64,000 nucleotides of DNA from Verrucomicrobiia bacterium (GTDB lineage: Bacteria > Verrucomicrobiota > Verrucomicrobiia > Opitutales > Cerasicoccaceae), in the NCBI GenBank assembly GCA_030425485.1, contig JAUIAM010000006.1:124001-188000 (forward strand), given 5' to 3'. A program made the translations under genes and the position numbers. The notes below the pieces were generated by a model. It did no database searches. It was not told the origin of the DNA and worked only from the letters and a program-made list of their open reading frames with translations. Within the stretch, counting starts at the first letter, position 1. The number at the start of each line of letters is the position of its first letter. Positions 1 through 64,000 of this stretch are shown here, piece by piece.

Positions 1-1
1 T

Positions 2-220
2 CGCGATGCGGTGCTCGATGCCCTGGAGGCGGACAACATCGAGGCGCGTCCGCTCTGGCGCCCGCTGCACACGCAACCATGCTTCGCCGACTGCGAAGTA
101 TTCAGCACGGGGGTGGCCGACGCGCTTTTTGCCCAGGGGGTGAGCCTGCCCAGTTCGGGTAACTTGACCGAGGCGCAGCAGGCGCGGGTCGTGGCCGCGA
201 TTCGAGGGGTTTTTCGCTAG
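2..220 (+). CDS. DegT/DnrJ/EryC1/StrS-family aminotransferase, C-terminal fragment
   Basis: The reading frame enters from the left edge, so only the last 72 or so residues are present. The stretch EARPLWRPLHTQPCF followed by LFAQGVSLPSSGNLT is the C-terminal signature of PLP-dependent sugar aminotransferases of the PglE/PseC/WbpE type, which place an amino group on a UDP-4-keto sugar. The catalytic lysine lies outside the window. Downstream come a polyprenyl-phosphate sugar-phosphate transferase and a CapD/WbpM-like dehydratase, so a role in making an amino-sugar for a surface glycan is likely. The GTG at 11 is internal and is not the start. Confidence 0.85.
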   Translation, partial: RDAVLDALEADNIEARPLWRPLHTQPCFADCEVFSTGVADALFAQGVSLPSSGNLTEAQQARVVAAIRGVFR

Positions 221-341
221 TGTCGTGTTAGCTTAGGTCGTGTCTAAACGATTTCACCGCAAAGGCGCAAAGACGCAGAGAGCTTCAGGTTCAATCTTAC
301 CCCCTGGCAATGCCCTCTGCTCTTTTGTGCTTTTTGTGGCC
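219..341 (+). repeat. Dispersed intergenic repeat, copy 1 (GCAAAGGCGCAAAGACGC type)
   Basis: This begins one base before the end of the aminotransferase stop codon and runs to the wecA side. Shared blocks in order are AGTGT..GTTAGCTTAG, TTTCACCGCAAAGGCGCAA, AGACGCAGAGAGCTTCAGG, CTGGCAATGCC and CTTTTGTG. The same blocks recur inverted at 45201-45337 and, more diverged, directly at 62441-62551. No open reading frame is shared by the copies. Confidence 0.8.
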
Positions 342-376
342 ATCTGCATTTTATAATGAATTTGGCTCACGGTAAA

Positions 377-1519
377 CTAGAAGCGATAGGGGAAGGTGCC
401 ACCGGTGGAGAGCAGGCCGCGGTGTCGCGGCTTCTTGCGCACAGCGCGGATCTTCGCCCAGGAGAGGTAGCGCATGCGAAAAACGACAAAGCCCACGTAC
501 ACGGTCGCCAGCACGAGGATGAGCGCGCCCAGGAGATTGCCTGATACGCTCAGGATGACTGCCAGCGCACCCAACACGATATTAATGGAGTAGAGGCGCA
601 GTACGGTAATGCGTTGTCCGCCACCAAAGGTTTTTCCCATGCGGTGGTGCATGTGGTCCTTGTCCGGGTAGAACATCGGACGGCCTTTGAGCTGGCGACG
701 CGTCATGGACAAGAGGGTGTCAAAGACGGGGAGTCCCACGGCCATGATGGGAATCATGAACGTGAACGCATTGGGCCCGACGGAGGTGGTCTTGAGCGAG
801 TAGCAGGCGATGACATAGCCCAGAAACAGGCTGCCGGTGTCCCCCATGAAGATTTTTGCCGGGTGCCAATTCAGGATGAGAAAGCCCAGAATCACGCCCA
901 CCATGCAGTAGACGAGGACGACCTCCAATTGAAGCCCGAGCATGAAGTAGCAGATGGTCAGGCTGATGAGCGAGATGAGAAAGGTGCCCCCGGCCAGACC
1001 GTCCATGCCGTCGATGAGGTTCATGGCGTTGATGACCCCGATAATCCAGAGGAAAGTAATGGGGATGGAAAGCAGGTCGGTGTAGCCGCGCAGCACACCG
1101 AAATCAAACTCCATGCGGTATCCGGCCAGAATAATGTAGACGGCGATCAGGGACTGGACGACGAGCTTTTGGCGGAAGCTAATGCCCTTGAAATCATCGA
1201 CCAATCCGGTCACTGCGATGACGATGCCTCCGGTAATGAAGTAGTTGTTGGGTAAGGCGAGGTACTCCTTACAGCAAGGAAACAGGCTGCGGATAAGCGA
1301 AAAGTACAGCAAGCTGGCCATCAACCCGGCAAAGATTCCCAAACCGCCGATGCGGGGGATGGGTTTGACGTGAATCTTGCGGTGGTCGGGCTTGTCGATT
1401 AGGCCCAGGCTTTCGGCGTAGTTGCTGATGATTTTGATCGCCGCCCATGTCGTAACCAGAGCGACGAGGAGTCCGCCGATCAGGATGAGCAGGAATTGCG
1501 TGTAGTCCGTTATCTGCAT
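377..1519 (-). CDS. wecA: Undecaprenyl-phosphate N-acetylhexosamine 1-phosphate transferase (WecA/TagO/MraY family)
   Basis: This 380-residue polytopic membrane enzyme moves a UDP-sugar 1-phosphate onto undecaprenyl phosphate, the first membrane step of O-antigen or teichoic-type glycan synthesis. The family motifs are all present: the aspartate pair in LVDDFKG (about 104-111), NLIDGMDGLAGG (about 167-178), GDTGSLFLG (about 225-233) and the histidine motif DHMHHRMG (about 287-294). These match WecA/TagO better than MraY. It is transcribed away from the CapD-like gene, with 160 bp between the two starts, so they probably share a divergent promoter region. The exact donor sugar cannot be read from the sequence. 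Confidence 0.92.
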   Translation of the reverse strand: MQITDYTQFLLILIGGLLVALVTTWAAIKIISNYAESLGLIDKPDHRKIHVKPIPRIGGLGIFAGLMASLLYFSLIRSLFPCCKEYLALPNNYFITGGIVIAVTGLVDDFKGISFRQKLVVQSLIAVYIILAGYRMEFDFGVLRGYTDLLSIPITFLWIIGVINAMNLIDGMDGLAGGTFLISLISLTICYFMLGLQLEVVLVYCMVGVILGFLILNWHPAKIFMGDTGSLFLGYVIACYSLKTTSVGPNAFTFMIPIMAVGLPVFDTLLSMTRRQLKGRPMFYPDKDHMHHRMGKTFGGGQRITVLRLYSINIVLGALAVILSVSGNLLGALILVLATVYVGFVVFRMRYLSWAKIRAVRKKPRHRGLLSTGGTFPYRF

Positions 1520-1680
1520 GGCAGCGTGGGTAGTAGAAGGGCGGTGTTAGCGCATGAGACAGGTCTGGTCAACACCCGATAGCAATGGGCTTGCGGAGCT
1601 TTGGACTTGTTTCAGCGCGCGAAAACGCTATGAGTGAGGGCTTTTTCGCTACCTGTTTACCGATTACTACCTGCTGAACC

Positions 1681-3537
1681 ATGGTCAAACAAACAAACCG
1701 AGAAGGGCTGATCTATGCCGCACTGATGATGTTCCTGTGTGTGGCGGGTTTATACTTCGCCTATGAAATTCGGTGGGAATTTAAGCTGGAAGAGCACGCA
1801 CAGAAGCAGCGCTTCGAGGTCATGCTCTGGCTGATTCCACTTGAGATCGTTGTTCTCTATGCCTTCGGCCAATTTCAGGTAGCTGCCGCGCGTTTTCGCG
1901 GTTATGATTTTTTTCAACTGGCCTCTGCCCTCGGGCTGACCACCGTTTTCCTCTTTTACCTCTGGTATGTTTTTGGCGGCCGGGACTGCCCTTCGCGCGG
2001 CATTATCGTGGTCAACTTCATGACGACGTTGCTCTTCCTTTCGCTCTTCCGCACGGTGCTGCAGTACGTCAGGGGAGATGCGCTCGGGATTGAGAACCGC
2101 CCCGGCATGCGCAATTTTCGCGTGGCCGTCTATGGTGCGGGCTTTGTGGCCGATGCCCTCATCCAGGAACTGAAGTCCAAGCGTGGCTTCGGTATGCAGC
2201 CGGTGACGATCATCGACGACGATCCCGCCCGTATCGGGCATAATCACCATGGGGTGAAAGTTTTCGGTGACTTGAATTCACTTGGGCGGGCCGTGGCCCG
2301 CTTTGACCTGGATCGGGTCATCATCGCCAAGCCCGACATCTCTCCGCTGGCCATTCGTGAAGTCCTGCTGCGCACGCGTCGCGAGCGCCTGGATACGCTT
2401 ATCGTGCCCTCGCCGCAGGAGCTACTCTACGGCCAGGTCCATGCGGACCAACTACGCCAAGTCGAACTGGAGGATTTTCTGGGTCGGAGCAGCCTTGACA
2501 CCAATGCTATCGAAATCCACAGCCTGCTTTCTCAGCGCGTGGTCATGGTAACGGGGGCCGGTGGCAGTATTGGCGGTGAGCTTTGCCGCCAGATCGCAGC
2601 CAAGAACCCCTTGCGAATCCTCATTGTTGAGCAATCGGAGGCGGCCCTGTTCGTGATCGAGCAAGAACTGCGCTCGGAGGGCTTTGGGGCGATCGTGTTG
2701 CCCCTGCTGGCCGACATCGGTGAGTCCGCCCGCATGGAGTACATCCTCGATCGCTACCGTCCCAAGATCATTTTCCACTCAGCCGCGCACAAGCATGTGC
2801 CCATGATCGAGCTCCAGCCCGGTGAGGCGCTGAAGAACAACACCTTTGCCACGGCTAGCTTTGCCCGCTTGGCCAGCCAGTATGGTTGTGAGCGCTTTAT
2901 TTTCATTTCCTCGGACAAGGCCATCAATCCGACGAGTGCGATGGGCGCGTCCAAGCGTCTGGCCGAGTGCTATCTGCAGGCCTTGCAGGGCGACCCTAAC
3001 AACAAGACCGTGTTTATGGCGGTGCGCTTTGGCAATGTCCTGGGTTCCTCTGGCAGCGTGGTGCCGATCTTTAAGAAGCAAATCCGTGAGGGCGGACCGG
3101 TCACGGTGACGCACCCGGACGTGACGCGCTACTTCATGTCGATCCCCGAGGCGGTGGGGCTGGTGCTCCAGACCTCAACTCTGGGCGAAGGCGGCGACAT
3201 TTTCGTCCTCGACATGGGGCAGCCGATCAAGGTGGTTGATGTGGCTCGCCAGCTCATTGAGCTGAGTGGCTTTGAGCCCGACCTGGACATCGAGATCAAG
3301 TTCGTTGGCTTGCGTCCCGGTGAAAAGCTCTTTGAAGAGCTCCAGCACAAGGGCGAGCAGTATCTGGCCACGCGCCACCCACGGGTGAAGCGGTTCGTGG
3401 CGCCCGCGCCGGGCGACGTAGCCTGCCTGGATGAGGAATTCGGTCGCCTCAAGAGCAATCTCGAAACGCTGGACCGCAACCAGCTCAAGCAACTCCTGCA
3501 AAAGCTTGTGCCGGAGTACTCGCCTTATCTGGACTAG
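1681..3537 (+). CDS. Membrane-anchored nucleoside-diphosphate-sugar 4,6-dehydratase/epimerase (CapD/WbpM/FlaA1 family)
   Basis: The protein has 618 residues. Several N-terminal membrane helices (about 10-135) precede a CoA-binding-like Rossmann region, then a short-chain dehydrogenase-type catalytic domain from about residue 285 with NAD motif TGAGGSIG. The active-site segment SSDKAINPTSAMGASKR carries Met (about 421) where classical SDR enzymes have Tyr, followed by Lys (about 425). That Ser-Met-Lys triad is known from WbpM-type UDP-GlcNAc 4,6-dehydratases. The expected product is a UDP-4-keto-6-deoxy sugar, a substrate for the aminotransferase at the left edge. The stop codon overlaps that of the opposing thioredoxin gene by 4 bp. 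Confidence 0.92.
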   Translation: MVKQTNREGLIYAALMMFLCVAGLYFAYEIRWEFKLEEHAQKQRFEVMLWLIPLEIVVLYAFGQFQVAAARFRGYDFFQLASALGLTTVFLFYLWYVFGGRDCPSRGIIVVNFMTTLLFLSLFRTVLQYVRGDALGIENRPGMRNFRVAVYGAGFVADALIQELKSKRGFGMQPVTIIDDDPARIGHNHHGVKVFGDLNSLGRAVARFDLDRVIIAKPDISPLAIREVLLRTRRERLDTLIVPSPQELLYGQVHADQLRQVELEDFLGRSSLDTNAIEIHSLLSQRVVMVTGAGGSIGGELCRQIAAKNPLRILIVEQSEAALFVIEQELRSEGFGAIVLPLLADIGESARMEYILDRYRPKIIFHSAAHKHVPMIELQPGEALKNNTFATASFARLASQYGCERFIFISSDKAINPTSAMGASKRLAECYLQALQGDPNNKTVFMAVRFGNVLGSSGSVVPIFKKQIREGGPVTVTHPDVTRYFMSIPEAVGLVLQTSTLGEGGDIFVLDMGQPIKVVDVARQLIELSGFEPDLDIEIKFVGLRPGEKLFEELQHKGEQYLATRHPRVKRFVAPAPGDVACLDEEFGRLKSNLETLDRNQLKQLLQKLVPEYSPYLD

Positions 3538-4448
3538 TCCTGCGCCAGCTTATTGAGCTCGCTGGTCAAGGCGGACTCGCTGGGGTGACCTTTCCACAGG
3601 ACTTTGCCTTCTGGGCTGATGAGGTAAGCTGTGGGGTAGGCGGTAACGTGCAATGCTGATAACATCGGCCCAGGGATGGCTAATCCGTCTTCATTTAGCG
3701 GTCCGGGGGCTTCTACCAGCCAGTGCAGGATGTTCATGTCAATGGCGTCCTTTTTGGCAACGGATTGCGCCTCTTGCAGGCCTTCGGTGTTGAGACCGAC
3801 AAAGGTGATGCCCTTGGGTGTGTATTCAGCGGCACGCTTTTTCAGATCCGGGATGGCGGCCATGCAGTGGGGGCACCAGGTAGCCCAGACGCTTACGTAG
3901 AGCGCTTTACTGTCTCCGACGAGGGAAGCCAGCGTAGACGTGCCTCCGGCGGCATTCTCCAGTGGCAGGTCCATGGGAATCTGCATGCTTTTGATGTCTT
4001 GTTGCTCGTGGTAGTCGTTTACCCAGGCGCTTGCGATGCTGTTCGTGACTTCCGGCATATAGAAGAAGGCCCGGCCCAGCTTCTCCTGAGCCGTCGCGAT
4101 ATCGTCCGCGTCCAGAGCCTGTCGGGCTGCCTTGAGCTGTATGAGTGCCTCGGCCGCGAGTACATTAGGCGAGTTTTTGCCCTCTTGCAGCATGATGGTG
4201 GGTAGCTCCTTTTCGATAAGATCGACTTGCGCGGCGGCTTCCTCTGGCAGCCCGACCTGATAGAGGCCCATGGCTTTGATGATGAGGAGCATGCTTTCGG
4301 TGGCCCCCTGCTTCTTCATTTGCGAGAGTTGCGTCTCGACGGCGGCGAGTTGCTGGGCGCGGTAGTCATCGCTTTGGGCGGCGAGGCCGGAGGCCAGTGG
4401 CAGGGTAAAGAGCGTGATACTGGCGAGGGTACGGAGAATACGATTCAT
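3534..4448 (-). CDS. TlpA-like periplasmic thioredoxin-fold protein
   Basis: The protein has 304 residues and a cleavable signal peptide (hydrophobic core LASITLFTLPLASGLAAQ). A helical region of about 130 residues without a named domain follows, then a thioredoxin-like domain with redox motif WCPHC at about residues 191-195 (SVWATWCPHC) and a late cis-Pro-type segment (VTAYPTAYLISPEGKV). This is the layout of TlpA/ResA-like thiol-disulfide oxidoreductases acting outside the cytoplasm. The substrate is unknown, and no cytochrome c maturation genes lie nearby. It runs convergent to the dehydratase gene. Confidence 0.85.
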   Translation of the reverse strand: MNRILRTLASITLFTLPLASGLAAQSDDYRAQQLAAVETQLSQMKKQGATESMLLIIKAMGLYQVGLPEEAAAQVDLIEKELPTIMLQEGKNSPNVLAAEALIQLKAARQALDADDIATAQEKLGRAFFYMPEVTNSIASAWVNDYHEQQDIKSMQIPMDLPLENAAGGTSTLASLVGDSKALYVSVWATWCPHCMAAIPDLKKRAAEYTPKGITFVGLNTEGLQEAQSVAKKDAIDMNILHWLVEAPGPLNEDGLAIPGPMLSALHVTAYPTAYLISPEGKVLWKGHPSESALTSELNKLAQD

Positions 4449-4536
4449 GTTCTGTGGTGGATAGGTGGGTGGTGCTTTGCGAAAAATTGCAGGGCCTTAT
4501 CGTGACAAGCTCTGGGCGCGCATGTTCCGGCGGAGC

Positions 4537-5142
4537 TCAGGCTACGGCCTGTCCCGGGCCGCGCGTGCGCCTGTTGCGAAAGTGGTGGTAAAGCCTGCGG
4601 CCTAGGGAAAAAACCAGTACCAGCGCAGCGATGCCGACCAGAACCGGAATCACGATGGCGAGCACGGACAAGGTGATGGCGCTGCCGGATTCAACCGTGG
4701 AGACGACGGGATTTGCCAAACCGCCTGTGGTGGCCGTAGAGGTGCCCCGCGTGAGCACAGTTCCAGTCTGGACGACACCTGCTGCGCCTCCTCCCACGAT
4801 GGTGGAGAGCACCCATTTCATTGCGGGGTCCATCTCTGGCATAACCGAGGCAGTGATGAGCGTCCCGGCGATCAAGGCGGCGGGAGTGGCAATCGTATCG
4901 AGCATGTTGTCTACCCAGGGGATGTAGTAGCTGGCCACTTCGACCACCGAGGCCGTGCCGAGCGCGATCATCGCGGGCCAGCTATGCAGCCATTGAAAGC
5001 TCTCGTTGAGCTCGATCGCGTTGCTGTGCGCGGCAAGTGAGAGGACAAAGAGCGGGATGAACACCCGGAAGCCCGCTGCGGAGCTCAATCCGAGGCCGGC
5101 AATCACGGCGAGTATACCGCTCATGGCGTCTGGTTCATGCAT
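4537..5142 (-). CDS. DUF4126 family membrane protein
   Basis: The protein has 201 residues and four to five hydrophobic segments. The N-terminal run GLGLSSAAGFRVFIPLF and the glycine/threonine-rich segment IVGGGAAGVVQTGTVLTRG are characteristic of DUF4126 proteins, whose function is unknown. A second in-frame ATG six codons downstream (5124) is an equally plausible start, and neither has a clear Shine-Dalgarno. The C-terminal tail is arginine-rich (GRRLYHHFRNRRTRG) and probably cytoplasmic. It diverges from nadC. Confidence 0.8.
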   Translation of the reverse strand: MHEPDAMSGILAVIAGLGLSSAAGFRVFIPLFVLSLAAHSNAIELNESFQWLHSWPAMIALGTASVVEVASYYIPWVDNMLDTIATPAALIAGTLITASVMPEMDPAMKWVLSTIVGGGAAGVVQTGTVLTRGTSTATTGGLANPVVSTVESGSAITLSVLAIVIPVLVGIAALVLVFSLGRRLYHHFRNRRTRGPGQAVA

Positions 5143-5261
5143 GATAGCCGGAAAGCTACCCGATCATCGCATCCCAGGCAATACATTCGTCAGCGGAAAG
5201 CGGACGGCTTGCTGGATACAAAGGCTTGCCGCAGACAAGGCTATAGCTTAGCCAGTTTTGC

Positions 5262-6194
5262 ATGCCGAAGCCGGATAAGCATCGCCAGCACCTGCTGCGC
5301 CGCATCAGTTGGGAAGACCTCGACCCCGAGCCCTTGCGACAGCTTATCGCGCTCGCGCGGGACGAGGATCTGGCCGGGTGGGGTTTGCGTGAGCGACCGC
5401 CGCAGCCAGGCGACGCCACCAGTGCGCTCATGCCGGAGGATAAGCAAGGGGCGGCCCGTCTTATGGCCCGAGAGCCCATGACTGTCTGCGGCTTACCCCT
5501 CGTGCCGATGGTCCTTGAGTGCTACGGGGGCAAGGTAGAGTTTGATCAAAAGTCACTTAATGGTGATAATGTGTGCTCCGGGGACTGCCTGGGTACGCTT
5601 CGGGGCGACGTTTCTACGCTCTTGCAGGCCGAGCGGGTGCTGCTGAACTTTCTCCAACGCCTGAGCGGCATTGCCACTGCGACTGCGCGGCTAGTCACGC
5701 TCTTGGGCGAGTCTGGGCCGCGCCTGCTGGACACACGCAAGACCACGCCCGGCTATCGCATGCTGGAAAAGTGGGCTGTGGCCACGGGTGGGGGTTGGAA
5801 TCACCGCTTGGGTTTATTTGACCGCATCATGCTAAAAGATAACCACTTAGCGGCCACAGGGTCCGTAGGCGGGGAGCGTCTGGCCGCTGCCGCGCGTGCG
5901 GCCCGCGCCAGTCGGCCCGATCTGGCGGTGGAGGTCGAAGTCGATGCGCTGGAGCAGATCCCGCCTGTCTTGGAGGCCGGGGTGGACGTTATTATGCTGG
6001 ATAATTTCTCTCTCGACGAGGCAAAGACGGCATTGAAACTTATTGGTGACAAATGCTGGGTTGAGCTGAGCGGAGGCATTACGGAGGAAACGTTGCCGGA
6101 GCTGGTCAAGCTCGGGGCGGACTTTATTTCCACCGGAGCGGTGGTACACCGCAGCCGTTGGGTAGACATTGGATTGGACTGGTGCGATGAGTGA
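5262..6194 (+). CDS. nadC: Nicotinate-nucleotide diphosphorylase (carboxylating), quinolinate phosphoribosyltransferase
   Basis: The 310-residue enzyme converts quinolinate and PRPP to nicotinate mononucleotide, CO2 and pyrophosphate in de novo NAD synthesis. Family motifs are visible: LNFLQRLSGIATAT, the substrate-binding LLDTRKTTPGYRMLEKWAV, DRIMLKDNH, VEVEVDALEQ, VIMLDNFS and the C-terminal ELSGGITEETL plus FISTGAVVH. Length matches the family apart from a short N-terminal extension. It opens a tight three-gene cofactor operon with birA, which overlaps its 3' end by 8 bp, and coaX. Confidence 0.95.
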   Translation: MPKPDKHRQHLLRRISWEDLDPEPLRQLIALARDEDLAGWGLRERPPQPGDATSALMPEDKQGAARLMAREPMTVCGLPLVPMVLECYGGKVEFDQKSLNGDNVCSGDCLGTLRGDVSTLLQAERVLLNFLQRLSGIATATARLVTLLGESGPRLLDTRKTTPGYRMLEKWAVATGGGWNHRLGLFDRIMLKDNHLAATGSVGGERLAAAARAARASRPDLAVEVEVDALEQIPPVLEAGVDVIMLDNFSLDEAKTALKLIGDKCWVELSGGITEETLPELVKLGADFISTGAVVHRSRWVDIGLDWCDE

Positions 6195-7188
6195 GGTCAG
6201 CGATGCAGAGATTCTAGCCGCCTTTCTTCGGGTGGACGACGCATTTGTGAGCGGGACGGCCATCGCTGAGGATACGGGTCTCTCGCGGGTTGCCATCAAG
6301 GGGCGTCTTGACCGCTTGCGCGAGCAGGGGTTCGATTTCGAGGCGGTGCGGAACAAAGGTTACCGACTGGAGACAATTCCCGGCTATTTGCACCCCTCGC
6401 TGCTGGCGGCCTACCTGCTGGAGATGAACGCTCCGGTCAATATCCACTATTTTGAGGAAACCGACAGCACGAATACCCAGGCCAACCGCCTGCTGGCCGA
6501 GGGGGAGGAGACGCCCTTTGTGGTCATCGCCGGGCGGCAGACAGCCGGGCGCGGTCGGCGCGGGCGCGAATGGTACAGCGCCGACGCGGGTAACCTCTAT
6601 CTGAGCCTGGCCCTGCGGCCTCAGCTCACCCCTGCCCGCATGCAACGCTTTACGCTCTGGATGGGATTGGCCACATGCTTGGCCATCAAAGAAATATGCA
6701 ATATCGAGCTGCGGCTGAAGTGGCCCAATGACCTGCATTGGCAGGGCAAAAAGGTGGCGGGCATGTTGACCGAAGCCCGTTCGGACTCCGAGCATCTGAT
6801 CGAACTGGTCTTTGGTATCGGATTGAATGTGAACGGTGTCACCGATGAGTTTCCTCCCGAGGTGCGGGCGGTGGCGAGCTCGCTCCGTGAGGCTGCCGGG
6901 GGTGGGGCAGCGGGCGGCTTTGAGATCAATATCATCGCCGCAGCCCTCATGAGCCGCTTGGTTGAGGCGACCGAGGCCTACCTCGACGGCAGCTATGGCG
7001 ACATTTTCGAGCAGCAATGGCCGCAGTACGACGCGTTGGTGGGCAAGGCAGTTACCATCGAGCAGGCCGAGGGCGAAATTGCGGGCCAATATGCGGGAAT
7101 TGACGCCTCCGGGCGCGTCCTGCTGCGCTTGGACTCAGGCGAGATCAAGGCTTTTTCTGCGGGAGATGTCACCATTAAGAAACAATGA
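6187..7188 (+). CDS. birA: Bifunctional biotin--[acetyl-CoA-carboxylase] ligase / HTH repressor BirA
   Basis: BirA activates biotin with ATP and attaches it to BCCP. The N-terminal 60 residues form a winged helix-turn-helix (SGTAIAEDTGLSRVAIKGRL), so a repressor role like the E. coli protein is plausible. The catalytic domain shows the glycine/arginine loop GRGRRGREW (about 121-129), LKWPNDL with its lysine near 178, and KKVAGMLTE. The ATG at 6187 is preferred because the in-frame start at 6169 is a TTG. The gene overlaps the nadC stop by 8 bp and is translationally coupled. Its protein target AccB is encoded about 10 kb downstream. Confidence 0.93.
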   Translation: MSEVSDAEILAAFLRVDDAFVSGTAIAEDTGLSRVAIKGRLDRLREQGFDFEAVRNKGYRLETIPGYLHPSLLAAYLLEMNAPVNIHYFEETDSTNTQANRLLAEGEETPFVVIAGRQTAGRGRRGREWYSADAGNLYLSLALRPQLTPARMQRFTLWMGLATCLAIKEICNIELRLKWPNDLHWQGKKVAGMLTEARSDSEHLIELVFGIGLNVNGVTDEFPPEVRAVASSLREAAGGGAAGGFEINIIAAALMSRLVEATEAYLDGSYGDIFEQQWPQYDALVGKAVTIEQAEGEIAGQYAGIDASGRVLLRLDSGEIKAFSAGDVTIKKQ

Positions 7189-7943
7189 TTATACTTTGTA
7201 TAGATGTGGGCAATACCCACTTTCACAGCGGGCTTGTTTTCGATGGCGAGGTGCTGGAAACGCATAGATGGCCGACGCATGAGCTGGGTATCCGTGCACC
7301 GATGCTGTTGTCGCGTAATGACTTTGAGGGCGTGGCCTACTGTTCTGTTGTCCCGGAGGCGACCAGCCAGCTAGAGGCGGCGGTGCACGCGACCGATGCG
7401 CCCAAGCCCATGCGCCTGGACCACCTGCACTGCCCGGGCTTGACCATCGGCTATAGCAAGCCGGCCGAGGTGGGCACGGATCGTCTGGCCAACAGTATTG
7501 GGGTGCAGGTTACCTGTGGGGCTCCGGCGGTGGTCATTGATACGGGCACGGCGACGACTTTTGACCTCGTGAGCGCGCGCGACGGCTTTATTGGGGGGAT
7601 CATCGCTCCCGGCGTGGCCATGATGACGGATTACTTGCACGAGAAGACTGCGCTCTTGCCCAAGCTGAAGAAGGAGGAGCTGCTGACCGCGGCGCAAATT
7701 GGGGAGTCCACGCGAGATGCGATGAAAATTGGCTGCACGGTGGGCTATGCAGGGATGATTGCCGCGCTGCTTCGTCGCAGCCGGGAGGAGTTTGCTCGTC
7801 GCGGTGAGCCCGAGCCCAAGGTCGTGGCTACGGGCGGGGGCACGGAGATTTGGCAGCGGCATTTGGACGAGGAAGTGCCGCATCTGCCGTATTTGACCTT
7901 CCTTGGACTGGCCGAGGCCTGGCGTCGCACGCACCAATCTTGA
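7185..7943 (+). CDS. coaX: Type III pantothenate kinase
   Basis: This 252-residue ASKHA-fold kinase phosphorylates pantothenate in the first step of coenzyme A synthesis. The type III motifs are clear: phosphate-binding DVGNTH (6-11), GTDRLAN (about 97-103) and DTGTATTFD (about 119-127), then GGIIAPGV and ATGGGTEI. The start codon overlaps the birA stop as ATGA, which signals translational coupling. A later CoA step, coaD, is encoded at 60027-60515. Confidence 0.95.
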   Translation: MIILCIDVGNTHFHSGLVFDGEVLETHRWPTHELGIRAPMLLSRNDFEGVAYCSVVPEATSQLEAAVHATDAPKPMRLDHLHCPGLTIGYSKPAEVGTDRLANSIGVQVTCGAPAVVIDTGTATTFDLVSARDGFIGGIIAPGVAMMTDYLHEKTALLPKLKKEELLTAAQIGESTRDAMKIGCTVGYAGMIAALLRRSREEFARRGEPEPKVVATGGGTEIWQRHLDEEVPHLPYLTFLGLAEAWRRTHQS

Positions 7944-8097
7944 CGCATAACGCTAAAGTAGTACGAGAGGCCTGAAAAATCTTCCACCTATCTGTGTGTT
8001 TCTGGGGTTGCCAGATGACGGCCAGAGGTTACATCGTGGTAGCTTTTAGTTACGCAATCTGCGAAACCCTTTATCCCCAAATCGAGTCATAACCAGC

Positions 8098-9153
8098 TTG
8101 GAATCCGACCAGCCAGCGATAGAAGTCATCAATCTGACCAAGTGCTACGGCCCGCGCAAGGCGATCGACGGCATCAACTTTGAGGTGTCGCGCGGCCAGG
8201 TGGTGGGCTTTCTCGGGCCTAACGGCGCGGGCAAGAGCACCACGATGCGCGTGCTCAGTGGCATCATGCCAGCCACCTCCGGCGTGGCGCGTATATGCGG
8301 TTATCCGGTGGCCAGCCAGTCAGCCGAGGTAAAGAAGCGTATCGGCTACATGCCCGAGTCCAATCCGCTGCCGGAGGACATGCGGGTCATCGAGTACCTG
8401 CGCTATCGCGCGCATTTGAAGGAAATCCCGACGCGTAAGATTCGCGACCGGGTGGAGGAGGCCATGGAGGTGTGCGAACTCCACCGCAAGCCCCGCCGCC
8501 GCCTCATCGGGACACTTTCCAAGGGCTACCGTCAGCGCGTGGGCATTGCGGACGCCATCCTGGCCCGTCCGGACGTCATCATCATGGACGAGCCGACCAT
8601 TGGCCTGGACCCGCACCAGATTTTGGGCATCCGCAACCTGATTGATACCCTGCGCGGCGAGATGACGGTGATTCTCTCCAGCCACATCCTGCCCGAGATC
8701 GAAATCTGCTGTGACAAGGTCATCATCATCAACCAGGGGCGCGTGGTGGCCAACGGTACCTCGCAGAGTCTGCGCCAGCAGTTCCTGCCCAACACACGCT
8801 ACCGCCTGCGCACCAGTCTTTCCAAGCCCAACCTCGAGCTCATCCTGCCGAGCGTGGGCCGCGAGCTGCGGCTGCACAGCAGCATGGAGACGGACCTGGC
8901 CGGTGTGCGCGAGTTTATCGTCGAGGCGCCCTCGACACTCGATTTGACCGAAGCCTTTATCGATGCCCTCCGCGCCCGGCATGCGAGTATTCACGAGATT
9001 GCCCGCCTCCAGCCCAACCTGGAGGATATCTTTATGTCTGCGACCAAACGCAGTTGGGACGAAGTGCTGCCCGAGACTAACACGAAAAAAGCCAAGCAGG
9101 CCGACGAGGAAGACGAGGAGGGGAGTGAAACGCCCGCCCAGACCAAGGCCTAA
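8098..9153 (+). CDS. ABC transporter ATP-binding protein (GldA/ABC-2 type)
   Basis: The 351-residue cytoplasmic ATPase has Walker A GPNGAGKST (about 40-48), signature LSKGYRQRVGIA (about 140-151) and Walker B VIIMDEPTIGLD (about 160-171). The C-terminal tail is acidic (QADEEDEEGSET). It begins a five-gene same-strand run with the permease, the GldG-like protein, the DUF4340 protein and the AsmA-like protein. The layout resembles the gliding-associated GldA-GldF-GldG transporter, whose substrate is unknown. The start is uncertain: the frame opens at a TTG (8098) with no obvious Shine-Dalgarno, and the next ATG lies inside the Walker A region, too late to be right. Confidence 0.9.
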   Translation: MESDQPAIEVINLTKCYGPRKAIDGINFEVSRGQVVGFLGPNGAGKSTTMRVLSGIMPATSGVARICGYPVASQSAEVKKRIGYMPESNPLPEDMRVIEYLRYRAHLKEIPTRKIRDRVEEAMEVCELHRKPRRRLIGTLSKGYRQRVGIADAILARPDVIIMDEPTIGLDPHQILGIRNLIDTLRGEMTVILSSHILPEIEICCDKVIIINQGRVVANGTSQSLRQQFLPNTRYRLRTSLSKPNLELILPSVGRELRLHSSMETDLAGVREFIVEAPSTLDLTEAFIDALRARHASIHEIARLQPNLEDIFMSATKRSWDEVLPETNTKKAKQADEEDEEGSETPAQTKA

Positions 9154-9162
9154 GCCCGGAGT

Positions 9163-9927
9163 ATGAGACACTTTCTGACCCTCTTTTCCCACGAGCTGCG
9201 CATGCTGCTGATTGCGCCGGCGACCTATGTTGCCTCGGTACTTTTCCTGCTGCTGATGGGGTTGATCTACCTGTTGGTGCTCAACGAAGCCGGCACGCGC
9301 GAGTCCGACCTGCCGCCTTCCGTGTTGTTTTTTCAGGTGTTCTGGGTGCCAGTCTTTTTCATGGTACCGCTGCTGACCATGCGCAGCATCGCCGAAGAGC
9401 GACGTCTGGGCACGCTTGAGGCGCTTATGACGACCCCGGCTACGGCCTTTCAAATCGTCCTGAGCAAGTTCCTCGGCGCCTATGTGTTTTACCTCCTGCT
9501 GTGGGGGATGACGATCGCCTTTCCCTACATCGCCGCTTACGGGCTCGAAAGCACGGCGGACAAGCAGAGTGTGCTCGAGATTGCCCCCATGATGGGCGGC
9601 TACCTCTTCATTGCCCTGAGCGGTCTGCTCTACATCGCGCTCGGCATTTTTGCCAGCAGCCTGACGCGCAGCCAGCTCGTGGCCGGGATGCTTTGCTTCA
9701 GCCTGCTGTTCATCATCGTCATCAGCGGGCAACTGTTGCTGCGGCTGCCGGTACAGGATTTTTCGTGGATGCACTGGCTGGACGCCCCGTTGGAGTACAT
9801 CCGCTCATTCAAGCACCTGGAGGACTTTAGTCGCGGCATGGTCGATACGCGGCCCTTTGTCATGTACCTCAGTAACGCCGCCCTGCTCCTGGGCATCACC
9901 ACGCTCGTCGTAGAATCCAAGGCCTGA
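9163..9927 (+). CDS. ABC-2 type transporter permease (GldF-like)
   Basis: The protein has 254 residues with about six membrane spans. After a first helix (LIAPATYVASVLFLLLMGLI) comes the ABC-2 segment FMVPLLTMRSIAEERRLGTL, in which the E/R-rich turn is typical of this permease family. It follows the ATPase after 9 bp and ends 2 bp before the GldG-like gene, so the three are almost certainly cotranscribed and form one complex. Confidence 0.88.
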   Translation: MRHFLTLFSHELRMLLIAPATYVASVLFLLLMGLIYLLVLNEAGTRESDLPPSVLFFQVFWVPVFFMVPLLTMRSIAEERRLGTLEALMTTPATAFQIVLSKFLGAYVFYLLLWGMTIAFPYIAAYGLESTADKQSVLEIAPMMGGYLFIALSGLLYIALGIFASSLTRSQLVAGMLCFSLLFIIVISGQLLLRLPVQDFSWMHWLDAPLEYIRSFKHLEDFSRGMVDTRPFVMYLSNAALLLGITTLVVESKA

Positions 9928-9929
9928 TC

Positions 9930-11396
9930 ATGTCGAGAATGGAAGAATTTAGCTACGTGCGCTGGGTGCGCCGCTTGAACCGGACGGCACAGATCATCCT
10001 GTTTGTTACGCTGGTCATGGCGATCAACTACATCGCGTCGGTTAATTTCGAGCGCTACGACCTCACGCGTGACCACCGCTTTTCGCTTTCGGCTGAGACG
10101 AAGGCGTATCTGGCGCAATTGCCCGATGACGTGCGCATCATCGTGACAACGCCCTCGGAGTCAGCCTCTGACGATGTGCGCTTTGTCCACAAGCACGTTA
10201 CGCGCTTGCTGCGTGAGTACGAGTCTTCGAGCAACTCCCGCATCAACGTCGAGTACATCAATGTTTACCGCCAGAGCGAGAAGGCCGAGGAGTTGGTCAA
10301 CCGCTTCTCCATCAGCCCGGAGCAGGACAGCGTGATTATCGTCAGCAGTGGCGACAATTACAAGCAGGTGCTCCCGCCGGACCTGTGGAAAGTCGATGAA
10401 GAGGGCCCGACAGCCTTTACCGGGGAGCAGGCCTTTACCTCGGCTATCCTCGATGTGACGGACCAGAACAACAAGACGATTTACTTCCTCAAGGGCCACG
10501 GGGAAATGCAGCCCGATGACGTCGATCCGTTGCGTGGGCTTTCTCAGGCTTCGTACTTCCTGCGTCAGCGAAACTTCGAGCAGGGGATGCTCGACCTGAC
10601 CACCGTGCCCAAGGTGCCGGAAGATGCCGGGCTCGTTGTGGTGGCCGGACCGCAAACGGAGCTGCTTCCGCCCGAGCAGGAGAAACTGCGCCGCTACCTG
10701 AGTGAGCAGAATGGGCGCATGTTGGTGCTGCTCGACCCGGCCCGCTCGCACGGTATGGACGACCTCTTTTACGACTGGGGGGTGCTGGCCAGCGACATGA
10801 TTGTCATTGAGGCTTCCAATGAGTTTATCGCCTCCGAGGGAGACTCGCTCATCGGCAACTTCAAGGAACACTCGCTGACGGACATCCTGCGCAAAAACCA
10901 GCTCAAGGTACTGGTCGGGCTAAGCCGTCCGATCCGCTTTGACGAGGGCTCACCCATTGATGCGAGCCTGACCGTGACCGAGCTCATGCTCTCATCGCCC
11001 CAGAGCTGGGCCGAGACGGAGTACCAGAAGGACCCCATCAGCTTTGATAATAACTACGACATTGCCGGACCGGTGCCCATCGCCGTTGTCTCGGAGCGTT
11101 CCGCTGGCGACCGCTTTGGGCTGAACATCCCCGGCGGTCGCCTGATGGTCATCGGTAACACCAATGTGTTCAGCAACAACCGCTTTAACACCGCGGCCAA
11201 CGAGCTGCTTTTCCACAACATCATCCACTGGATTCTCGACCAGGAGTCGCTGGTCAACATCCAGCCCCGCAAGCTGGAGGATTACCAGATCACGCTCAGC
11301 CGCCAGGACCTCATCGACACGGGTTTTCGCCTCCTGATTCTTCCAGGCGGAGTTGCCTGTCTGGGGATTCTCATTTCCATTATACGTCGCCGCTAA
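9930..11396 (+). CDS. GldG-like ABC transporter accessory protein
   Basis: The protein has 488 residues. A cytoplasmic N-terminus is followed by one membrane helix (IILFVTLVMAINYIASV), then a large periplasmic ABC_transp_aux-type domain with the start LTRDHRFSLSAETKAYLAQL, the region FLKGHGEMQP, and LLDPARSHGMDDLFYDWGV. A second helix sits at the extreme C-terminus (LLILPGGVACLGILISI) and ends in RRR. This matches GldG family topology. In Bacteroidota GldG is needed for gliding; here the role is unknown and no other gliding genes are visible. Confidence 0.87.
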   Translation: MSRMEEFSYVRWVRRLNRTAQIILFVTLVMAINYIASVNFERYDLTRDHRFSLSAETKAYLAQLPDDVRIIVTTPSESASDDVRFVHKHVTRLLREYESSSNSRINVEYINVYRQSEKAEELVNRFSISPEQDSVIIVSSGDNYKQVLPPDLWKVDEEGPTAFTGEQAFTSAILDVTDQNNKTIYFLKGHGEMQPDDVDPLRGLSQASYFLRQRNFEQGMLDLTTVPKVPEDAGLVVVAGPQTELLPPEQEKLRRYLSEQNGRMLVLLDPARSHGMDDLFYDWGVLASDMIVIEASNEFIASEGDSLIGNFKEHSLTDILRKNQLKVLVGLSRPIRFDEGSPIDASLTVTELMLSSPQSWAETEYQKDPISFDNNYDIAGPVPIAVVSERSAGDRFGLNIPGGRLMVIGNTNVFSNNRFNTAANELLFHNIIHWILDQESLVNIQPRKLEDYQITLSRQDLIDTGFRLLILPGGVACLGILISIIRRR

Positions 11397-11411
11397 CTTT
11401 CTCTTCCCACC

Positions 11412-13388
11412 ATGCGTATCAAGCTCACCATCGTTCTGATTATCCTGAATCTGGCGGCCTTCTACTGGATTTACGAGCTGGAGAAGGGCGCGGACCCGCG
11501 CGACTCCTACCGCAAGGAAACGGTCAACGTCCTGCCCAACGCGGCCAGCGTGGACGAGGTTCGCATCCAGGTTAACATGGGCCAAAAGCAGGAGGAGCGC
11601 GTCATCAAGCGCACCCGCAACTACTGGGAGATCACCAGCCCCTTCGTCTGGGCCGCCAACGAGAACGCCATCCAGCGCATTTTAACCCAGCTACAGTTCC
11701 TGGAAAAGGAGACAAGCATCCCGCTGGAGGATATTGAAAAAAGCTCGCAGAGCTTGGCCGACTTTGGTCTGGAAAACCCGACCATCATCCTCAGTTACCA
11801 CGCCGGTGACGACGTTACAGTGCTTAAGATCGGTTCACCTACCGAGATGGGCAACCGCATCTACCTGCTGCCCGAGGGCAGCGACGAGGTTTATGTCGTG
11901 AGCAACGAGCTGCTCAAGGCCATCACGATCAGTCTTTCGGAGTTGCGCAGCGACCGCGTGATTAACATCCCGCTCTTTGAGGTGCGCTCGCTCAGTATCG
12001 AGCAGGGCGACCAGCGTTACCGCTTTGAGGAAAGCGACGATACCTGGTGGCTTGTTACGCCTATCCGCGCCCGGGCCGATAATGCCCGCATGGACGCTGC
12101 CCTGGGCGAATTCGTCTCCCTGCGCAGCCTGAACATCGTTCGCGACCTGCCCAGCGGGGGTGAGGCGGCCATCTTTGGGCAGCCCATGATGCGCGTCACG
12201 GTCAGCGGAAACAACCGCCGTCGCACACTGGTGGTGGGGTCCAAGGTGGAGAACCTGCACGAGGGAGAACCGACCCTGCACTATGCCCGACTGGAGGATG
12301 ATCCGGCCTCGGGCACGATTTTCACCATCGATGTCTCCAAGCTGGAAGGGCTGCAAGATCCGGCTGAGCGGCTACGGGAGCGCAGGTTCCTCCGCTTCGA
12401 TCCGGCCAGTGTGAACGCGGTCGAGATCACCGAAGATGGCAAGACGCTTACCCTGCAAAAGCTGGAAAAGCGTCAAGCCGAGGAGCCCGATTCGTGGCAG
12501 ATTTTCCGTCGCGGTGCCGATGGCTCGATTTTGACCGAGCCTGCGGATTCCAACATCGTTGTCCGTTTGCTGGTAGAGCTGCGGAAGCTTGAGGCCCGTG
12601 AATTCGTCAGCGACGCGCCCTCGGGCGAAGACCTCAAGCAGTGGGGGCTGGCTGAGCCGCGCACGCGCTTGACGCTCAAGGACGGGACGGACCAAACGCT
12701 TTTGCTCGGCCTCGGTGCCGGAGATGGTAAGCTCTACGCCAAGCTCGAAAGCGAGCCCTTTGTTTACGAAGTCGGTGCTCTTATTTTGCCGTATATCAGC
12801 TCAGACCCCTTGCTTTACCGCTCCCGCGTGCTCAATCAGGCCCTGGTGGGTGCCCGCGTGGTTAGCCTGGACTTGACTGATCTGGAGACCGGAGAAACCC
12901 TCCTCTCGGACAAGATCGACCAGAGTAAGGAGACCTGGAGCATGTACTTGCAGTCTCGCCCCGAGAAGGAGAACGCGAGCATCATCGCCTTGATTGACCA
13001 GTTGGAAAACTTCCATGTGCAGAGTTACCAGTACACGAAGTTTGCCCCGCTCCCGGGGAAGCCCTGGCGCTACCGCCTGGTGGTGGAGTACTTCTTACCC
13101 GGCAGCACGGACAGCACGACCACGCGTCGCGAGTATGACTTTAGCGTGCGTTCCGAGGCCAACACGCAGGTGGGTGGTTCCGTCGAGGACAAGCTCACCT
13201 TCATGCTGGTGCAGCCCATGATCGACGCGCTCTTCCAACTGACGTTCGTCAAGGATACACCCCAATTACCGGAAACACCCGCTGGGGTGGAGTCCGCCAC
13301 TCAGCCCGCACTACCCGAAACCGACGCCAGTCCGGCCAAGTCAGCCGCTCCGCCAGCCACGCCAGCCAGCGGGGGCGAAACCCGCTAG
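11412..13388 (+). CDS. DUF4340 domain-containing membrane-anchored protein
   Basis: The protein has 658 residues, an N-terminal signal anchor (LTIVLIILNLAAFYWIYELE) and a long soluble extracytoplasmic part containing repeated DUF4340 units. Each unit has the pattern of a 'W.I..P....AN' strand (WEITSPFVWAANENAIQ, WWLVTPIRARADNARMD, WQIFRRGADGSIL). The C-terminus is a proline/alanine/serine-rich tail. DUF4340 proteins habitually follow GldG-like genes in Verrucomicrobiota and Planctomycetota, and are thought to be part of that transporter assembly. The biochemical role is not known. Confidence 0.85.
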   Translation: MRIKLTIVLIILNLAAFYWIYELEKGADPRDSYRKETVNVLPNAASVDEVRIQVNMGQKQEERVIKRTRNYWEITSPFVWAANENAIQRILTQLQFLEKETSIPLEDIEKSSQSLADFGLENPTIILSYHAGDDVTVLKIGSPTEMGNRIYLLPEGSDEVYVVSNELLKAITISLSELRSDRVINIPLFEVRSLSIEQGDQRYRFEESDDTWWLVTPIRARADNARMDAALGEFVSLRSLNIVRDLPSGGEAAIFGQPMMRVTVSGNNRRRTLVVGSKVENLHEGEPTLHYARLEDDPASGTIFTIDVSKLEGLQDPAERLRERRFLRFDPASVNAVEITEDGKTLTLQKLEKRQAEEPDSWQIFRRGADGSILTEPADSNIVVRLLVELRKLEAREFVSDAPSGEDLKQWGLAEPRTRLTLKDGTDQTLLLGLGAGDGKLYAKLESEPFVYEVGALILPYISSDPLLYRSRVLNQALVGARVVSLDLTDLETGETLLSDKIDQSKETWSMYLQSRPEKENASIIALIDQLENFHVQSYQYTKFAPLPGKPWRYRLVVEYFLPGSTDSTTTRREYDFSVRSEANTQVGGSVEDKLTFMLVQPMIDALFQLTFVKDTPQLPETPAGVESATQPALPETDASPAKSAAPPATPASGGETR

Positions 13389-13399
13389 GATCGACTGCC

Positions 13400-16225
13400 A
13401 TGAAAGGGGCCAAATCAGGTGCCAAGCTCGGGTTCGGGAGTCGACTCCTGTGCTGGGGCATTCGTGTGCTGAATATCGGGCTTGGCCTGTTTCTGTTTGT
13501 GCAGGTGATCTTGCTGGTGGTGCTGCTGAAGATTGGCGAAATCCCGGTGCCGGAGTTCGTTATCGAAAAGCTGGAGCGAAAGCTGGCCGTGGAGGGTGTC
13601 AAGGTGGAGCTAAGCAGCGTGGAACTGGACCTGCGCGGTGTGCTCTTGCTGCGGGGGGTAAAGCTCGGGCTCAACGAGTACAGCGAGTACCTGGTCGAGA
13701 CCGATCTCGTGCTCCTGCATTTTCCACCTTGGGCACTCTTTAGTGGTAGCTTTATGCCGGACGAGGTCTGGGTATCGCACTGCCAGCTCTTCTGTCCGGC
13801 GGTGCTATCGCCCACGGGTCAGCGCGAGGCTGTGGCCGACGATATTTACTCGGAGATCAAAATTTCGCGCGATGAGATCACGCTGGAGCGCCTACTCTTA
13901 CGGGTCGGTTCGCTCGACGCTGTCATCCGCGGCACGATGGTTCGTCCGCAAGGTGAGCTGGCTAAAGAGGATGATGAGGAGCTGGACGGGCACTCGCTGG
14001 CCGAGACCTACTCCGAGGTTTGTCATGCGATGCTCGGGGCCCACACCTGGCTCAAGCGATTTACCGAGCCAGAGTTGTGGATCAGCCTCCGCATCGAGGA
14101 AGAGGAGTCGCGCGCGTACATGCGTCTGCAGACGCAGGACTTTAACCTCGGTAACGGCGCTGAGGGCAAGCACGTCGTGCTCAAGGCGCTGGGGGCGGGC
14201 CGCGGCCCGGATAATTACCAACTGCGGCGCGTTATGTTTCAGGTGCGCGATGTGGCTTGGAAAGAAGAGGTTTCGGCAGGTTCTTTGCAGGCCATCGCCC
14301 GCTTACCGGAGCAGAGTAAGCAGCGTTGGCCGCAGACGCTCAATATCGGGGGCCACGATCTGCAGGGGGGGGGGCTTTCGCTGAGTGCGTTTTCCGGAAA
14401 GCTGAATCTGGCCGACATCCATCGTCCCGAGGGCACCCTGTACCTACAGGACGGCACCAACTGGATGAACGTGAACGGGTGGGTCGATACCGAGAAGGAG
14501 ACGGCTGATGTCGCGGTGGATGCCTTTTGGGACCCGACCTATTTCTTCAGTTCTTCGCTGCTGGGGGACAAGGCCAAGTTTCCCGATCTGGAGTGTCAGG
14601 AGCGCCCGCGCTGGGGGGCACGTGTTTATCTGGACGAGCACTATGCTTTTGACCACCTCGATGTCACGGTGGATTTTGGCAAAACCCGGCTGGAGAGTCT
14701 TCAACTGGAGTCTGTCTATGCGGAAGGCTCGGGTAGCCCGGATAAGATCGCCATCACCAAGGCTATCCTGGCGACGGATCGTTACTCCATTGAAGGGAGC
14801 TATTTTCAGAACCTGAAAACGAACCACTACCGCTTTCTGGTGCGCGGTCACCTCGACCCCATCGACATCGATTTCATCGTGGATGAGGACTGGTGGGCGC
14901 CGCTGTGGAAGCGTTTCGAGTATCATGGGCAGTTGCCTTATGCCAACCTCGACCTGAGCGGGTATTATGGAGGCGGCACGAAGGACAAATTCTTCTTCGG
15001 CTATAACGAGTTTTGGGATTTCTCTTACAACGGCATCCCCATGGACGGCATGTCGGCCATGCTCTGGCGCTCGCCACTCCAGCTCACGCTCTATGATATG
15101 AAGGGGCACGGCAAGGACGGTGACTTCAACGGTACCCTGCAGTTTAACTACACGGAAAAGGGCGACGACCGGAAGTCGCTTGCCTTCGCCGTTGCGAGCA
15201 CGCTGCCTCTCAACGAAGCAGCCGAGCTGGTTGGTCCCGAAGCGATCGATATCGCCAAGGAGTTCCGGACGACGGCTCCGCCCGAGCTTCAGGTGACGGG
15301 CCTAATCTTTGGCGAGGACAGCGATCAGCCCCCGGGCGACCTCTACCTCAATATCCACGGGACGATGGATTCGCAGGTCACCTATGAGGGCTTCGTCTTC
15401 GACCACGTGGACTTTGATGCGGTCAAAAGCCCGGATGCGATTCATCTGCCCGACTTCACCTTTGGCATGGCCCAGGGCTCGGGCACGGGTGACGCCAAGG
15501 TCACCCTCCACAGCGACGAGCACCGCACGCTGGAAATTTCCATCAACATGAAGGACGCCAAGTACCTCCTGCTCAAAGAGGCGGTGCCGTTCTTCGACGA
15601 CGGCGCAGAGACCGAACACGGCGCCAAGGCGGTGACGAAGTCCGCCGAATCGTTGGCCAAAACCAAGCAGAACGAGCCTAAAAAGTTGGCCCAGGAGGCT
15701 GAGGCTTTGGTCGATCTGGAGATGTCGGTCGGCGGAACCCTCGGCGAGTTGGATAGCTTTAACGGCTACGGGCGGTTTAAGATTCGGGAGGCGTTCCTGG
15801 GCCAGTTGCACCTCTTTGGCGGGCTCTCTCGCGTGGTGCAGTCCGTCGGGCTCAACCTCGGCACGCTTGAGTTTACCCATGGGCACGCGCCCTTTCTCAT
15901 GGGGCAGGGCTACCTGTACTTCCCAAACCTCGTCGTGGGCGGAGACACGGCCAAGGTAAAGGCCAACGGTAACCTCAAGCTCGGGGACGATACCCTGAAC
16001 TTTTACGTCTCCCTCTATCCGCTGGGCGGGATAAACGTGCCCATCGTTTCGCAGATTTTCTCCATCATCAACCCCTTGACCAACACGATCGAGTCTCACC
16101 TGACCGGGACCGTCCAGGAGCCCAATTGGGACGTAGGCATCAGCCTGGGGGCGGTTTTCTCCGGGCAGGAGAAGGTCGAAAACCTGACTGGTCAGAGCTT
16201 CCCCAAGGGATTTCTGGACGAGTAG
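13400..16225 (+). CDS. Large AsmA-like membrane-anchored protein
   Basis: The protein has 941 residues with one N-terminal membrane helix (about 25-50) and a very long beta-rich periplasmic part. The C-terminal 150 residues carry an AsmA-like C-terminal signature: FGGLSRVVQSVGLNLGTLEF, GQGYLYFPNLVVGG and PLTNTIESHLTGTVQEPNW. AsmA/TamB/YhdP proteins form grooved bridges that carry phospholipids to the outer membrane. Being last in the ABC/GldG/DUF4340 run suggests a shared envelope job. A charged, lysine-rich linker near residues 735-775 interrupts the beta pattern. The specific function is inferred. Confidence 0.8.
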   Translation: MKGAKSGAKLGFGSRLLCWGIRVLNIGLGLFLFVQVILLVVLLKIGEIPVPEFVIEKLERKLAVEGVKVELSSVELDLRGVLLLRGVKLGLNEYSEYLVETDLVLLHFPPWALFSGSFMPDEVWVSHCQLFCPAVLSPTGQREAVADDIYSEIKISRDEITLERLLLRVGSLDAVIRGTMVRPQGELAKEDDEELDGHSLAETYSEVCHAMLGAHTWLKRFTEPELWISLRIEEEESRAYMRLQTQDFNLGNGAEGKHVVLKALGAGRGPDNYQLRRVMFQVRDVAWKEEVSAGSLQAIARLPEQSKQRWPQTLNIGGHDLQGGGLSLSAFSGKLNLADIHRPEGTLYLQDGTNWMNVNGWVDTEKETADVAVDAFWDPTYFFSSSLLGDKAKFPDLECQERPRWGARVYLDEHYAFDHLDVTVDFGKTRLESLQLESVYAEGSGSPDKIAITKAILATDRYSIEGSYFQNLKTNHYRFLVRGHLDPIDIDFIVDEDWWAPLWKRFEYHGQLPYANLDLSGYYGGGTKDKFFFGYNEFWDFSYNGIPMDGMSAMLWRSPLQLTLYDMKGHGKDGDFNGTLQFNYTEKGDDRKSLAFAVASTLPLNEAAELVGPEAIDIAKEFRTTAPPELQVTGLIFGEDSDQPPGDLYLNIHGTMDSQVTYEGFVFDHVDFDAVKSPDAIHLPDFTFGMAQGSGTGDAKVTLHSDEHRTLEISINMKDAKYLLLKEAVPFFDDGAETEHGAKAVTKSAESLAKTKQNEPKKLAQEAEALVDLEMSVGGTLGELDSFNGYGRFKIREAFLGQLHLFGGLSRVVQSVGLNLGTLEFTHGHAPFLMGQGYLYFPNLVVGGDTAKVKANGNLKLGDDTLNFYVSLYPLGGINVPIVSQIFSIINPLTNTIESHLTGTVQEPNWDVGISLGAVFSGQEKVENLTGQSFPKGFLDE

Positions 16226-16275
16226 CCCATTTTTCTTAGCAATCGTATCGCCAGAGCGCTCAGCCCTTTTGTCTC

Positions 16276-16755
16276 ATGCCCAAGCCCCTGCAGCTAACCA
16301 TTATTTCCGGCGGCCAGACTGGGGTGGACCGGGCAGCACTGGATGCAGCCCTGGCGGCGGGTGTGCCCTGTGGAGGCTTTTGCCCACGCGGACGCAAGGC
16401 CGAGGACGGCGTCATCCCGGCGCGTTACCCGCTCACGGAATCACTGAGCAGCCAGTACCAAATGCGGACGCTGGAGAATATCCTGACCACGGACGGCACC
16501 GTGATTTTCTACGAGGGGGTGCTTCGGGGTGGGACGCGCCTGACTGCCCGATTGGCGCAATTGCACCTAAAACCGCTTCTTTTGCTTGATCTCGCGGCGT
16601 TGGAGGACAAGTTAGCGGCTCGACAAATCCGGACTTTTTGCCGTCAGCATCGCCTCAAGCGTCTGAACGTGGCTGGTCCCCGAAAAAGTCAGCATCCGGG
16701 CCTTGGTGAGCGGGTTCTGGTCATTTTGGGGGCATTGCTGGCCAAAAATGCCTGA
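16276..16755 (+). CDS. Putative molybdenum carrier / YpsA-like Rossmann protein
   Basis: The protein has 159 residues. Its opening is the signature IISGGQTGVDRAALDAALAAG followed by GGFCPRGRKAEDG and ARYPLTE, as in the Rossmann-fold family annotated as putative molybdenum carrier proteins (related to SLOG/YpsA nucleotide-binding folds). The C-terminus is less typical. Actual metal or ligand binding cannot be read from the sequence. It sits between the AsmA-like gene and accB on the same strand. Confidence 0.82.
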   Translation: MPKPLQLTIISGGQTGVDRAALDAALAAGVPCGGFCPRGRKAEDGVIPARYPLTESLSSQYQMRTLENILTTDGTVIFYEGVLRGGTRLTARLAQLHLKPLLLLDLAALEDKLAARQIRTFCRQHRLKRLNVAGPRKSQHPGLGERVLVILGALLAKNA

Positions 16756-16885
16756 AAATCGTCACATTTGCGTTACAACAAAACATTGCCCGCGGCATAA
16801 AAACTCTCCTAGTGTCTTAACTTTCTGACTACTCGAGCTTCTACGGCTCCTATGACATTCGAAACTGGAAAGGCATTTCTCCCTC

Positions 16886-17344
16886 ATGGATCTCAAGGAA
16901 ATTAAACAAATCATCGACCTGATGAAGCGCTCGGACTTGACGGAGTTCGAGATCGAAGAGCAGGATCTTAAGCTGCGCATTTGCCGCGATTCCAAGCACG
17001 CCGTGCCGGTGGTGGCCCACGCCCCGGTCGCAGCCGCCCCCGTGGCAGCACCCGCGCCTGTCGCACCCGCTCCGGCAGCATCTGCCCCCGCTGAGGACAA
17101 GAACGCGCTGGTGGTAAAGTCCCCCATGGTCGGCACTTTCTACCGTTCCCCCAGTCCGGACAGTAAGCCCTTTGTTGACGTGGGCACTGCTGTGCAGCCT
17201 GACTCTGTTGTCTGCATCATCGAGGCCATGAAGGTGATGAACGAAATTCAGTCTGAGGTGAAGGGCATCATCACCGAAATGCTGGTTGAGAACGGACAGG
17301 CCGTCGAGTACGGACAACCCCTCTTCAAGCTCAAGGCTTCCTGA
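16886..17344 (+). CDS. accB: Acetyl-CoA carboxylase biotin carboxyl carrier protein (BCCP)
   Basis: The protein has 152 residues. An N-terminal helix pair (about 1-35) leads into an alanine/proline-rich swinging linker (about 40-70), then a biotinyl domain with [12 protein letters not shown], where the lysine near 116 is the biotinylation site. It carries carboxybiotin between AccC and the carboxyltransferase in fatty-acid initiation. accC follows after 58 bp on the same strand. BirA, which would biotinylate it, is encoded at 6187-7188. No FapR- or FadR-like operator was recognised in the 130 bp upstream. Confidence 0.95.
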
Positions 17345-17402
17345 GCCCATTTTTCTTCCGACCAGTGACCGGGCGATGTCAGCGCGGTTACGCCGATTTG
17401 TC

Positions 17403-18782
17403 ATGATTCAAAAAGTCCTTATTGCCAACCGTGGTGAAATCGCCCTGCGCATCGTGCGGGCTTGCCGCGAGCTCGGTGTCAAAACTCTTGCGGTATATTC
17501 CGAGGCCGACGAGCAGTCCCTGCATGTACAGTTGGCCGACGAGGCCATCTGCATCGGCAGCGCCCCTTCATCCGACAGCTACCTCAAGGCCGACCGCATC
17601 ATCAGCGCGGCCGAAGTCGCCGATGTGGACGCCATCCACCCCGGCTACGGCTTCCTATCGGAAAACGCCGAGTTCGCCGAGCAGTGCGAGAGCTGCAACA
17701 TCAAGTTCATCGGACCCAGCTCCGAGACCATCCGCCTCATGGGGGACAAGGCTATGGCCAAAGCCGTGGCCAAAAAGGCTAAGGCTCCTGTCATCCCCGG
17801 CAGCGAAGGCCCGATCAAGTCAGAGGCCGAGGCGGTAAAAATCGCCAAGGAAATCGGCTTTCCGGTCATCATCAAGGCGGTCGCCGGTGGTGGGGGTAAG
17901 GGCATGCGCCTGGCCCACAATGCCGTGGCCTTTGCTCGCGAGTTCGAGATGGCCCGCGCCGAAGCCGAAAAGGCCTTTGGTAACGGCGACGTCTACGTCG
18001 AAAAGTTTATCGAAGAGCCGCGCCACATCGAAATCCAGCTTCTGGCCGATGAGCACGGCAAGGTACTTCACTTGGGTGAGCGCGACTGCTCCGTCCAGCG
18101 CCGCTACCAGAAAGTGGTGGAAGAGGCCCCGTCGCCTTTCGTTGATGACAAGATGCGGGCCAAAATGGGCCGCGCTGCTGTCCGCATCGCCGAAGCCTGC
18201 AACTACCAGAATGCCGGTACGGTGGAGTTCCTCGTCGACAAAAACGGCGATTTCTACTTCATCGAGATGAACACCCGCATTCAGGTGGAGCACGGCGTGA
18301 CCGAGGAGATTACCGGGCTGGACCTGGTTAAGCGCCAGATACGCATTGCCAGCGGTGAGCGCCTCGACCTGGAGCAGAAGGACATCACCTTTACCCGGCA
18401 CGCCATCGAGTGTCGCATCAACGCCGAAGACCCGGCACGTAATTTCGCCCCCTGCCCGGGAAAAATCGACCTGTATTACTCACCCGGCGGCCACGGTGTG
18501 CGTGTGGACTCCCACATCTATGGTGGCTACGAGGTGCCCCCGCACTACGATAGCATGATCGCCAAGCTCATTACCTACGGCAAGACTCGTGAGGTCGCGA
18601 TTGACCGCATGTACCGCGCGCTCAATGAGTATATTATTCGCGGCATCCGTACCTCGATTCCGTTTTGCTCGGCCATCATGAAAGACCCGGTATTCCGCAA
18701 TGGGGATGCCACCACCAAGTTTGTGGGCGACTTCCTTGAGCGCACGCCAAAGGACCTTTTTACCCCGGGTGACGACGCCTGA
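17403..18782 (+). CDS. accC: Acetyl-CoA carboxylase, biotin carboxylase subunit
   Basis: The 459-residue ATP-grasp enzyme carboxylates biotin on BCCP using bicarbonate and ATP. It shows the N-terminal [18 protein letters not shown], the glycine loop [22 protein letters not shown], and the catalytic region [20 protein letters not shown]. The ATG at 17403 is chosen because [11 protein letters not shown] is the family N-terminus; the frame stays open 39 codons upstream but that extension resembles nothing. The residue after EH is Gly-Val rather than the more usual Pro-Val. Confidence 0.95.
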
Positions 18783-18887
18783 GCGGGCCGTATTTTAGCT
18801 TTGCGATACCGACCCGGAATCGCATAGCGTATGGTCAGCCACCGCGCGCTGTCCCTTTTTTAAACCGCAATCTTAACGCACGAAACC

Positions 18888-19358
18888 ATGCCAGCAAAAA
18901 AAGCCACCAAGCCTGCCGACGAGCAGGAGCAGCACACGATTCCAACCCCGACCGAGAGCAGTGACGCAGCCGATGCGTTTCACATCAGCATCTCTGTGGT
19001 GGCCAACATTGTGAAAATGGCAGCCCTGCAGGTCGATGGTGTTTACTCCGTGGGCGGCAGTTTCGCAGAAGGCATCTGGGAGACCCTCGGGGGCAAGAAG
19101 GCCGACCGCTCTGTGGAAGTCGATGAAGACGAAGTCGGCAACTACCTGATTAAGATTCGGGTGGAAATGCGCTTCGGCGTCGTTATTGCCTCCACCGCTC
19201 AGGAAGTCGTTCGCGCCATCCGCTCGGAAGTCGAGCGCATGACCGAAAAGACCGTCGGCAAGGTGGACGTCATCGTAGACAGCGTTCGTATGGAAACGGT
19301 TGATGACAAGGAAGAGCCGAAGAAGCCGGAAGGTTGGGAGCATCCGCACACCGACTAG
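18888..19358 (+). CDS. Asp23/Gls24 family envelope stress protein (YqhY-like)
   Basis: The protein has 156 residues. A charged N-terminal tail of about 30 residues precedes an Asp23 domain: FHISISVVANIVKMAALQVDG, then VEVDEDEVGNYLIKIRVEMRFG and a C-terminal helix VERMTEKTVGKVDVIVDSVR. The position right after accB-accC mirrors B. subtilis, where the Asp23 paralogue yqhY follows accBC and its loss disturbs fatty-acid synthesis. A similar link here is an inference. The next gene encodes an AmaP-like membrane anchor, the natural partner of Asp23 proteins. Confidence 0.88.
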   Translation: MPAKKATKPADEQEQHTIPTPTESSDAADAFHISISVVANIVKMAALQVDGVYSVGGSFAEGIWETLGGKKADRSVEVDEDEVGNYLIKIRVEMRFGVVIASTAQEVVRAIRSEVERMTEKTVGKVDVIVDSVRMETVDDKEEPKKPEGWEHPHTD

Positions 19359-19369
19359 TGCCTGCCTGA

Positions 19370-20203
19370 ATGAATACCTTTATCGATAAGCTGAGGCAAT
19401 TTTACCAGTTGGATGTGCAGCCCGTGTTGCACAATGAGATTGTTATGATCTCGCTGGCCATTCTTCTGCTTATCACCCTCTGGGCCCTGCTCAAGCTGCG
19501 CAGCCGCATGCGTGCGATGCGTATCTTCAAGACCCAGTCTGGTCGTGTGATGGTTTCGCGCGGTGCCTTGCGGGATCTCGTCCACAGCGCCAGCCGCCAA
19601 GTTGTCACCACGAACAAGTTCCGCGTCAGCTTTTTGGCCAAGCGCGGCAAGCTGCACCTGACCCTCAAGCTCAAGCTGAACGAAGGGCAGCGCGTGAACG
19701 ATGTAGCCTCTCGCCTTGAGGCCCGCATTAAGGAAGTGCTGCAGGAGACGCTGAGCATTGAAAAGATCGGCACGATCAACGTCGTCATCACCGGCTTTAC
19801 CAAAAGCAAGCATGTGCCTCCGGCCCCCGTACCTGTTGCCGAGCAGCCGGCAGATGAAGAAGACGATGACGTCCTGCACGAAGTCGCTCCTGTCCGGCAT
19901 GAGATTTCCTCCCCGGAAAAAGCCGAGGAAGCAAAGCCGACCAGCAATCCCGTTTTGGTCGCAGACGCACCCAAGCCCGTAGAGGAGGAAAGCGCGGATG
20001 CGGATGACTCCGAGGAACAGCCGCGCGAGCGTCGCTCCTTCTCTCTCTTTGGTAAGCGCAAGCACGAGCAGCATGCTCAGGAAGAGGCTGCTACAGACGA
20101 GATCAATGGCGTGGGTTCTCACGAAAGTGACGAAGAATCGCGTGAGGATGAACCGAAGACTTCGGGCTTTCTCGGGCAGAGCGAGGAGCCGAAGAAAGAC
20201 TAG
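19370..20203 (+). CDS. AmaP-like membrane anchor for Asp23 proteins
   Basis: The protein has 277 residues. One membrane helix near the N-terminus (about 25-42, ISLAILLLITLWALLKL) is followed by a compact domain with VMVSRGALRDLVHSASRQV and KLHLTLKLKLNEGQRVNDVA, resembling alkaline-shock membrane anchor proteins (AmaP) from Firmicutes. The C-terminal 110 residues are acidic and low-complexity, with many Glu, Asp and Pro, and are probably disordered. It starts 11 bp after the Asp23 gene, which supports a paired function. The domain match is moderate. Confidence 0.7.
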   Translation: MNTFIDKLRQFYQLDVQPVLHNEIVMISLAILLLITLWALLKLRSRMRAMRIFKTQSGRVMVSRGALRDLVHSASRQVVTTNKFRVSFLAKRGKLHLTLKLKLNEGQRVNDVASRLEARIKEVLQETLSIEKIGTINVVITGFTKSKHVPPAPVPVAEQPADEEDDDVLHEVAPVRHEISSPEKAEEAKPTSNPVLVADAPKPVEEESADADDSEEQPRERRSFSLFGKRKHEQHAQEEAATDEINGVGSHESDEESREDEPKTSGFLGQSEEPKKD

Positions 20204-20226
20204 GCCCTGGGCTTGGGGAATTGTTG

Positions 20227-20874
20227 ATGTCTTCGCGCCTGCAAGCGTCCCGCTTTTATGCGATTCTTGATACCGGCTATGTGCCGCGTGAGGTTTTAGT
20301 CGACAAGTGCCGCGCACTCCTCGCTGGAGGGGCGGACATTATTCAGCTCCGGGCCAAACAGGAAGACCACGCCCAGCGTATCGAAATTTTGGATACACTC
20401 GTGCCGCTGTTTGCCGATAGCGATGTTCCCCTCGTGGTGAATGACGATCTGGAGGCCGCGCTAAAATTTCCGGGTGTGGGACTGCACGTGGGGCAGGATG
20501 ATCTTTCTGCTCAGGAGGCCCGTGAACGGCTTGGACCCGAGCGTGTGCTTGGGCTCTCAACGCATTCCCCGGCTCAGGCGCGGGGAGCGATCAGCCAGAC
20601 AGCGATTTTGGACTATTTTGCGGTCGGCCCAGTTTTTGCCACGCCGACCAAGCCCGACTATATTCCGGTGGGTTTGCAGCTTGTGCGGCAGGTGGCAGAG
20701 ATGCAACCGCCGCTGCCGTGGTTCGCCATCGGCGGCATCAAGCGCTACAACCTGATTCAAGTCTTGGAAGCCGGGGCCACGCGCGTGGTCGCCGTATCCG
20801 ACGCACTTTGCGCCGAGGACAGCGCCACGGTGGTGACTGAATACCAGACCGCCCTTAGAGCATCTTCGTTTTAA
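20227..20874 (+). CDS. thiE: Thiamine phosphate synthase
   Basis: The 215-residue TIM-barrel enzyme joins HMP-pyrophosphate and thiazole phosphate to thiamine monophosphate. Motifs are GADIIQLRAKQ, VPLVVNDDLEAAL, GLHVGQDDLS, LGLSTHSPAQA, YFAVGPVFATPTKPDY and PWFAIGGI. The ATG at 20227 has GGGGA about 10 bases upstream and is preferred over the TTG at 20221. The 23-bp gap after the AmaP-like gene is too short for a TPP riboswitch, so it probably rides on the upstream operon. A mosaic hairpin repeat lies just past its stop. Confidence 0.93.
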   Translation: MSSRLQASRFYAILDTGYVPREVLVDKCRALLAGGADIIQLRAKQEDHAQRIEILDTLVPLFADSDVPLVVNDDLEAALKFPGVGLHVGQDDLSAQEARERLGPERVLGLSTHSPAQARGAISQTAILDYFAVGPVFATPTKPDYIPVGLQLVRQVAEMQPPLPWFAIGGIKRYNLIQVLEAGATRVVAVSDALCAEDSATVVTEYQTALRASSF

Positions 20875-20904
20875 TAAGTCGCACGAGGCTGAGCCAGCTT
20901 CACC

Positions 20905-21160
20905 GCACTCCGGCTGGAGCAGCATTAGAGGTACTGTCGCCCCTACGGCGGGTTACACCCGCTGGCATTGAGGGGCTGTTGCCCCTACGGCGGGTTACAC
21001 CCGCTGGTATTGAGGGGCTATTGCCCCTACGCTCCCGATGGTCGCTACCCCAAGATAGTGAGTATCTTTTCAATTTGAGCAGTCGCCCACGCCAGAAAAG
21101 AGTGATCCGCAGGATCACAGGTGAAGGACTGTGTCCCTTCAACGCAGGTGCAGGACCATG
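20905..21160. repeat. Mosaic hairpin repeat locus 1 (between thiE and rodZ)
   Basis: This fills the 296-bp gap between the convergent ends of thiE and rodZ. From the left: an inverted CTCC-AGCC-GGAG module (about 20910-20925); 2.5 direct copies of a 42-bp unit (20929-21030), each containing GCGGGT-TAC-ACCCGC and AGGGGC-TNTT-GCCCCT hairpins; the module GCTCCCGATGGTCGCT (21031-21046); then the double hairpin GTGATCC-GCA-GGATCAC (21102-21118) and GAAGGAC-TGT-GTCCCTTC (21123-21140). The same modules recur at 28471-28790 and 39357-39442. No gene is present. Confidence 0.85.
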
Positions 21161-21170
21161 CCCTTTTCTC

Positions 21171-22019
21171 TTACTGCGGAGGGGGGACGGGGCCGTCCAT
21201 GCCGTACCAGATTTGGCCAAGGCCCGTTCGGTTGGTATTGTAGCGCTGACCGTCGATTTCTGCGGTCACATTTTCGATTGCTGGGCTGACCACGCGAATG
21301 ACGCCATCGCGCTCAAAGGTGATGCTCGCGCCCTGGGCCAATGGTCCCTTAAAGAGGATTTCCTTACCCTTTTCCTGGCGCACGATCACGTTGGTGTCGC
21401 CCGTGGCAATAATGGTCACTTCGCCCAGTTGGGGGACATCGCTGAGAATGTCCGGTGCGGGCTCGACGGTGGAGACGACGGCGTCATCTGATCCATTGTC
21501 TTCAACTGGCTGCGGAGCTTCCGGGCTGATGAGCATTTTCAGCAGGAGGGCCAGAAGCGCGATCAGGATGAAAGTCCCGGCCACGACGAGGCCGATCTTC
21601 CAGTAAATGGAGGAGTCTGTGCGGGTTTCAAATTCTTTCGGGGTGCGCTCGGCCCGCTCCGGGCGGGGTGGGGCGGAGGGCTCTGGCCGGGTGGGTGTGG
21701 GCTCGGCGACGGTCGCCTTGGGATCGTCGGGGAGGTCCATGCGACCAAAGAACTCGCGGCTCTCGCGCTTGTTAGTCTTGGTGTTGCCGAGCAGGACGGC
21801 GTTGTAGTCCGTCATCACCTTGTCGGTGTCGAGCTTGAGGTAGCGTGCGTACAGCTTGAGGAAGCCGCGCTTGTACACCTCTGGCATGTCGAAATCGAAC
21901 TGGTTGTTCTCGAAATTGACCAGGAAGTCGCTGCGGATTTTAGTCGCCTCGGAAGCCTCGCGCACAGAGATCCCCTGTCGCTTACGTGCTTCTTCTAATT
22001 TGTCACCGATGTTCGGCAT
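21171..22019 (-). CDS. rodZ: RodZ-like helix-turn-helix membrane protein
   Basis: The protein has 282 residues. The N-terminal HTH_25-type domain (IGDKLEEARKRQGISVREAS, then VYKRGFLKLYARYLKLD) is followed by a proline-rich linker, one membrane helix at about 138-162 and a periplasmic domain that could be a DUF4115-like fold (DTNVIVRQEKGKEILFKGPL). This is the RodZ layout, where the protein links MreB filaments to the cell-wall elongation machinery. It lies 68 bp downstream of ftsK on the same strand and the two are probably cotranscribed. Confidence 0.88.
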   Translation of the reverse strand: MPNIGDKLEEARKRQGISVREASEATKIRSDFLVNFENNQFDFDMPEVYKRGFLKLYARYLKLDTDKVMTDYNAVLLGNTKTNKRESREFFGRMDLPDDPKATVAEPTPTRPEPSAPPRPERAERTPKEFETRTDSSIYWKIGLVVAGTFILIALLALLLKMLISPEAPQPVEDNGSDDAVVSTVEPAPDILSDVPQLGEVTIIATGDTNVIVRQEKGKEILFKGPLAQGASITFERDGVIRVVSPAIENVTAEIDGQRYNTNRTGLGQIWYGMDGPVPPPQ

Positions 22020-22087
22020 CTACTTGCGATAAATTGAGGTAAAGTCGTGGGGCTTGGCAAGGCGTAAAGTCCGCCACGCCAATAATC

Positions 22088-24691
22088 TTAGAGTGACTCG
22101 AGGTCTTTGAGGATTTCGCGGGGGCTGGAGCCGTTCTCCGGGCCGACGATTCCCTCGTCTTCGAGGATTTCCATGATGCGGGCCGCGCGGTTGTAGCCGA
22201 TCTTGAGGCGGCGCTGAAGCATGGAGGTGGAGGCACGCTTGGTGGCCTTGAGCACGCCGATGGCGTCCGGCACCAGTTCGTCGTCCCACTCGCCCTCGGC
22301 AGCGCCGCCGCCTTCTTCGCCGCCGGCTTCGATTTGCTGCTGGACTTCCTCGGCGTAGATGGGTTCGCCGTTCTTTTCTCTGAGGAACTCGACGATGTTG
22401 TTGATCTCGTCGTCGGAGACAAAGGCGCCCTGAGCCCGGACGAGGTTGGAGGTGCCGGGCGGCACAAAGAGCATATCCCCCTTGCCGATGAGGGCTTCGG
22501 CTCCGCCCTGGTCGAGAATCGTGCGGCTGTCCACCTTGGAGGCGACCTTGAAGGAGACGCGGGTCGGAAGGTTGGCTTTGATCACGCCGGTGATGACGTT
22601 CACCGAGGGCCGCTGGGTGGCGAGGATGAGGTGGATGCCGGCGGCTCTGGCCAGCTGGGCCAAGCGGGCGATGCCCGTTTCGATGTCGGCGGGAGCCACC
22701 ATCATGAGGTCGGCCAGCTCGTCGATGATGCAGACGATGTAGTGCATCTTCTTGTCGGGGACTTCGAGCTCGAGATCGCGCGGGACTTCGATGCTGGAGG
22801 CGGCAGCGCGTTCTTCGGCCGACATGGAGGTGGAAATCTCCTTGTCCATGGCTTCGGCGTGGGCGCGCTCTTCCTTGTTCTTGGCGATCTTGGCGTTGAA
22901 GCCTGCGATGTTGCGCACGCCGAGTTTGGCGAAAATCTGGTAGCGACGCTCCATCTCATTGATGAGGTACTTGAGCGCGCCGGGGACTTTCTTGGGCTCC
23001 GTGACCACGGGGATGAGCATGTGCGGGAGCTGGTTATAGACCTGCATTTCGACCACTTTCGGGTCAACCATGAGGAAGCGCAGTTCGTCGGGCGAGGCGT
23101 GGTAAAGCAGGGAGGCGATGACGGCGTTGATGCAGACCGTTTTACCCGAGCCGGTGGAGCCCGCGATGAGCATGTGGGGCATGCGGGTGAGGTCTTCCAC
23201 AATGGGTTTGCCGGTGACGTCCTTGCCGAGGACGACGGGAATCTCGGCCTTGGAGTCGGCCCAGGCGCGGGACTCGACGATTTCGCGCATGGTCACGGGC
23301 AGGGGCTTGGGGTTGGGCACCTCGATGCCGACCGTACCCTTGCCGGGAACGGGGGCCAGGATGCGAACGGCCTCCGCGCGCAGGCCCAGGGCGAGGTTTT
23401 TGTCCAAGTTAAGAATCTTCTCCACGCGGACGCCGGGGGCGGGCACGATCTCGTAGCGGGTGATGACGGGGCCGTTCTGGACCTCGGCGGGCTCGACCTT
23501 GACGTTGAACTCGTCGAGGATGCGGGCAATGTCCTGTGCGCGTTCGAGGTGTACTTCGGGGGAGGAGACGTTCTCGCCGGGCGGAACGGGCTCGTTGAGC
23601 AGCTCGATGGAGGGAAAGGTGTGGTCGCCGCGCTTTTCCGGGCGGTCGATGCGGGCTTTTTCGGTGACTTCGCTATCGAGGATTTTGAGCCCGGGGGAGG
23701 TGACGGCGAGACGCTTGGCCTTGGGCTTTTCTTCCTCCTCGGGCTCGGCGGCCTTCTTGCGGGTCATGTTAAAGATGGCTGCGCCCTTGCGGGGTGGGGG
23801 AGGCTCTTCGATGGGACCCTGTTCCTCCTCGGGCAGCGCGGCCTCAAAGGGGTTGGTCGGCTTGGGCGCTTCCTCAATGGTACTGTCGCCCTTGAGCGAA
23901 GGCTTGGTCTTGTTTTTAATCTTCGGCGGATTCTTCTCTTTGGCGACGGGTTCTGGCGCGGGCTTGGTGGGAAGCGGAGCGGCTTTGGCGCGCTTTTCCC
24001 GTTCCTCGGCCTGGGCTTTTTTGCGCGCGTGACGTTTTTCCAGGTACTGGTCGAAGCTGTGCTGGAGGTTGTCCGTCAGCATAAACATCGCGCTGACGAT
24101 GAGCGTGAGGACGATAATCAGGCTGGTGCCGAAAATACCGATTTGTTTGATCGCGTAGGGGTTAAAAACGTAGTCGCCGACTTCGCCACCGAGGCCGTTG
24201 TAGTGGTAGCGGACGCCAAAGGTCTCCGCCGACTGCTGGTACTCGTATTGGACCTCGACGGTGCCGTCTTGCAGTGGCGGGTTGGGGTCGAGGAGGGGGT
24301 CGCCTTCGATAAGGGCGGCGAACCCCGTCAGTGAGGCGATGAAAAACAGGGCCGATATGACCAGGCGCAGGCGCACGCGGTCTGCCTGGCGGAACATGAG
24401 CAGGTAGCTGACCCAGAACAGCAGGATGGGGAGCACCCACGCCACGATGCCGAGAAAATAAAACGTCATGCTGGCGAACTCGACGCCGAGGCTGCCCACG
24501 AGGTTGGGTTCGAGTTGCTCGGCGGCGCGCTGGCTGGGGTCCTGGCTGCGGTCGTAGTCGACGAGGGCGACGAAATACACGATGCTCAGGGCAAGCGTGA
24601 TGAGCGCCCAGAATGGCTTCGACTGGGGTTTGCGCGGGGCGAAGGAGGTCTTCTCCTGTACGTTGTCTTGCTTCTTCGAAAATATGCCCAT
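22088..24691 (-). CDS. ftsK: DNA translocase FtsK
   Basis: The 867-residue septal DNA pump clears the chromosome dimer region at division. The N-terminus has four or so membrane helices, followed by a Pro/Lys/Glu-rich linker (about 190-340), the alpha/beta motor with Walker A AGSTGSGKTV (about 510-519), VDPKVVEMQVYNQLPH, IVCIIDELADLMM and LATQRPSVNVITG, and a C-terminal gamma winged-helix domain (LQRRLKIGYNRAARIMEILE) that reads polar KOPS-type sites. The ATG at 24691 is chosen over the TTG two codons earlier. Confidence 0.95.
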   Translation of the reverse strand: MGIFSKKQDNVQEKTSFAPRKPQSKPFWALITLALSIVYFVALVDYDRSQDPSQRAAEQLEPNLVGSLGVEFASMTFYFLGIVAWVLPILLFWVSYLLMFRQADRVRLRLVISALFFIASLTGFAALIEGDPLLDPNPPLQDGTVEVQYEYQQSAETFGVRYHYNGLGGEVGDYVFNPYAIKQIGIFGTSLIIVLTLIVSAMFMLTDNLQHSFDQYLEKRHARKKAQAEEREKRAKAAPLPTKPAPEPVAKEKNPPKIKNKTKPSLKGDSTIEEAPKPTNPFEAALPEEEQGPIEEPPPPRKGAAIFNMTRKKAAEPEEEEKPKAKRLAVTSPGLKILDSEVTEKARIDRPEKRGDHTFPSIELLNEPVPPGENVSSPEVHLERAQDIARILDEFNVKVEPAEVQNGPVITRYEIVPAPGVRVEKILNLDKNLALGLRAEAVRILAPVPGKGTVGIEVPNPKPLPVTMREIVESRAWADSKAEIPVVLGKDVTGKPIVEDLTRMPHMLIAGSTGSGKTVCINAVIASLLYHASPDELRFLMVDPKVVEMQVYNQLPHMLIPVVTEPKKVPGALKYLINEMERRYQIFAKLGVRNIAGFNAKIAKNKEERAHAEAMDKEISTSMSAEERAAASSIEVPRDLELEVPDKKMHYIVCIIDELADLMMVAPADIETGIARLAQLARAAGIHLILATQRPSVNVITGVIKANLPTRVSFKVASKVDSRTILDQGGAEALIGKGDMLFVPPGTSNLVRAQGAFVSDDEINNIVEFLREKNGEPIYAEEVQQQIEAGGEEGGGAAEGEWDDELVPDAIGVLKATKRASTSMLQRRLKIGYNRAARIMEILEDEGIVGPENGSSPREILKDLESL

Positions 24692-24877
24692 GAACAAACC
24701 GCTATGCTAAATGCCCCGGCGGGGAAAACAAGCACGAAGCCATCCCGCCTCACTATAAATGGATGCTATATGTGCGCTGATTATTCCCTATATCCATGAC
24801 GCAGAATGCTGTAGGGGGCGACGTTTTTTCCTTTTCCCGCCATTGACCCGGCCCAAAGACTCACCTATCTGGTAGGC

Positions 24878-25837
24878 ATGCGTTTTTATCCATTTGAGCC
24901 GATTTATCAGGAACGTGTCTGGGGGGGGCGTGGTTTGGAGGAGAAACTTGGCCGCAGCCTGCCGGGTGATGCTCCTTACGGCGAAAGCTGGGAAATCGTC
25001 GATCGCCCCGAGGCCCAGTCGGTCGTCTCTGCCGGTCCGGCCAGGGGCACGACGCTCCGCGCTCTGCTTGAAGGCAGCGCCGAGACCGTCATGGGCAAGG
25101 GCTATAACGCCAGCCAGCCTTTTCCGATTTTGGTTAAATGGCTCGACTGCCAGCAGCGCCTGAGTTTGCAGGTCCACCCCCCGGCGGACATTGCGCCCTC
25201 GCTGGGCGGTGAGCCAAAGACGGAAAACTGGTATGTGGCCGATGCGGCCGAGGACGCCGCCATGCTCATCGGCTTAAACAATGGCGTCACTCGCGAGCAA
25301 TTCGAATCCGCCCTGAAGGAAAATGCGCTCGAACCGCTTATCCACCGCATCCCCACCACCAAGGGTGAGTCGATGTTTGTCCGCAGCGGGCGCATCCACG
25401 CCCTCGACGCCGGGTGCCTCATTTTGGAAATTCAGCAAAACTCCGACACCACCTACCGCGTGTTTGACTGGGGGCGCGTGGGGCTGGACGGACAGCCGCG
25501 TCAGCTCCACATTGAGGAGTCGCTCAAGTGCATCAATTATAACGATTTCGAGCCGACCACCCTCAAGGCCGAGGGCGAGGTGCAGTCGCTGGCCGAGTCG
25601 GAGATTTTTAACCTTACCCGTCACAACCTCAAAGCCGGTGCGAAGCTCGCCTTCCCTGCGGGGGAGCAACCGCGCCTGATCGGGGTGGTCGAAGGAGGGC
25701 TACGCGAGGCCACGGACGGCTCGGAGATCAGCAAGAGCGCGAACGTCCTGCTACCGGTTTCGGAGGGCTTCACTTTCGAGGCGACCGAGGACACGGTGGT
25801 CATCGTGACGGACGGCTTCTTTAAGCCACAGGCTTAG
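24878..25837 (+). CDS. manA: Mannose-6-phosphate isomerase, class I
   Basis: The 319-residue cupin-fold, zinc-dependent isomerase interconverts mannose 6-phosphate and fructose 6-phosphate, feeding GDP-mannose for surface glycans. Zinc and substrate motifs are LSLQVHPPAD (about 94-103), PKTENWYV (about 112-119), SGRIHALDAGCL (about 169-180) and IQQNSDTTYRVFDWGR. Length fits the short class I form. It is divergent from ftsK with 186 bp between the starts. The next gene is on the same strand but 31 bp away and functionally unrelated. Confidence 0.94.
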   Translation: MRFYPFEPIYQERVWGGRGLEEKLGRSLPGDAPYGESWEIVDRPEAQSVVSAGPARGTTLRALLEGSAETVMGKGYNASQPFPILVKWLDCQQRLSLQVHPPADIAPSLGGEPKTENWYVADAAEDAAMLIGLNNGVTREQFESALKENALEPLIHRIPTTKGESMFVRSGRIHALDAGCLILEIQQNSDTTYRVFDWGRVGLDGQPRQLHIEESLKCINYNDFEPTTLKAEGEVQSLAESEIFNLTRHNLKAGAKLAFPAGEQPRLIGVVEGGLREATDGSEISKSANVLLPVSEGFTFEATEDTVVIVTDGFFKPQA

Positions 25838-25868
25838 TTTTCGGGCCTCACGGGCGATACTTGAGAGT

Positions 25869-26654
25869 ATGAATCCCTTTAAGCTGCTATTAAAACCCTT
25901 TGGATGCCTGTTCTGGTTTTTGGGCGGCGGCGTTTTCCTTATCCTGATCGCACTGGTGGTGCTGCTCTGGCTGGCCAAGTCCTGGGCGCCCAGTGCCATG
26001 TCGGGCTGGATGGAGCGCACGAGCGGTTTCCCTGTTCGGATTGATGCGACCGACATCGGGCTCATCGATCAGACCATTACCTTTGAGGACGTGGTCATCC
26101 TGAATCCCTCCGACTTTGAGGACAACGACTTCCTGCGCATTCGCCAACTGGTGTTCAAGATCCCCTACCGTAACGTGCTGCGGGGAAATTTCCGCGCGAC
26201 AGAGGTCGAGCTGGAGATCGAAAAGCTGGACATCCTCGTGTTGCCCAGCGGGCGGAGCAACCTCTGGACTTTTATCGAAAACATCTCCTATGAGCCGCCG
26301 CGCCTGATTGACAGTAGTGAGCAACCGCCCGCGCTGGAGCGTTTCAGCCTGAGACTGGGGGGCGTCACGCTCTCCGATCAGGGGACCGGGGCGCAAATCC
26401 TCTACCGCGACCAACTCGACTACGCCCGGGAATTCGTCCACATCGAGCGCTCGAAGGAGGTCTTTGAGGACGTGAAATCGGACCTGCGACGCTTCAAGCC
26501 GCCGGGCATTGAGCCCGTTTTTTTTCAGGCCCTTTTCGCCAGTATGCCCGTGAGCAGTTTCCCGGACATCACACCCGTTTCGCCCGATATTATCCCGGAG
26601 GAATGGGAATTGCTGATGAACTTTGCACCCGAGGAAACCCCAAAAAGCCCTTGA
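25869..26654 (+). CDS. Membrane-anchored protein with AsmA-like N-terminus
   Basis: The protein has 261 residues. A strong N-terminal helix (FLILIALVVLLWLAKSW, preceded by FWFLGGGV) anchors an extracytoplasmic domain of beta strands in which 'VRIDATDIGLIDQTITFEDV' and 'FRATEVELEIEKLDI' recall the start of AsmA-type proteins. It lacks the long C-terminal part of those proteins, so it may be a short relative. Function is not recognised. It is followed after 45 bp by grpE on the same strand. Confidence 0.65.
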   Translation: MNPFKLLLKPFGCLFWFLGGGVFLILIALVVLLWLAKSWAPSAMSGWMERTSGFPVRIDATDIGLIDQTITFEDVVILNPSDFEDNDFLRIRQLVFKIPYRNVLRGNFRATEVELEIEKLDILVLPSGRSNLWTFIENISYEPPRLIDSSEQPPALERFSLRLGGVTLSDQGTGAQILYRDQLDYAREFVHIERSKEVFEDVKSDLRRFKPPGIEPVFFQALFASMPVSSFPDITPVSPDIIPEEWELLMNFAPEETPKSP

Positions 26655-26699
26655 ATCTGTCTCAAATTAGGGCATTGTTCTTTCCCTTTGCCACGAGCC

Positions 26700-27290
26700 A
26701 TGAAGGACAAATTTGACGAAAAAGACACCGCTGCCAACAGCCCTGAAAACGAGGCTGCCGAAGCCTGTGCATCCGATACAGAATGCGAGCAGGCCGCGCC
26801 CGCTGCCGATGACGTGAGCGAACTGCTCGCCCAACTCGACAAGGCCCAGGAGCAAACCAAGGCTGCCGAAGACCGTGCCCTGCGCGCTGTTGCCGACCTC
26901 GACAACTATCGCCGCCGCATGGCCCGCGAGATGCAGGAGTCCCGTATGTTGGCCAACGCCGCCCTGATCGAAGATCTCCTCCCCGCTCTGGACAATTTTC
27001 GCCTCGGCATGACTGCCGCGGCCAACCATCCCGAAGCCGCCGACGTGGCTAAGGGCTTCGAAGTCGTAGCCTCCCAGTTGCAGCAGATTCTTGCTCAGCA
27101 CGGTCTTGTCGTGCTTGAGCCCGCCGCAGGGGACGACTTTGACCACAACGAGCACGAGGCCGTTTCCCAACAGCCCAGCGACGACATCGCTGACGACAAG
27201 GTTGTGACCCTCGTCCGCGCCGGTTACAAGCTGAACGAGCGCCTCCTGCGCCCGGCCTCCGTCGTCGTCTCCAGCGGACCCGCCGCATAA
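26700..27290 (+). CDS. grpE: Nucleotide exchange factor GrpE
   Basis: The 196-residue DnaK co-chaperone releases ADP from DnaK. An acidic, variable N-terminus (about 1-45) is followed by the long dimerising coiled coil (ALRAVADLDNYRRRMARE), ALIEDLLPALDNFRLGM and the C-terminal beta wing (VVLEPAAGDDFDHNEHEAVS, then VTLVRAGYKLNERLLRPASV). The ATG at 26700 is used because the earlier in-frame start at 26688 is a TTG. dnaJ follows after 37 bp. dnaK is not in the window, and no CIRCE-type inverted repeat is visible upstream. Confidence 0.95.
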   Translation: MKDKFDEKDTAANSPENEAAEACASDTECEQAAPAADDVSELLAQLDKAQEQTKAAEDRALRAVADLDNYRRRMAREMQESRMLANAALIEDLLPALDNFRLGMTAAANHPEAADVAKGFEVVASQLQQILAQHGLVVLEPAAGDDFDHNEHEAVSQQPSDDIADDKVVTLVRAGYKLNERLLRPASVVVSSGPAA

Positions 27291-27327
27291 CTGATTCGCC
27301 GCTTTTGGTGAAACCCACGGACTAAGC

Positions 27328-28470
27328 ATGGCCGATACCACCGACTATTATGAGCTGCTGGGCGTCTCCCGGGACGCGACCGAGCAGGACATCAAAAAGG
27401 CCTATCGCAAGATGGCCATGAAGTATCACCCGGACAAGAACCCGGATGACCCCTCGGCCGAAGCCAAGTTTAAAGAAATCGGGCACGCCTACGAAGTGCT
27501 CAGCGATGCGGACAAGCGGGCCGCCTATGATCGCTATGGTCACGCCGCCTTCGAAGGCGGCATGGGCCGGGGCGGCGCCGGCGGCGGTGGTTTCCACGAT
27601 CCTTTCGACATCTTCCGCGAAGCCTTTGGCGGCGGTGGTGGCGGAGGCGGCATCTTCGAGCAGTTCTTCGGTGGCGGAGGCGGCGGGGGTGCCCAGCGCG
27701 GTAACGACCTGCGCTACGATCTGGAAATTTCCCTCGAAGAAGCTGCCGCGGGCGTCGAAAAGACGATCAAGTACCGCCGTCAGGCTGCTTGTGGCGTATG
27801 CTCCGGCTCCGGTGCCGAGCCCGGCAGTGGCAAGCGCACTTGCCCCACCTGTGGCGGTGCGGGCCAGGTCATTTCCTCGCGCGGATTTTTCCAGGTGCGT
27901 CAGGCTTGCCCGACTTGTGGCGGCGCGGGTCAGGTCATCGAAAAACCCTGCTCGAACTGCTCCGGTCACGGTGTCGTGGCCGAGACGCACAGCCTGAAGG
28001 TGAAAATCCCTGCCGGGGTGGACACCGGGTCGCGCCTGCGCTCCAGCGGCAGCGGTGAGGCGGGCCCCAACGGCGCGGCTGCGGGCGACCTCTACGTCAT
28101 CATCCACGTCAAGGACCACGAGGTCTTTGAGCGTCACGACGAGAACCTTTTCTGCCTCATTCCGATCAAATTCACCCTCGCAGCCCTTGGCGGTACGATT
28201 GAAGTGCCGACGCTGTCTGGGCGCGCTTCGCTGAAAATCCCCGCCGGGACCCAGAGCGGCACGACCTTCCGCCTGCGCGGAAAGGGTATGCCGACCCTGC
28301 GGGGTGGCCAACCTGGCGACCAGCTCGTTCAGGTCGAAATCGAGGTACCGAAGAAGCTTTCCGGGGAGCAGCGCGAGAAGCTGGAGGCCTTTGCCGAGGC
28401 TTGCGGCGACGCCGACCGCCCCGTGAGCGAGAGCTTTTTCGAAAAAGCCAAGAAGTGGTTCGACGCCTAG
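27328..28470 (+). CDS. dnaJ: Chaperone protein DnaJ
   Basis: The 380-residue Hsp40 delivers unfolded clients to DnaK. It has an N-terminal J domain with HPD at about 34-36 ([10 protein letters not shown]), a glycine-rich linker (about 75-125, with runs of GGG), the zinc domain with four CxxCxGxG repeats ([32 protein letters not shown], about 155-215), and the C-terminal client-binding domain. The stop codon is directly followed, with no spacer, by the first hairpin of the mosaic repeat at 28471. Confidence 0.96.
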
Positions 28471-28790
28471 GAAGGGCATAGCCCTTCACCGGTGATCCTT
28501 CGGATCACTCTTATTTGTTTGGGACCTGCGCGTGCGCTTGGTGCGAGAGCCCTATATTGCTGCTCCAGCCGGAGCGGCAGGACGCAGTCCTGCACCTGTG
28601 ATGCTTGCACATCACTCTTATTTGTTTGGGACTTGCGCGTGCGCTTGGAGTGAGAGCCTTATATTGCTGCTCCAGCCGGAGCGGATCAAACGCCGCGCGT
28701 TATGGGGGCAGCGACCATCGGGAGCGATGGGGGCCTTGCCCCCATTAAACGGATCAAACGCCGCGCGTTTGCTTGACCAGTGGCAGGGGC
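28471..28790. repeat. Mosaic hairpin repeat locus 2 (between dnaJ and rfaE2)
   Basis: This fills most of a 341-bp gene-free gap. It holds a tandem duplication of about 107 bp. Each unit begins with two hairpins (28471-28508: GAAGGGC-ATA-GCCCTTC and GTGATCC-TTC-GGATCAC; 28577-28615: GCAGGAC-GCA-GTCCTGC and GTGATG-N6-CATCAC), then a conserved arm with TTATTTGTTTGGGAC, GCGCGTGCGCTTGG and GCTGCTCCAGCCGGAG. After the second unit come GATCAAACGCCGCGCGTT (28684 and 28752), the module AGCGACCATCGGGAGCG (28710-28726) and the hairpin TGGGGGC-CTT-GCCCCCA. No gene is present. Confidence 0.85.
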
Positions 28791-28811
28791 TTGCAAACAC
28801 TCTGAGCCCAT

Positions 28812-29318
28812 ATGTTGCCCAAGCTCGACATCCCCAAGCTCCTGCCGCTGGACGAAGCGGTCGCGCGCCGTGAGCAGCATCGCGAGGCCGGCGAGCGCGT
28901 GGTGTTGACCAACGGCTGCTTTGACCTCCTGCACACCGGGCATTTATACTTCCTTAAGGAAGCGGCCAAACAGGGCGATCATCTCTTTATCATGCTCAAC
29001 GGTGACCAGAGCGTTAAGGCACTCAAGGGGCCAACTCGCCCCATTCAGAGCGAAACCGAGCGGGCGTACCTGCTGGGCAGCCTGCCCTTTGTCGATTGCC
29101 TGGCCGTGTTCCACACGCCGCGCCTGACGGCGGAAATCACCGCGCTGCGGCCCGACATCTACGTCAAGGCGGGCGACTACGACATGACCAACATCAACGC
29201 CGAGGAGCGTGGTGCACTCGAGTCCTGCGGGACCGACATCCGCTTTCTTCCCTTTCTCGAAGGCTACAGCACGACTTCGCTCATTGCGAAAATCTGCGCT
29301 GCCGCCGATACCTTTTAA
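28812..29318 (+). CDS. rfaE2: D-glycero-beta-D-manno-heptose 1-phosphate adenylyltransferase
   Basis: The 168-residue nucleotidyltransferase makes ADP-heptose for the LPS inner core, which supports a Gram-negative outer membrane. The cytidylyltransferase-type core motif TNGCFDLLHTGHL runs from residue 33, with HTGH at 41-44. Further motifs are LNGDQSVKALKGPTRPI, PDIYVKAGDY and the late FLEGYSTTSLI. It is the stand-alone second domain of HldE, and no kinase domain lies nearby. purN follows after 3 bp. Confidence 0.94.
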   Translation: MLPKLDIPKLLPLDEAVARREQHREAGERVVLTNGCFDLLHTGHLYFLKEAAKQGDHLFIMLNGDQSVKALKGPTRPIQSETERAYLLGSLPFVDCLAVFHTPRLTAEITALRPDIYVKAGDYDMTNINAEERGALESCGTDIRFLPFLEGYSTTSLIAKICAAADTF

Positions 29319-29321
29319 ACC

Positions 29322-29930
29322 ATGATTCGTGTCGTCATTCTCGGCTCCGGCCGTGGCAGTAACGCAGAGGCCATCCTCCAGGCCGAACGCAACGGTGAGC
29401 TCGGCCTGGCCAAGGTCATGGGCATTTTTTGTGACCAGCCGGACGCGGGCATTCTCAAGCTCGGGCCCCGCTTTGACGTGTCCGCCTTTTACCTTGATCC
29501 GGGCAAGTACCGGACCAAGCTCGAAGGCGCTGCCGAGGCGCACTGGGTCCACACCATCGAGTGCCTGAGCCCGGACCTCATTGTGCTGGCAGGCTTCATG
29601 CGTGTGATCAAGCCGACCTTTATCGAGGCATTTCACCAGCGCATCATCAACCTGCACCCGAGCCTCCTGCCTAAGTACCCCGGCCTGCACTCCATCCAGC
29701 GCGCCTACGAAAACGGCGACGCCGAGACCGGCTGCACCGTGCACTGGGTCACGCCGGAGATCGACGCGGGGGAAATTCTCGGCCAGGAGCGTGTCCCGAT
29801 CGAGAAAGGGGACACCCTTGAGGCGGTTGAGGCCAAGGTCCACGCCGCCGAGCACAAACTGCTCCCCAAAACCATCCGCCACTTGGCCGAAAAGTGGATA
29901 CTCGGCACGACGCAGTTTCCGCAGGACTGA
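29322..29930 (+). CDS. purN: Phosphoribosylglycinamide formyltransferase
   Basis: The 202-residue enzyme transfers a formyl group from 10-formyl-THF to GAR in purine synthesis. It has the N-terminal ILGSGRGSNAEAI, PDLIVLAGFMRVIKP, the catalytic INLHPSLLPKYPGLH (Asn and His near 109-112) and CTVHWVTPEIDAGEIL with the active-site Asp. It is tightly linked to rfaE2. Another folate formyl enzyme, purU, lies at 39439-40293 and could be mistaken for it, but this one lacks an ACT domain. Confidence 0.94.
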   Translation: MIRVVILGSGRGSNAEAILQAERNGELGLAKVMGIFCDQPDAGILKLGPRFDVSAFYLDPGKYRTKLEGAAEAHWVHTIECLSPDLIVLAGFMRVIKPTFIEAFHQRIINLHPSLLPKYPGLHSIQRAYENGDAETGCTVHWVTPEIDAGEILGQERVPIEKGDTLEAVEAKVHAAEHKLLPKTIRHLAEKWILGTTQFPQD

Positions 29931-29987
29931 TCGCGCAATAGAAAACATCCGGCCTTAGCCTGCTACCAATTCGCCCACACCTTTTTC

Positions 29988-30872
29988 ATGCATATTCTTT
30001 CCACCGAAATTGACGCCGAACTCGCCGACACGCTCGAAGCCTACTTTGCCGAGGAGGAGATCGTAACCTGGGGCATCGAGACTGCGCCCAACGCACCGCT
30101 CATCCTCAAGGGCTTTTACGAATCGCGCGAAGAGGCCGAAGCTGACGCCGCTGCGCTGGCCCGTGTCTTTCCGGCCATCCCCACGCCCTTCGCCTATCAG
30201 GAGATGGAAGACCGCGAGTGGCAGGACGCCTACAAGGCATTCCTCAAACCGTGGTCCACGGGCCACCTGCACTGGGTGCCGGCCTGGGAGCGCGAGAGCT
30301 ACCCGTTGCCCGCGGGCCATGCGGCCATCTACCTCGACGCGGGGATGGCTTTTGGTACGGGCAGCCACGAGACGACCCGGCTCATGGCCCGACGGATGAT
30401 GGACTTTCACGGCGCGCGTGGTGAAGCGCATTTTGCCCAGTCGCACATCGTCGATGCCGGTTGCGGCTCGGGTATCCTGGCCCTGTCGGCGGTTAAACTC
30501 GGGGCCAAGCAGGTCTTTGGCTTCGATCAGGACCCGGAGGCTATCCGCGTGAGCTGGGAGAATGCCGAGATCAACGGTATCGCCCGCGAGGAGATCGACT
30601 TCGGCACGACCGGGATCGAGGGCGGCCTGGCCGGGCGTGAAGTGGACTTCATGATGGCTAACATCCAGGCCGATATTTTGAAAATCCACGCCACGGGCCT
30701 GCTTATGGCGATGGCGCCGAGCGGCGTACTCGCCCTGAGCGGCATCCTCGCCCGCGAGCTGGAGGAGGTCAAAACGGCCTTCCGCTTTGCCGCGCAGGAG
30801 GCGGGGATCAAGGCGCTGGAAGACTCCCGCACCGATGGCGAGTGGTCTGACCTGTGCTACACCCTGGTTTAA
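29988..30872 (+). CDS. prmA: Ribosomal protein L11 methyltransferase
   Basis: The 294-residue SAM-dependent enzyme trimethylates ribosomal protein L11. A PrmA-type N-terminal domain precedes the Rossmann methyltransferase: LDAGMAFGTGSHETTRLM (about 115-132), VDAGCGSGILALSAVKLGA (about 157-175) and FMMANIQADIL, which is close to the NPPY-like NI(L/Q)A motif of PrmA. The stop codon ends 4 bp before the GT39 start. Confidence 0.93.
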   Translation: MHILSTEIDAELADTLEAYFAEEEIVTWGIETAPNAPLILKGFYESREEAEADAAALARVFPAIPTPFAYQEMEDREWQDAYKAFLKPWSTGHLHWVPAWERESYPLPAGHAAIYLDAGMAFGTGSHETTRLMARRMMDFHGARGEAHFAQSHIVDAGCGSGILALSAVKLGAKQVFGFDQDPEAIRVSWENAEINGIAREEIDFGTTGIEGGLAGREVDFMMANIQADILKIHATGLLMAMAPSGVLALSGILARELEEVKTAFRFAAQEAGIKALEDSRTDGEWSDLCYTLV

Positions 30873-30876
30873 GCCT

Positions 30877-32358
30877 ATGGATACCGCTCGCCCGACACTA
30901 CCGCTTGCCCGCAAGGTGAATGTGGTAATCTGGGCGCTCTTGGTGGCCGTCTACACGAGTTTGCTTTTGGCGAGGCTTGGTGGCTCACCGCTGGTTGAGT
31001 TTGATGAGTTTTACACCGCTGAGCGTAGCCGGGAGATGCTTATCACGGGCTTTCCGCTCAAAGTGCAGGAGAACTTCTCGCTCAATGTATTGAAACCGCC
31101 ACTACACTATGCCTTGAGCGGTGCGGCGCTGGGCTTGATGGAGGACCGCGAGGCAGCGCTGCGGCTCTGGCCAGCCCTGTTTGGTATCGGTTCGGTGATT
31201 CTGGCGGGGCTGTTGACGCGGCAGTTGGCCGGAGGCTGGACTCTTGCCCCGCTGCTGGCATCGCTCAGTCTCATCGTATCCTTTCTGTTCTGGAGCCAGT
31301 CGCGTTCTGCTCTGCTCGACACCGGGACGGCCTTCTTCACCATCCTGACCACCTATATCCTGCTCTTTACGCAAAAGCAGCCGCGCTGGTGGCTGGCAGC
31401 GGGAGCGGTGGCCGCACTGTGTGCCTTGCAGAAGTACCCGCTCGCGCTTTTGCCTATGGCCGTTTTTCTGCTCATGCATGTCGCTATAGCACGCAGCTTG
31501 CGCCCGCTAAAAAATCCGTGGCCGTGGGCGGGCTTTGCCATCGTGGCCGTGGGCTATGCGGGTTGGTTTTTCATCCAGGCGCTTAACAGCAGCGGTACCT
31601 TTGTCCTGCGGGCTTTCCGGGAGCAAATGCTGGGGCGGGCCACGACCTCCGAGGTTGGCGGGTATGCCGCGTCCTTTGACTACTACCTTGGCCTATTGGT
31701 GGAGGACTATTCGCTCTACGCGCTGGTGCTGCTGGGGGGATTGGCGGCGGTATTTTGTGTGCGTGAATTGCGTCGCCGCAGCGACCTGCTGGCCTGCGCC
31801 CTGGTGGTGCTGATTTTTCTCGTCGCGGTTGGCCTGATGTCAAAGCACTCCGAGCGCTACCTGGTGGCAATCCTGCCGCTGCTGGCCAGTGTCTCGGCCT
31901 GTGCTCTGCTGTCGTGGAACCGGGGTGTGCTTTCGCACGGCATTACGTATTTCGCAGCTGTAAGCTTGATGGTTCCGGGCTGCCTGCAGTGGCCGGGAAA
32001 ATATCTTGCCTGGAGCGAGCGTGCCAGTGTGCAGGCACCGGTGGTAGCGATGGCCCCTGGCTTTGCGTCGAGCATCGAACCGGGCGAGCAAGTCCTGCTT
32101 ACGGTCGGGCCGGATACCTGGTACGAGTTGCACGTGGGCAGCATCCTGTTCTACGGCGATTTCCCGGAGCCCGTCTGGTTTCTGGATCTGCGCAATGCCG
32201 AGGAGCTGAAGTCGTACTTTACCGATAATGTGCGCGGCGTAGGTCACGTGAAAGACATGCCAACGTTGCGGTCGGTCTTCCCACACTTTGAAATCGTGGA
32301 GCGCAAGGGGCACGTTATCCACTACACCTCAAAAGCTCCATCCGGGCAGCCGGAGTAG
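30877..32358 (+). CDS. Membrane glycosyltransferase, family 39 (ArnT/PMT-like)
   Basis: The protein has 493 residues and about ten membrane helices. The first periplasmic loop holds VEFDEFYTAERSREML, the acidic pair seen in ArnT-like GT39 enzymes that use polyprenyl-phosphate sugars, followed by KPPLHYALSG and a conserved multi-helix region. The C-terminal 100 residues are soluble. The ATG at 30877 is chosen; the frame stays open another 30 codons upstream inside prmA, but that part is arginine-rich shadow. The acceptor (lipid A, protein or glycan) is unknown. Confidence 0.83.
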   Translation: MDTARPTLPLARKVNVVIWALLVAVYTSLLLARLGGSPLVEFDEFYTAERSREMLITGFPLKVQENFSLNVLKPPLHYALSGAALGLMEDREAALRLWPALFGIGSVILAGLLTRQLAGGWTLAPLLASLSLIVSFLFWSQSRSALLDTGTAFFTILTTYILLFTQKQPRWWLAAGAVAALCALQKYPLALLPMAVFLLMHVAIARSLRPLKNPWPWAGFAIVAVGYAGWFFIQALNSSGTFVLRAFREQMLGRATTSEVGGYAASFDYYLGLLVEDYSLYALVLLGGLAAVFCVRELRRRSDLLACALVVLIFLVAVGLMSKHSERYLVAILPLLASVSACALLSWNRGVLSHGITYFAAVSLMVPGCLQWPGKYLAWSERASVQAPVVAMAPGFASSIEPGEQVLLTVGPDTWYELHVGSILFYGDFPEPVWFLDLRNAEELKSYFTDNVRGVGHVKDMPTLRSVFPHFEIVERKGHVIHYTSKAPSGQPE

Positions 32359-32409
32359 GGGAAGTCACTTGCCTTGGCTTAACGGGGTAAAAGCACGGTT
32401 TTGTCCGTT

Positions 32410-32429
32410 AGTGTACCGTGAGCTAAGTT
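32410..32429 (+). repeat. Solo end of the dispersed GCAAAGGCGC repeat
   Basis: These bases read AGTGTACCGTGAGCTAAGTT. They match, with two or three differences, the terminal segment of the repeat copy at 45201-45337 read in reverse. The rest of the repeat is absent here. The site lies in the 146-bp convergent gap after the GT39 gene. Confidence 0.55.
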
Positions 32430-32504
32430 CCTCGAATGCGTTTTGGGGTCATCCCAGACGCGATGCGGTAGCATCGAAAGTGCAAGCATTTCGGTAACAG
32501 CCCG

Positions 32505-33068
32505 CTAGATTTTTTCTTCGAGCTCGCGGACGACTTTCTGAAATCGCTTGTAAGCGAATTGGAAGTTTGTCTCGGTAAAGGTGTAGCGCAGCTTAATCAG
32601 GCGCCCCTGATAAACGGTCAAAAAGTAGAATGAGCTCAGGACGCTCTGGGTGTCCTCGACACCGTCGACTTTTTTGGTCTGTCGGTATTGGGTATAGCCC
32701 CAGAGGTATTGCTGATCCTCACCGCCAAAGTTGATGCTGGCTTCTCCGCCCTTGGGCTCGGTTACGCCGGCGTAATAGCCGAGCTGCTCCATGCGGACAA
32801 TGGCCGCGTAAATTTCAACGTACTCCGCGCGAACTGCCTCGCTAATGCCGTTTGGGAGATCGTCGTAGCCGTCGGTGTAGATGTAGAGGTCGAGCTTGTC
32901 TGTGCCCTGCGGGGGTTTATAGCGGATGCTAAAGCCGTCGTCGACGCTGTCGTAAAGCGTGACCTGATACATTTCCATGCCCTCGATATAACGAGGGAGG
33001 CTGGTGGAGGCCTGGGTGGTTGCGCTGATAAAAAGCGCCGTCAAGAGAGTCAGGATAAGTCTGTGCAT
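32505..33068 (-). CDS. Secreted protein of unknown function
   Basis: The protein has 187 residues and a signal peptide (LILTLLTALFISATTQAS). The mature part is beta-rich with many Tyr (GMEMYQVTLYDSVDDGFSI, YLWGYTQYRQTKK) and ends in a charged helix (FAYKRFQKVVRELEEK). No family is recognised. The ATG at 33068 is preferred because the longer frame starts at a TTG and lacks a signal peptide. It is the last gene of the run that includes nfeD and floA, 38 bp after its predecessor, so a connection to that membrane operon is possible. Confidence 0.7.
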   Translation of the reverse strand: MHRLILTLLTALFISATTQASTSLPRYIEGMEMYQVTLYDSVDDGFSIRYKPPQGTDKLDLYIYTDGYDDLPNGISEAVRAEYVEIYAAIVRMEQLGYYAGVTEPKGGEASINFGGEDQQYLWGYTQYRQTKKVDGVEDTQSVLSSFYFLTVYQGRLIKLRYTFTETNFQFAYKRFQKVVRELEEKI

Positions 33069-33106
33069 AAGGGTGGGGTCGCTTCCGAAGCGACTGCCGA
33101 TCTCGG

Positions 33107-33799
33107 CTAAATGTCCCAATGAGGGTAAAGTTGACCGTCGCGTCGCAGGCCCACGGGAGTCCCTAGTGTTTCGTAGTAGAGGACGGCCTTGCGTGCGGCG
33201 TGTGGGTCTTTGAGGGTGGCGCGCACACTGCTTTGCAGGCTGCCGCCGTAGGAAATCGTCCGGGGTTTTTTGCGCGTTTTCCTGTACGCGTCCTGGCGAC
33301 GTTTCAATGCGAGCTGACGGGCCTCTTCGGCCTTGCGCTGGGTTTCTTCCATGCGCCGCTGTTGCTCGGCCAGCTCCTGCTGGAGACGATTTACGGGCTG
33401 GTCAAGGTCCACGTAGCTCGGCTTCGGTTTGGCCGGGCGGCTCGTGGGGGCACTTTCGCGCCGGAGTGTGGGCTCGGGGGCGCGTGCGGCAGGGCGAGGC
33501 GCTGGCTGGGTGCGCGGCGTCTCGGGGAGGTGTGGATTGTAGGCCGGGGGTTCTTCCGTCCGCGAGGCGGGCTGCGGTGCAGTGTTCCCGCGCCGCTCCG
33601 CGATTTTGCGTCGGATCTCCTCCTGGATGCGCCGTGTACGCTCGTCGTCCTGATTCCCGGGGTGATCCAGCGGGGTATAGGGCTCGGACTCAGGGCGTTC
33701 CTTGTCCGCCTTGGACTTTTTCGCCACCTGGGCAACCGAGCTGATTGCCCAGAAGATAAACACCAGGGCGGGAATAATCAGATCGGAAATATTGTCCAT
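33107..33799 (-). CDS. Membrane-anchored proline-rich coiled-coil protein downstream of floA
   Basis: The protein has 230 residues. One N-terminal helix (LIIPALVFIFWAISSVAQV) is followed by a charged and proline/arginine-rich disordered region (about 30-135) and a coiled coil (VNRLQQELAEQQRRMEETQ, then KAEEARQLALKRRQDAYRK). The last 45 residues look folded (ARKAVLYYETLGTPVGLR). Function is unknown. It starts 14 bp after floA and is likely cotranscribed, so a scaffold or partner role for the flotillin is a reasonable guess only. Confidence 0.72.
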   Translation of the reverse strand: MDNISDLIIPALVFIFWAISSVAQVAKKSKADKERPESEPYTPLDHPGNQDDERTRRIQEEIRRKIAERRGNTAPQPASRTEEPPAYNPHLPETPRTQPAPRPAARAPEPTLRRESAPTSRPAKPKPSYVDLDQPVNRLQQELAEQQRRMEETQRKAEEARQLALKRRQDAYRKTRKKPRTISYGGSLQSSVRATLKDPHAARKAVLYYETLGTPVGLRRDGQLYPHWDI

Positions 33800-33813
33800 G
33801 GGAGGAGGTGGGC

Positions 33814-34851
33814 TTAGGAGTTCTCGTCGTGGGAGCTTTCCGGCTTGGAGATGGCCTCACGCATGGCGGTGTCGGACTGGATGTTCTGGAGCTTGTAGTA
33901 GTCCATAAAGCCCATCTTGCCGGAGCGGAGGGACTCGGCCAGAGCGAGCGGCACTTCGGCCTCGGCTTCGACCACCTTGGCCTGCATCTCTTCGACCTTG
34001 GCCTTCATCTCCTGCTCAAGGGCGACAGCGGCAGCGCGGCGGATTTCGGCCTGGGCCTGAGCCATGTTCTTGTTGGCGATAGCCTGGGCTTCCTGGAGCT
34101 TGGCCCCGATGTTGTCACCCACGTCCACGTCGGCGATGTCGATGGAAATGATTTCGAAGGCCGTGCCGACGTCCAAGCCGCGCTCGAGCACGTTCTTGGA
34201 GATGCGGTCCGGGTTTTCGAGGACAAACTTGTAGCTCTCGGCCGAGCCGATGGTGGTAACGATGCCTTCGCCGACACGGGCGATGATGGTTTCCTCAAGC
34301 GCACTGCCGACGTAGTTTTCGAGGTTAGAGCGTACGGTGACACGGGCGCGGGCCTTGACTTGGATGCCGTCCTTGGCCACACCGTCGATGGTGTTGCGGC
34401 CTTGGCTGGGCTGGGGGCAGTCGATGACCTTGGGGTTAATCGAGGTATGCACGGCTTCGAGGACGGACTTGCTGGTGCCCTTCGTGGCGAGGTCGATGGC
34501 GCAGGCCTTGTCCCACTCCAGGGTGATGCCGGCCTTCTTGGCGTTAATGAGCGCCTGCACGGTTTGGATGATGTCACCACCGGCCATGTACTGGGTCTCG
34601 ATTTCGTTGATCGACAGGTCGATGCCGGCTTTAACCGACATGATGCGCGCGTCAACGATGAGCGAGTAGGGCAGTTTGCGCAGGAATCGCATAGCAAAGA
34701 GTGAGCCGAAGCCTACCGATGCCCCCGAGGAGAGCGCCTTCATCCAGACGGAGAAAAAGGAGAAGAAGAGAATCAGCAGAATGATGAGGAAAATGCCGAC
34801 GAGAATCAGGCCGACTTCCATCACTGAGATAGCAAGAGTGAGTGTGTTCAT
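33814..34851 (-). CDS. floA: Flotillin-like protein FloA
   Basis: The protein has 345 residues. Two N-terminal hydrophobic segments ([18 protein letters not shown], then a re-entrant region near [15 protein letters not shown]) are followed by the PHB/SPFH-like domain ([38 protein letters not shown]) and a long Ala/Glu coiled coil (about 255-315). This matches the UPF0365/YqfA (FloA) family of membrane-microdomain scaffolds. Its ATG overlaps the stop of the short nfeD gene as ATGA, the conserved nfeD-floA arrangement. Confidence 0.95.
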
Positions 34852-35312
34852 GATGCTTTTACGATAAGTGTTGCGCGTTCGATGCGGATAACGGTGATAG
34901 CGGTATTTTTCTGGATGTAGCCGCCCTGACAGGAGGCTTCAAAGGTGCGGTCTCCAATCTGAACTCTGCCTGAGGGTGCCATCGTTGTCAAGGCGGTGCC
35001 TGATTGACCGATGATAGAGTCGTCTGTCTGGGTGTCGACCGAGACAGCAGTGATGGAGGATTCGGAGCTGATGAATTTTCGCAGCGGCCCGCTCTTGAGC
35101 ATTTTCAGTTCGAGAATGAAAAACAGCAGACTGGCCACGCACGAGCACACGAAAATAATCAGTGCCACCTGCACGCCCATCTCGTTATAGGCGATGATTG
35201 TCGCTGCCACCAGACAGCCGACGGCCAGCAAGGCAAGCACTGTGCCGGGGACGATGATCTCCAGCAAAAAGAGCACCAGGGCGACAACAAGGAGCGAAAT
35301 GATGAGGGACAT
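34848..35312 (-). CDS. Short NfeD-like membrane protein
   Basis: The protein has 154 residues. Two or three hydrophobic helices occupy the first 75 residues ([38 protein letters not shown]), then a C-terminal OB-fold NfeD domain ([20 protein letters not shown]). It lacks a protease domain. It lies between the long NfeD (2 bp upstream) and FloA (4-bp overlap). NfeD proteins pair with flotillins or stomatins in microdomains, and their exact biochemical role is unsettled. Confidence 0.88.
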
Positions 35313-35314
35313 GC

Positions 35315-36910
35315 TTAGGAAATGTGTTCGACGATCAGCGTGAAGTCTTTGTGTTGGGTCACGCGAATGCGCTGTCCGCAGTTAATTTGCCCGTGGTTAC
35401 AGCGTGCGGTATAGAGTTGGCCGTCGATCTCCACCTGCCCGATGGGGCGAAGTTCTTTCGTTACCCGTCCGGTTGCCCCGATCTCCGGCTGGCCGCCTTG
35501 CTCCCCGCTGCTGTTGCCCGCATTGGTCACGGACACGCCCTTGACGCTACCAGTGGAGATGAGCGGCCGGAACAGCGGAGACTCGGGCAGGTAGCGCCAG
35601 GCAAGGACCAGGCCGATCCCGGCGATGCAAAAGGCCAGAAGCGCATCTTTTGCCGCACTCCACAGGGCGTCTGGTGACACGGTGATGCCGCCGTCGGGCG
35701 TGGGCCAGATGTCGGCCATCGACCAGATGAGCGCACTCAGGATGCACAGTGCACCCAGGGCGAGCGCGACAACGATGCCGGGCATGATAAAGATCTCGAT
35801 CACGATGAGCACGACGCCGAGCAGGAAAAGCAGGATAGGCTCGTTCCCCGCCAGGCCGGCAAAGTAGTTGCTGACGAACACGATGACCACGAGCGCTATG
35901 CCGAGGCCGCCGATGACGCCGAAAGATGGCGTCTTGATCTCGATGATAATCATGAGCACGCCGATGCCAAAGAGCACGGGCGCGATGGTCTCAAACCACT
36001 TGGCAAACTCCTCGGACCAACTGAGGTGAAACTCGCGGATGTTGTAGTTTCCGGCTCCGTAGCGGGCATTGAGCAGGTCATCCACAGACTCATAGGTGCC
36101 AGAGGAGAGGAGCGGCTCGGGCGGGTTGCCGTATGTTTGGGCCGCTTCGTCCGCCGTTAAAGAGAGCAGCTCATCCTTTTCCTTCAAAATGTTGCCGTCG
36201 ATCTCCAGTTCGTAGGAGGAGTCCATCATGGCCCGCTGAACATCGGCACGGTAGCGATTATCGCCGGAGACGACACGGACCTTCGCCTTGAGGTAGCTAT
36301 CGATCTTCTGCTTCATGGTCTCTCCAATTTCTTCGCCACCACCAGAGATGACGGCTGCCGCACCCATGATGCCACCGGGAGAGAAGTAAATGTCGTTGCA
36401 TGCAATGGAAATATACGAACCGGCGGAGATGGCTTCGTCGTTTACGTAGGTGATGGTCTCGCCCTTGAAATTGCCCAGGGCTTCCATCATTTCGAGGGTC
36501 ACGTCAAGCCGTCCGCCGGGGGTGTCCATATCGAGGATGATGGTTTCTACGTCGTTCTCGATGGCCTCCTTGAGCGCACGACGCAGGATGTAGAGCTGAG
36601 GTTTGCCAATCGGTCCGGAGATGGGCACGACGTACACATCGAACCCGCCTTCAGGAGGATTCGGTAGGGCTTTGACAGTGGCGGTGGGTGCGGTGATGGT
36701 CTCGGTCGCTTCCTCGATGCTCTCCACTTCCACTCGGTCAGGGTCGAGGGTTTCCGTTGCCGTCTGGTCGGGAGTTTCGGGTGCCGTGTCGCTAGTCTCG
36801 GTGGAATCAGCAAGTGTCCCACCAGATTTATCGGCTGCGTTGGACTGGCCCGCGAGGGTGAGCAGCAGGAGCGAGAGTAGGCAGAGCAGGAATCCCCATT
36901 TTTGCATCAC
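35315..36910 (-). CDS. Long NfeD: ClpP-class membrane-bound serine protease
   Basis: The protein has 531 residues. A signal peptide (LLCLLSLLLLTLAGQSNA) and acidic linker are followed by a ClpP/crotonase-like protease domain with MDTPGGRLDVTLEMM (about 128-142) and the nucleophile motif NDEAISAGSY, giving Ser162. The catalytic Lys is probably in MKQK near 200-202, close to the Ser-Lys spacing of the 1510-N stomatin protease. Four to five membrane helices and a C-terminal NfeD OB-fold follow. It heads the nfeD-nfeD-floA operon. Confidence 0.92.
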   Translation of the reverse strand: MMQKWGFLLCLLSLLLLTLAGQSNAADKSGGTLADSTETSDTAPETPDQTATETLDPDRVEVESIEEATETITAPTATVKALPNPPEGGFDVYVVPISGPIGKPQLYILRRALKEAIENDVETIILDMDTPGGRLDVTLEMMEALGNFKGETITYVNDEAISAGSYISIACNDIYFSPGGIMGAAAVISGGGEEIGETMKQKIDSYLKAKVRVVSGDNRYRADVQRAMMDSSYELEIDGNILKEKDELLSLTADEAAQTYGNPPEPLLSSGTYESVDDLLNARYGAGNYNIREFHLSWSEEFAKWFETIAPVLFGIGVLMIIIEIKTPSFGVIGGLGIALVVIVFVSNYFAGLAGNEPILLFLLGVVLIVIEIFIMPGIVVALALGALCILSALIWSMADIWPTPDGGITVSPDALWSAAKDALLAFCIAGIGLVLAWRYLPESPLFRPLISTGSVKGVSVTNAGNSSGEQGGQPEIGATGRVTKELRPIGQVEIDGQLYTARCNHGQINCGQRIRVTQHKDFTLIVEHIS

Positions 36911-37130
36911 GGCCTATGGTAGATAGCGGTTTTATGAAAAGCAAGGCGAAGCGCGTGAGAATGCCGCCCCTAGAATTGGGAGTTAACGGGCGCTGGCAGC
37001 TTACTAATGGGCGGGCGAGTTCTTCTAGAAACGGCCTAAGCTTTCAGCGCTGCGCGCTTTGGGGCGAAAAGTGTTTTTCCGATTTTTGCGCCTTTCCGCG
37101 CATGGAAATTTCGGCTAGAGGTTTTCCAAC

Positions 37131-38051
37131 ATGGAAACACTCGACATCAACGGCCATCCCGTGCGCAAGTGGCAGATCGGGGCCTCGACTTTTCTCGCCT
37201 ATCCGGAGGCCGGAGCACGCCTGATGAACTGGCACCTTACGCTGGCCGACGGCTCGTACCGCGACGTCATCCACTGGCCCGAAGATGCCGACCTGGGCAA
37301 TATCGCCAAGGTGCGGGGGGGCAACCCGGTGCTGTTTCCCTTTTCCGCCCGCACCTTTGATAAGGGCGAGATCGGCTACTGGCGTACACCGGAGGGGGAG
37401 CGCCTCCCCATGATGACGCACGGCTACTGCCGACAGGGCAAGTTTGAGGTCGTGACCGAGCATGACCACGGCTTTACGGCCAGTTTCGTCCCTTCGGATG
37501 AGTGTAACGAAGCCTACCCCTACGACTATACCTTCAGCGTGCGTTACCGCTTTGAGCAGCTCGCCATTTACGTGGACTACCAACTGCAAAATCACGGCAG
37601 CACGCCCATTCCGTGGTCTGCCGGCCATCATTTTTACTTCGCCCTGCCCTGGCACGAGGGCAGCACACGCGCGGACTACCAGTTGCACATTCCCGCGAAG
37701 AAGGCCTTTCACCAGGATGGTGAGGGCAAGCTCGTGCCGGTAAAGGACTTTTCCGAGACGGCCTCCTTTGATGACCCCGCCATCGTGGACCTGATCCACT
37801 GCAAGCTGAAGTCCAACGAGGTGCGCTTTGGCCCCAAGAGCGGCGAAGAGGACATCGCGATAAAAATCGGCGACTCACGTGTGCCCTCAGAGTGGACAAG
37901 CGTCGTCTCCTGGACGATGGCCGAGGACAGCCCATTTTACTGCGTAGAGCCGTGGATGGGGCCGCCCAACAGCTCCGGGACAAAGAAGGGGCTGCACTTC
38001 GTGGACGCCGGGGCGACCAGCGTGTTCAGCGTAGAAGTCCGCCTTGCCTAG
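37131..38051 (+). CDS. Aldose 1-epimerase family / hexose-6-phosphate mutarotase
   Basis: The 306-residue galactose-mutarotase-fold protein has GARLMNWHL, GGNPVLFPFSARTFDKG, LPMMTHGYCR with a candidate catalytic His, SAGHHFYFALPWH with the second His pair, and the late acidic motif PFYCVEPWMGPPN, whose Glu is the usual general base. Whether it acts on free sugar or on glucose 6-phosphate cannot be told. It is divergent from nfeD, with a 220-bp gap in which I see no clear regulatory element. Confidence 0.85.
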   Translation: METLDINGHPVRKWQIGASTFLAYPEAGARLMNWHLTLADGSYRDVIHWPEDADLGNIAKVRGGNPVLFPFSARTFDKGEIGYWRTPEGERLPMMTHGYCRQGKFEVVTEHDHGFTASFVPSDECNEAYPYDYTFSVRYRFEQLAIYVDYQLQNHGSTPIPWSAGHHFYFALPWHEGSTRADYQLHIPAKKAFHQDGEGKLVPVKDFSETASFDDPAIVDLIHCKLKSNEVRFGPKSGEEDIAIKIGDSRVPSEWTSVVSWTMAEDSPFYCVEPWMGPPNSSGTKKGLHFVDAGATSVFSVEVRLA

Positions 38052-38271
38052 GCAAGACAACGCCCGGCTCTTGTATTCCTGCGCTTCGGGATTACGCGTT
38101 CCGGTTTGAAGCGCTAGCTACGAGGCTGCGTCTTTGGGCTCCGTATTTACGGGCAGCACGCTTTCTCTTATACCGTCTTCCCATAAAAATGGTAAAGCCA
38201 GCGGCCCGCTCAGGGATGCCTGGGGGCAGCCGTCCCTGCCAACATCTTATCAATCATATATAGAAACGCTA

Positions 38272-39159
38272 TTACTCGGCGTCGTCGGCGTCGAGCGCAG
38301 CCGCCGGGGAGGGGGCCTCGGTCTCGGTTGAGGCATCCTGCGGGGTGGGCTCAAGCGCAGCCGGAACCACGGGCACGGGGGCCTGGACGCTGGCCGCAGC
38401 GACTGAAGCGGGCAGGTCATTCATCAGGTCTTTAGCCAGGCTGCCCCAAGGGCCTTCGGGCTGGAGCTTGACTGCCTGCTCGAGATAGCGGCGGGCTTCC
38501 TCGTGATTGCCCTGCGAAGTGGCAATCGCACCGAGGTTGTAAATGGCTTGCGCGCGGATGGCGTCTAGGAGATCGCCGTTGACACTGATAGACTTGAGCA
38601 GGCTGGTGCCAGCGTCGGTCTGTCCCGCCAGCACCTGCGACATGGCCTCGCCGATCAGGGCGCGTCCATAGAAATAGGTGCCCTGGAGGCCCGTGGCGGC
38701 TTCTTTATAGAGAGAGGCGGCTTCGGAATAGTCGCCGTCGGTGTAAGTGGCGTCCGCGGCTTCGAGCAGGGCAAAGCCACCGAGTGGCATGCTGCTGTTG
38801 GCTTCGCCAAAAGTGATCTTGGCCTCGGTGCTGTCCGCTGCGCTGTACTCCTGCTGCATGGAGGCGATGGCGCTCTCGCGATAGAGCTTGTAACCCTCGA
38901 CTCCGGCAAAACCGAGCAGCACGAGGACAAAGAGACCGATGATGAAGTGCTTGTTCTTGTTCCAGAAAAGCCAGGCCTGGTCTTCGAAGTCGGCCTCCTT
39001 AAAGGCGTCGTCCACATGCACGAGGTTGCGGTCGTCGCCCTTGGGAGCTTGATCGTGGTGCAGCTTGCGATCGGCGGCCTCAAGCTCTTCGCGGGAGAAG
39101 CGCGGGTCTTCGAGGATGCCGTCTTTCTTGGGCTTATGCTTTTTGGGGGGACGATTCAT
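38272..39159 (-). CDS. Membrane-anchored tetratricopeptide-repeat protein
   Basis: The protein has 295 residues. A lysine-rich cytoplasmic N-terminus (PPKKHKPKKDG) and one helix at about 83-103 (HFIIGLFVLVLLGFAGVEGY) are followed by a TPR-like domain (DATYTDGDYSEAASLYKEAA, YNLGAIATSQGNHEEARRYL) and an Ala/Pro tail. The topology resembles YfgM, an ancillary SecYEG subunit, but a clear assignment is not possible. The ATG at 39159 is chosen because the longer version reads into the upstream repeat-containing gap. Confidence 0.72.
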   Translation of the reverse strand: MNRPPKKHKPKKDGILEDPRFSREELEAADRKLHHDQAPKGDDRNLVHVDDAFKEADFEDQAWLFWNKNKHFIIGLFVLVLLGFAGVEGYKLYRESAIASMQQEYSAADSTEAKITFGEANSSMPLGGFALLEAADATYTDGDYSEAASLYKEAATGLQGTYFYGRALIGEAMSQVLAGQTDAGTSLLKSISVNGDLLDAIRAQAIYNLGAIATSQGNHEEARRYLEQAVKLQPEGPWGSLAKDLMNDLPASVAAASVQAPVPVVPAALEPTPQDASTETEAPSPAAALDADDAE

Positions 39160-39356
39160 GGTAACTGGAAAATCGCCAAAGCTTGGGCCCGAGCGCACTC
39201 AAGTCAAGTCCACAAGCGCACGGCGCTTGACCCGAATCTTTGGCAACAGGGTAAAATAAAGGCTTTTGCACTTTCGGTCTGGTGAGACCTTGGCATTTGC
39301 TGTGGGGGGGAGACTGCGCCCTACCTCAGATTTAAGGTACGGGGTAGACACGTAGT

Positions 39357-39442
39357 GCCGTAAGGGCGATAGCCCTTCAGACAGATCAAACGCTGCGCCG
39401 TAGGGGCGGAGCCCCTCAATGCCAGCGGGTGCCACCCGCTAG
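39357..39442. repeat. Mosaic hairpin repeat locus 3 (at the purU stop codon)
   Basis: Three hairpins lie in 86 bp: AAGGGC-GATA-GCCCTT (39362-39377), AGGGGC-GGA-GCCCCT (39402-39416) and AGCGGGT-GCC-ACCCGCT (39424-39440). The last one ends inside the purU stop codon (39439-39441). Between the first two lies GATCAAACGCTGCGC, also present twice at 28684-28770. Read in reverse, the last two hairpins and their linker match the 42-bp unit of locus 1, with differences confined mainly to the loops. Confidence 0.82.
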
Positions 39443-40293
39443 TCGAAGACGACGGTTTTGTTGTGGTAAACGAGGATGCGGTGTTCGAGGTGCCAGCGGA
39501 TGGCTTGAGAGAAGACGAGCTTCTCAAGGTCGCGCCCGCGGCGGACGAGCTCGGACGGGCCGTGGCGGTGCGTGACCCGGGCCACGTCCTGGGCGATGAT
39601 GGGCCCTTCGTCGAGGTCGGCCGTGGCGTAGTGGGCCGTGGCCCCGATGAGCTTTACCCCGCGACGATAAGCCTGATGGTAGGGTTTACCTCCGGCAAAG
39701 GCGGGCAAAAAGCTATGGTGGATGTTGATGACCGGGCAGCCGACTTGGGCCAGAAAGTCATCGCTGAGCACCTGCATGTAGCGAGCCATGAGCACGAGTT
39801 GGGCGCCGTGCTGGTGGATGACGGCGAGTTGCTCGGCCTCGGCTTGGGCCTTGCGGTCCTTTGTTACCGATATGTGATAAAAGGGTAGGCCGTAGCCCTC
39901 GGTGGCGGAGCGGAGGTCTTCGTGGTTGGAGATGACGGCGACGAGCTTGCCGGGGAGCTCTCCCGACTTGAAGCGCAGGATGATGTCGTGAAAGCAGTGC
40001 TCGATCTTGGAGACCATGATCGCGACCTTGGGCCGCTCGGAGGAGAGGGCGACGTGGCCGGTCATGCTCAGTTCGTCCTCGGCGTAGCGGCGAAAGTTGT
40101 CCATCTCCTCGGCATGGTCGCCCTCGGGGATCCACTCCACGCGCTGAAAGAAAATCTCGGCGTCGCTGTCGCGGTGCTGGTCAGCATGGAGGATGTTCCC
40201 GCCCCGGGCATAGACCCAGCCGGAGACGCGGGCGACGAGCCCGGGCTGGTCTGGGCCGGAAAGCAGGGCAATGATGCGGTCGGGTGCTGGCAT
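39439..40293 (-). CDS. purU: Formyltetrahydrofolate deformylase
   Basis: The 284-residue enzyme hydrolyses 10-formyl-THF to formate and THF. An N-terminal ACT domain (DRIIALLSGPDQPGLVARVS, about 5-85) senses amino acids in the E. coli enzyme. The formyltransferase fold follows: KVAIMVSKIEHC, INIHHSFLPAFAGG with catalytic Asn/His, and GATAHYATADLDEGPII with the Asp. The ATG at 40293 gives the normal family length; the in-frame start at 40323 would overlap yoeB. It lies 11 bp downstream of yoeB, so it could be read through from the toxin-antitoxin promoter. Confidence 0.95.
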   Translation of the reverse strand: MPAPDRIIALLSGPDQPGLVARVSGWVYARGGNILHADQHRDSDAEIFFQRVEWIPEGDHAEEMDNFRRYAEDELSMTGHVALSSERPKVAIMVSKIEHCFHDIILRFKSGELPGKLVAVISNHEDLRSATEGYGLPFYHISVTKDRKAQAEAEQLAVIHQHGAQLVLMARYMQVLSDDFLAQVGCPVINIHHSFLPAFAGGKPYHQAYRRGVKLIGATAHYATADLDEGPIIAQDVARVTHRHGPSELVRRGRDLEKLVFSQAIRWHLEHRILVYHNKTVVFD

Positions 40294-40304
40294 GGTGCGT
40301 TTAT

Positions 40305-40568
40305 TTATTCGTAATGCGTCCACATGCGGAGTACATGGACAACCTTTTTTTGGTCAAAGACCTCGTATACCAGACGATGCTGTATATTGATGCGGCGGGA
40401 ATAGCAGCCTTTCAAGTCACCTACCAAGGCCTCGTAGGGGGGTGGCGTGTGATAGGGGTCATTGCGTAAAAGAGCGATCAGCTTCTGGGCTTTGGGCTTC
40501 AATTTGCTGGCACTGAGCTTGTGCGCATCTTTCTGGGCCAGACGGGAAAAGACGACCTCGTAGCTCAC
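40305..40568 (-). CDS. yoeB: YoeB-family mRNA interferase toxin
   Basis: The 87-residue RelE-fold endoribonuclease cuts mRNA at the ribosomal A site. It has the N-terminal EVVFSRLAQKDAHKL, the core PPPYEALVGDLKGCYSRRIN, the catalytic-site QHRLVYEV and the near-terminal HYE, matching YoeB/Txe proteins. The start is GTG and overlaps the antitoxin stop as GTGA, which indicates translational coupling. All landmarks are intact, so it is probably active. Confidence 0.93.
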   Translation of the reverse strand: MSYEVVFSRLAQKDAHKLSASKLKPKAQKLIALLRNDPYHTPPPYEALVGDLKGCYSRRINIQHRLVYEVFDQKKVVHVLRMWTHYE

Positions 40569-40807
40569 CAGTCCAATTCCTTGCTGGCCTTGTCGATACC
40601 TTCGCTGCGTGCTTCCTGGACGGATTCCACCATGCCGGGAATACTGTGCAGGTGCAGGGTTTCCTGAATCGCTCGCCAGTCGCTTTCGGATATGAGTACC
40701 GCGTTTCCGCGCTTACCCGTGATCTGGATTGGCTCGTGGGAAGCGTTGGCGTCGTCAATCAGTGCGTACAGCTTGCTGCGGGCTTGCGTTGAGGTAACAG
40801 TGGTCAT
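40565..40807 (-). CDS. yefM: YefM/Phd-family antitoxin
   Basis: The 80-residue antitoxin has an N-terminal Phd/YefM DNA-binding dimer fold (TSTQARSKLYALIDDANASH, ITGKRGNAVLISESDW) and a C-terminal disordered segment (EGIDKASKELDW) that would wrap the toxin. The ATG at 40807 is used because the longer frame from 40843 overlaps the promoter elements described next. With yoeB it forms a type II toxin-antitoxin operon that is likely autorepressed through the palindrome in its promoter. Confidence 0.92.
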   Translation of the reverse strand: MTTVTSTQARSKLYALIDDANASHEPIQITGKRGNAVLISESDWRAIQETLHLHSIPGMVESVQEARSEGIDKASKELDW

Positions 40808-40814
40808 GGTTGAA

Positions 40815-40843
40815 AGCGTACGCAAATGCGTGCGTTTTTTCAA
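40815..40843 (-). promoter_or_regulatory. Putative yefM-yoeB promoter with overlapping operator
   Basis: On the minus strand TTGAAA (40843-40838) stands 17 bases before TACGCT (40820-40815), eight bases ahead of the yefM ATG. The spacer holds the inverted repeat ACGCA-AA-TGCGT (40820-40831), placed where an autorepressor would block RNA polymerase. The -10 match is weak and the assignment is by inspection only. Confidence 0.5.
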
Positions 40844-40851
40844 GTTTACTT

Positions 40852-42603
40852 TTAGGCCGGAGTTTCGGAGATGTCTTCGATGACTTCGACTTGGTGGAGC
40901 CAGAGGTTGGCGTAGCGACCTTGCTCAAGGAGGAGGTCGTTGTGCGAGCCCATTTCGATGATCTTGCCCTTTTCGAGGACGACGATCTTGTCCGCCTTGC
41001 GCACGGTGGAGAGGCGGTGGGCGATGATGAGCACGGTGCGGTCGGCCATGAGGTTATCCAGCGCGTTCTGGATCTGCCGCTCGGTGATGGTGTCCACGGA
41101 GGCAGTGGCTTCGTCGAGGATGACCAGCGGCGGGTTCTTCAAGAGCACGCGGGCAATGGTCAGGCGCTGCTTTTCGCCCTGACTGAGGCGGATGCCCTTT
41201 TCGCCGATGTTGGTGTCCATTCCGTCGGGCATGCGCTGGACGAACTCCCAGGCGCTGGCTCCTTCGAGCGCGGCCCGAATCTCGCTGTCGGTGGCGTCTT
41301 CTTTGGCCAGGAGGAGGTTTTCGCGGACGCTGCCTTCGAAGAGGAAGGGGTCCTGGGCGACGTGGCCGATGTTGCCGTGGATGTCGCCGAGGTTGAGCTC
41401 GCGGATATCGATGCCGTTGACCAGCACGGCGCCGGAGGTGGCGTCGTAGGCGCGCATGGCGAGGTTGGCCACGGTGGACTTGCCCGCGCCGGTGTGGCCG
41501 ACAAGAGCAGTGACTTTACCCGGCTCGATGGTGAGTTCGAAGTTTTCCAGCACAGCGGGGCGACCGGGGTACTGGAAGCCCACGTTGCTAAATTCCACAC
41601 CGACGAGCCCCTCGGGGAAGGGCTTGGGGTGGGGCGGCTGGGCGACTTCGACTTCGGCGTCGAGGATTTCAAAAACGCGGTCACCGCTCGCTTTGCCGGA
41701 GGCGAGCATCTGGTTGAGCATGGTCAGCCGCCACAGGGGCAGGTAGAGCATCTGGGCGTAAAAGAAGAAGCTGACGAATTCGCCGATGGTGAAGCCGCCT
41801 TTGTTCGTTATAATGAGGTAGCCCCCGGCGGCGAAGACGGCCACGGTCCCCAGACTGGAGACGAATTGGCTGCCCGGGCTGTAGAGTGACCAGTGAAACA
41901 TGGCCTTGAGGCTCTTGTCCTTGAGGTCCTCGGCGTGCTGCTCGAAGCGGCGGCCTTCGCGCTTTTGCAGGGCAAAAGTCTGGATGAGGCGGTTGCCCTG
42001 GATGTCTTCGACCAGCAGGGCATTGAGTGCGCCCGTGGCCTTGCGGACGGCCTTCCAATTCTTGCGCGAAGCCATGGCGTAGGCATAGGCCATCCAGAGC
42101 ACGATGGGCAGCGGCATGACAACGAAGGTGGCCAGCATGGGCTGGGTAATGAAGAGAATAATCACGATGCCGACGACCTGAAAGAGAATGGTCGTGCTCT
42201 GCTCGGTACCGTCGAGCAGGGCGCGTTCGACGTTGGCCACGTCCTCGACCACACGTGAGGCGATTTCGCCGCTCTTGCGCTGGTCGTAGAAAGAGACCGG
42301 CAGGGAGAGGAGCTTGGCGTGGATGTCGCGCCGCATGTCGATGAGTACCTTTTGCTCCAGGACGTTGTTCACCCGGATGCGTAGCACGTTAAAGAGCTCG
42401 CGACCAAAGTAGCACATCGCGATCAGTCCGACGCCCAGCCACAGGTCGGACAGCTCCATTTGCCCCAGGCCATCGACGAGCCAGCCTGCGACTTTGGGGA
42501 TGGCCAGGGTGAAGACGATCGAGAGCACGGCAAACCCGATCGTGAGCCAGAACAGCATACGATAGCGAAAAAGGTATTGGGCGACGCGCCAGATGGTTTT
42601 CAT
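40852..42603 (-). CDS. MsbA-like ABC exporter (fused permease and ATPase)
   Basis: The protein has 583 residues. Six membrane helices lie in the first 320 residues, followed by an ATPase with Walker A LVGHTGAGKSTVANL, signature IRLSQGEKQRLTIARVLL, Walker B PLVILDEATASVD and H-loop LIIAHRLSTV. It is a half-transporter that would dimerise, of the lipid/drug exporter group that includes MsbA. The substrate cannot be told. The ATG at 42603 is chosen; a second one at 42639 would add 12 residues not typical of the family. Confidence 0.88.
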   Translation of the reverse strand: MKTIWRVAQYLFRYRMLFWLTIGFAVLSIVFTLAIPKVAGWLVDGLGQMELSDLWLGVGLIAMCYFGRELFNVLRIRVNNVLEQKVLIDMRRDIHAKLLSLPVSFYDQRKSGEIASRVVEDVANVERALLDGTEQSTTILFQVVGIVIILFITQPMLATFVVMPLPIVLWMAYAYAMASRKNWKAVRKATGALNALLVEDIQGNRLIQTFALQKREGRRFEQHAEDLKDKSLKAMFHWSLYSPGSQFVSSLGTVAVFAAGGYLIITNKGGFTIGEFVSFFFYAQMLYLPLWRLTMLNQMLASGKASGDRVFEILDAEVEVAQPPHPKPFPEGLVGVEFSNVGFQYPGRPAVLENFELTIEPGKVTALVGHTGAGKSTVANLAMRAYDATSGAVLVNGIDIRELNLGDIHGNIGHVAQDPFLFEGSVRENLLLAKEDATDSEIRAALEGASAWEFVQRMPDGMDTNIGEKGIRLSQGEKQRLTIARVLLKNPPLVILDEATASVDTITERQIQNALDNLMADRTVLIIAHRLSTVRKADKIVVLEKGKIIEMGSHNDLLLEQGRYANLWLHQVEVIEDISETPA

Positions 42604-42710
42604 CCCAACTAGCAAAGAGCCTTTTGAGGGAATGTCCATGCCGCAGGCGAATTTTCCCTCCCGGGATTAAAGATTGTCTGTTCGCAGGCTTCCTGCTTTG
42701 CTCGTCCGCA

Positions 42711-43220
42711 ATGAAAATCTTACCTTACCTTTTTCTTTCGTCTCTGATTTTTGCCAGCACGGCATTCTCCAAAAAGGCCATTGACGGTAGCGAATTCGTC
42801 GGCGCGGACTACACGATCGATTTTCCTGAGGGATGGGGGGTCGAGCCCACCGAGGGCACGGATGTGAACGGCACTTACTTCAATGAGGAGGCGATGGTGT
42901 TTCAAACGGTAAACGTGGTGCTGGAAAATATGCCAAAGGGTGTGAGCAAGGAGCTGTACCTTGAGGCCAGCGTGGTAAACCTGGGCAAGTTGCCTGAGGT
43001 GAAGGAAATCTCAGCACCCTCTCCCGCGAAAGTCGGCAAATACGACGCCACACACTTCTCCTATACGATGGATCTCGGCGTTCTGATGCTACATTCAAAC
43101 GTCTATGTTGTGATAGAGGGTGGAGGCGCCTACATTATCACTGCGGGGGCCAATGATGAAGGTGCTGCGACCTTTGGCCCCATTCGCGAGAAGATCCTGG
43201 CTTCGTTTAAGCTCAAGTAG
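42711..43220 (+). CDS. Secreted protein of unknown function
   Basis: The protein has 169 residues and a signal peptide (ILPYLFLSSLIFASTAFS). The mature part looks like a single compact domain (YTIDFPEGWGVEPTEGTDVN, YVVIEGGGAYIITAGANDE, ending in IREKILASFKLK), a pattern seen in PsbP/DcrB-like lipid-associated folds, but the match is only suggestive. It is divergent from the ABC exporter. The frame stays open upstream to 42624, but that section has no signal peptide. Confidence 0.7.
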   Translation: MKILPYLFLSSLIFASTAFSKKAIDGSEFVGADYTIDFPEGWGVEPTEGTDVNGTYFNEEAMVFQTVNVVLENMPKGVSKELYLEASVVNLGKLPEVKEISAPSPAKVGKYDATHFSYTMDLGVLMLHSNVYVVIEGGGAYIITAGANDEGAATFGPIREKILASFKLK

Positions 43221-43259
43221 GTTTGCCTACACAACCTGGCCTGCCGCACTCATTTTTCC

Positions 43260-43721
43260 ATGAAATCCCGCCCCATTCCCGGCTCGACAGGCGAAGTCCT
43301 GACCAGCCTGCCCTCGCCCTACCTCCCGCACGCGGCCACTGGCCTCCTGCACCTGCCGCGCTTTATCGCCAAGATACGCTACACGCAGGAGCATGGCGAG
43401 CTGCCCAAGAGCTACCGCAAAAACTACAAGCGTGGCTTTGACCGCTTCCTCTGCCTGCACCTGGGGGTCGATCCGGGCGAGGTCGAGACCATCGTCATGT
43501 CCAGTGGCGACGATAGCGAGATGGACGCACGCCTGCTGGAGCTGTTTCCCGATGACGTGCGGGCCGTGGCCTGGAACCGCGAACTCGTGCAGAAGGGCAT
43601 GACCGAGGCCGGACGGGAGTTCCTGCGCGAGTCGCTGGAGAACATGGGCTGCCTCGACCGGGCGGACGAGATCAAGTCCGTGGCCGATATGATCGATTTT
43701 GACGAGGGGCGCATCGACTGA
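43260..43721 (+). CDS. DUF5069 domain protein
   Basis: The protein has 153 residues, is soluble and has no signal peptide. GLLHLPRFIAKIRYTQEHGEL and the later LGVDPGEVETIVMSSGDDSE with MDARLLELFPDD resemble DUF5069 proteins, which are common in Verrucomicrobiota and have no known function. It starts 39 bp after the secreted protein gene on the same strand. The match is by pattern only. Confidence 0.72.
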   Translation: MKSRPIPGSTGEVLTSLPSPYLPHAATGLLHLPRFIAKIRYTQEHGELPKSYRKNYKRGFDRFLCLHLGVDPGEVETIVMSSGDDSEMDARLLELFPDDVRAVAWNRELVQKGMTEAGREFLRESLENMGCLDRADEIKSVADMIDFDEGRID

Positions 43722-43810
43722 TTTTCATTGCGCAGTCGCTTGCATTTGCGGATTTTTGGGAAAAATAACCCTAACCGGAACTCCTTGCCCCTCCCGGGGT
43801 TTGTATTGCC

Positions 43811-45169
43811 ATGAAATCTGCCTCTGTTCGCATTAGTGCTATTGTATTTGCTTGGGTTGTGACCCTCGTTGCGGCCTATTTTATCGGTACCAGTTCCGGG
43901 ACTGACGCGGACAGCGTGTCACCCGTCGCCTCTGAGCCCAAGGCTGACAAGAGCTACTATCGCGGTGAAACCTACGCCAGCGAGGGGGAGTCGAGCCAGG
44001 CCCAGTCTGGTGGGCAGGATGAGGTCTGGCCAGTGGAGGGTACCCCCGGCGGGCAGAGCTTTGGCCAGCTTTTGGACGCCTACCTGCTCAACCCGAACGA
44101 CCCGCTCGCCCGGGAGTCGCTTCGCCTGAAAATCGCCAATCTCAGCGCAGAGGAAATCGCACCCACACTGGCCCAGATAGAATCGCTTGATCCCAGTCAG
44201 GCACGCGATTTGATGCTGCTCGGGGTGGTTGAGCGTTGGGCTGCCTACGAGCCGCAGGCGGCCCTGGCCTATGCTCAGGCCATTCCCGGTATGCGCTTGT
44301 CCAACCGTGCCGTGAATCAAGCCCTTGAAGGTTGGGGGAAATCCGACCCCGCTGCGGCCATTGCCTGGTGGAATTCTCCCGAGAACTACGCTGCCCAGCG
44401 GGTGCGTCAGAATCGTCTGGAGTCTATTTTGGAAGGCTATGTGGCTACCGACCCTTTTAGCGCGTTTCAGTTTGCGGTAGGTCTGGGTGAGGGCACGCTC
44501 GAAGAGCAGCGGACCAAGCGCGAAGCCCTCCGCACCGTGGTCGAGACCATGGTGGAGAGCGGCAACCTCGATTCTGCCCTCCTGTGGGCTACGGACATGG
44601 AGCCCGGTGAAGGGCAGACTGCCGCTCTGGCCGAGATCATGCAGGAGTGGGCAGAGTATGACCCGGATGGTGCCTCTGCTTATCTGGAGCAATTGGCCGG
44701 GCGAGATGACTTTGATGAAGTGCGCAACAGCATGATTCGCACCTGGGCTGAGAGCGACCCCGAGCAGGCTTCGGCTTACCTGACCACGCTGGACGTGGAC
44801 GATCCCAACCGTGGGCGTTTGAGCGCCATGCTCGTATACCAGTGGAGCCGCTACGACCTGACCGGACCCGCCGAATGGCTCAACACCCAACCGGCTTCCC
44901 CCGAGCTTGACCGTGCGGTGGCCACCCTGACCTATCGAGCTGCTTCTGACGATCCCGCCAGCGCCATGAGTTGGGCGGAATCCATCAGCGACGAGCGCAT
45001 GCGTCAGCGCTCGATTGACCGCGTGGCCCGGGAGTGGGCGGGGCAGGACCCCGAGGCTTTTGCTGATTACGTTAAGTCCTCCGAGTTCAGTGATGAGGAA
45101 AAGCAACGCCTGCTCGAAACCCAGCCCAATACCGGGGGCGGCTGGGGTGGCCGCTATTGGGGCCGCTAG
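43811..45169 (+). CDS. Membrane-anchored helical-repeat protein (W-x-x-x-DP repeats)
   Basis: The protein has 452 residues. One N-terminal signal anchor (ISAIVFAWVVTLVAAYFIG) and a disordered linker precede eight or so degenerate helical repeats of about 33-38 residues. Each has a core like EGWGKSDPAAAIAWW, QEWAEYDPDGASAYL, RTWAESDPEQASAYL, YQWSRYDLTGPAEWL or REWAGQDPEAFADYV. The pattern resembles TPR-like solenoids found widely in Verrucomicrobiota and Planctomycetota. The C-terminus ends in Gly/Trp/Arg residues (GGGWGGRYWGR). Binding partners are unknown. Confidence 0.75.
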   Translation: MKSASVRISAIVFAWVVTLVAAYFIGTSSGTDADSVSPVASEPKADKSYYRGETYASEGESSQAQSGGQDEVWPVEGTPGGQSFGQLLDAYLLNPNDPLARESLRLKIANLSAEEIAPTLAQIESLDPSQARDLMLLGVVERWAAYEPQAALAYAQAIPGMRLSNRAVNQALEGWGKSDPAAAIAWWNSPENYAAQRVRQNRLESILEGYVATDPFSAFQFAVGLGEGTLEEQRTKREALRTVVETMVESGNLDSALLWATDMEPGEGQTAALAEIMQEWAEYDPDGASAYLEQLAGRDDFDEVRNSMIRTWAESDPEQASAYLTTLDVDDPNRGRLSAMLVYQWSRYDLTGPAEWLNTQPASPELDRAVATLTYRAASDDPASAMSWAESISDERMRQRSIDRVAREWAGQDPEAFADYVKSSEFSDEEKQRLLETQPNTGGGWGGRYWGR

Positions 45170-45200
45170 TGTCATGTTCGCTAAATGCTTTGTATGAGTT

Positions 45201-45337
45201 AACAGCGGCAAAAAGGCACAAAACACACAAAAGGGCAGAAGGCATTGCCAGGGATAAAGAGAAAAACCTGAAGCTCTCTGCGTCTTTGCGCCTCTGCGGT
45301 GAAATAGTTTTGGCAAGAACTAAGCTAACGGTACACT
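45201..45337 (-). repeat. Dispersed intergenic repeat, copy 2 (inverted)
   Basis: Read on the minus strand, this has the same block order as the copy at 219-341: AGTGTACCGTTAGCTTAGTT, TTTCACCGCAGAGGCGCAA, AGACGCAGAGAGCTTCAGG, CCTGGCAATGCC and CTTTTGTGTGTTTTGTG. It lies in the 238-bp convergent gap between the helical-repeat gene and gluQ. Confidence 0.8.
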
Positions 45338-45407
45338 AGGCTGTGTCTTCAAATTCATCAAGGTCGGTAGAAAAGGGTCTTTTCGCGTCTTTTTCCGTTT
45401 TCTCAGT

Positions 45408-46280
45408 TCATGAATCTGGGTCCAGCGCACGCTGGCGGACCTCTTCAGCACTTAAACCGGCTTCACGCATGGCACGGAGGCTGAGCGAGTCGTGGCGTTT
45501 GGCCAGGCGGCGTCCCGATGCGTCCCGCAGCAGCGGGCAGTGGGCAAAACCGGGGATGTGGGACGCACCGAGGGCACGGTAAAGCAGGAGCTGACGAGCG
45601 GTCGAGAGCAACAGGTCGGCTCCGCGTACGACCTCGGTTATGTCCATCGCGATGTCGTCCACCACGACGGCTAGTTCGTAGGCGGGCATGTCCTCCCGGC
45701 GCCACACGGGGAAGTCGCCGAAGTCTTTGCCTGCGGTGAAACGCTGCTCCCCCAGCAGGGCGTCGTGAAAGTGGATGGTCTCGCCATCGGGCACGCGAAA
45801 GCGCCACGTGCATTCGCCGGGCAGGAGGGCCTCGGCCCCGGTTCCCGGGGGTGGTCGCCACTTGGGCGGGTAGAGGGGCTCGGCGTCCTGCTCATCGCCC
45901 TTGGGGGTAGGGGCATGCTCCCGCAGTTCGCGGCGTGAGCGGTGGCAGGGGTAAATGTAGCCCGCGTCTCGCAGCCTGGCCCAAGTCCCCAGATAGTGCT
46001 CGCGGCGTTCGCTTTGGTCGTAGGGGGCGTAGGGGCCACCCAGGTCAGGGCCTTCGCCCCAACTGAGTCCGAGCCAGGCGAGGTCTTCGATTGCGGCGCG
46101 GGCGTACTCGGGCTTGCAGCGTTGGCGGTCGATGTCCTCATTGCGGTAGACCAGCGTGCCCCCGGCCTGTTGACAGCGCTCTTGGGTACGCAGAAACGTA
46201 GCCGCATGCCCGAGGTGGAGGTGCCCGGTCGGGGTGGGGGCGAGGCGTCCGCGGTAGGGTCTGGTAACAGGCGGTGTCAC
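45408..46280 (-). CDS. gluQ: Glutamyl-Q tRNA(Asp) synthetase
   Basis: The 290-residue truncated glutamyl-tRNA synthetase paralogue attaches glutamate to queuosine-34 of tRNA(Asp). The HIGH-type motif is APTPTGHLHLGHA (about 14-26) and the KMSKS counterpart is AKRHDSLSL near the C-terminus; the anticodon-binding domain is absent, as expected. The zinc-binding cysteines of many GluQRS proteins are not evident, since the region reads YPCHRSRRELREHA. The start is GTG. Its presence implies the organism makes queuosine. Confidence 0.92.
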   Translation of the reverse strand: MTPPVTRPYRGRLAPTPTGHLHLGHAATFLRTQERCQQAGGTLVYRNEDIDRQRCKPEYARAAIEDLAWLGLSWGEGPDLGGPYAPYDQSERREHYLGTWARLRDAGYIYPCHRSRRELREHAPTPKGDEQDAEPLYPPKWRPPPGTGAEALLPGECTWRFRVPDGETIHFHDALLGEQRFTAGKDFGDFPVWRREDMPAYELAVVVDDIAMDITEVVRGADLLLSTARQLLLYRALGASHIPGFAHCPLLRDASGRRLAKRHDSLSLRAMREAGLSAEEVRQRALDPDS

Positions 46281-46403
46281 TACGGAGATTCAAGCTACCG
46301 CGGGCCTGGATGTCGATCTTGGATGCCTGTAGGTCTCATATCCCCATTTCACTGTGACATAAGCTTGCCTTGGCCCGGCGGATGGCATGTGTTCCTCGGC
46401 TTG

Positions 46404-47420
46404 ATGCGTTACAGTCGCGTTACGTTTGTGTGCCGATGGATTCTCCTGCTGCTACTCGGGCAGGTGGTCACGAGCGTGCACGCAGCCGACTACGAGGATG
46501 AGCCCAACTACGTGCGCCTGGACCTCGGCATGCGCTACACGACGCTGTTTGACAAGGATACGCTGGACCAGTTGACCAGCAGTTTTGCCTACCGGGTAAC
46601 GGGATTCTACTCGGCGGGCCTGGCCGATACTACGCTTGGTCAGTGGACGCTGCGCGGGATGGCCGGTACCGGTTCGGTCTATACCTCGTCGAACAGTACC
46701 TTTGCCAACACGACGGGCCGGCGCATTGGGGCCCAGAATTTTAACATGCGGCAAATCTACCTGCAGAGCGACCTCGACCTGTGGCGTTTTCAGTTTGGGG
46801 TGCTGCCGCCCAACCATGGTGATCTGGCGGACTTGAGCTACGATCCCGACGGCTGGGTGCGTGGTGGCCGTGTGGTAGCACCCTTGTACGACGGTAGCGT
46901 CGAGGTGGTTACGGGGGCGATCGACCGTATACTCGACCCCAACGCCTTCCAGTGGTGGAACGAGTGGAACTACTTCGGCACGCGTGTCCGGCAAAATCTT
47001 CCCTACGACTTGAGCGGCGCGGTGGCTTACGAATACCTCCAGGACCAGAACTATCTCTCCGCGCAGTTGCGGCAGGACTGGATTCGCGAAGACGACGAAC
47101 GCCTCTACGGGCAGGCGGAGTTTATCTATAATGATACGCGGGCCAATTGGGCCTGGAGTGCCGCCGTCGGTTACAAGATACCCGACATCTCCATCCTGGT
47201 GAACTACACCTATATCAATCCCTCGTTCGGGCTGCGTGGCGCGCTCTCCAGTGACTTTTTCTCCTTCGGCCACCGCTTGGACGTACGCTTCAGCGGCGAT
47301 ATCGATCTGGTGGAGGGACTTCGTTGGTACGTCTACACGGACCTGGTCGAGCGGGGCGTTCGCCTGCGCACGGGCTTTACTTACCGCTTTGGGGCAGGCA
47401 CGGGTGGCTTCCTCTTCTAG
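46404..47420 (+). CDS. Predicted outer-membrane beta-barrel protein
   Basis: The protein has 338 residues and a signal peptide (CRWILLLLLGQVVTSVHA, cleavage before AD). The mature chain is a series of amphipathic strands rich in Tyr, Trp and Asp (LDLWRFQFGVLPPN, NLPYDLSGAVAYEYL, YGQAEFIYNDTRANWAW) and ends in Phe (YRFGAGTGGFLF), the usual C-terminal signature for barrel insertion. No named family is recognised. The frame extends upstream to 45942 across gluQ, but only 46404 gives a signal peptide. Confidence 0.75.
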   Translation: MRYSRVTFVCRWILLLLLGQVVTSVHAADYEDEPNYVRLDLGMRYTTLFDKDTLDQLTSSFAYRVTGFYSAGLADTTLGQWTLRGMAGTGSVYTSSNSTFANTTGRRIGAQNFNMRQIYLQSDLDLWRFQFGVLPPNHGDLADLSYDPDGWVRGGRVVAPLYDGSVEVVTGAIDRILDPNAFQWWNEWNYFGTRVRQNLPYDLSGAVAYEYLQDQNYLSAQLRQDWIREDDERLYGQAEFIYNDTRANWAWSAAVGYKIPDISILVNYTYINPSFGLRGALSSDFFSFGHRLDVRFSGDIDLVEGLRWYVYTDLVERGVRLRTGFTYRFGAGTGGFLF

Positions 47421-47484
47421 GCTCTGGGCAGGGACAGCGTTGCGTGGTCGGCGAGTCCGGGAATGCATCCTGTATTCTCCCATA

Positions 47485-47516
47485 ATGCACGCGCCCTGCG
47501 GTGTGCATAATTTTAT
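47485..47516 (+). terminator. Possible intrinsic terminator after the beta-barrel gene
   Basis: An ATGCAC stem (with further G.T and C-G pairs) closes on GTGCAT around the loop GCCCTGCG and is followed by AATTTTATTG. It sits 65 bp past the stop of the beta-barrel gene and 36 bp before the next start. The T-tract is short, so the call is tentative. Confidence 0.4.
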
Positions 47517-47551
47517 TGTATTAACCTGTCGGTGTGGGTTACGCTGACCCC

Positions 47552-48028
47552 ATGAATGCCATCAAATCCCTCCTGTCTGCTTCCTCACTCCTTCTCATTG
47601 CCTGCACGGTAAACGCTGATGAGCTGCTCCGTAACGGAGACTTTGAGCGGGGCACGAGCGGTTGGAAAGGCGACCGCAAGGTGGTCGAGTATTCCGGTAA
47701 CAACAAGGTGTGCGAAATCAAAGTCGATGACGACATCCAGAGCTTTTATCAGGAAGACCTGGACGTTAAAGACCTCAAGGACATCGTCCTGACGTTTAAG
47801 TATAAGGTCAGCAGCGACTATAAGGGGCGCGGCCTGACCATGAAGTTTATCCGCCCCGACAGGGGGTTCACCTACCGCACCATTGACCTCAAGGGCGGCG
47901 ATAAATGGCATACCTACAAGTGGAATTTCGGCGAGATTCGCGGCGCGGATGAAATCACCCTTGAGATTGAAATCCTGGAGGGCGAAGGCACGATACTGCT
48001 GGACGATTTTTCCGTGACGCCGAAGTAA
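47552..48028 (+). CDS. Secreted protein with carbohydrate-binding-like (CBM4/9-like) fold
   Basis: The protein has 158 residues and a signal peptide (SLLSASSLLLIACTVNA). The mature part starts with ELLRNGDFERGTSGWKGDRK, the typical opening of CBM4/9-type galactose-binding jelly rolls, and ends with EGTILLDDFSVTPK, the typical closing strand. It therefore looks like a free-standing binding module with no catalytic domain. The Cys in the signal region (IACTVN) is not a good lipobox. The ligand is unknown. Confidence 0.75.
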   Translation: MNAIKSLLSASSLLLIACTVNADELLRNGDFERGTSGWKGDRKVVEYSGNNKVCEIKVDDDIQSFYQEDLDVKDLKDIVLTFKYKVSSDYKGRGLTMKFIRPDRGFTYRTIDLKGGDKWHTYKWNFGEIRGADEITLEIEILEGEGTILLDDFSVTPK

Positions 48029-48111
48029 ACCCCGCTTTTTGCGGAAGTGCTTTGGCCTCCGGCACGGAAAAGAATTGGCAAGGGGCCGATGGCTGCGCCA
48101 ACCTCTCCCCT

Positions 48112-50193
48112 ATGGATTTTGACGGACCGAGCGTGAAGCTGGGTGGCGACTTTGCCCCCATCGACTATGCCGCCGAGCTCAACGAGCAGCAACTCGCTGC
48201 CGTGTGCGCGGAGGACGGGCCTGCGCTCGTGCTGGCCGGAGCCGGTTCGGGCAAGACCCGCACGCTGACTTATCGCGTGGCCTGGCTGCTGGAGCAAAAG
48301 GTTTGGCCGGGCGAAATCCTGCTCCTCACTTTTACCAATAAGGCCGCGCGCGAAATGCTCGGTCGCGTCGAAGAGCTGACCAGCGTGCCCCGTTGGAAGT
48401 TCTGGGGCGGCACCTTCCACTCCATCGGGCAGCGTACGCTGCGCATGCACGGCGAGAGCGTTGGTGTGGAGAAGGGCTTTACCATCCTGGATCAGGGGGA
48501 TGCGGAGTCACTGCTGGGCGATGTCATCCGCGAGCGCGACAGTGCCTTTCTCAAAAACAAGGAGCACCCCAAGGCCCGCGTCGTCGCGGAGATGATAAGC
48601 TACGCGCGTAACACCCGGCGGCCTCTTAGCGATGTCATCCTGACCCGCTACCCGTGGCTGGAGGACATTCTGGAAACGCTACTCTCCTTTGCCAGTGGCT
48701 ATGCCGAGCGCAAGCTGCGCCAGCAGACGCTCGACTACGATGACCTGCTGGAGCACTGGCTGAAGCTACTCGAAACAGACGAGGCCGCGCGCACGCATTA
48801 TCAGGAGCGGTTCCGTCACATTCTCGTCGATGAGTTTCAGGATACGAACAAGCTCCAGGGCAGCATCGTGAACCTGCTCGCGGCCAAGCGTCGCAACCTG
48901 ATGGTCGTGGGGGATAACTGGCAGTGCATTTACACTTGGCGCGGGGCCGAGTTTGGCAACATGGGCGACTTCGCCGAGGCCTTCCCCGAGCGCACCATTT
49001 ACAAGATCGAGACGAACTACCGCTCCAGCCCGGAGATTCTCGGTTACGCCAATGCCATGATGGAGGAGCACCCGCCGATCGACGGCTACCCGCTCGAACT
49101 CCAGGCCCACCGCCCTTCGCTGGAAAAGCCCTTTGTGCTGCCCTGCATGGATACCCGCGCGCAGGCCGACCTTATCATCCGCCGCCTAGAAGGGCTGATG
49201 GAGGAGGGGCGTTCGCTCAAGGACGTGGCCGTGCTCTACCGGGCGCACTACCAGGCGATGGATTTGCAGATGGAGCTCTCCCGCCGTAGCGTACCGTACA
49301 CCATCACCAGCGGGGTGCGCTTCTTCGAGCAGGCGCACATCCGCGACCTCGTGGCCCAGCTCCGCATCGTCTCCAACCCGCGCGACTCAGCAGCCTTTGA
49401 GCGCGTGGCCTGCCTGCTGCCACGTGTCGGCGCCGTGACCGCGAAGAAACTTTATAAGGCCTCGCATGAGTTGGCTGAAAAGGAGCGCACCTCGCTCGTC
49501 TGGGCCATGCTGGGCGAACCCATTTTAAAGAAAGTCCCCGGCGATGCCCGCGAAGAGTGGAAAGATCTTGCCCAGACGCTGATTGACATGGAGCGTGCAA
49601 TGGGCGGACCCGTTGTGAAGCCACCCGCGCCGGAAAGCCCGGACCTCTTCGATCTCGCGGCCAAGCAGCCCCAGGAGACGCGGGTCGCAGCCACGCCGCA
49701 GGAGATCGTCAAGCTGGCCATTGAGGGTTGGTATGGCGACTACCTGCGCAATATTTACGATAACTGGCAGAGCCGCAAAGACGACCTCGACAGCCTGCTC
49801 GGCTTTGCCGCGCGCTACGAGGACATGAGCGAACTGCTGGCCCAGCTCGTCCTGCTCAACTCCGAGACGAGCGACCGCCGCATCGACCCCGACGAGCAAA
49901 CTGTGAAGCTGACCACGATTCACCAGGCCAAGGGGCTGGAGTTTCCGGTGGTCTTCGTGCTCGGGCTCTCCGAGGGTCTGCTGCCGCTCAAGCGCGCGAT
50001 CGAAGAGGGCGATGTGGAGGAGGAGCGCCGCCTGCTTTACGTTGCCGTGACCCGGGCCAAGGAGGAGCTTTACCTTTGCTATCCGCGCATCACCACCTCC
50101 GGCGGACCGCCACAACTGCTCGAGCCCTCGCGCTTTCTCTCCAGCGTATCAGAAAACCACTACGAAGTGCTCCGTACCGGTGGCGGGCGCTAG
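48112..50193 (+). CDS. UvrD/Rep-family ATP-dependent DNA helicase
   Basis: The 693-residue SF1A helicase has all motifs in order: I LAGAGSGKTRTL (about 42-53), Ia LLLTFTNKAAREM, II ILVDEFQDTN (about 238-247), III VGDNWQCIYTWRG (about 266-278), IV ETNYRSSPEI, V LTTIHQAKGLEFPVVFVLG and VI EERRLLYVAVTRAKEELYL. Motif III has WQ where PcrA and UvrD usually have DQ, which is closer to helicase-IV-type proteins. The ATG at 48112 is preferred over the upstream TTG at 48052. Role in repair or replication is expected but the exact subfamily is open. Confidence 0.92.
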   Translation: MDFDGPSVKLGGDFAPIDYAAELNEQQLAAVCAEDGPALVLAGAGSGKTRTLTYRVAWLLEQKVWPGEILLLTFTNKAAREMLGRVEELTSVPRWKFWGGTFHSIGQRTLRMHGESVGVEKGFTILDQGDAESLLGDVIRERDSAFLKNKEHPKARVVAEMISYARNTRRPLSDVILTRYPWLEDILETLLSFASGYAERKLRQQTLDYDDLLEHWLKLLETDEAARTHYQERFRHILVDEFQDTNKLQGSIVNLLAAKRRNLMVVGDNWQCIYTWRGAEFGNMGDFAEAFPERTIYKIETNYRSSPEILGYANAMMEEHPPIDGYPLELQAHRPSLEKPFVLPCMDTRAQADLIIRRLEGLMEEGRSLKDVAVLYRAHYQAMDLQMELSRRSVPYTITSGVRFFEQAHIRDLVAQLRIVSNPRDSAAFERVACLLPRVGAVTAKKLYKASHELAEKERTSLVWAMLGEPILKKVPGDAREEWKDLAQTLIDMERAMGGPVVKPPAPESPDLFDLAAKQPQETRVAATPQEIVKLAIEGWYGDYLRNIYDNWQSRKDDLDSLLGFAARYEDMSELLAQLVLLNSETSDRRIDPDEQTVKLTTIHQAKGLEFPVVFVLGLSEGLLPLKRAIEEGDVEEERRLLYVAVTRAKEELYLCYPRITTSGGPPQLLEPSRFLSSVSENHYEVLRTGGGR

Positions 50194-50293
50194 GTATACG
50201 GTTTCTTTATCTAGCAGCAGAGGCGAAGAGCGCAACTTGCTAACATGTGTTACACTAGCTGGGCTCTGAGTTTTAGTTTGAACTCGCCTATTG

Positions 50294-50410
50294 TTGTCAT
50301 CCTGAGCGAAGTCGAAGGATCTCCGCGCACGGAGACAATTGACCGTACTTTTCGTTCGCTCGAGGAGATCCTTCGGTGCGTTCTCAGCGCGGACTTAATC
50401 AGGATGACAA
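50294..50410. repeat. 117-bp imperfect palindrome (CATCCTGAGCGAAGTCGAAGG type)
   Basis: The outer arms TTGTCATCCTGA (50294-50305) and TCAGGATGACAA (50399-50410) pair perfectly, and the inner arms GAAGGATCTCC (50314-50324) and GGAGATCCTTC (50364-50374) also pair perfectly. This leaves a 39-bp apical region and asymmetric internal loops. The arm sequence recalls an intergenic repeat common in several bacterial phyla. It lies in the 311-bp convergent gap between the helicase and the lipoprotein, which otherwise holds only the terminator at 50453-50484. Confidence 0.85.
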
Positions 50411-50452
50411 GGCTGAGGAGAATTCGAAAATCTTTCCTTGCTGTGATTGCAC

Positions 50453-50484
50453 AAAAAAAGCAGCCCTCTCGTGAAGGGCTGCTT
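50453..50484 (-). terminator. Intrinsic terminator of the LEA-like lipoprotein gene
   Basis: On the minus strand a perfect 10-bp stem (AAGCAGCCCT pairing with AGGGCTGCTT) around loop TCACGAG runs straight into seven T residues. It begins 21 bp past the lipoprotein stop codon. This is the clearest factor-independent terminator in the window. Confidence 0.9.
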
Positions 50485-50504
50485 GAGCTAAAGCTGATGC
50501 CAGG

Positions 50505-50888
50505 CTACTTGCTGCTGGAGGAGTCGCTGGAGGTGGCTTCCTCGACCGACTTGGCCGCATCGTTGACGTGCTGCTTAGCGTCGTTATACGCGTCGATGGT
50601 GCCTTGCTTGGCGTCCTCGTAAGCCTTGGTCGCGCCTTCCTTGGTGCTTTCATAGGCGTGGTTGACGTGCTTCTTGGCATCGTCGTAGGCGTCTTGTGCG
50701 CCGTCGGCCATGTCATTGGCACCTTGCTCGATCTTGTCGCCCGCTTCCTTCATCGAGGTGCTGACGTCTTTCTTGGCCGACTCGGCTGCGTCGTCGACTT
50801 TTTCCTTGGTTTCGTCGCTACAGCCAGTGAAGGCAAACAAGCTCAAGCAGAGAGCTGAGAGGGTGAGGGCTTTGAGGAATGTTTTCAT
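50505..50888 (-). CDS. LEA/apolipoprotein-like repeat lipoprotein
   Basis: The 127-residue protein has a lipoprotein signal peptide with lipobox FTGC, lipidation expected at Cys23. The mature part is a lysine-rich amphipathic helix built from about 11-residue repeats with Ala-Tyr spacing (QDAYDDAKKHVNH, HAYESTKEGATK, KAYEDAKQGTID, DAYNDAKQHVND), as in group 3 LEA and apolipoprotein-like proteins. A serine tail ends it. A TATACT box (50915-50910 on the minus strand) lies 22 bp before the ATG. A stress or desiccation role is an inference from the repeat type. Confidence 0.8.
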   Translation of the reverse strand: MKTFLKALTLSALCLSLFAFTGCSDETKEKVDDAAESAKKDVSTSMKEAGDKIEQGANDMADGAQDAYDDAKKHVNHAYESTKEGATKAYEDAKQGTIDAYNDAKQHVNDAAKSVEEATSSDSSSSK

Positions 50889-51034
50889 AGTATCGTTGCT
50901 AAGCGGTTTAGTATACTGGGCAAAAGCATAGTGCGTGCTTGCCCCCGTGCAACGCTGGAATCGGACGGCGGGGGGATGAGTTAAGCCCGAATTTTCTGTT
51001 GGCGATGTTTGGATTTTCAGTAAATAATGAAAAT

Positions 51035-51544
51035 ATGAAAAGAAAAGAATGTTTAAAAGGGGTAACGCAAGGCTTGGCCAAGGCCCAGCTCGTCATGGTG
51101 ACGCCGGGACTGCTTGCCGCCGCCTACGGGTTTTTCATGGGTACGCTCATTCTTCTGGAGGGTGAGGTTGTGGAGGTGGCTTTGGGACTTGGTCTGTATG
51201 CGATTATCCTGCCAGGGCTCTGGTTGTATGTCCGCTATTGGAGAATTACTCTAGGCGAGCCCGCCGCTGGTTATGAACTCAGGACGTGGGTGGGCACTTT
51301 CGTGTATAATCTGCCCTTCGCGGTGGCTGCTGTTTTCGCGCTAGTAAACCTTGTCGACAAATCGTACGTGCTGGATTGGACAGACTATATCGCTATCTAC
51401 GCCATGCTTACCCCGTGGGCCGCAATCATCTTCGCCGTTCAGGGCTGGCGACGCATCCGTGCCGTGCGGCGAGGACTACTCCAGGGCGCGGAGGGCGGAC
51501 TCGAGCGCGGTGTCGAAGGGCCAGCTCTGGTCAAAGATCTGTGA
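51035..51544 (+). CDS. Four-helix membrane protein of unknown function
   Basis: The protein has 169 residues with about four membrane segments (VTPGLLAAAYGFFMGTLILL, VALGLGLYAIILPGLWLYV, FVYNLPFAVAAVFALVNLV, YIAIYAMLTPWAAIIFAVQ) and a basic/acidic tail. No family is recognised. The start could be 51035 or 51005; the leader is unusually AT-rich for this genome and neither has a good Shine-Dalgarno. The last 69 bp overlap the 3' end of the opposing tetR gene, which is unusual in this window. Confidence 0.6.
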   Translation: MKRKECLKGVTQGLAKAQLVMVTPGLLAAAYGFFMGTLILLEGEVVEVALGLGLYAIILPGLWLYVRYWRITLGEPAAGYELRTWVGTFVYNLPFAVAAVFALVNLVDKSYVLDWTDYIAIYAMLTPWAAIIFAVQGWRRIRAVRRGLLQGAEGGLERGVEGPALVKDL

Positions 51545-52054
51545 CTGCATCTGTGCGGACTCGTAGAGCAGGTAAAGGGTGTGGGCGGTTTCCTCGGTCG
51601 TGCGCTTGAGCGGGCTGACGCGCCCGGCGGCGTAGCGTTCGACCAGTCGGGTGATGGCCTCGATGACGAGCTGCTGGTGCGCGATGATGGCCTGCCGCAT
51701 CGGGTCGGCGATGTCGGGGATATCCGAGGCGACGTTGAGAAAGGGGCTGCCGCGATAGCGCGGATGGTAGCCGGTTTTGGCCCGATCGAAGAAGAGGCGA
51801 ATTTTTTCCAGCGGTGCCTGCTGTGAGCGCAGGATGGGCTCGACCTCGGAAACGAATGTCGCGCTGCACTGCTCCAGCCAGGCCAGGCCGAGCTCCTGCT
51901 TGGTCGAGAAGTTGCTATAAAACGTGGCCTTGGCCACGGCGGCCTCGTCGATGATCTGGTTCACGCCCGTCTGGTAGTAGCCCTGCTCGTAAAAGAGCCG
52001 GGATGCGACCGCCAAAATGCGCTCGCGAGGCGTGCTGGGTTTCTCATCGCTCAC
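51476..52054 (-). CDS. TetR/AcrR-family transcriptional regulator
   Basis: The protein has 192 residues. The N-terminal helix-turn-helix (ERILAVASRLFYEQGYYQTG, VAKATFYSNFSTKQELGLAW, about 10-58) is classical TetR, and the ligand domain is of a TetR_C type (GSPFLNVASDIPD). The start is GTG. It may control itself or the NUDIX gene just upstream on the same strand. The 76-bp gap holds an imperfect repeat ACAGACAGGTCGGTC that could be an operator. Ligand unknown. Confidence 0.85.
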   Translation of the reverse strand: MSDEKPSTPRERILAVASRLFYEQGYYQTGVNQIIDEAAVAKATFYSNFSTKQELGLAWLEQCSATFVSEVEPILRSQQAPLEKIRLFFDRAKTGYHPRYRGSPFLNVASDIPDIADPMRQAIIAHQQLVIEAITRLVERYAAGRVSPLKRTTEETAHTLYLLYESAQMQSQIFDQSWPFDTALESALRALE

Positions 52055-52130
52055 GGAGCCAGCCTGCGTGAACAGACAGGTCGGTCAAGCGCGAATGCAC
52101 CATTTTATGCGAGCTAGAGCGCGGGTGGGT

Positions 52131-52664
52131 TTAAACTGTCAGGCTGGCCCAGGCTTCTTTGGTCTTTTCCCAGACGAGGAGAAAGCTGGGGGCAAAGTCG
52201 TCCGGCGCGCGGTCGATCTCGGCGTCGAGCGCCTCAGGGGTGAACCACCGGCCCTCGCTGATTTCGTCCGCTTCGGGGGTGATGTCGCCGTCCCAGACGA
52301 GCTCGTACACCGCGATAAATTCGTAGCCGGTGGCGCGGCGGGGCGACTCCGTGAAGACGAGGTCGACGGCTTCCGGGCCGCTGATGGGGATGCCGAGCTC
52401 TTCGCCCAGTTCGCGCACAGTGGCGCTCTCGTAGGTCTCGCCCGAGTCAACGTGGCCGGAGCAGGAGGTGGTCCAGCGGTTGGGGTAGGTGTCCTTGGTG
52501 GGGGAGCGGCGCTGCACGTAGATTTCTCCCGCGCTGTTTTTTACCACGATGTGGACGGCGCGGTGAAAGAGGCGGCGGCGGTGGACTTCTGCGCGCGTGA
52601 GCTGGCAGATGACTTCGTCGCGCTGGTTGACGACGTCAAACAATTCATCGGGGCTAGAGGGCAT
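52131..52664 (-). CDS. NUDIX hydrolase (YfcD/IPP-isomerase-like)
   Basis: The protein has 177 residues. The Nudix box is complete: GHVDSGETYESATVRELG continuing with EELGI, fitting GX5EX7REUXEEXGU. The N-terminal ELFDVVNQRDEVICQLTRAE and HRAVHIVVKN, with RWTTSCSGHV, resemble the YfcD group, which is related to type 1 isopentenyl-diphosphate isomerases. The isomerase catalytic Cys-His set is not convincing, so hydrolase is the safer call. Its 5' side carries the large hairpin at 52707-52752. Confidence 0.85.
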   Translation of the reverse strand: MPSSPDELFDVVNQRDEVICQLTRAEVHRRRLFHRAVHIVVKNSAGEIYVQRRSPTKDTYPNRWTTSCSGHVDSGETYESATVRELGEELGIPISGPEAVDLVFTESPRRATGYEFIAVYELVWDGDITPEADEISEGRWFTPEALDAEIDRAPDDFAPSFLLVWEKTKEAWASLTV

Positions 52665-52706
52665 GACAGGTTTGTGCTGGTACAGACAGGGGGTACGGGG
52701 ATTTGT

Positions 52707-52752
52707 TCAACGCGCGGGTGTATTGGTTTTTTCAATACACCCAATTCGTTGA
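52707..52752. repeat. Long stem-loop between the NUDIX and ArsR-methyltransferase genes
   Basis: A perfect 10-bp stem, GGGTGTATTG (52716-52725) with CAATACACCC (52733-52742), encloses the loop GTTTTTT. Outer arms TCAACG (52707-52712) and CGTTGA (52747-52752) extend it after an internal loop, giving 16 pairs. It lies after the stop of the ArsR-methyltransferase gene and 43 bp before the NUDIX start. There is no T-tract after the stem on either strand, so it is not a standard terminator. Confidence 0.75.
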
Positions 52753-52815
52753 CGCCCCTTCGTATATCAGCACGGGGCGGGCTTTGCGCTGTCGTGCGGA
52801 GTGTTTTACGGTTTT

Positions 52816-53754
52816 TTATCCGTCGGCCTTCAGGCCGCTGGCCAGCAGGGTCTCGAAGTGCGGCTCCTGCTCTTCGCAGGAAACGACGGAGACGTCCACG
52901 CCCTCGAAGCCCAACTCCTTGAGCCACTGGTAGAGGGTGTTTTCGGCAAAGCCCAGCCAGGTGTCTGCGTAGAGCTCGCGGGCTTTTTCAAAGGTGTGCT
53001 CCTTGAGGTCGAGTACGATGAGCCGCCCGCCGGGTTTTAAAATGCGGTGCGCTTCGGCCAAGGCTTGTTGCGGCTTACGTGCGTGGTGCAGGGCCTGGCT
53101 GAGGTAGGCGAGGTCGACGCTCGCGTCGGCCAGCGGCACGGACTCGATGTCTCCGAGCTGGTAGTGGAGGTTTTCGATGCCGTGCTTCTTGGCCAGTTCG
53201 GTACCGAACTCCACCATCTTACGGGAGTTGTCGATGCAGTGCACGCACTCGGCGCGCTGGGCCAGAAGCTGGGCCAGTACACCTTCGCCCGCGCCGAGGT
53301 CAGCGATGGTGATCTTGGGCGTGAGGTGGAGGAGGAAATGGCCGATGCCCTCCCAGGTGCGGCCGGGGCAGTAGTTTTTACCCAGACGACCCGCTACGGT
53401 GTTAAAGTACTGCTCGGCGTGCTTGCGGCGTTTTTCGAGGATGCGGGCGAGGTTGGCCGCGTCGTTTTCCAGCTCGGGGCGGGAGGAGGCGGCCTCGCAG
53501 GCTGCGGCGATGAGCTTGCGCTCGGCTTCGGGCAGTTGTCGGGCGAGGGAGTAAAAGCTGCGCTTGCCGTCCTTGCGGTCGCTAGTCAGCCCGCCTTGGC
53601 GCAGCAGCGCCAAATGCGAGGAAATGCGCGACTGGCCCATGTCGAGGATCTCCTGCAACTCGGCCACCGAAAGCTCCTCGCGCGCCAGCAAGGCCACGAC
53701 CCGCAGACGCGTGGGGTCGGCCAACAACTTTAGGGTGTCAAGCGGATCCGTCAT
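52816..53754 (-). CDS. ArsR-type regulator fused to a SAM-dependent methyltransferase
   Basis: The protein has 312 residues. An ArsR winged helix (LLADPTRLRVVALLAREELS, MGQSRISSHLALLRQGGLT, about 1-90) has no CxC-type metal site. A class I methyltransferase follows from about 145, with motif I IADLGAGEGVLAQLLA and LKPGGRLIVLDLKEH. Fusions of this type are associated with control of the methionine/SAM cycle, with SAM or SAH as the probable ligand. metF is encoded 9 kb away with a palindrome before it. True methyl transfer is not established. Confidence 0.88.
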   Translation of the reverse strand: MTDPLDTLKLLADPTRLRVVALLAREELSVAELQEILDMGQSRISSHLALLRQGGLTSDRKDGKRSFYSLARQLPEAERKLIAAACEAASSRPELENDAANLARILEKRRKHAEQYFNTVAGRLGKNYCPGRTWEGIGHFLLHLTPKITIADLGAGEGVLAQLLAQRAECVHCIDNSRKMVEFGTELAKKHGIENLHYQLGDIESVPLADASVDLAYLSQALHHARKPQQALAEAHRILKPGGRLIVLDLKEHTFEKARELYADTWLGFAENTLYQWLKELGFEGVDVSVVSCEEQEPHFETLLASGLKADG

Positions 53755-53821
53755 GCGGAGATGTTTTCGCTTCTGCTCTGGGTGGTCAATGCTTTAGGCG
53801 CGTCTTGACTACTGATTGGGA

Positions 53822-54625
53822 ATGATTCAAGATTCGTACGTGCTGTTACGAGCCGTTAGCTTGTCCTGTGCTCTTTTAACCCCCTGCTTAGGTGATGTTG
53901 GGGAGCAGGTTGAATTTCGCGAAGTCAAAGCCGGTTCGCGTATGTCTGGAGCTTTGAGTGCTGACTACATCATCTATGGTGTGCAGGGGACCGCCTGGTT
54001 GGAAGATGACGACGCCCCACGTGAGGCGGATTCGCCATATGGGCATGCCAAGGCCAATCTACTCCCCGAGAGCGAGCTCGTGCTGTTCGGTAATCAGGGG
54101 CGACGCGATTTTGATTCCGTTGGCTATGCGCGAAGCGGTAGCGATTCCCTGCTGACCGAGGTGGAACTGTGGAGCGATGATACGGACAGTTTAATCCTGG
54201 TCGGCGGGGTGAGGTCGGCCAATACCTTGCCCCTGTACCTGAGTGACGACTGGCGTCCGGTGCTTGGCCTATACTGGGCACGCCATATCCGAAAGGGACG
54301 CTTGCTCGACGACTTCATCCTGAGAATGGAGCACGAAATGGCGGAAGACTTTACCGATCACATGCCGAACATCTCCTTTTTTGGTCAGTTGGATGATGAT
54401 GTGTACTACCAAATCGGCGCTCCTCGCGGGGCAATCATCTGGCAGGATGATCGCGACCTAAGCATGAGTGTGGGGTATGACCTGCAAAAGCTCAGCCTTG
54501 GCTCGCGGGCGGTTTACCGGATTGGCCAGAAGTTTCTTATGTATCATGAGGTCGAGTACGATATCGATGACAAGAAACTTTCGGCCGGGCTTGGGCTAAA
54601 GTACGGTGACAATGTCGAAGAGTAG
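53822..54625 (+). CDS. Secreted protein of unknown function
   Basis: The protein has 267 residues and a plausible signal peptide (LLRAVSLSCALLTPCLG). The mature part has alternating hydrophobic/polar strands and many Asp (YGVQGTAWLEDDDAPRE, VELWSDDTDSLILVGGV, YDLQKLSLGSRAVYRIG, ending LSAGLGLKYGD), consistent with a beta-sandwich or small barrel. Nothing is recognised. The ATG at 53822 replaces the TTG two codons earlier. It points away from the ArsR-methyltransferase gene, 67 bp off. Confidence 0.65.
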   Translation: MIQDSYVLLRAVSLSCALLTPCLGDVGEQVEFREVKAGSRMSGALSADYIIYGVQGTAWLEDDDAPREADSPYGHAKANLLPESELVLFGNQGRRDFDSVGYARSGSDSLLTEVELWSDDTDSLILVGGVRSANTLPLYLSDDWRPVLGLYWARHIRKGRLLDDFILRMEHEMAEDFTDHMPNISFFGQLDDDVYYQIGAPRGAIIWQDDRDLSMSVGYDLQKLSLGSRAVYRIGQKFLMYHEVEYDIDDKKLSAGLGLKYGDNVEE

Positions 54626-54657
54626 CGCAGTGGCGCTTCTCATGTAAATACAGCCAT

Positions 54658-54690
54658 AAAAAATGCCGACGGCGTGAACCGTCGGCATTT
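54658..54690 (-). terminator. Intrinsic terminator of the greA-like gene (possibly bidirectional)
   Basis: A perfect 12-bp stem, AAATGCCGACGG with CCGTCGGCATTT, around loop CGTGAA is followed on the minus strand by six T residues. It lies 44 bp past the greA stop. On the plus strand only TTT follows, so it may also slow transcription of the 53822-54625 gene. Confidence 0.88.
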
Positions 54691-54733
54691 GTGAAATCGG
54701 AGTGTGGGAGGGGGTGGCCTCCCGTTGCCTGGC

Positions 54734-56593
54734 CTAGAGCTTGCGGCCGGAGTCGATCCAGCGGATGAGCGACTTGATGTTCCAGGTCTGGACCTGGCCG
54801 TCGATCTCGGTCTGGACGTCCTCGCCGACGCGCTTGCCCATGAGGGCCTGGCCGAGCGGGGTCTTGTAGGAGAGGATGTTGTCCTCCGGGGCGGAGTCCC
54901 ATGCGCCGAGGATGGCGTAGGTGGTGACTTCGCCGGTGTTGCCATCGGTCAGCTCGACGATGGTGCCGATGCCGACGGTGTCGCTGGTCACGTCGTTGAA
55001 GTCGGTGACACGGGCACGGGCAAAGTCCTTTTCCAGCAGGGCCTTGCGGGCCATGAGGGTTTCGTTGTCCTGGCGGGCCATCTTGTACTCGGCGTTTTCG
55101 CGCAAGTCCCCGTGCTCGCGGGCGACCTCGATGGCCTCCTTGTTCTCGGGGATCTTGACGTTGACGAGGTCCTCGTACTCGCGCTTGCGGTCGTCGAGGC
55201 TCTTCTGGGAAACGATGAGTTCGTCCACCTTCTCCTGCACGTCGCCGGAGACGAGCTGCTGGATGTTGGGGAAGCGCTTGATGAAGCGGGCCAGGAGGGA
55301 CTTCTTGGTCAGGTCTTCAAAGCCCTGGTTGAGCAGGAGGCCCTGGGCGAGGTCGCGGGCGATCTCGTCGTTGGCGTCGGCCAACATGTCGGGGATGAGT
55401 TCCTGGTCGTCGCTGAGGACGTCGGCCAGCTGGATGCGGCGGTTGCCCGTGCTCTGGAGTGCCTCGTAGTCGATGGCGTAGAGGATGGCGTTGAGCATGC
55501 GCGGGCTGACGAGGCCGTCGACGAGCTTGGCGAACTTACGCGAGTTGCGGTTCTTTACGATCCAGTAGAGCACAGGGCCCTTGAGGTTTTGCTCGTTGAG
55601 CCAGCGCTTGAAGTTCTCTGCTACCATGTCGGTGCAGTCGCGCTCGACGAGGAAGCTGATGGACTCGCCGGTCATCTTGCCTTCGGAGTTCTTGAGGATG
55701 TCCATGAGGACGCCCTTCCAGTCTTCCGGGTAGACGCGGGTGAGCAGGTCGAGGAAGCGCTTGTGGTAGCCGTTGGGGATGTTGGAGGCGAGCTCGTTGA
55801 GGCTCTTGGCGCCGAGGATGAGGGACTTGGAGGTCGGCTCGATCTGCTCGGGGTCCTCGTGGAGAGTACGGGCGAGGTCATTGCGGACCCATACGCCGTG
55901 GAGGCGTTCCGCGTCCGTCAGGCCCATTGCGTCCTTAACGGCTTCGGTCAGGTGCTCGAAAATGTTGGGCAGGTCAGCGGCGATCTCTTCGACGTTCTCG
56001 GAGATCAGGTAAAGTTTTTCGCCGAGGGCGATCTTCTTCTTGGGCTGCTTGACCATGTAGAAGTCCTCGAGGATTTCCTGCTCGGGCTTCAGGGGCTCGT
56101 CGCGCAGGACGTAGGGGTCGGTCTTGCGTGAGGGGGTCGCTATGCGCGGGTCCTTGACGAGAGCCTTCTTTGCGCCGGTCCACCATTTTTTAAATTTGGT
56201 GGGGCCGAGGAGTCGGGCGAGGAGGTTCTCCAGCTCGGTCGGGCTGGCGGTCTGGTCCGGGCAACGGGCAAGGATGTCAGCGACGAGGTCGGTGGGACGC
56301 TTCTTGATCATTTCCTCGATGACGTCGGGCTCGGTGCGCTGGCGCACGAGCACGCTTTCGGCGGGGAGGATATCGAGCTTATCGACGCAGAAGGCCGGGT
56401 CCATGCCGTGGCCGGGCTTTTCGTCGAAGTCGATGATGAGCTTGCCCTCAGCAGCGTCGTAAGACGCAATCTGGCCGAAGCCCCAGCTGCGGTGCATGCA
56501 GTAGGCACCGGGTTGCATGGCCTCAAGCTTGTCGCGCATGCGCTTCAGAGCAGGCTTCTTGGCGATGATCGTGTCGATCACATCTTTTTCCAT
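54734..56593 (-). CDS. greA: GreA/GreB-family transcript cleavage factor with long N-terminal extension
   Basis: The protein has 619 residues, about four times normal GreA length. The last 160 residues are a full GreA: the coiled coil with REHGDLRENAEYKMARQDNE (about 491-510), whose acidic tip should enter the RNA-polymerase secondary channel, then the FKBP-like domain (GTIVELTDGNTGEV, YKTPLGQALMGKRVGE). Residues 1-450 are helical and resemble no common domain except an early KOW/CarD-like stretch (MHRSWGFGQIASYDAAEGKL). Long GreA proteins are also known in Chlamydiae. It is divergent from rsmB. Confidence 0.88.
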   Translation of the reverse strand: MEKDVIDTIIAKKPALKRMRDKLEAMQPGAYCMHRSWGFGQIASYDAAEGKLIIDFDEKPGHGMDPAFCVDKLDILPAESVLVRQRTEPDVIEEMIKKRPTDLVADILARCPDQTASPTELENLLARLLGPTKFKKWWTGAKKALVKDPRIATPSRKTDPYVLRDEPLKPEQEILEDFYMVKQPKKKIALGEKLYLISENVEEIAADLPNIFEHLTEAVKDAMGLTDAERLHGVWVRNDLARTLHEDPEQIEPTSKSLILGAKSLNELASNIPNGYHKRFLDLLTRVYPEDWKGVLMDILKNSEGKMTGESISFLVERDCTDMVAENFKRWLNEQNLKGPVLYWIVKNRNSRKFAKLVDGLVSPRMLNAILYAIDYEALQSTGNRRIQLADVLSDDQELIPDMLADANDEIARDLAQGLLLNQGFEDLTKKSLLARFIKRFPNIQQLVSGDVQEKVDELIVSQKSLDDRKREYEDLVNVKIPENKEAIEVAREHGDLRENAEYKMARQDNETLMARKALLEKDFARARVTDFNDVTSDTVGIGTIVELTDGNTGEVTTYAILGAWDSAPEDNILSYKTPLGQALMGKRVGEDVQTEIDGQVQTWNIKSLIRWIDSGRKL

Positions 56594-56655
56594 TTGGGGA
56601 ATCTCTTTTCTTTAATAGTGAAAATCAAGTCATTACCTTTTTGGATATAAAAAGG

Positions 56656-57963
56656 ATGACTCGAACAAAATCAACTGCCTCGCCGTGGCAAAAAGCCGCT
56701 GACCTATGTGAACTGTATACCGCGAATCCGACGAAGTCGGACACGCTGTTGAGTGATATGACCTTCCAATCCAGCGTGGAGAGGCGCCGTTGTCAATTCC
56801 TCTTCTACGGTGTTCTGCGGCACCGTCGGCGCATCCAGACGCTCCTCTCGGGGCTGATTTCGCGCCCCCCAAAGCCCCGACTGCAGGCCATGCTTGAGGT
56901 GGCGGTCTTTGAAATGCTCGAATCCGAGCCCGCGCGTCAGCCCAAGGTAGTGGATTTTGCCGTGGGCAATATCCGCCGCGCCATGAGCAAGGGCGAGGCC
57001 GGGCTGGCCAATGCCGTCTTGCGGAAAATCCCCGCCGAGATCGAGAAGCTGGAGCAGACGGGCTCTGCCGCCGTGCGGACCAGCCACCCGGATTGGCTGG
57101 CGGATCGGTGGACCGCGCAGTTCGGCCCCGAGGCGGCTGAGAAGCTCATGCGCTGGAACCTCAAGCCCGCCGAGGTGACCTTTCGCGTGCGCGACACCGC
57201 TGCGGTCGAGCTGGCCCAGGCCGAGTCTTCCGCTGCGGGCGAGGGGATGCTCTTCGACGACACCCGCTGGCCGGGCTTTGTCACCCTCGCGGGCAACTTC
57301 CACCGGGCCGAGCCTTTATTAAAAGCCGGGGCCATCTACGCGCAGGACCCCTCGACGCGCCTCGCCCCCGCCGCGTTGGAAGTCCAACCCGGCCAGCACG
57401 TGCTCGATCTCTGCGCCGCGCCCGGCGGCAAAACGCTCATGCTGGCCGACGCGCTCGGGCTGGACAACAAGGGGCTGCTGGTCGCAGTGGAGCTCCCGGG
57501 GCCGCGCCTGGAGCAGCTCGACGAAAATTTACGCAAACTCAACGACGGCGACGGGCCGGACGTGCGGCTCATGGCCGAGGACGTGCTTGCGCTGACTTCG
57601 GAGCATTTCGCCCAGGAGGGGCTGCCGGACAAGTTCGACGCGGTCCTGCTGGACGCGCCGTGCTCGAATACCGGGGTGTTGCGTCGCCGACCCGACGCCA
57701 AGTGGCGGCTGGGCGAGGAGGACATTGCCGAAAGCGTGGGGCTCCAGCGGATGCTCCTTTGCGCGGCAGCGGCCCGGCTCAAGCCCGGCGGGCGGCTGGT
57801 TTACTCGACTTGCTCGATCGAGCCGGAGGAAAACGCTGACGTGCTGGAGGCTTTCCTCGCCTCAGAGGAAGGACAACGCCTGAAACTCGTCAGCCAGCAA
57901 ATCTTCCTCCCCTGGGAAACCAGCCACGACGGCGCAGGGGTCGCGGTGCTAGAGGCGCGGTAG
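56656..57963 (+). CDS. rsmB: 16S rRNA (cytosine-967-C5)-methyltransferase
   Basis: The protein has 435 residues. An N-terminal NusB-like RNA-binding domain (about 1-140) is followed by the m5C methyltransferase with SAM motif LDLCAAPGGKTLMLADALG (about 249-267), the DAPCSNTGVLRRRPDAKW segment with Cys near 336, and the nucleophile motif VYSTCSIEPEEN with Cys near 387. The ATG at 56656 follows an AAAAGG Shine-Dalgarno; the earlier TTG at 56641 is not needed. Confidence 0.9.
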   Translation: MTRTKSTASPWQKAADLCELYTANPTKSDTLLSDMTFQSSVERRRCQFLFYGVLRHRRRIQTLLSGLISRPPKPRLQAMLEVAVFEMLESEPARQPKVVDFAVGNIRRAMSKGEAGLANAVLRKIPAEIEKLEQTGSAAVRTSHPDWLADRWTAQFGPEAAEKLMRWNLKPAEVTFRVRDTAAVELAQAESSAAGEGMLFDDTRWPGFVTLAGNFHRAEPLLKAGAIYAQDPSTRLAPAALEVQPGQHVLDLCAAPGGKTLMLADALGLDNKGLLVAVELPGPRLEQLDENLRKLNDGDGPDVRLMAEDVLALTSEHFAQEGLPDKFDAVLLDAPCSNTGVLRRRPDAKWRLGEEDIAESVGLQRMLLCAAAARLKPGGRLVYSTCSIEPEENADVLEAFLASEEGQRLKLVSQQIFLPWETSHDGAGVAVLEAR

Positions 57964-58019
57964 GTTTTCTACATGGTCGTGGGGTGGCGGCGTTGATCTG
58001 GTATTGATATACAATAGAA

Positions 58020-58267
58020 TCACTCCACGGCCAGAATATGGACCAGCTTTACGGGGTGGTCGATGGCGTAGGTGACGACGTGATGGTCGAGCGTTGCAAA
58101 ATACACAGCAGCGCCCTCGCTTGTGGTGAAACTACCGTCGCTCAAGTCTTCAAGATTAGCTGCGAGTTGATCGAAGAGCGTGAACAGCTTGTCACGCTTG
58201 CGCTTGGGAAGTTGTAAAATACGCTCAACTGTTTGACGGGAAATATCCCAGCGTATTGCGGGTTCAT
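58020..58267 (-). pseudogene. RelE/ParE-like toxin gene with a one-base frameshift
   Basis: The ATG (58267) overlaps the upstream antitoxin-like stop as ATGA, but its frame soon meets stop codons. The +1 frame instead encodes about 79 residues with a coherent RelE/ParE-like pattern (WDISRQTVERILQLPKRKRD, LEDLSDGSFTTSEGAAVYFA, HHVVTYAIDHPVKLVHILAV) and a clean TGA at 58022-58020. That frame has no ATG, GTG or TTG of its own near the start. One extra base in the CCC run (58261-58263) would restore an 82-residue protein. It is either inactivated, a sequencing error, or read by frameshifting. Confidence 0.7.
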
Positions 58268-58476
58268 AGCCCTTTTTTGCTCAGGATTTCGCTAAGGTCT
58301 CTGGCTTCGTCAGCGCTCAGGGCGTCGCCAGCCTTCATTTTGGCAAGGCGTTTGCTCATCTCGGACATGTAGGCTTCGTCGTCAATGCGGTTGCGAACCT
58401 TGAGGTAGGCCTCAAGAGAGGCACGGTCTTCTTTGCCCATGGCATCGACCGTTGCTCTGACTTCTTCCTTTAACAT
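58264..58476 (-). CDS. Putative antitoxin-like small protein
   Basis: The protein has 70 residues, is highly charged and helical (LKEEVRATVDAMGKEDRASL, LKVRNRIDDEAYMSEMSKRL, LSADEARDLSEILSKKGL). No named family is recognised. Its stop overlaps the ATG of a RelE/ParE-like reading frame, the usual antitoxin-first arrangement. The ATG at 58476 has AAGG close upstream and is preferred over 58560, which would overlap the preceding small gene. Confidence 0.6.
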   Translation of the reverse strand: MLKEEVRATVDAMGKEDRASLEAYLKVRNRIDDEAYMSEMSKRLAKMKAGDALSADEARDLSEILSKKGL

Positions 58477-58523
58477 ACCTTGCAGTTTAGGCGTATATTG
58501 TGCCTTTTCAACTCTGTTATGCG

Positions 58524-58729
58524 CCCTCCTTTGCGGGCTGCTTGAGCCAAAGCAGCTCACTCCTTGAGTAGCTCATCGAGCAGGGTACTCAGCGGGGTGC
58601 CGGGGTCGTCTGCGGATTCGGCTTTGGCCGCACGGAGATCTCGCAGGTCCTCTTTAAGGACGGTGTCGTCTTCGTTGGAGGTTTGCTGCTCTTTCATTCT
58701 ATCACCCTTCCTTTGCGGGTTGCTTGAGC
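58524..58729. repeat. Pair of about 25-bp direct repeats flanking a small gene
   Basis: CCCTTCCTTTGCGGGTTGC with TTGAGC (58705-58729) forms the 3' end of the MFS gene and recurs as CCCTCCTTTGCGGGCTGC with TTGAGC (58524-58547), 181 bp away. In the second copy the residues LKQPAKEG of the MFS C-terminus can still be read. The 46-residue gene lies between the copies. Confidence 0.75.
58557..58697 (-). CDS. 46-residue acidic small protein after the MFS gene
   Basis: The ATG at 58697 is 4 bp past the MFS stop and is preceded by a good Shine-Dalgarno (AGGAAGGG). The product is short and acidic (KEQQTSNEDDTVLKEDLRDL, TPLSTLLDELLKE) with no recognised domain. The tight coupling and strong ribosome site argue that it is translated. 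The ending LLDELLKE could form an amphipathic helix. Confidence 0.6.
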   Translation of the reverse strand: MKEQQTSNEDDTVLKEDLRDLRAAKAESADDPGTPLSTLLDELLKE

Positions 58730-60021
58730 TTGAGGGCGAGGAGCAGGGGGAGGATGAGGAAGACTGCGCCGGTGGCGTAGGAGGTGCTTGAGCCGTAGTG
58801 GAAGTAGACCATGGCGGCCAGCAGAGGACCGAGGGCGCGGGCAAGGGCGCCTGCGCTCCGGTAGATGCCGAGGAAGCGGCCTTGCTCGGACGGGTCGGCG
58901 TAGAGCGAGGTCAGGGCCGAGAGGCTGGGGAAGACCAGGCCCGCGCCGATGGACAGCAGGGCGAGCGCGACGAAGAACACGCTCTGGGTGGCGATGGCCG
59001 CGATGAGGAAGAAGGCCACGGCTGCGCTGAGGACGCCCGCCAGGCTGAGCTTTTTCTCGCCCACCTTGGGGGCCATGCGCCGGACGATGCCGCCCTGCGT
59101 GATGATGAGCCAAAAGCCAATGAAGACGAACATCAGGCCGTTGTCCATGGCCGAGTAATTAAAGCGTTCGACCGCAAGAAAGGTGAGGGTGAACTCCATC
59201 CCGGCAAAGGACAGGGTAAAGAGGAAGTTGACCCAGCAACTGCGGCGGATGTCGGGCTGGGGGATGCGGAAGAGCCCGGTGAGGCGTCCGGCCAGGCCCA
59301 CGCTGGGGTGGTCGTTGCGGTTCGTTTCCGGGAGGGTTTCCTTAAAACCGCGGGCAATCCAGATGACGTTGATCGTGGCCAGCACGCAGGCCACCGCGGC
59401 GGGGGCCGAGAAGGGATTGATGCCCCAGGCTTCGAGTGCGGGGTTGGCCGCGAGCCAGTTCCATTGGGCGGATATGCCGCCGATGGCTGGCCCGAGGAGG
59501 AAGCCCATGGCAAAAGCGATGCCCACGTAGGCCATGCCCTTGGCCCGGTTTTGCTGGTCGGTCACGTCGGAGATAGAGGCTGTGGCCACGGCGATGTTAC
59601 CGCTCATAACGCCAGCCAGGGCGCGGGTAACGAGGAGCAGCCAGAGCTCTCCGGCGAAGATCCAGCCCAGGTAGCTCAGGGCGGTGCCAATCTGCGTGAT
59701 GAGCAGTACGCGGCGGCGGCCGAAACGATCGGAGAGCTTGCCCCAGAGAGGGGAAAAGACGAACTGCAGCAGCGAGTAGAGGCTGCCGAGTGCCCCGCCA
59801 AAGAGCACCGCGACGAGGAAGCTGGAGTCGAGGTCCTGCGAGGTGTGGGCCTCGAGCCAGGCGATGGTGCAGTGGAGCATGCCGCCCTCGGGCGTCTTGG
59901 CCAGATAGTACTCGAGCATATCCGGAAAGAGCGGAAAGATGATCGAGAAGCCCATCAGGTCGATGAACATCACCAGAAAGATCACGCCCAGGGCGCGATG
60001 ATTGATGCCGGATTTGGACAT
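58702..60021 (-). CDS. MFS transporter, TetA/DHA1-like
   Basis: The protein has 439 residues with twelve predicted helices. Motif A is GKLSDRFGRRRVLL in the loop between helices 2 and 3; the N-terminal LGVIFLVMFIDLMGFSIIFP and VMSGNIAVATASISDVT are typical of the TCR/Tet38 multidrug branch. The substrate is unknown. It begins 5 bp after coaD on the same strand. Its last 25 bp are duplicated downstream. Confidence 0.85.
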   Translation of the reverse strand: MSKSGINHRALGVIFLVMFIDLMGFSIIFPLFPDMLEYYLAKTPEGGMLHCTIAWLEAHTSQDLDSSFLVAVLFGGALGSLYSLLQFVFSPLWGKLSDRFGRRRVLLITQIGTALSYLGWIFAGELWLLLVTRALAGVMSGNIAVATASISDVTDQQNRAKGMAYVGIAFAMGFLLGPAIGGISAQWNWLAANPALEAWGINPFSAPAAVACVLATINVIWIARGFKETLPETNRNDHPSVGLAGRLTGLFRIPQPDIRRSCWVNFLFTLSFAGMEFTLTFLAVERFNYSAMDNGLMFVFIGFWLIITQGGIVRRMAPKVGEKKLSLAGVLSAAVAFFLIAAIATQSVFFVALALLSIGAGLVFPSLSALTSLYADPSEQGRFLGIYRSAGALARALGPLLAAMVYFHYGSSTSYATGAVFLILPLLLALKLKQPAKEG

Positions 60022-60026
60022 GGGGC

Positions 60027-60515
60027 TCAGGATTGTTTGCTGTAGGCGTCTTGCAGGGCAGCGAGCGCATTGGCCGGGAGGAAGGCCTTGACCCGGTCGG
60101 CGTTGAACTGCGCGACGCCCTTGACCAGATTGGACGAGGTGTAGAAGTGCTCCTGCTTGGGCATGAGGAAAATGGTCTCGATGTCCTCAGCCAGGTGACG
60201 GTTCATCTGGGCCATCTGGAACTCGAACTCGAAGTCGGACACGGCGCGCAGACCGCGGACCAATGCCTGGGCATTGCGCTTGCGGGCAAAGTCGACCGTG
60301 AGCCCGTCGAGCACTTCCACGCTGGCATTGGGCAGGTGGCCGATGTTTTCCTCGATGAGCTGCTTGCGCTTTTCCGTGTCAAAGAGGGGGCTCTTGGCGG
60401 TGTTGGTGGCCACGGCCATAATCACCTCGTCGAAGAGCACGCAGGCTCGCTCGATGACGTCGAGGTGTCCGTTGGTTACGGGGTCAAAGGTACCGGCATA
60501 GATCGCGCGTCTCAT
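60027..60515 (-). CDS. coaD: Phosphopantetheine adenylyltransferase
   Basis: The 162-residue enzyme converts 4'-phosphopantetheine and ATP to dephospho-CoA. The nucleotidyltransferase motif is AGTFDPVTNGHLDVIERA with TNGH at 14-17. Further landmarks are LVRGLRAVSDFEFEFQMAQM and the late YTSSNLVKGVA. The ATG at 60515 gives normal length; the frame opens earlier at 60605 but without family similarity. It works in the same pathway as coaX at 7185. Confidence 0.95.
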   Translation of the reverse strand: MRRAIYAGTFDPVTNGHLDVIERACVLFDEVIMAVATNTAKSPLFDTEKRKQLIEENIGHLPNASVEVLDGLTVDFARKRNAQALVRGLRAVSDFEFEFQMAQMNRHLAEDIETIFLMPKQEHFYTSSNLVKGVAQFNADRVKAFLPANALAALQDAYSKQS

Positions 60516-60637
60516 GGCAGGAGAGGTGCTAAGGGCTGGGGCCGTGCCTTGGCAAGCTTTCTCCGAGTGAGGCGGGTTGCTAAGGTGGGCAAAAAAACTC
60601 GCCAAGCAGGCGGCCTTGGCAGAAGCTTAACCCTGTC

Positions 60638-61225
60638 ATGAATCTGCCGAATCTGCTGACACTGTCGCGTATCGTCTTTTTGTTCGTGATTGTGGCGCTG
60701 CTCTACGCGCCCTTTCGCGGGGCGAACTCGCTGGCCTTTATCCTCTTCATCGTCGCTGCACTGACGGACTGGGCAGACGGCTACGTGGCCCGCAAGACGG
60801 GGCAGATTTCGGACTTCGGCAAGCTCATGGATGCGCTGGCGGACAAGATCCTTATGGTCGGGGTCTTCGTGGCCATGCTGGGCATCGCGGGCTTTTTGCC
60901 CTGGTGGAGTGTGTTTTTGGTCCTGCTGATTATCGGGCGGGAGTTCCTTATCACTGGCTTGCGGCTGGTGGCGGCGAGTCAGGGCGTCGTGCTGGCGGCG
61001 GAAAAAGGCGGCAAGATCAAGACCGTGGTGCAGATCGTAGCCGCGGCGGTGTTTATCTTCTGCCGGGCGCTGGCCTTTGACTTTGGGGTCTCGGTCGCGG
61101 TCTACGATGTATTTTATATCCTCGGTATGGTGGCTTTTTTCCTGGCAACCCTGCTCACGGTGCAATCGGGCACGGTGTACATGACCAAGTACTGGTACCT
61201 CTTTCAGTCCAAAACCGGTAAGTAA
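60638..61225 (+). CDS. pgsA: CDP-diacylglycerol--glycerol-3-phosphate 3-phosphatidyltransferase
   Basis: The 195-residue membrane enzyme makes phosphatidylglycerol phosphate. The CDP-alcohol phosphatidyltransferase motif is complete: Asp44, Asp47, Gly48, Ala51-Arg52, Gly61, Asp65 and Asp69 (segment DWADGYVARKTGQISDFG). The N-terminal MNLPNLLTLSRI is typical of PgsA. Its TAA stop shares one base with the pgpA start, so the two consecutive steps of PG synthesis are coupled. Confidence 0.94.
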   Translation: MNLPNLLTLSRIVFLFVIVALLYAPFRGANSLAFILFIVAALTDWADGYVARKTGQISDFGKLMDALADKILMVGVFVAMLGIAGFLPWWSVFLVLLIIGREFLITGLRLVAASQGVVLAAEKGGKIKTVVQIVAAAVFIFCRALAFDFGVSVAVYDVFYILGMVAFFLATLLTVQSGTVYMTKYWYLFQSKTGK

Positions 61226-61749
61226 TGAGCGGGCAAAATTTGGACAAATGGTTTCGCTGGACGAAGCTCCTCTCTACGCCATTGGTGGTTAACACCGCTA
61301 CGCTCGGGCCGCTGGGCACACGCCTCAAGGCACCCGGCACGTGGGGGTCGGTTGCGGGGATACTTTGGTATACGGTGGCATTTCACAACGCCTCACCCAT
61401 CGGCTATCTGTTCCTCCTGGCACTCTCGATTTACTTTGCCATCGGTATATGCGGCGAGGCCGAGGAGCGACTCTTCAAGCGCGATCCGGGGGAAGTCATT
61501 CTGGACGAGTTTGTGGCCATTCCGCTATGCTTCGTGGGGTTGCAAGGGGCCATCGTACAGCTCGGTTCCTGGGCCTGGCTGCTGATGTTGGCCGGCTTCG
61601 GTCTCTTCCGCCTGTTTGATATTCTCAAGCCGTTTGGTATTCGGGGGCTGCAAAGTCTGCCGGGCGGTCTCGGCGTGGTGGTAGACGACCTTGCCGCAGC
61701 GGTGGCTACCTGCGTCGTGTTGCACGTGGGCTTGGCCTTTATACTATAG
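61225..61749 (+). CDS. pgpA: Phosphatidylglycerophosphatase A
   Basis: The 174-residue membrane phosphatase turns PGP into phosphatidylglycerol. The motif KAPGTWGSVAG near residues 35-45, the acidic RDPGEVILDEFVAIPL segment and the DILKPFGIRGLQSLPGGLGV motif, which continues into VVDDLAA, are the PgpA signature. It starts on the last base of the pgsA stop and faces the prepilin gene, with only 3 bp between the two stops. Confidence 0.93.
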   Translation: MSGQNLDKWFRWTKLLSTPLVVNTATLGPLGTRLKAPGTWGSVAGILWYTVAFHNASPIGYLFLLALSIYFAIGICGEAEERLFKRDPGEVILDEFVAIPLCFVGLQGAIVQLGSWAWLLMLAGFGLFRLFDILKPFGIRGLQSLPGGLGVVVDDLAAAVATCVVLHVGLAFIL

Positions 61750-61752
61750 GCG

Positions 61753-62232
61753 CTACGGCTCGATAATCCAGTAGTAGCGGTCGTTGGCCAGGCGTTGGAA
61801 GCTGCCCTCGTCGGAGTCGCCATCGTCGATTTGCTCGTCTACCAACAGGAGCGTTTCGATGCTGCTCTGGCGGAAAGGGCGGATGTGCACGCCAACGCCC
61901 GAGGTGATGCCCGAGTCATTGTACTCGATGTCCCACTCTCCACCGAGGGGGGTATTGTGGTCGAAGAGGTGCGCGTTCACGTAGCCGGCGAGTTCGGCCG
62001 GGAATTCCCCCGTGCTGCTGTCGTCCGGGTACACGGCGCTCTCCATGTTAAAAATCTCCACCGCGGAGCGCAGGGTGCGCAGGTCGTTGGCAAAGGCAGT
62101 CATGCGCGACTGCTGGGCGATTCTCTGAAACGTGGGGATCGCTATGGTAGCCAGGAGCCCGATGATGACCACGACGATCATAATCTCAACCAGAGTAAAG
62201 GCGGCGGGAGGTGTTTGGGTCGGGCGTTTCAT
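61753..62232 (-). CDS. Type IV pilin / type II pseudopilin-like protein
   Basis: The protein has 159 residues. The class III signal is short and basic, followed by AFTLVEIMIVVVIIGLLATI with cleavage expected between Ala11 and Phe12 and the obligatory Glu at +5 (Glu16). Ala replaces the usual Gly at -1. The soluble part (YPDDSSTGEFPAELAGYVN, HNTPLGGEWDIEYND) is like the GspG/PilE-type proteins that abound in Verrucomicrobiota. No pilus assembly genes are nearby. Confidence 0.85.
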   Translation of the reverse strand: MKRPTQTPPAAFTLVEIMIVVVIIGLLATIAIPTFQRIAQQSRMTAFANDLRTLRSAVEIFNMESAVYPDDSSTGEFPAELAGYVNAHLFDHNTPLGGEWDIEYNDSGITSGVGVHIRPFRQSSIETLLLVDEQIDDGDSDEGSFQRLANDRYYWIIEP

Positions 62233-62440
62233 GGCTAAATCCGATGAAACAGAAGTTTAGCACAGAAAACCGGCTTTCCTAGGGTAAACCGCCTATGTCG
62301 GTGATATTACTTTGGGCTTTCAGGGGTTATACGGATACAACCTCCCAAGCTTCGTAAAAAAGGCGTCAAGAATGACCGCGAACGGCAGTCGCCAAGCCGC
62401 AGGACGCGTACCAGATACCGCGTTGAGCTCTTAGCGCGGG

Positions 62441-62585
62441 GCAAACTATGTCCTCTCGCAAAGAGCGCGAGGTACGCAGAGGGCTTCAGATTTGGGCTTT
62501 TATCCTGGTAATGCCGAATGCCCTTTGCGTGCTTTCTACCTTTTAGTGGCCGCTAAGTTCTTGAAAGAACTTGGCTAACAAGCCG
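62441..62585 (+). repeat. Dispersed intergenic repeat, copy 3 (diverged), with a metF-proximal palindrome
   Basis: The 353-bp gap between the prepilin and metF holds no gene. Its right half is a diverged copy of the repeat at 219-341: GCAAACTAT, CGCAAAGAGCGCGAGG, ACGCAGAGGGCTTCAG, TATCCTGGTAATGCC and TTTTAGTGGCC. After this, AAGTTCTT-GA-AAGAACTT (62555-62572) is a perfect palindrome 13 bp beyond the metF stop. I see nothing recognisable in 62233-62440. Confidence 0.7.
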
Positions 62586-63479
62586 CTAGAGCAGGCCGTC
62601 GGCGTGGAGTCGCTCGACCAGCGAGAGGGCAGAGGCGGAGCGGTTGAGGATGTACAGGTGTACGCCGGGCGAACCTCTCTCGAACAACTCCTTGATCTGC
62701 TGGTGGGCCCAGTCGACGCCGACTTCGAGCGAAGCGGCTTCGTCGTCTTTGACCGCTTCAAGCCGCTTGCCAAGCTCCTCGGGAAGGGTGGCCTGACAGA
62801 AGTCACAGAACTTCGTCACCTGGTCAAAGGAGAGCGCAGGGAGAATGCCGGGGACGATGGGTACCTCGATGCCGAGCGCGCGGCACTTGTCCTGAAAGCT
62901 AAAGAAGTCTGCGTTGCTGAAAAAGAGCTGCGTGGTGATGAAGTCCGCGCCCTGATCGACCTTGTGCTTGAGGTGGCCGAGGTCGACTTCGAGGCTCGGG
63001 GCTTCGGGGTGTTTCTCGGGATAGCCGCCAACGCCGAGGCAGAAGTGTGGGAAGTGCTCGCGGATGAAGGCGACCAACTCGGAGCCGTAGGCGAGGCCGT
63101 CGGGGTGGGGGACGAAGTCCGTTTTGCCCTTGGGCGGGTCGCCGCGCAGGGTCATGATGTTGCGAAAGCCCGTGTCCTTGAAACGCTGCAGGATGCCCTT
63201 GAGCTCCTCGCGGCTATGGCCGACGCAGGTCAGGTGGGGCATGACTTCGAAGCCAAAAATCTCTTGCAGGAGCTCACCGTAGTCCAGCGTGCGCTCACGG
63301 GTGGAGCCACCGGCCCCGTAGGTGATGGAGACAAAATCGGGGCCAAAGCTTTTCAGTGCGTTTGCCGTGCGCAGGATGAGGCGTGCGCCCTCCTCGGTCT
63401 TGGGCGGGAAGAATTCAACCGAGAGAATCGGCTTGCCTGCACTGAGCATGTCGGAAATGGCGCGTCCGGGTTTTTTCAT
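62586..63479 (-). CDS. metF: 5,10-Methylenetetrahydrofolate reductase
   Basis: The 297-residue TIM-barrel flavoprotein reduces methylene-THF to methyl-THF for methionine synthesis. Landmarks are LSVEFFPPKTEEGARL with the catalytic Glu, VSITYGAGGSTRERTL, MPHLTCVGHSREEL, IMTLRGDPPKG, DFITTQLFFSNADFFSF and PIVPGILP. No SAM riboswitch fits in the short upstream region, but an inverted repeat lies 4 bp before the ATG. Folate partners purU and purN are also in the window. Confidence 0.95.
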   Translation of the reverse strand: MKKPGRAISDMLSAGKPILSVEFFPPKTEEGARLILRTANALKSFGPDFVSITYGAGGSTRERTLDYGELLQEIFGFEVMPHLTCVGHSREELKGILQRFKDTGFRNIMTLRGDPPKGKTDFVPHPDGLAYGSELVAFIREHFPHFCLGVGGYPEKHPEAPSLEVDLGHLKHKVDQGADFITTQLFFSNADFFSFQDKCRALGIEVPIVPGILPALSFDQVTKFCDFCQATLPEELGKRLEAVKDDEAASLEVGVDWAHQQIKELFERGSPGVHLYILNRSASALSLVERLHADGLL

Positions 63480-63483
63480 AACG

Positions 63484-63501
63484 CATCAACGTATCTTGAT
63501 G
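63484..63501. promoter_or_regulatory. Candidate operator or leader hairpin before metF
   Basis: The perfect inverted repeat CATCAA-N6-TTGATG ends 4 bp upstream of the metF start codon, where a Shine-Dalgarno would be expected and none is visible. Further CATCA half-sites lie beside it (CATCATTACATCA on the minus strand). It could be a repressor site, for example for the ArsR-methyltransferase at 52816-53754, or a leader hairpin. Function is inferred. Confidence 0.45.
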
Positions 63502-63578
63502 TAATGATGTGTAAAGTGTAAAATGCAGGGGATCGCATTTCACTCGACGGGGTGATCTTCAGCTAACATTCTGTGAGC

Positions 63579-63917
63579 ATGCGCAAGGTGGCGAACTTTT
63601 TCGAGCTTCCGTCCGGGGAATTGCCGGAGGAGCTGAGCGAGATTTTGCTCAAAGGGGCAGGTGGGTTTCGTCTCGAGCGTATCATTTCGGAGGGGCAATG
63701 CTCGCCGCCGGATTTTTGGTACGATCAGGAAGAGGCCGAGTGGGTCCTGCTTCTGGAAGGGGCGGCCCGGTTGGAGTTCGAGTCTCCGTCTGAGCTCGTG
63801 CAGCTCGCTCCGGGTGATGCGATTCTGATCGCTCCGCATCGGCGGCACCGGGTCGCGTGGACGGATACTGGGCAGAAAACATTGTGGCTGGCCGTCTTTT
63901 TTACGCCAGAAGCATAA
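63579..63917 (+). CDS. Small cupin-domain protein
   Basis: The 112-residue single cupin has SPPDFWYDQEEAEWVLLLEG as the first cupin motif region and APGDAILIAPHRRHRV as the second. It belongs to a family of short cupins that carry the FWYDQ..EWV segment; their substrate is not established. The histidine pair is HRRH in the second motif. The ATG at 63579 is preferred over the GTG two codons earlier. Confidence 0.82.
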   Translation: MRKVANFFELPSGELPEELSEILLKGAGGFRLERIISEGQCSPPDFWYDQEEAEWVLLLEGAARLEFESPSELVQLAPGDAILIAPHRRHRVAWTDTGQKTLWLAVFFTPEA

Positions 63918-63970
63918 TTAACCCGTAAAGCTGCTTGCCAAAGGCCCGGCGACCGTTTGCATTGAAAGGC

Positions 63971-64000
63971 ATGGAAGTTGCATCCTACGTTCCCGTGCTT
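63971..64000 (+). CDS. Start of a truncated gene, possibly nuoA
   Basis: An ATG with GAAAGG 4 bp upstream begins a frame cut by the window edge, reading MEVASYVPVL. A short N-terminus ending in Y-x-PVL just before a membrane helix is typical of NADH-quinone oxidoreductase subunit A, but ten residues are too few to assign it. Confidence 0.3.
   Translation, partial: MEVASYVPVL

Follow-up and report, generated by a model that had tools for sequence, protein, structure and literature searches.

The window, a stretch of 64,000 nucleotides, contained five open reading frames in close succession on the plus strand, which encoded an ABC ATPase, an ABC-2 permease, a GldG-like subunit, a DUF4340 protein and an AsmA-like protein (Table 1). 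The intergenic gaps within the block were 9, 2, 15 and 11 bp, in gene order. The five-gene cluster described in the original prediction was thus borne out in its position and its packing. A consensus promoter scan of the gap upstream of the ATPase gene listed no promoter-like site.

Table 1. Features at and around the five-gene locus (coordinates in the window)
Feature	Position	Strand	Description
coaX-ATPase intergenic gap	7944..8097	+	154 bp; possible promoter region
ABC ATPase (GldA/DrrA-like)	8098..9153	+	351 aa, TTG start; ABC_tran 8.8e-28
ABC-2 permease	9163..9927	+	254 aa; ABC2_membrane_3 2.8e-12; six TM-like segments
GldG-like subunit	9930..11396	+	488 aa; ABC_transp_aux PF09822 2.2e-21 and DUF7088 2.2e-13
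DUF4340 protein	11412..13388	+	658 aa; DUF4340 1.3e-47, three DUF4340 stretches
AsmA-like protein	13400..16225	+	941 aa; N-terminal TM-like helix and beta-rich body
cpYpsA, accB, accC	16276..18782	+	same-strand genes downstream; outside the conserved unit

The first two proteins had the make-up of an ABC-2 exporter, namely an ABC ATPase and an ABC-2 permease. P-loop, signature, DEP (Walker B) and H-loop residues were all present in the ATPase and lay in columns with 90% conservation or more among 38 aligned sequences. The GldG-like subunit carried one TM-like segment at either end, and its profile was related to the GIFT domain of IFT52. The nearest NCBIfam models of the three proteins were GldA, GldF and GldG, but all scores were under the curated equivalog cut-offs (274.9 against 402.6 bits, 106.4 against 288.5 bits and 87.8 against 389.85 bits, respectively). 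Because the scores were so far under the cut-offs, the term "GldFG-type transporter" used in the original prediction can be kept as a resemblance to the nearest named models. GldA-GldF-GldG of gliding Bacteroidota likewise consists of an ATPase, an ABC-2 permease and a GldG with DUF7088 and ABC_transp_aux, whereas the locus in the window adds a three-stretch DUF4340 protein and an AsmA-like protein.

The DUF4340 protein matched PF14238 with 162.8 bits (curated cut-off 25). It had a TM-like segment at the N-terminus and a Pro/Ala-rich tail of low model confidence, and its AlphaFold model was otherwise confident (pLDDT 89.9, pTM 0.75). Residues 478-613 resembled the thioesterase-like chain 4q0y_C (Z 7.8, rmsd 3.9, 114 aligned residues), other parts of the model being barely tested. 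The profile search for solved relatives gave none that was convincing (Crov588, E 0.0027, with no stretch passing). DUF4340 was rarely mentioned in the literature searched, which left subscription papers and preprints outside.

The AsmA-like protein was more difficult to assign. Its match to YhdP (PF13116) covered residues 815-912 only, with E 4.3e-7 and 28.7 bits against a curated cut-off of 46. Among 38 relatives, matches at E≤1e-3 were found to YhdP in 19, to AsmA in three and to DUF748 in one. Median identity to the window copy was 18% over 40 relatives, and judged from these sequences the protein is fast evolving. A TM-like segment was found at residues 16-52. The AlphaFold model (pLDDT 86.9, pTM 0.64) was confident and showed a helix at residues 13-45 followed by a nearly all-beta body of 52 strands, 41 of them of at least seven residues. 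The predicted protein therefore has the hallmark of the AsmA/YhdP clan, an N-terminal TM anchor with a long beta-rich body. The amphipathicity of its predicted strands was 2.49, against 1.56 (sd 0.18) for 2000 shuffles; any beta sandwich may likewise have amphipathic strands. The label "AsmA-like" is thus weak by the sequence of the window protein itself, and is backed by its relatives and by the predicted model.

No known fold could be accepted for the whole AsmA-like model, as the matches were generic beta-sheet proteins. The best Foldseek match was ApoB100 (E 3e-6, TM 0.22), with LptD also among the matches, and the best VIA-align match was an outer-membrane barrel (Z 9.2). The TamB chain 9xdc_B was found at rank 48 among unrelated barrels, with Z 6.0, 216 aligned residues and rmsd 5.7; a Z below 8 may reflect no more than a shared arrangement. 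Solved relatives by sequence profile were not convincing either (MIC60, E 0.29). YhdP, TamB and YdbH of E. coli, which are proposed inter-membrane lipid bridges, share with the window protein a single N-terminal TM segment, a long beta-rich body and, by a match below the curated cut-off, a C-terminal YhdP-like stretch. They differ from it in gene context, since the window gene and those of an ABC transporter make up one conserved block.

Conservation of this block was surveyed with GldG alone as bait, by means of a single peptide pattern derived from order-level sequences. The contig search returned records with Verrucomicrobiota-type titles and one titled Porticoccaceae. In the best 80 of 137 relatives, which came mostly from one order and were counted regardless of kinship, the AsmA-like gene adjoined the DUF4340 gene in all 75 loci with sequence left, the other five contigs ending first. 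The commonest flanking families were present in 23, 20 and 13 of these best 80 loci, with first neighbours available for 65 loci downstream and 70 upstream. The flanks are thus less conserved than the five-gene arrangement itself, and the complete adjacency with variable flanks disfavours a neighbourhood due to chance or to the order only.

The survey was extended to 144 genomes of the phylum, with DUF4340 type A defined by profile A5 at E≤1e-20 and a strong AsmA match by profile A3 at E≤1e-50, both cut-offs being set after the lists had been viewed. Type A was present in 68 genomes, and the AsmA gene was linked to it in 50 of them. These 50 came from 18 of 28 families, some of which lie outside the class of the window. 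Ten fetched loci of one family (f7) had no adjacent AsmA, and their long DUF4340 has diverged so that it falls short of the type-A cut-off. Among the 50, one was inferred over two contigs from coordinates (G115), one was cut by a contig end (G130) and one had a gap of about 1.9 kb (G140). In a GldG tree of 68 tips, rooted at its midpoint, linked genomes were placed on sides far from each other (5 Fitch changes). Both genes occurred together in 62 genomes, type A only in six, AsmA only in five and neither in 71, kinship being ignored. The conserved neighbourhood, whose absence would have spoken against the original prediction, is strongly supported by the 75 loci and by the 50 type-A genomes.

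For the 18 unlinked type-A genomes, 14 had a strong AsmA match elsewhere in the genome. One of the 18 counted as unlinked through different contigs only, its DUF4340 region being outside the fetched sequence (G098); in two others the contig ended about 560 bp past DUF4340 (G104) or at DUF4340 (G107), and one was without any listed AsmA match (G124). The three recurrent neighbours of unlinked AsmA genes, PriA, a radical-SAM/TRAM protein (which we take to be MiaB-like) and an AP-endonuclease-type TIM barrel, are housekeeping genes, and three other neighbours had no Pfam match.

The flank survey revealed no extra conserved subunit beside the five genes. At least one of birA, coaX and nadC was found upstream in 29 of 60 loci. 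Other recurrent flanks were a histidine kinase, a trypsin/PDZ protease, DNA ligase, DnaA, NIF3, a pseudouridine synthase, PrmA, an aminotransferase, DUF2851 and one family without match. A further group, found in 29 loci, overlapped the ATPase/permease region almost wholly in antisense; it was judged to consist of shadow frames and was left out. No Omp85/TamA-type gene was recurrent beside the unit, nor did the conserved unit itself yield an outer-membrane partner.

A second GldG/DUF4340 system is also present in the phylum, with GldG frames of about 628-681 aa and DUF4340 frames of about 337-513 aa. In most of the 18 loci examined its genes follow the same order (ATPase, permease, GldG, DUF4340); in two, permease and GldG share one frame. 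None of the 18 loci had an AsmA neighbour. One genome (8.2 Mb, one contig; family f11) had two DUF4340 frames of 615 aa and 509 aa. An excerpt of a Verrucomicrobium spinosum study reports that one DUF4340 protein of this species has an essential domain (PMC12283558); this protein may belong to either of the two systems.

Elsewhere in the source genome three PF05170 AsmA matches were found, one of them over the curated cut-off (32.4 against 29.8 bits, in a 1072-aa frame), so the window protein is not the sole candidate bridge. The PF04357 TamB domain had no match in this genome, while it matched in 6 of 14 control genomes. Two LptF/LptG matches elsewhere mean that LPS probably has its own route. 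The Lpt bridge for LPS joins an ABC motor to a periplasm-spanning beta groove; the five-gene unit might work in a similar way, but with different subunits.

Taking gene order, phylum-deep conservation, co-occurrence and ABC motifs together with the predicted anchors and long beta-rich fold, we favour, with a probability of roughly 45%, the reading that all five proteins belong to a single envelope machine, whose ABC part would load the AsmA-like bridge with lipid. The ATPase and permease would be an inner-membrane ABC-2 transporter, and GldG and DUF4340 its periplasmic subunits, anchored in the membrane. The AsmA-like protein might be a groove-shaped bridge spanning the periplasm. ATP hydrolysis would extract a lipid, most likely a glycerophospholipid and possibly a glycolipid, from the inner membrane, and the GldG/DUF4340 part would pass it to the AsmA groove and on to the outer membrane. 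Physical interaction of the subunits, the lipid substrate, a continuous groove, the outward direction and ATP-powered loading are what we infer here. Further points in favour are the strong AsmA matches kept by 14 of the 18 unlinked genomes, the second system with no AsmA neighbour at its 18 loci, the TamB chain among the fold matches, the LptF/LptG matches and the essential DUF4340 domain of V. spinosum. Against this reading weigh the fast evolution of the AsmA-like protein and its sub-threshold YhdP match, the generic fold matches, the other AsmA matches in the source genome, two 0.9-Mb genomes with AsmA but no DUF4340 match, and the lack of adjacent AsmA in the rest of the window's class. 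The complete inner-to-outer membrane lipid route of the original prediction is plausible, being compatible with the predicted fold and with the absence of a PF04357 match, but "complete" is too strong because the conserved unit is without an outer-membrane partner.

The AsmA-like gene may instead be co-regulated with the transporter and work independently, the transporter exporting something else such as a polysaccharide precursor, a lipoprotein or a small lipid. We consider this unlikely, though it has to be taken seriously. In the rest of the window's class, AsmA adjoined the transporter in none of 18 fetched loci. The shorter paralogous system is also in line with independence. So are two 0.9-Mb genomes that kept AsmA with no DUF4340 match, which means that AsmA can work without DUF4340, and accB of fatty-acid synthesis, which 3 of 60 loci have at most 4 kb downstream. 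Against it, the block conserved in 18 families consists of just these five genes while other neighbours vary, and most of the unlinked genomes (14 of 18) kept both transporter and AsmA.

It is rather improbable that the unit, in the way of TamB or GspN, helps to assemble outer-membrane proteins or lipoproteins or exports to the surface, and does not serve bulk lipid supply. Excerpts of two papers give TamB a proposed role in protein assembly (PMC11014939, PMC11341756), and the AsmA-like protein had a weak match to GspN of the T2SS; this match was not significant (E 0.22), and no Omp85/TamA-type gene recurs next to the unit. Inherited inertia of gene order with no functional coupling is very unlikely: a sample mostly from one order and counted regardless of kinship would favour it, but flanks were shuffled while the five genes kept their company, and this holds beyond the window's class too. 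That the unit is kin to GldAFG and serves gliding or type 9 secretion, as the nearest models of the first three proteins might suggest, is hardly credible: all three scores are under their cut-offs, and to our knowledge DUF4340 and AsmA are absent from the Bacteroidota gliding set. The source genome had no SprA_N match, but control genomes gave none either, and the "without gliding genes" of the original prediction stays a conjecture.

The literature searched, with subscription papers and preprints outside the search, revealed no work that treats GldG together with DUF4340, or an AsmA-like protein with an ABC transporter and gene neighborhood; GldG and AsmA were mentioned together in excerpts of Flavobacterium papers on other topics.

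For the AsmA-like bridges of E. coli and Pseudomonas, an excerpt of a published account states that a dedicated machinery for extraction at the inner membrane has yet to be identified, and that inner-membrane loading, and whether ATP drives flow, is an open question (PMC10900882). Lipid movement along such bridges is proposed to be diffusive in an excerpt of another (PMC8593681). If the lipid-loading machine proposed here is true, its powered loader would be the kind of inner-membrane machinery not yet identified for YhdP, TamB and YdbH. The block, which in much of the phylum links such a bridge with an ABC transporter, is a concrete candidate for genetics and structure; targeted mutagenesis exists in V. 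spinosum, according to an excerpt of PMC12283558. We put forward only tentatively that a dedicated inner-membrane loader, powered by ATP and coupled to an AsmA-like bridge, would make an energised one-operon phospholipid line to the outer membrane, maybe a main route in much of Verrucomicrobiota.

The five genes of the unit are closely packed on one strand, as the original prediction had described, and, in order, Pfam and NCBIfam assign their products to the ABC ATPases, the ABC-2 permeases, the GldG-like proteins (DUF7088 plus ABC_transp_aux) and, with three stretches, DUF4340, while the fifth, AsmA-like product has a weak YhdP resemblance at its C-terminus. The ATPase has no transmembrane-like segment, the permease has six, the GldG-like protein has one at each end, and the DUF4340 and AsmA-like proteins each have one at the N-terminus. 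The own genome (3.81 Mb, 98.2% complete) has a single PF09822 match. The neighbours of the unit and other features are listed in the table; accB lay within 4 kb downstream of the unit in 3 of 60 named loci (L132, L135 and L163).

Features of the window and of related loci
Feature	Position	Strand	Details
Five-gene unit	8098-16225	+	intergenic gaps 9, 2, 15, 11 bp
Upstream neighbours of unit			nadC, birA, coaX
Downstream neighbours of unit			cpYpsA-type gene, accB, accC
Acetyl-CoA carboxylase region	16886-18782
DUF748-matching protein	25869-26654	+	261 aa; E 7.4e-9, 34.7 bits, cut-off of 50 not reached
FloA flotillin-like and NfeD genes	33814-36910	-	close together, same strand; membrane-microdomain pair
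AsmA-family protein, own genome (locus L224)	G000:C28:31284-32063		1072-aa frame; PF05170 32.4 bits, over cut-off
AsmA-like gene of fetched locus L197	L197:13545-16410		four separate frames; broken or sequencing errors

Loci of named genomes were fetched with the GldG alignment alone, taking the best 80 of 137 relatives, and their titles were nearly all Opitutia, Puniceicoccaceae, Opitutaceae or Verrucomicrobia. The top GldG identities among these 80 were 71% (Verrucomicrobiota MAG), 53% (Verrucomicrobiia MAG) and 49% (Cerasicoccus), which puts the window in an Opitutales-like branch. The contig extended beyond DUF4340 in 75 of the 80 loci, and an AsmA-like match, in L197 in broken frames, directly followed in all 75, so that the conserved neighbourhood expected for this gene is borne out in the GldG-ascertained set. 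ATPase and permease were both found in 73 of the 75, the remaining two beginning at a contig end, and a median of 32.5 bp separated the stop codon of DUF4340 from the earliest plausible start of the AsmA-like gene (66 measured loci). Gene-order inertia was controlled for with the two genes closest to the unit on either flank: the families seen most often there occurred in 23, 20 and 13 of the GldG-found loci. Across the phylum, the AsmA family was present in 46 of 77 loci, and the next same-strand families in at most 11. The conserved unit consists of the ABC ATPase, permease, GldG, DUF4340 and AsmA-like genes. The same order was seen in a contig titled Porticoccaceae (L156; GldG identity 42%), which is probably a misnamed or mixed MAG.

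In a survey of 144 genomes of the phylum, DUF4340 was found in 110 and PF09822 in 112. The window AsmA protein as single query matched 61 genomes, while a profile built from 38 relatives matched 116 at E≤1e-3, of which 67 reached E≤1e-50 (strong AsmA). The long, three-stretch DUF4340 (profile E≤1e-20; type A) was present in 68 genomes, and the AsmA-like gene adjoined it in 50 of them, spanning 18 of 28 families; these comprise 46 fetched with strong AsmA, two with weaker AsmA, the own genome and one split over two contigs. Linkage was found in 23 of 24 genomes of the window's own order and in none of 18 fetched loci from the remainder of its class, and the linked genomes beyond the order all belong to other classes. 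When linkage was mapped onto a GldG tree rooted at its midpoint, built from 68 fetched loci that differ from the 68 type-A genomes and exclude the window, five changes between the linked and unlinked states were required. Strong AsmA occurred elsewhere in 14 of the 18 unlinked type-A genomes. Both features co-occurred in 62 genomes, with type A only in 6, strong AsmA only in 5 and neither in 71 (Fisher p 2e-27, a descriptive value which ignores shared ancestry). Two genomes of 0.9 Mb each (G036 and G057; loci L238 and L239) retained the AsmA-like gene, beside priA, and had no DUF4340 match.

The phylum also has a second set with longer GldG (frames of about 628-681 aa) and shorter DUF4340 (about 337-513 aa); in two of its loci (L125, L129) permease and GldG form a single frame of about 980 aa. 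No AsmA match was found in the neighbourhood at 18 fetched loci of this second system (L114-L131); within the sampled loci, the AsmA partner thus accompanies the DUF4340 type that is long and has three stretches.

The AlphaFold2 model of the AsmA-like protein (61 sequences; pLDDT 86.9, pTM 0.64) has a helix at 13-45 followed by 52 strands of at least 3 residues, 41 of them of at least 7, with short helices between and a poorly predicted stretch around 735-756. The rise per beta strand is 4.8 Å, and the 41 strands, if in one sheet, would span about 20 nm, on the order of the periplasm. The strands were more amphipathic than shuffled ones, which in the model is consistent with a lipid groove, though not specific to one. 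Fold matches were generic: ApoB100, LptD, outer-membrane barrels, OspA and a TamB chain (Z 6.0). The DUF4340 model (pLDDT 89.9, pTM 0.75) showed repeated mixed alpha/beta units and one N-terminal helix, and its C-terminal part alone had a notable match. The GldG profile matched IFT52 structures (E 6.6e-10).

Other bridges may exist in the own genome, because PF05170 AsmA had three matches elsewhere, one of them above the curated cut-off. There were also two LptF/LptG and two MCE matches, and TamB (PF04357) had no match in this genome. DUF748, matched below the cut-off by the window protein at 25869-26654, is an AsmA clan member.

AsmA-like proteins of E. coli are proposed to be inter-membrane phospholipid bridges (PMC8593681). 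PMC10900882 argues that dedicated inner-membrane lipid-extraction machinery, if needed, should be essential, and states that none is identified so far; it doubts LptBFG and LolCDE as extractors for AsmA-like bridges and offers synthesis-driven flow as an alternative. PMC12283558 describes an essential domain within a Verrucomicrobium spinosum DUF4340 protein, which may belong to either of the two GldG/DUF4340 systems. The conserved gene block ties an ABC transporter and two membrane-anchored extra subunits to an AsmA-like bridge. It is possible, with a probability of roughly 0.45, that the ABC part loads lipid onto this bridge across the periplasm; here we infer interaction, substrate, direction and energy coupling. 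We favour this over the rather unlikely alternative that the AsmA-like gene and the transporter are independent and simply co-regulated.

Judged by sequence, every part of the unit falls in a known superfamily. The first three proteins resemble GldA, GldF and GldG but do not reach the NCBIfam equivalog cut-offs, and the AsmA-like protein of the window stays below the Pfam YhdP cut-off. In our reading, the unit would work like the Lpt bridge, built from AsmA-like and GldFG-like components.
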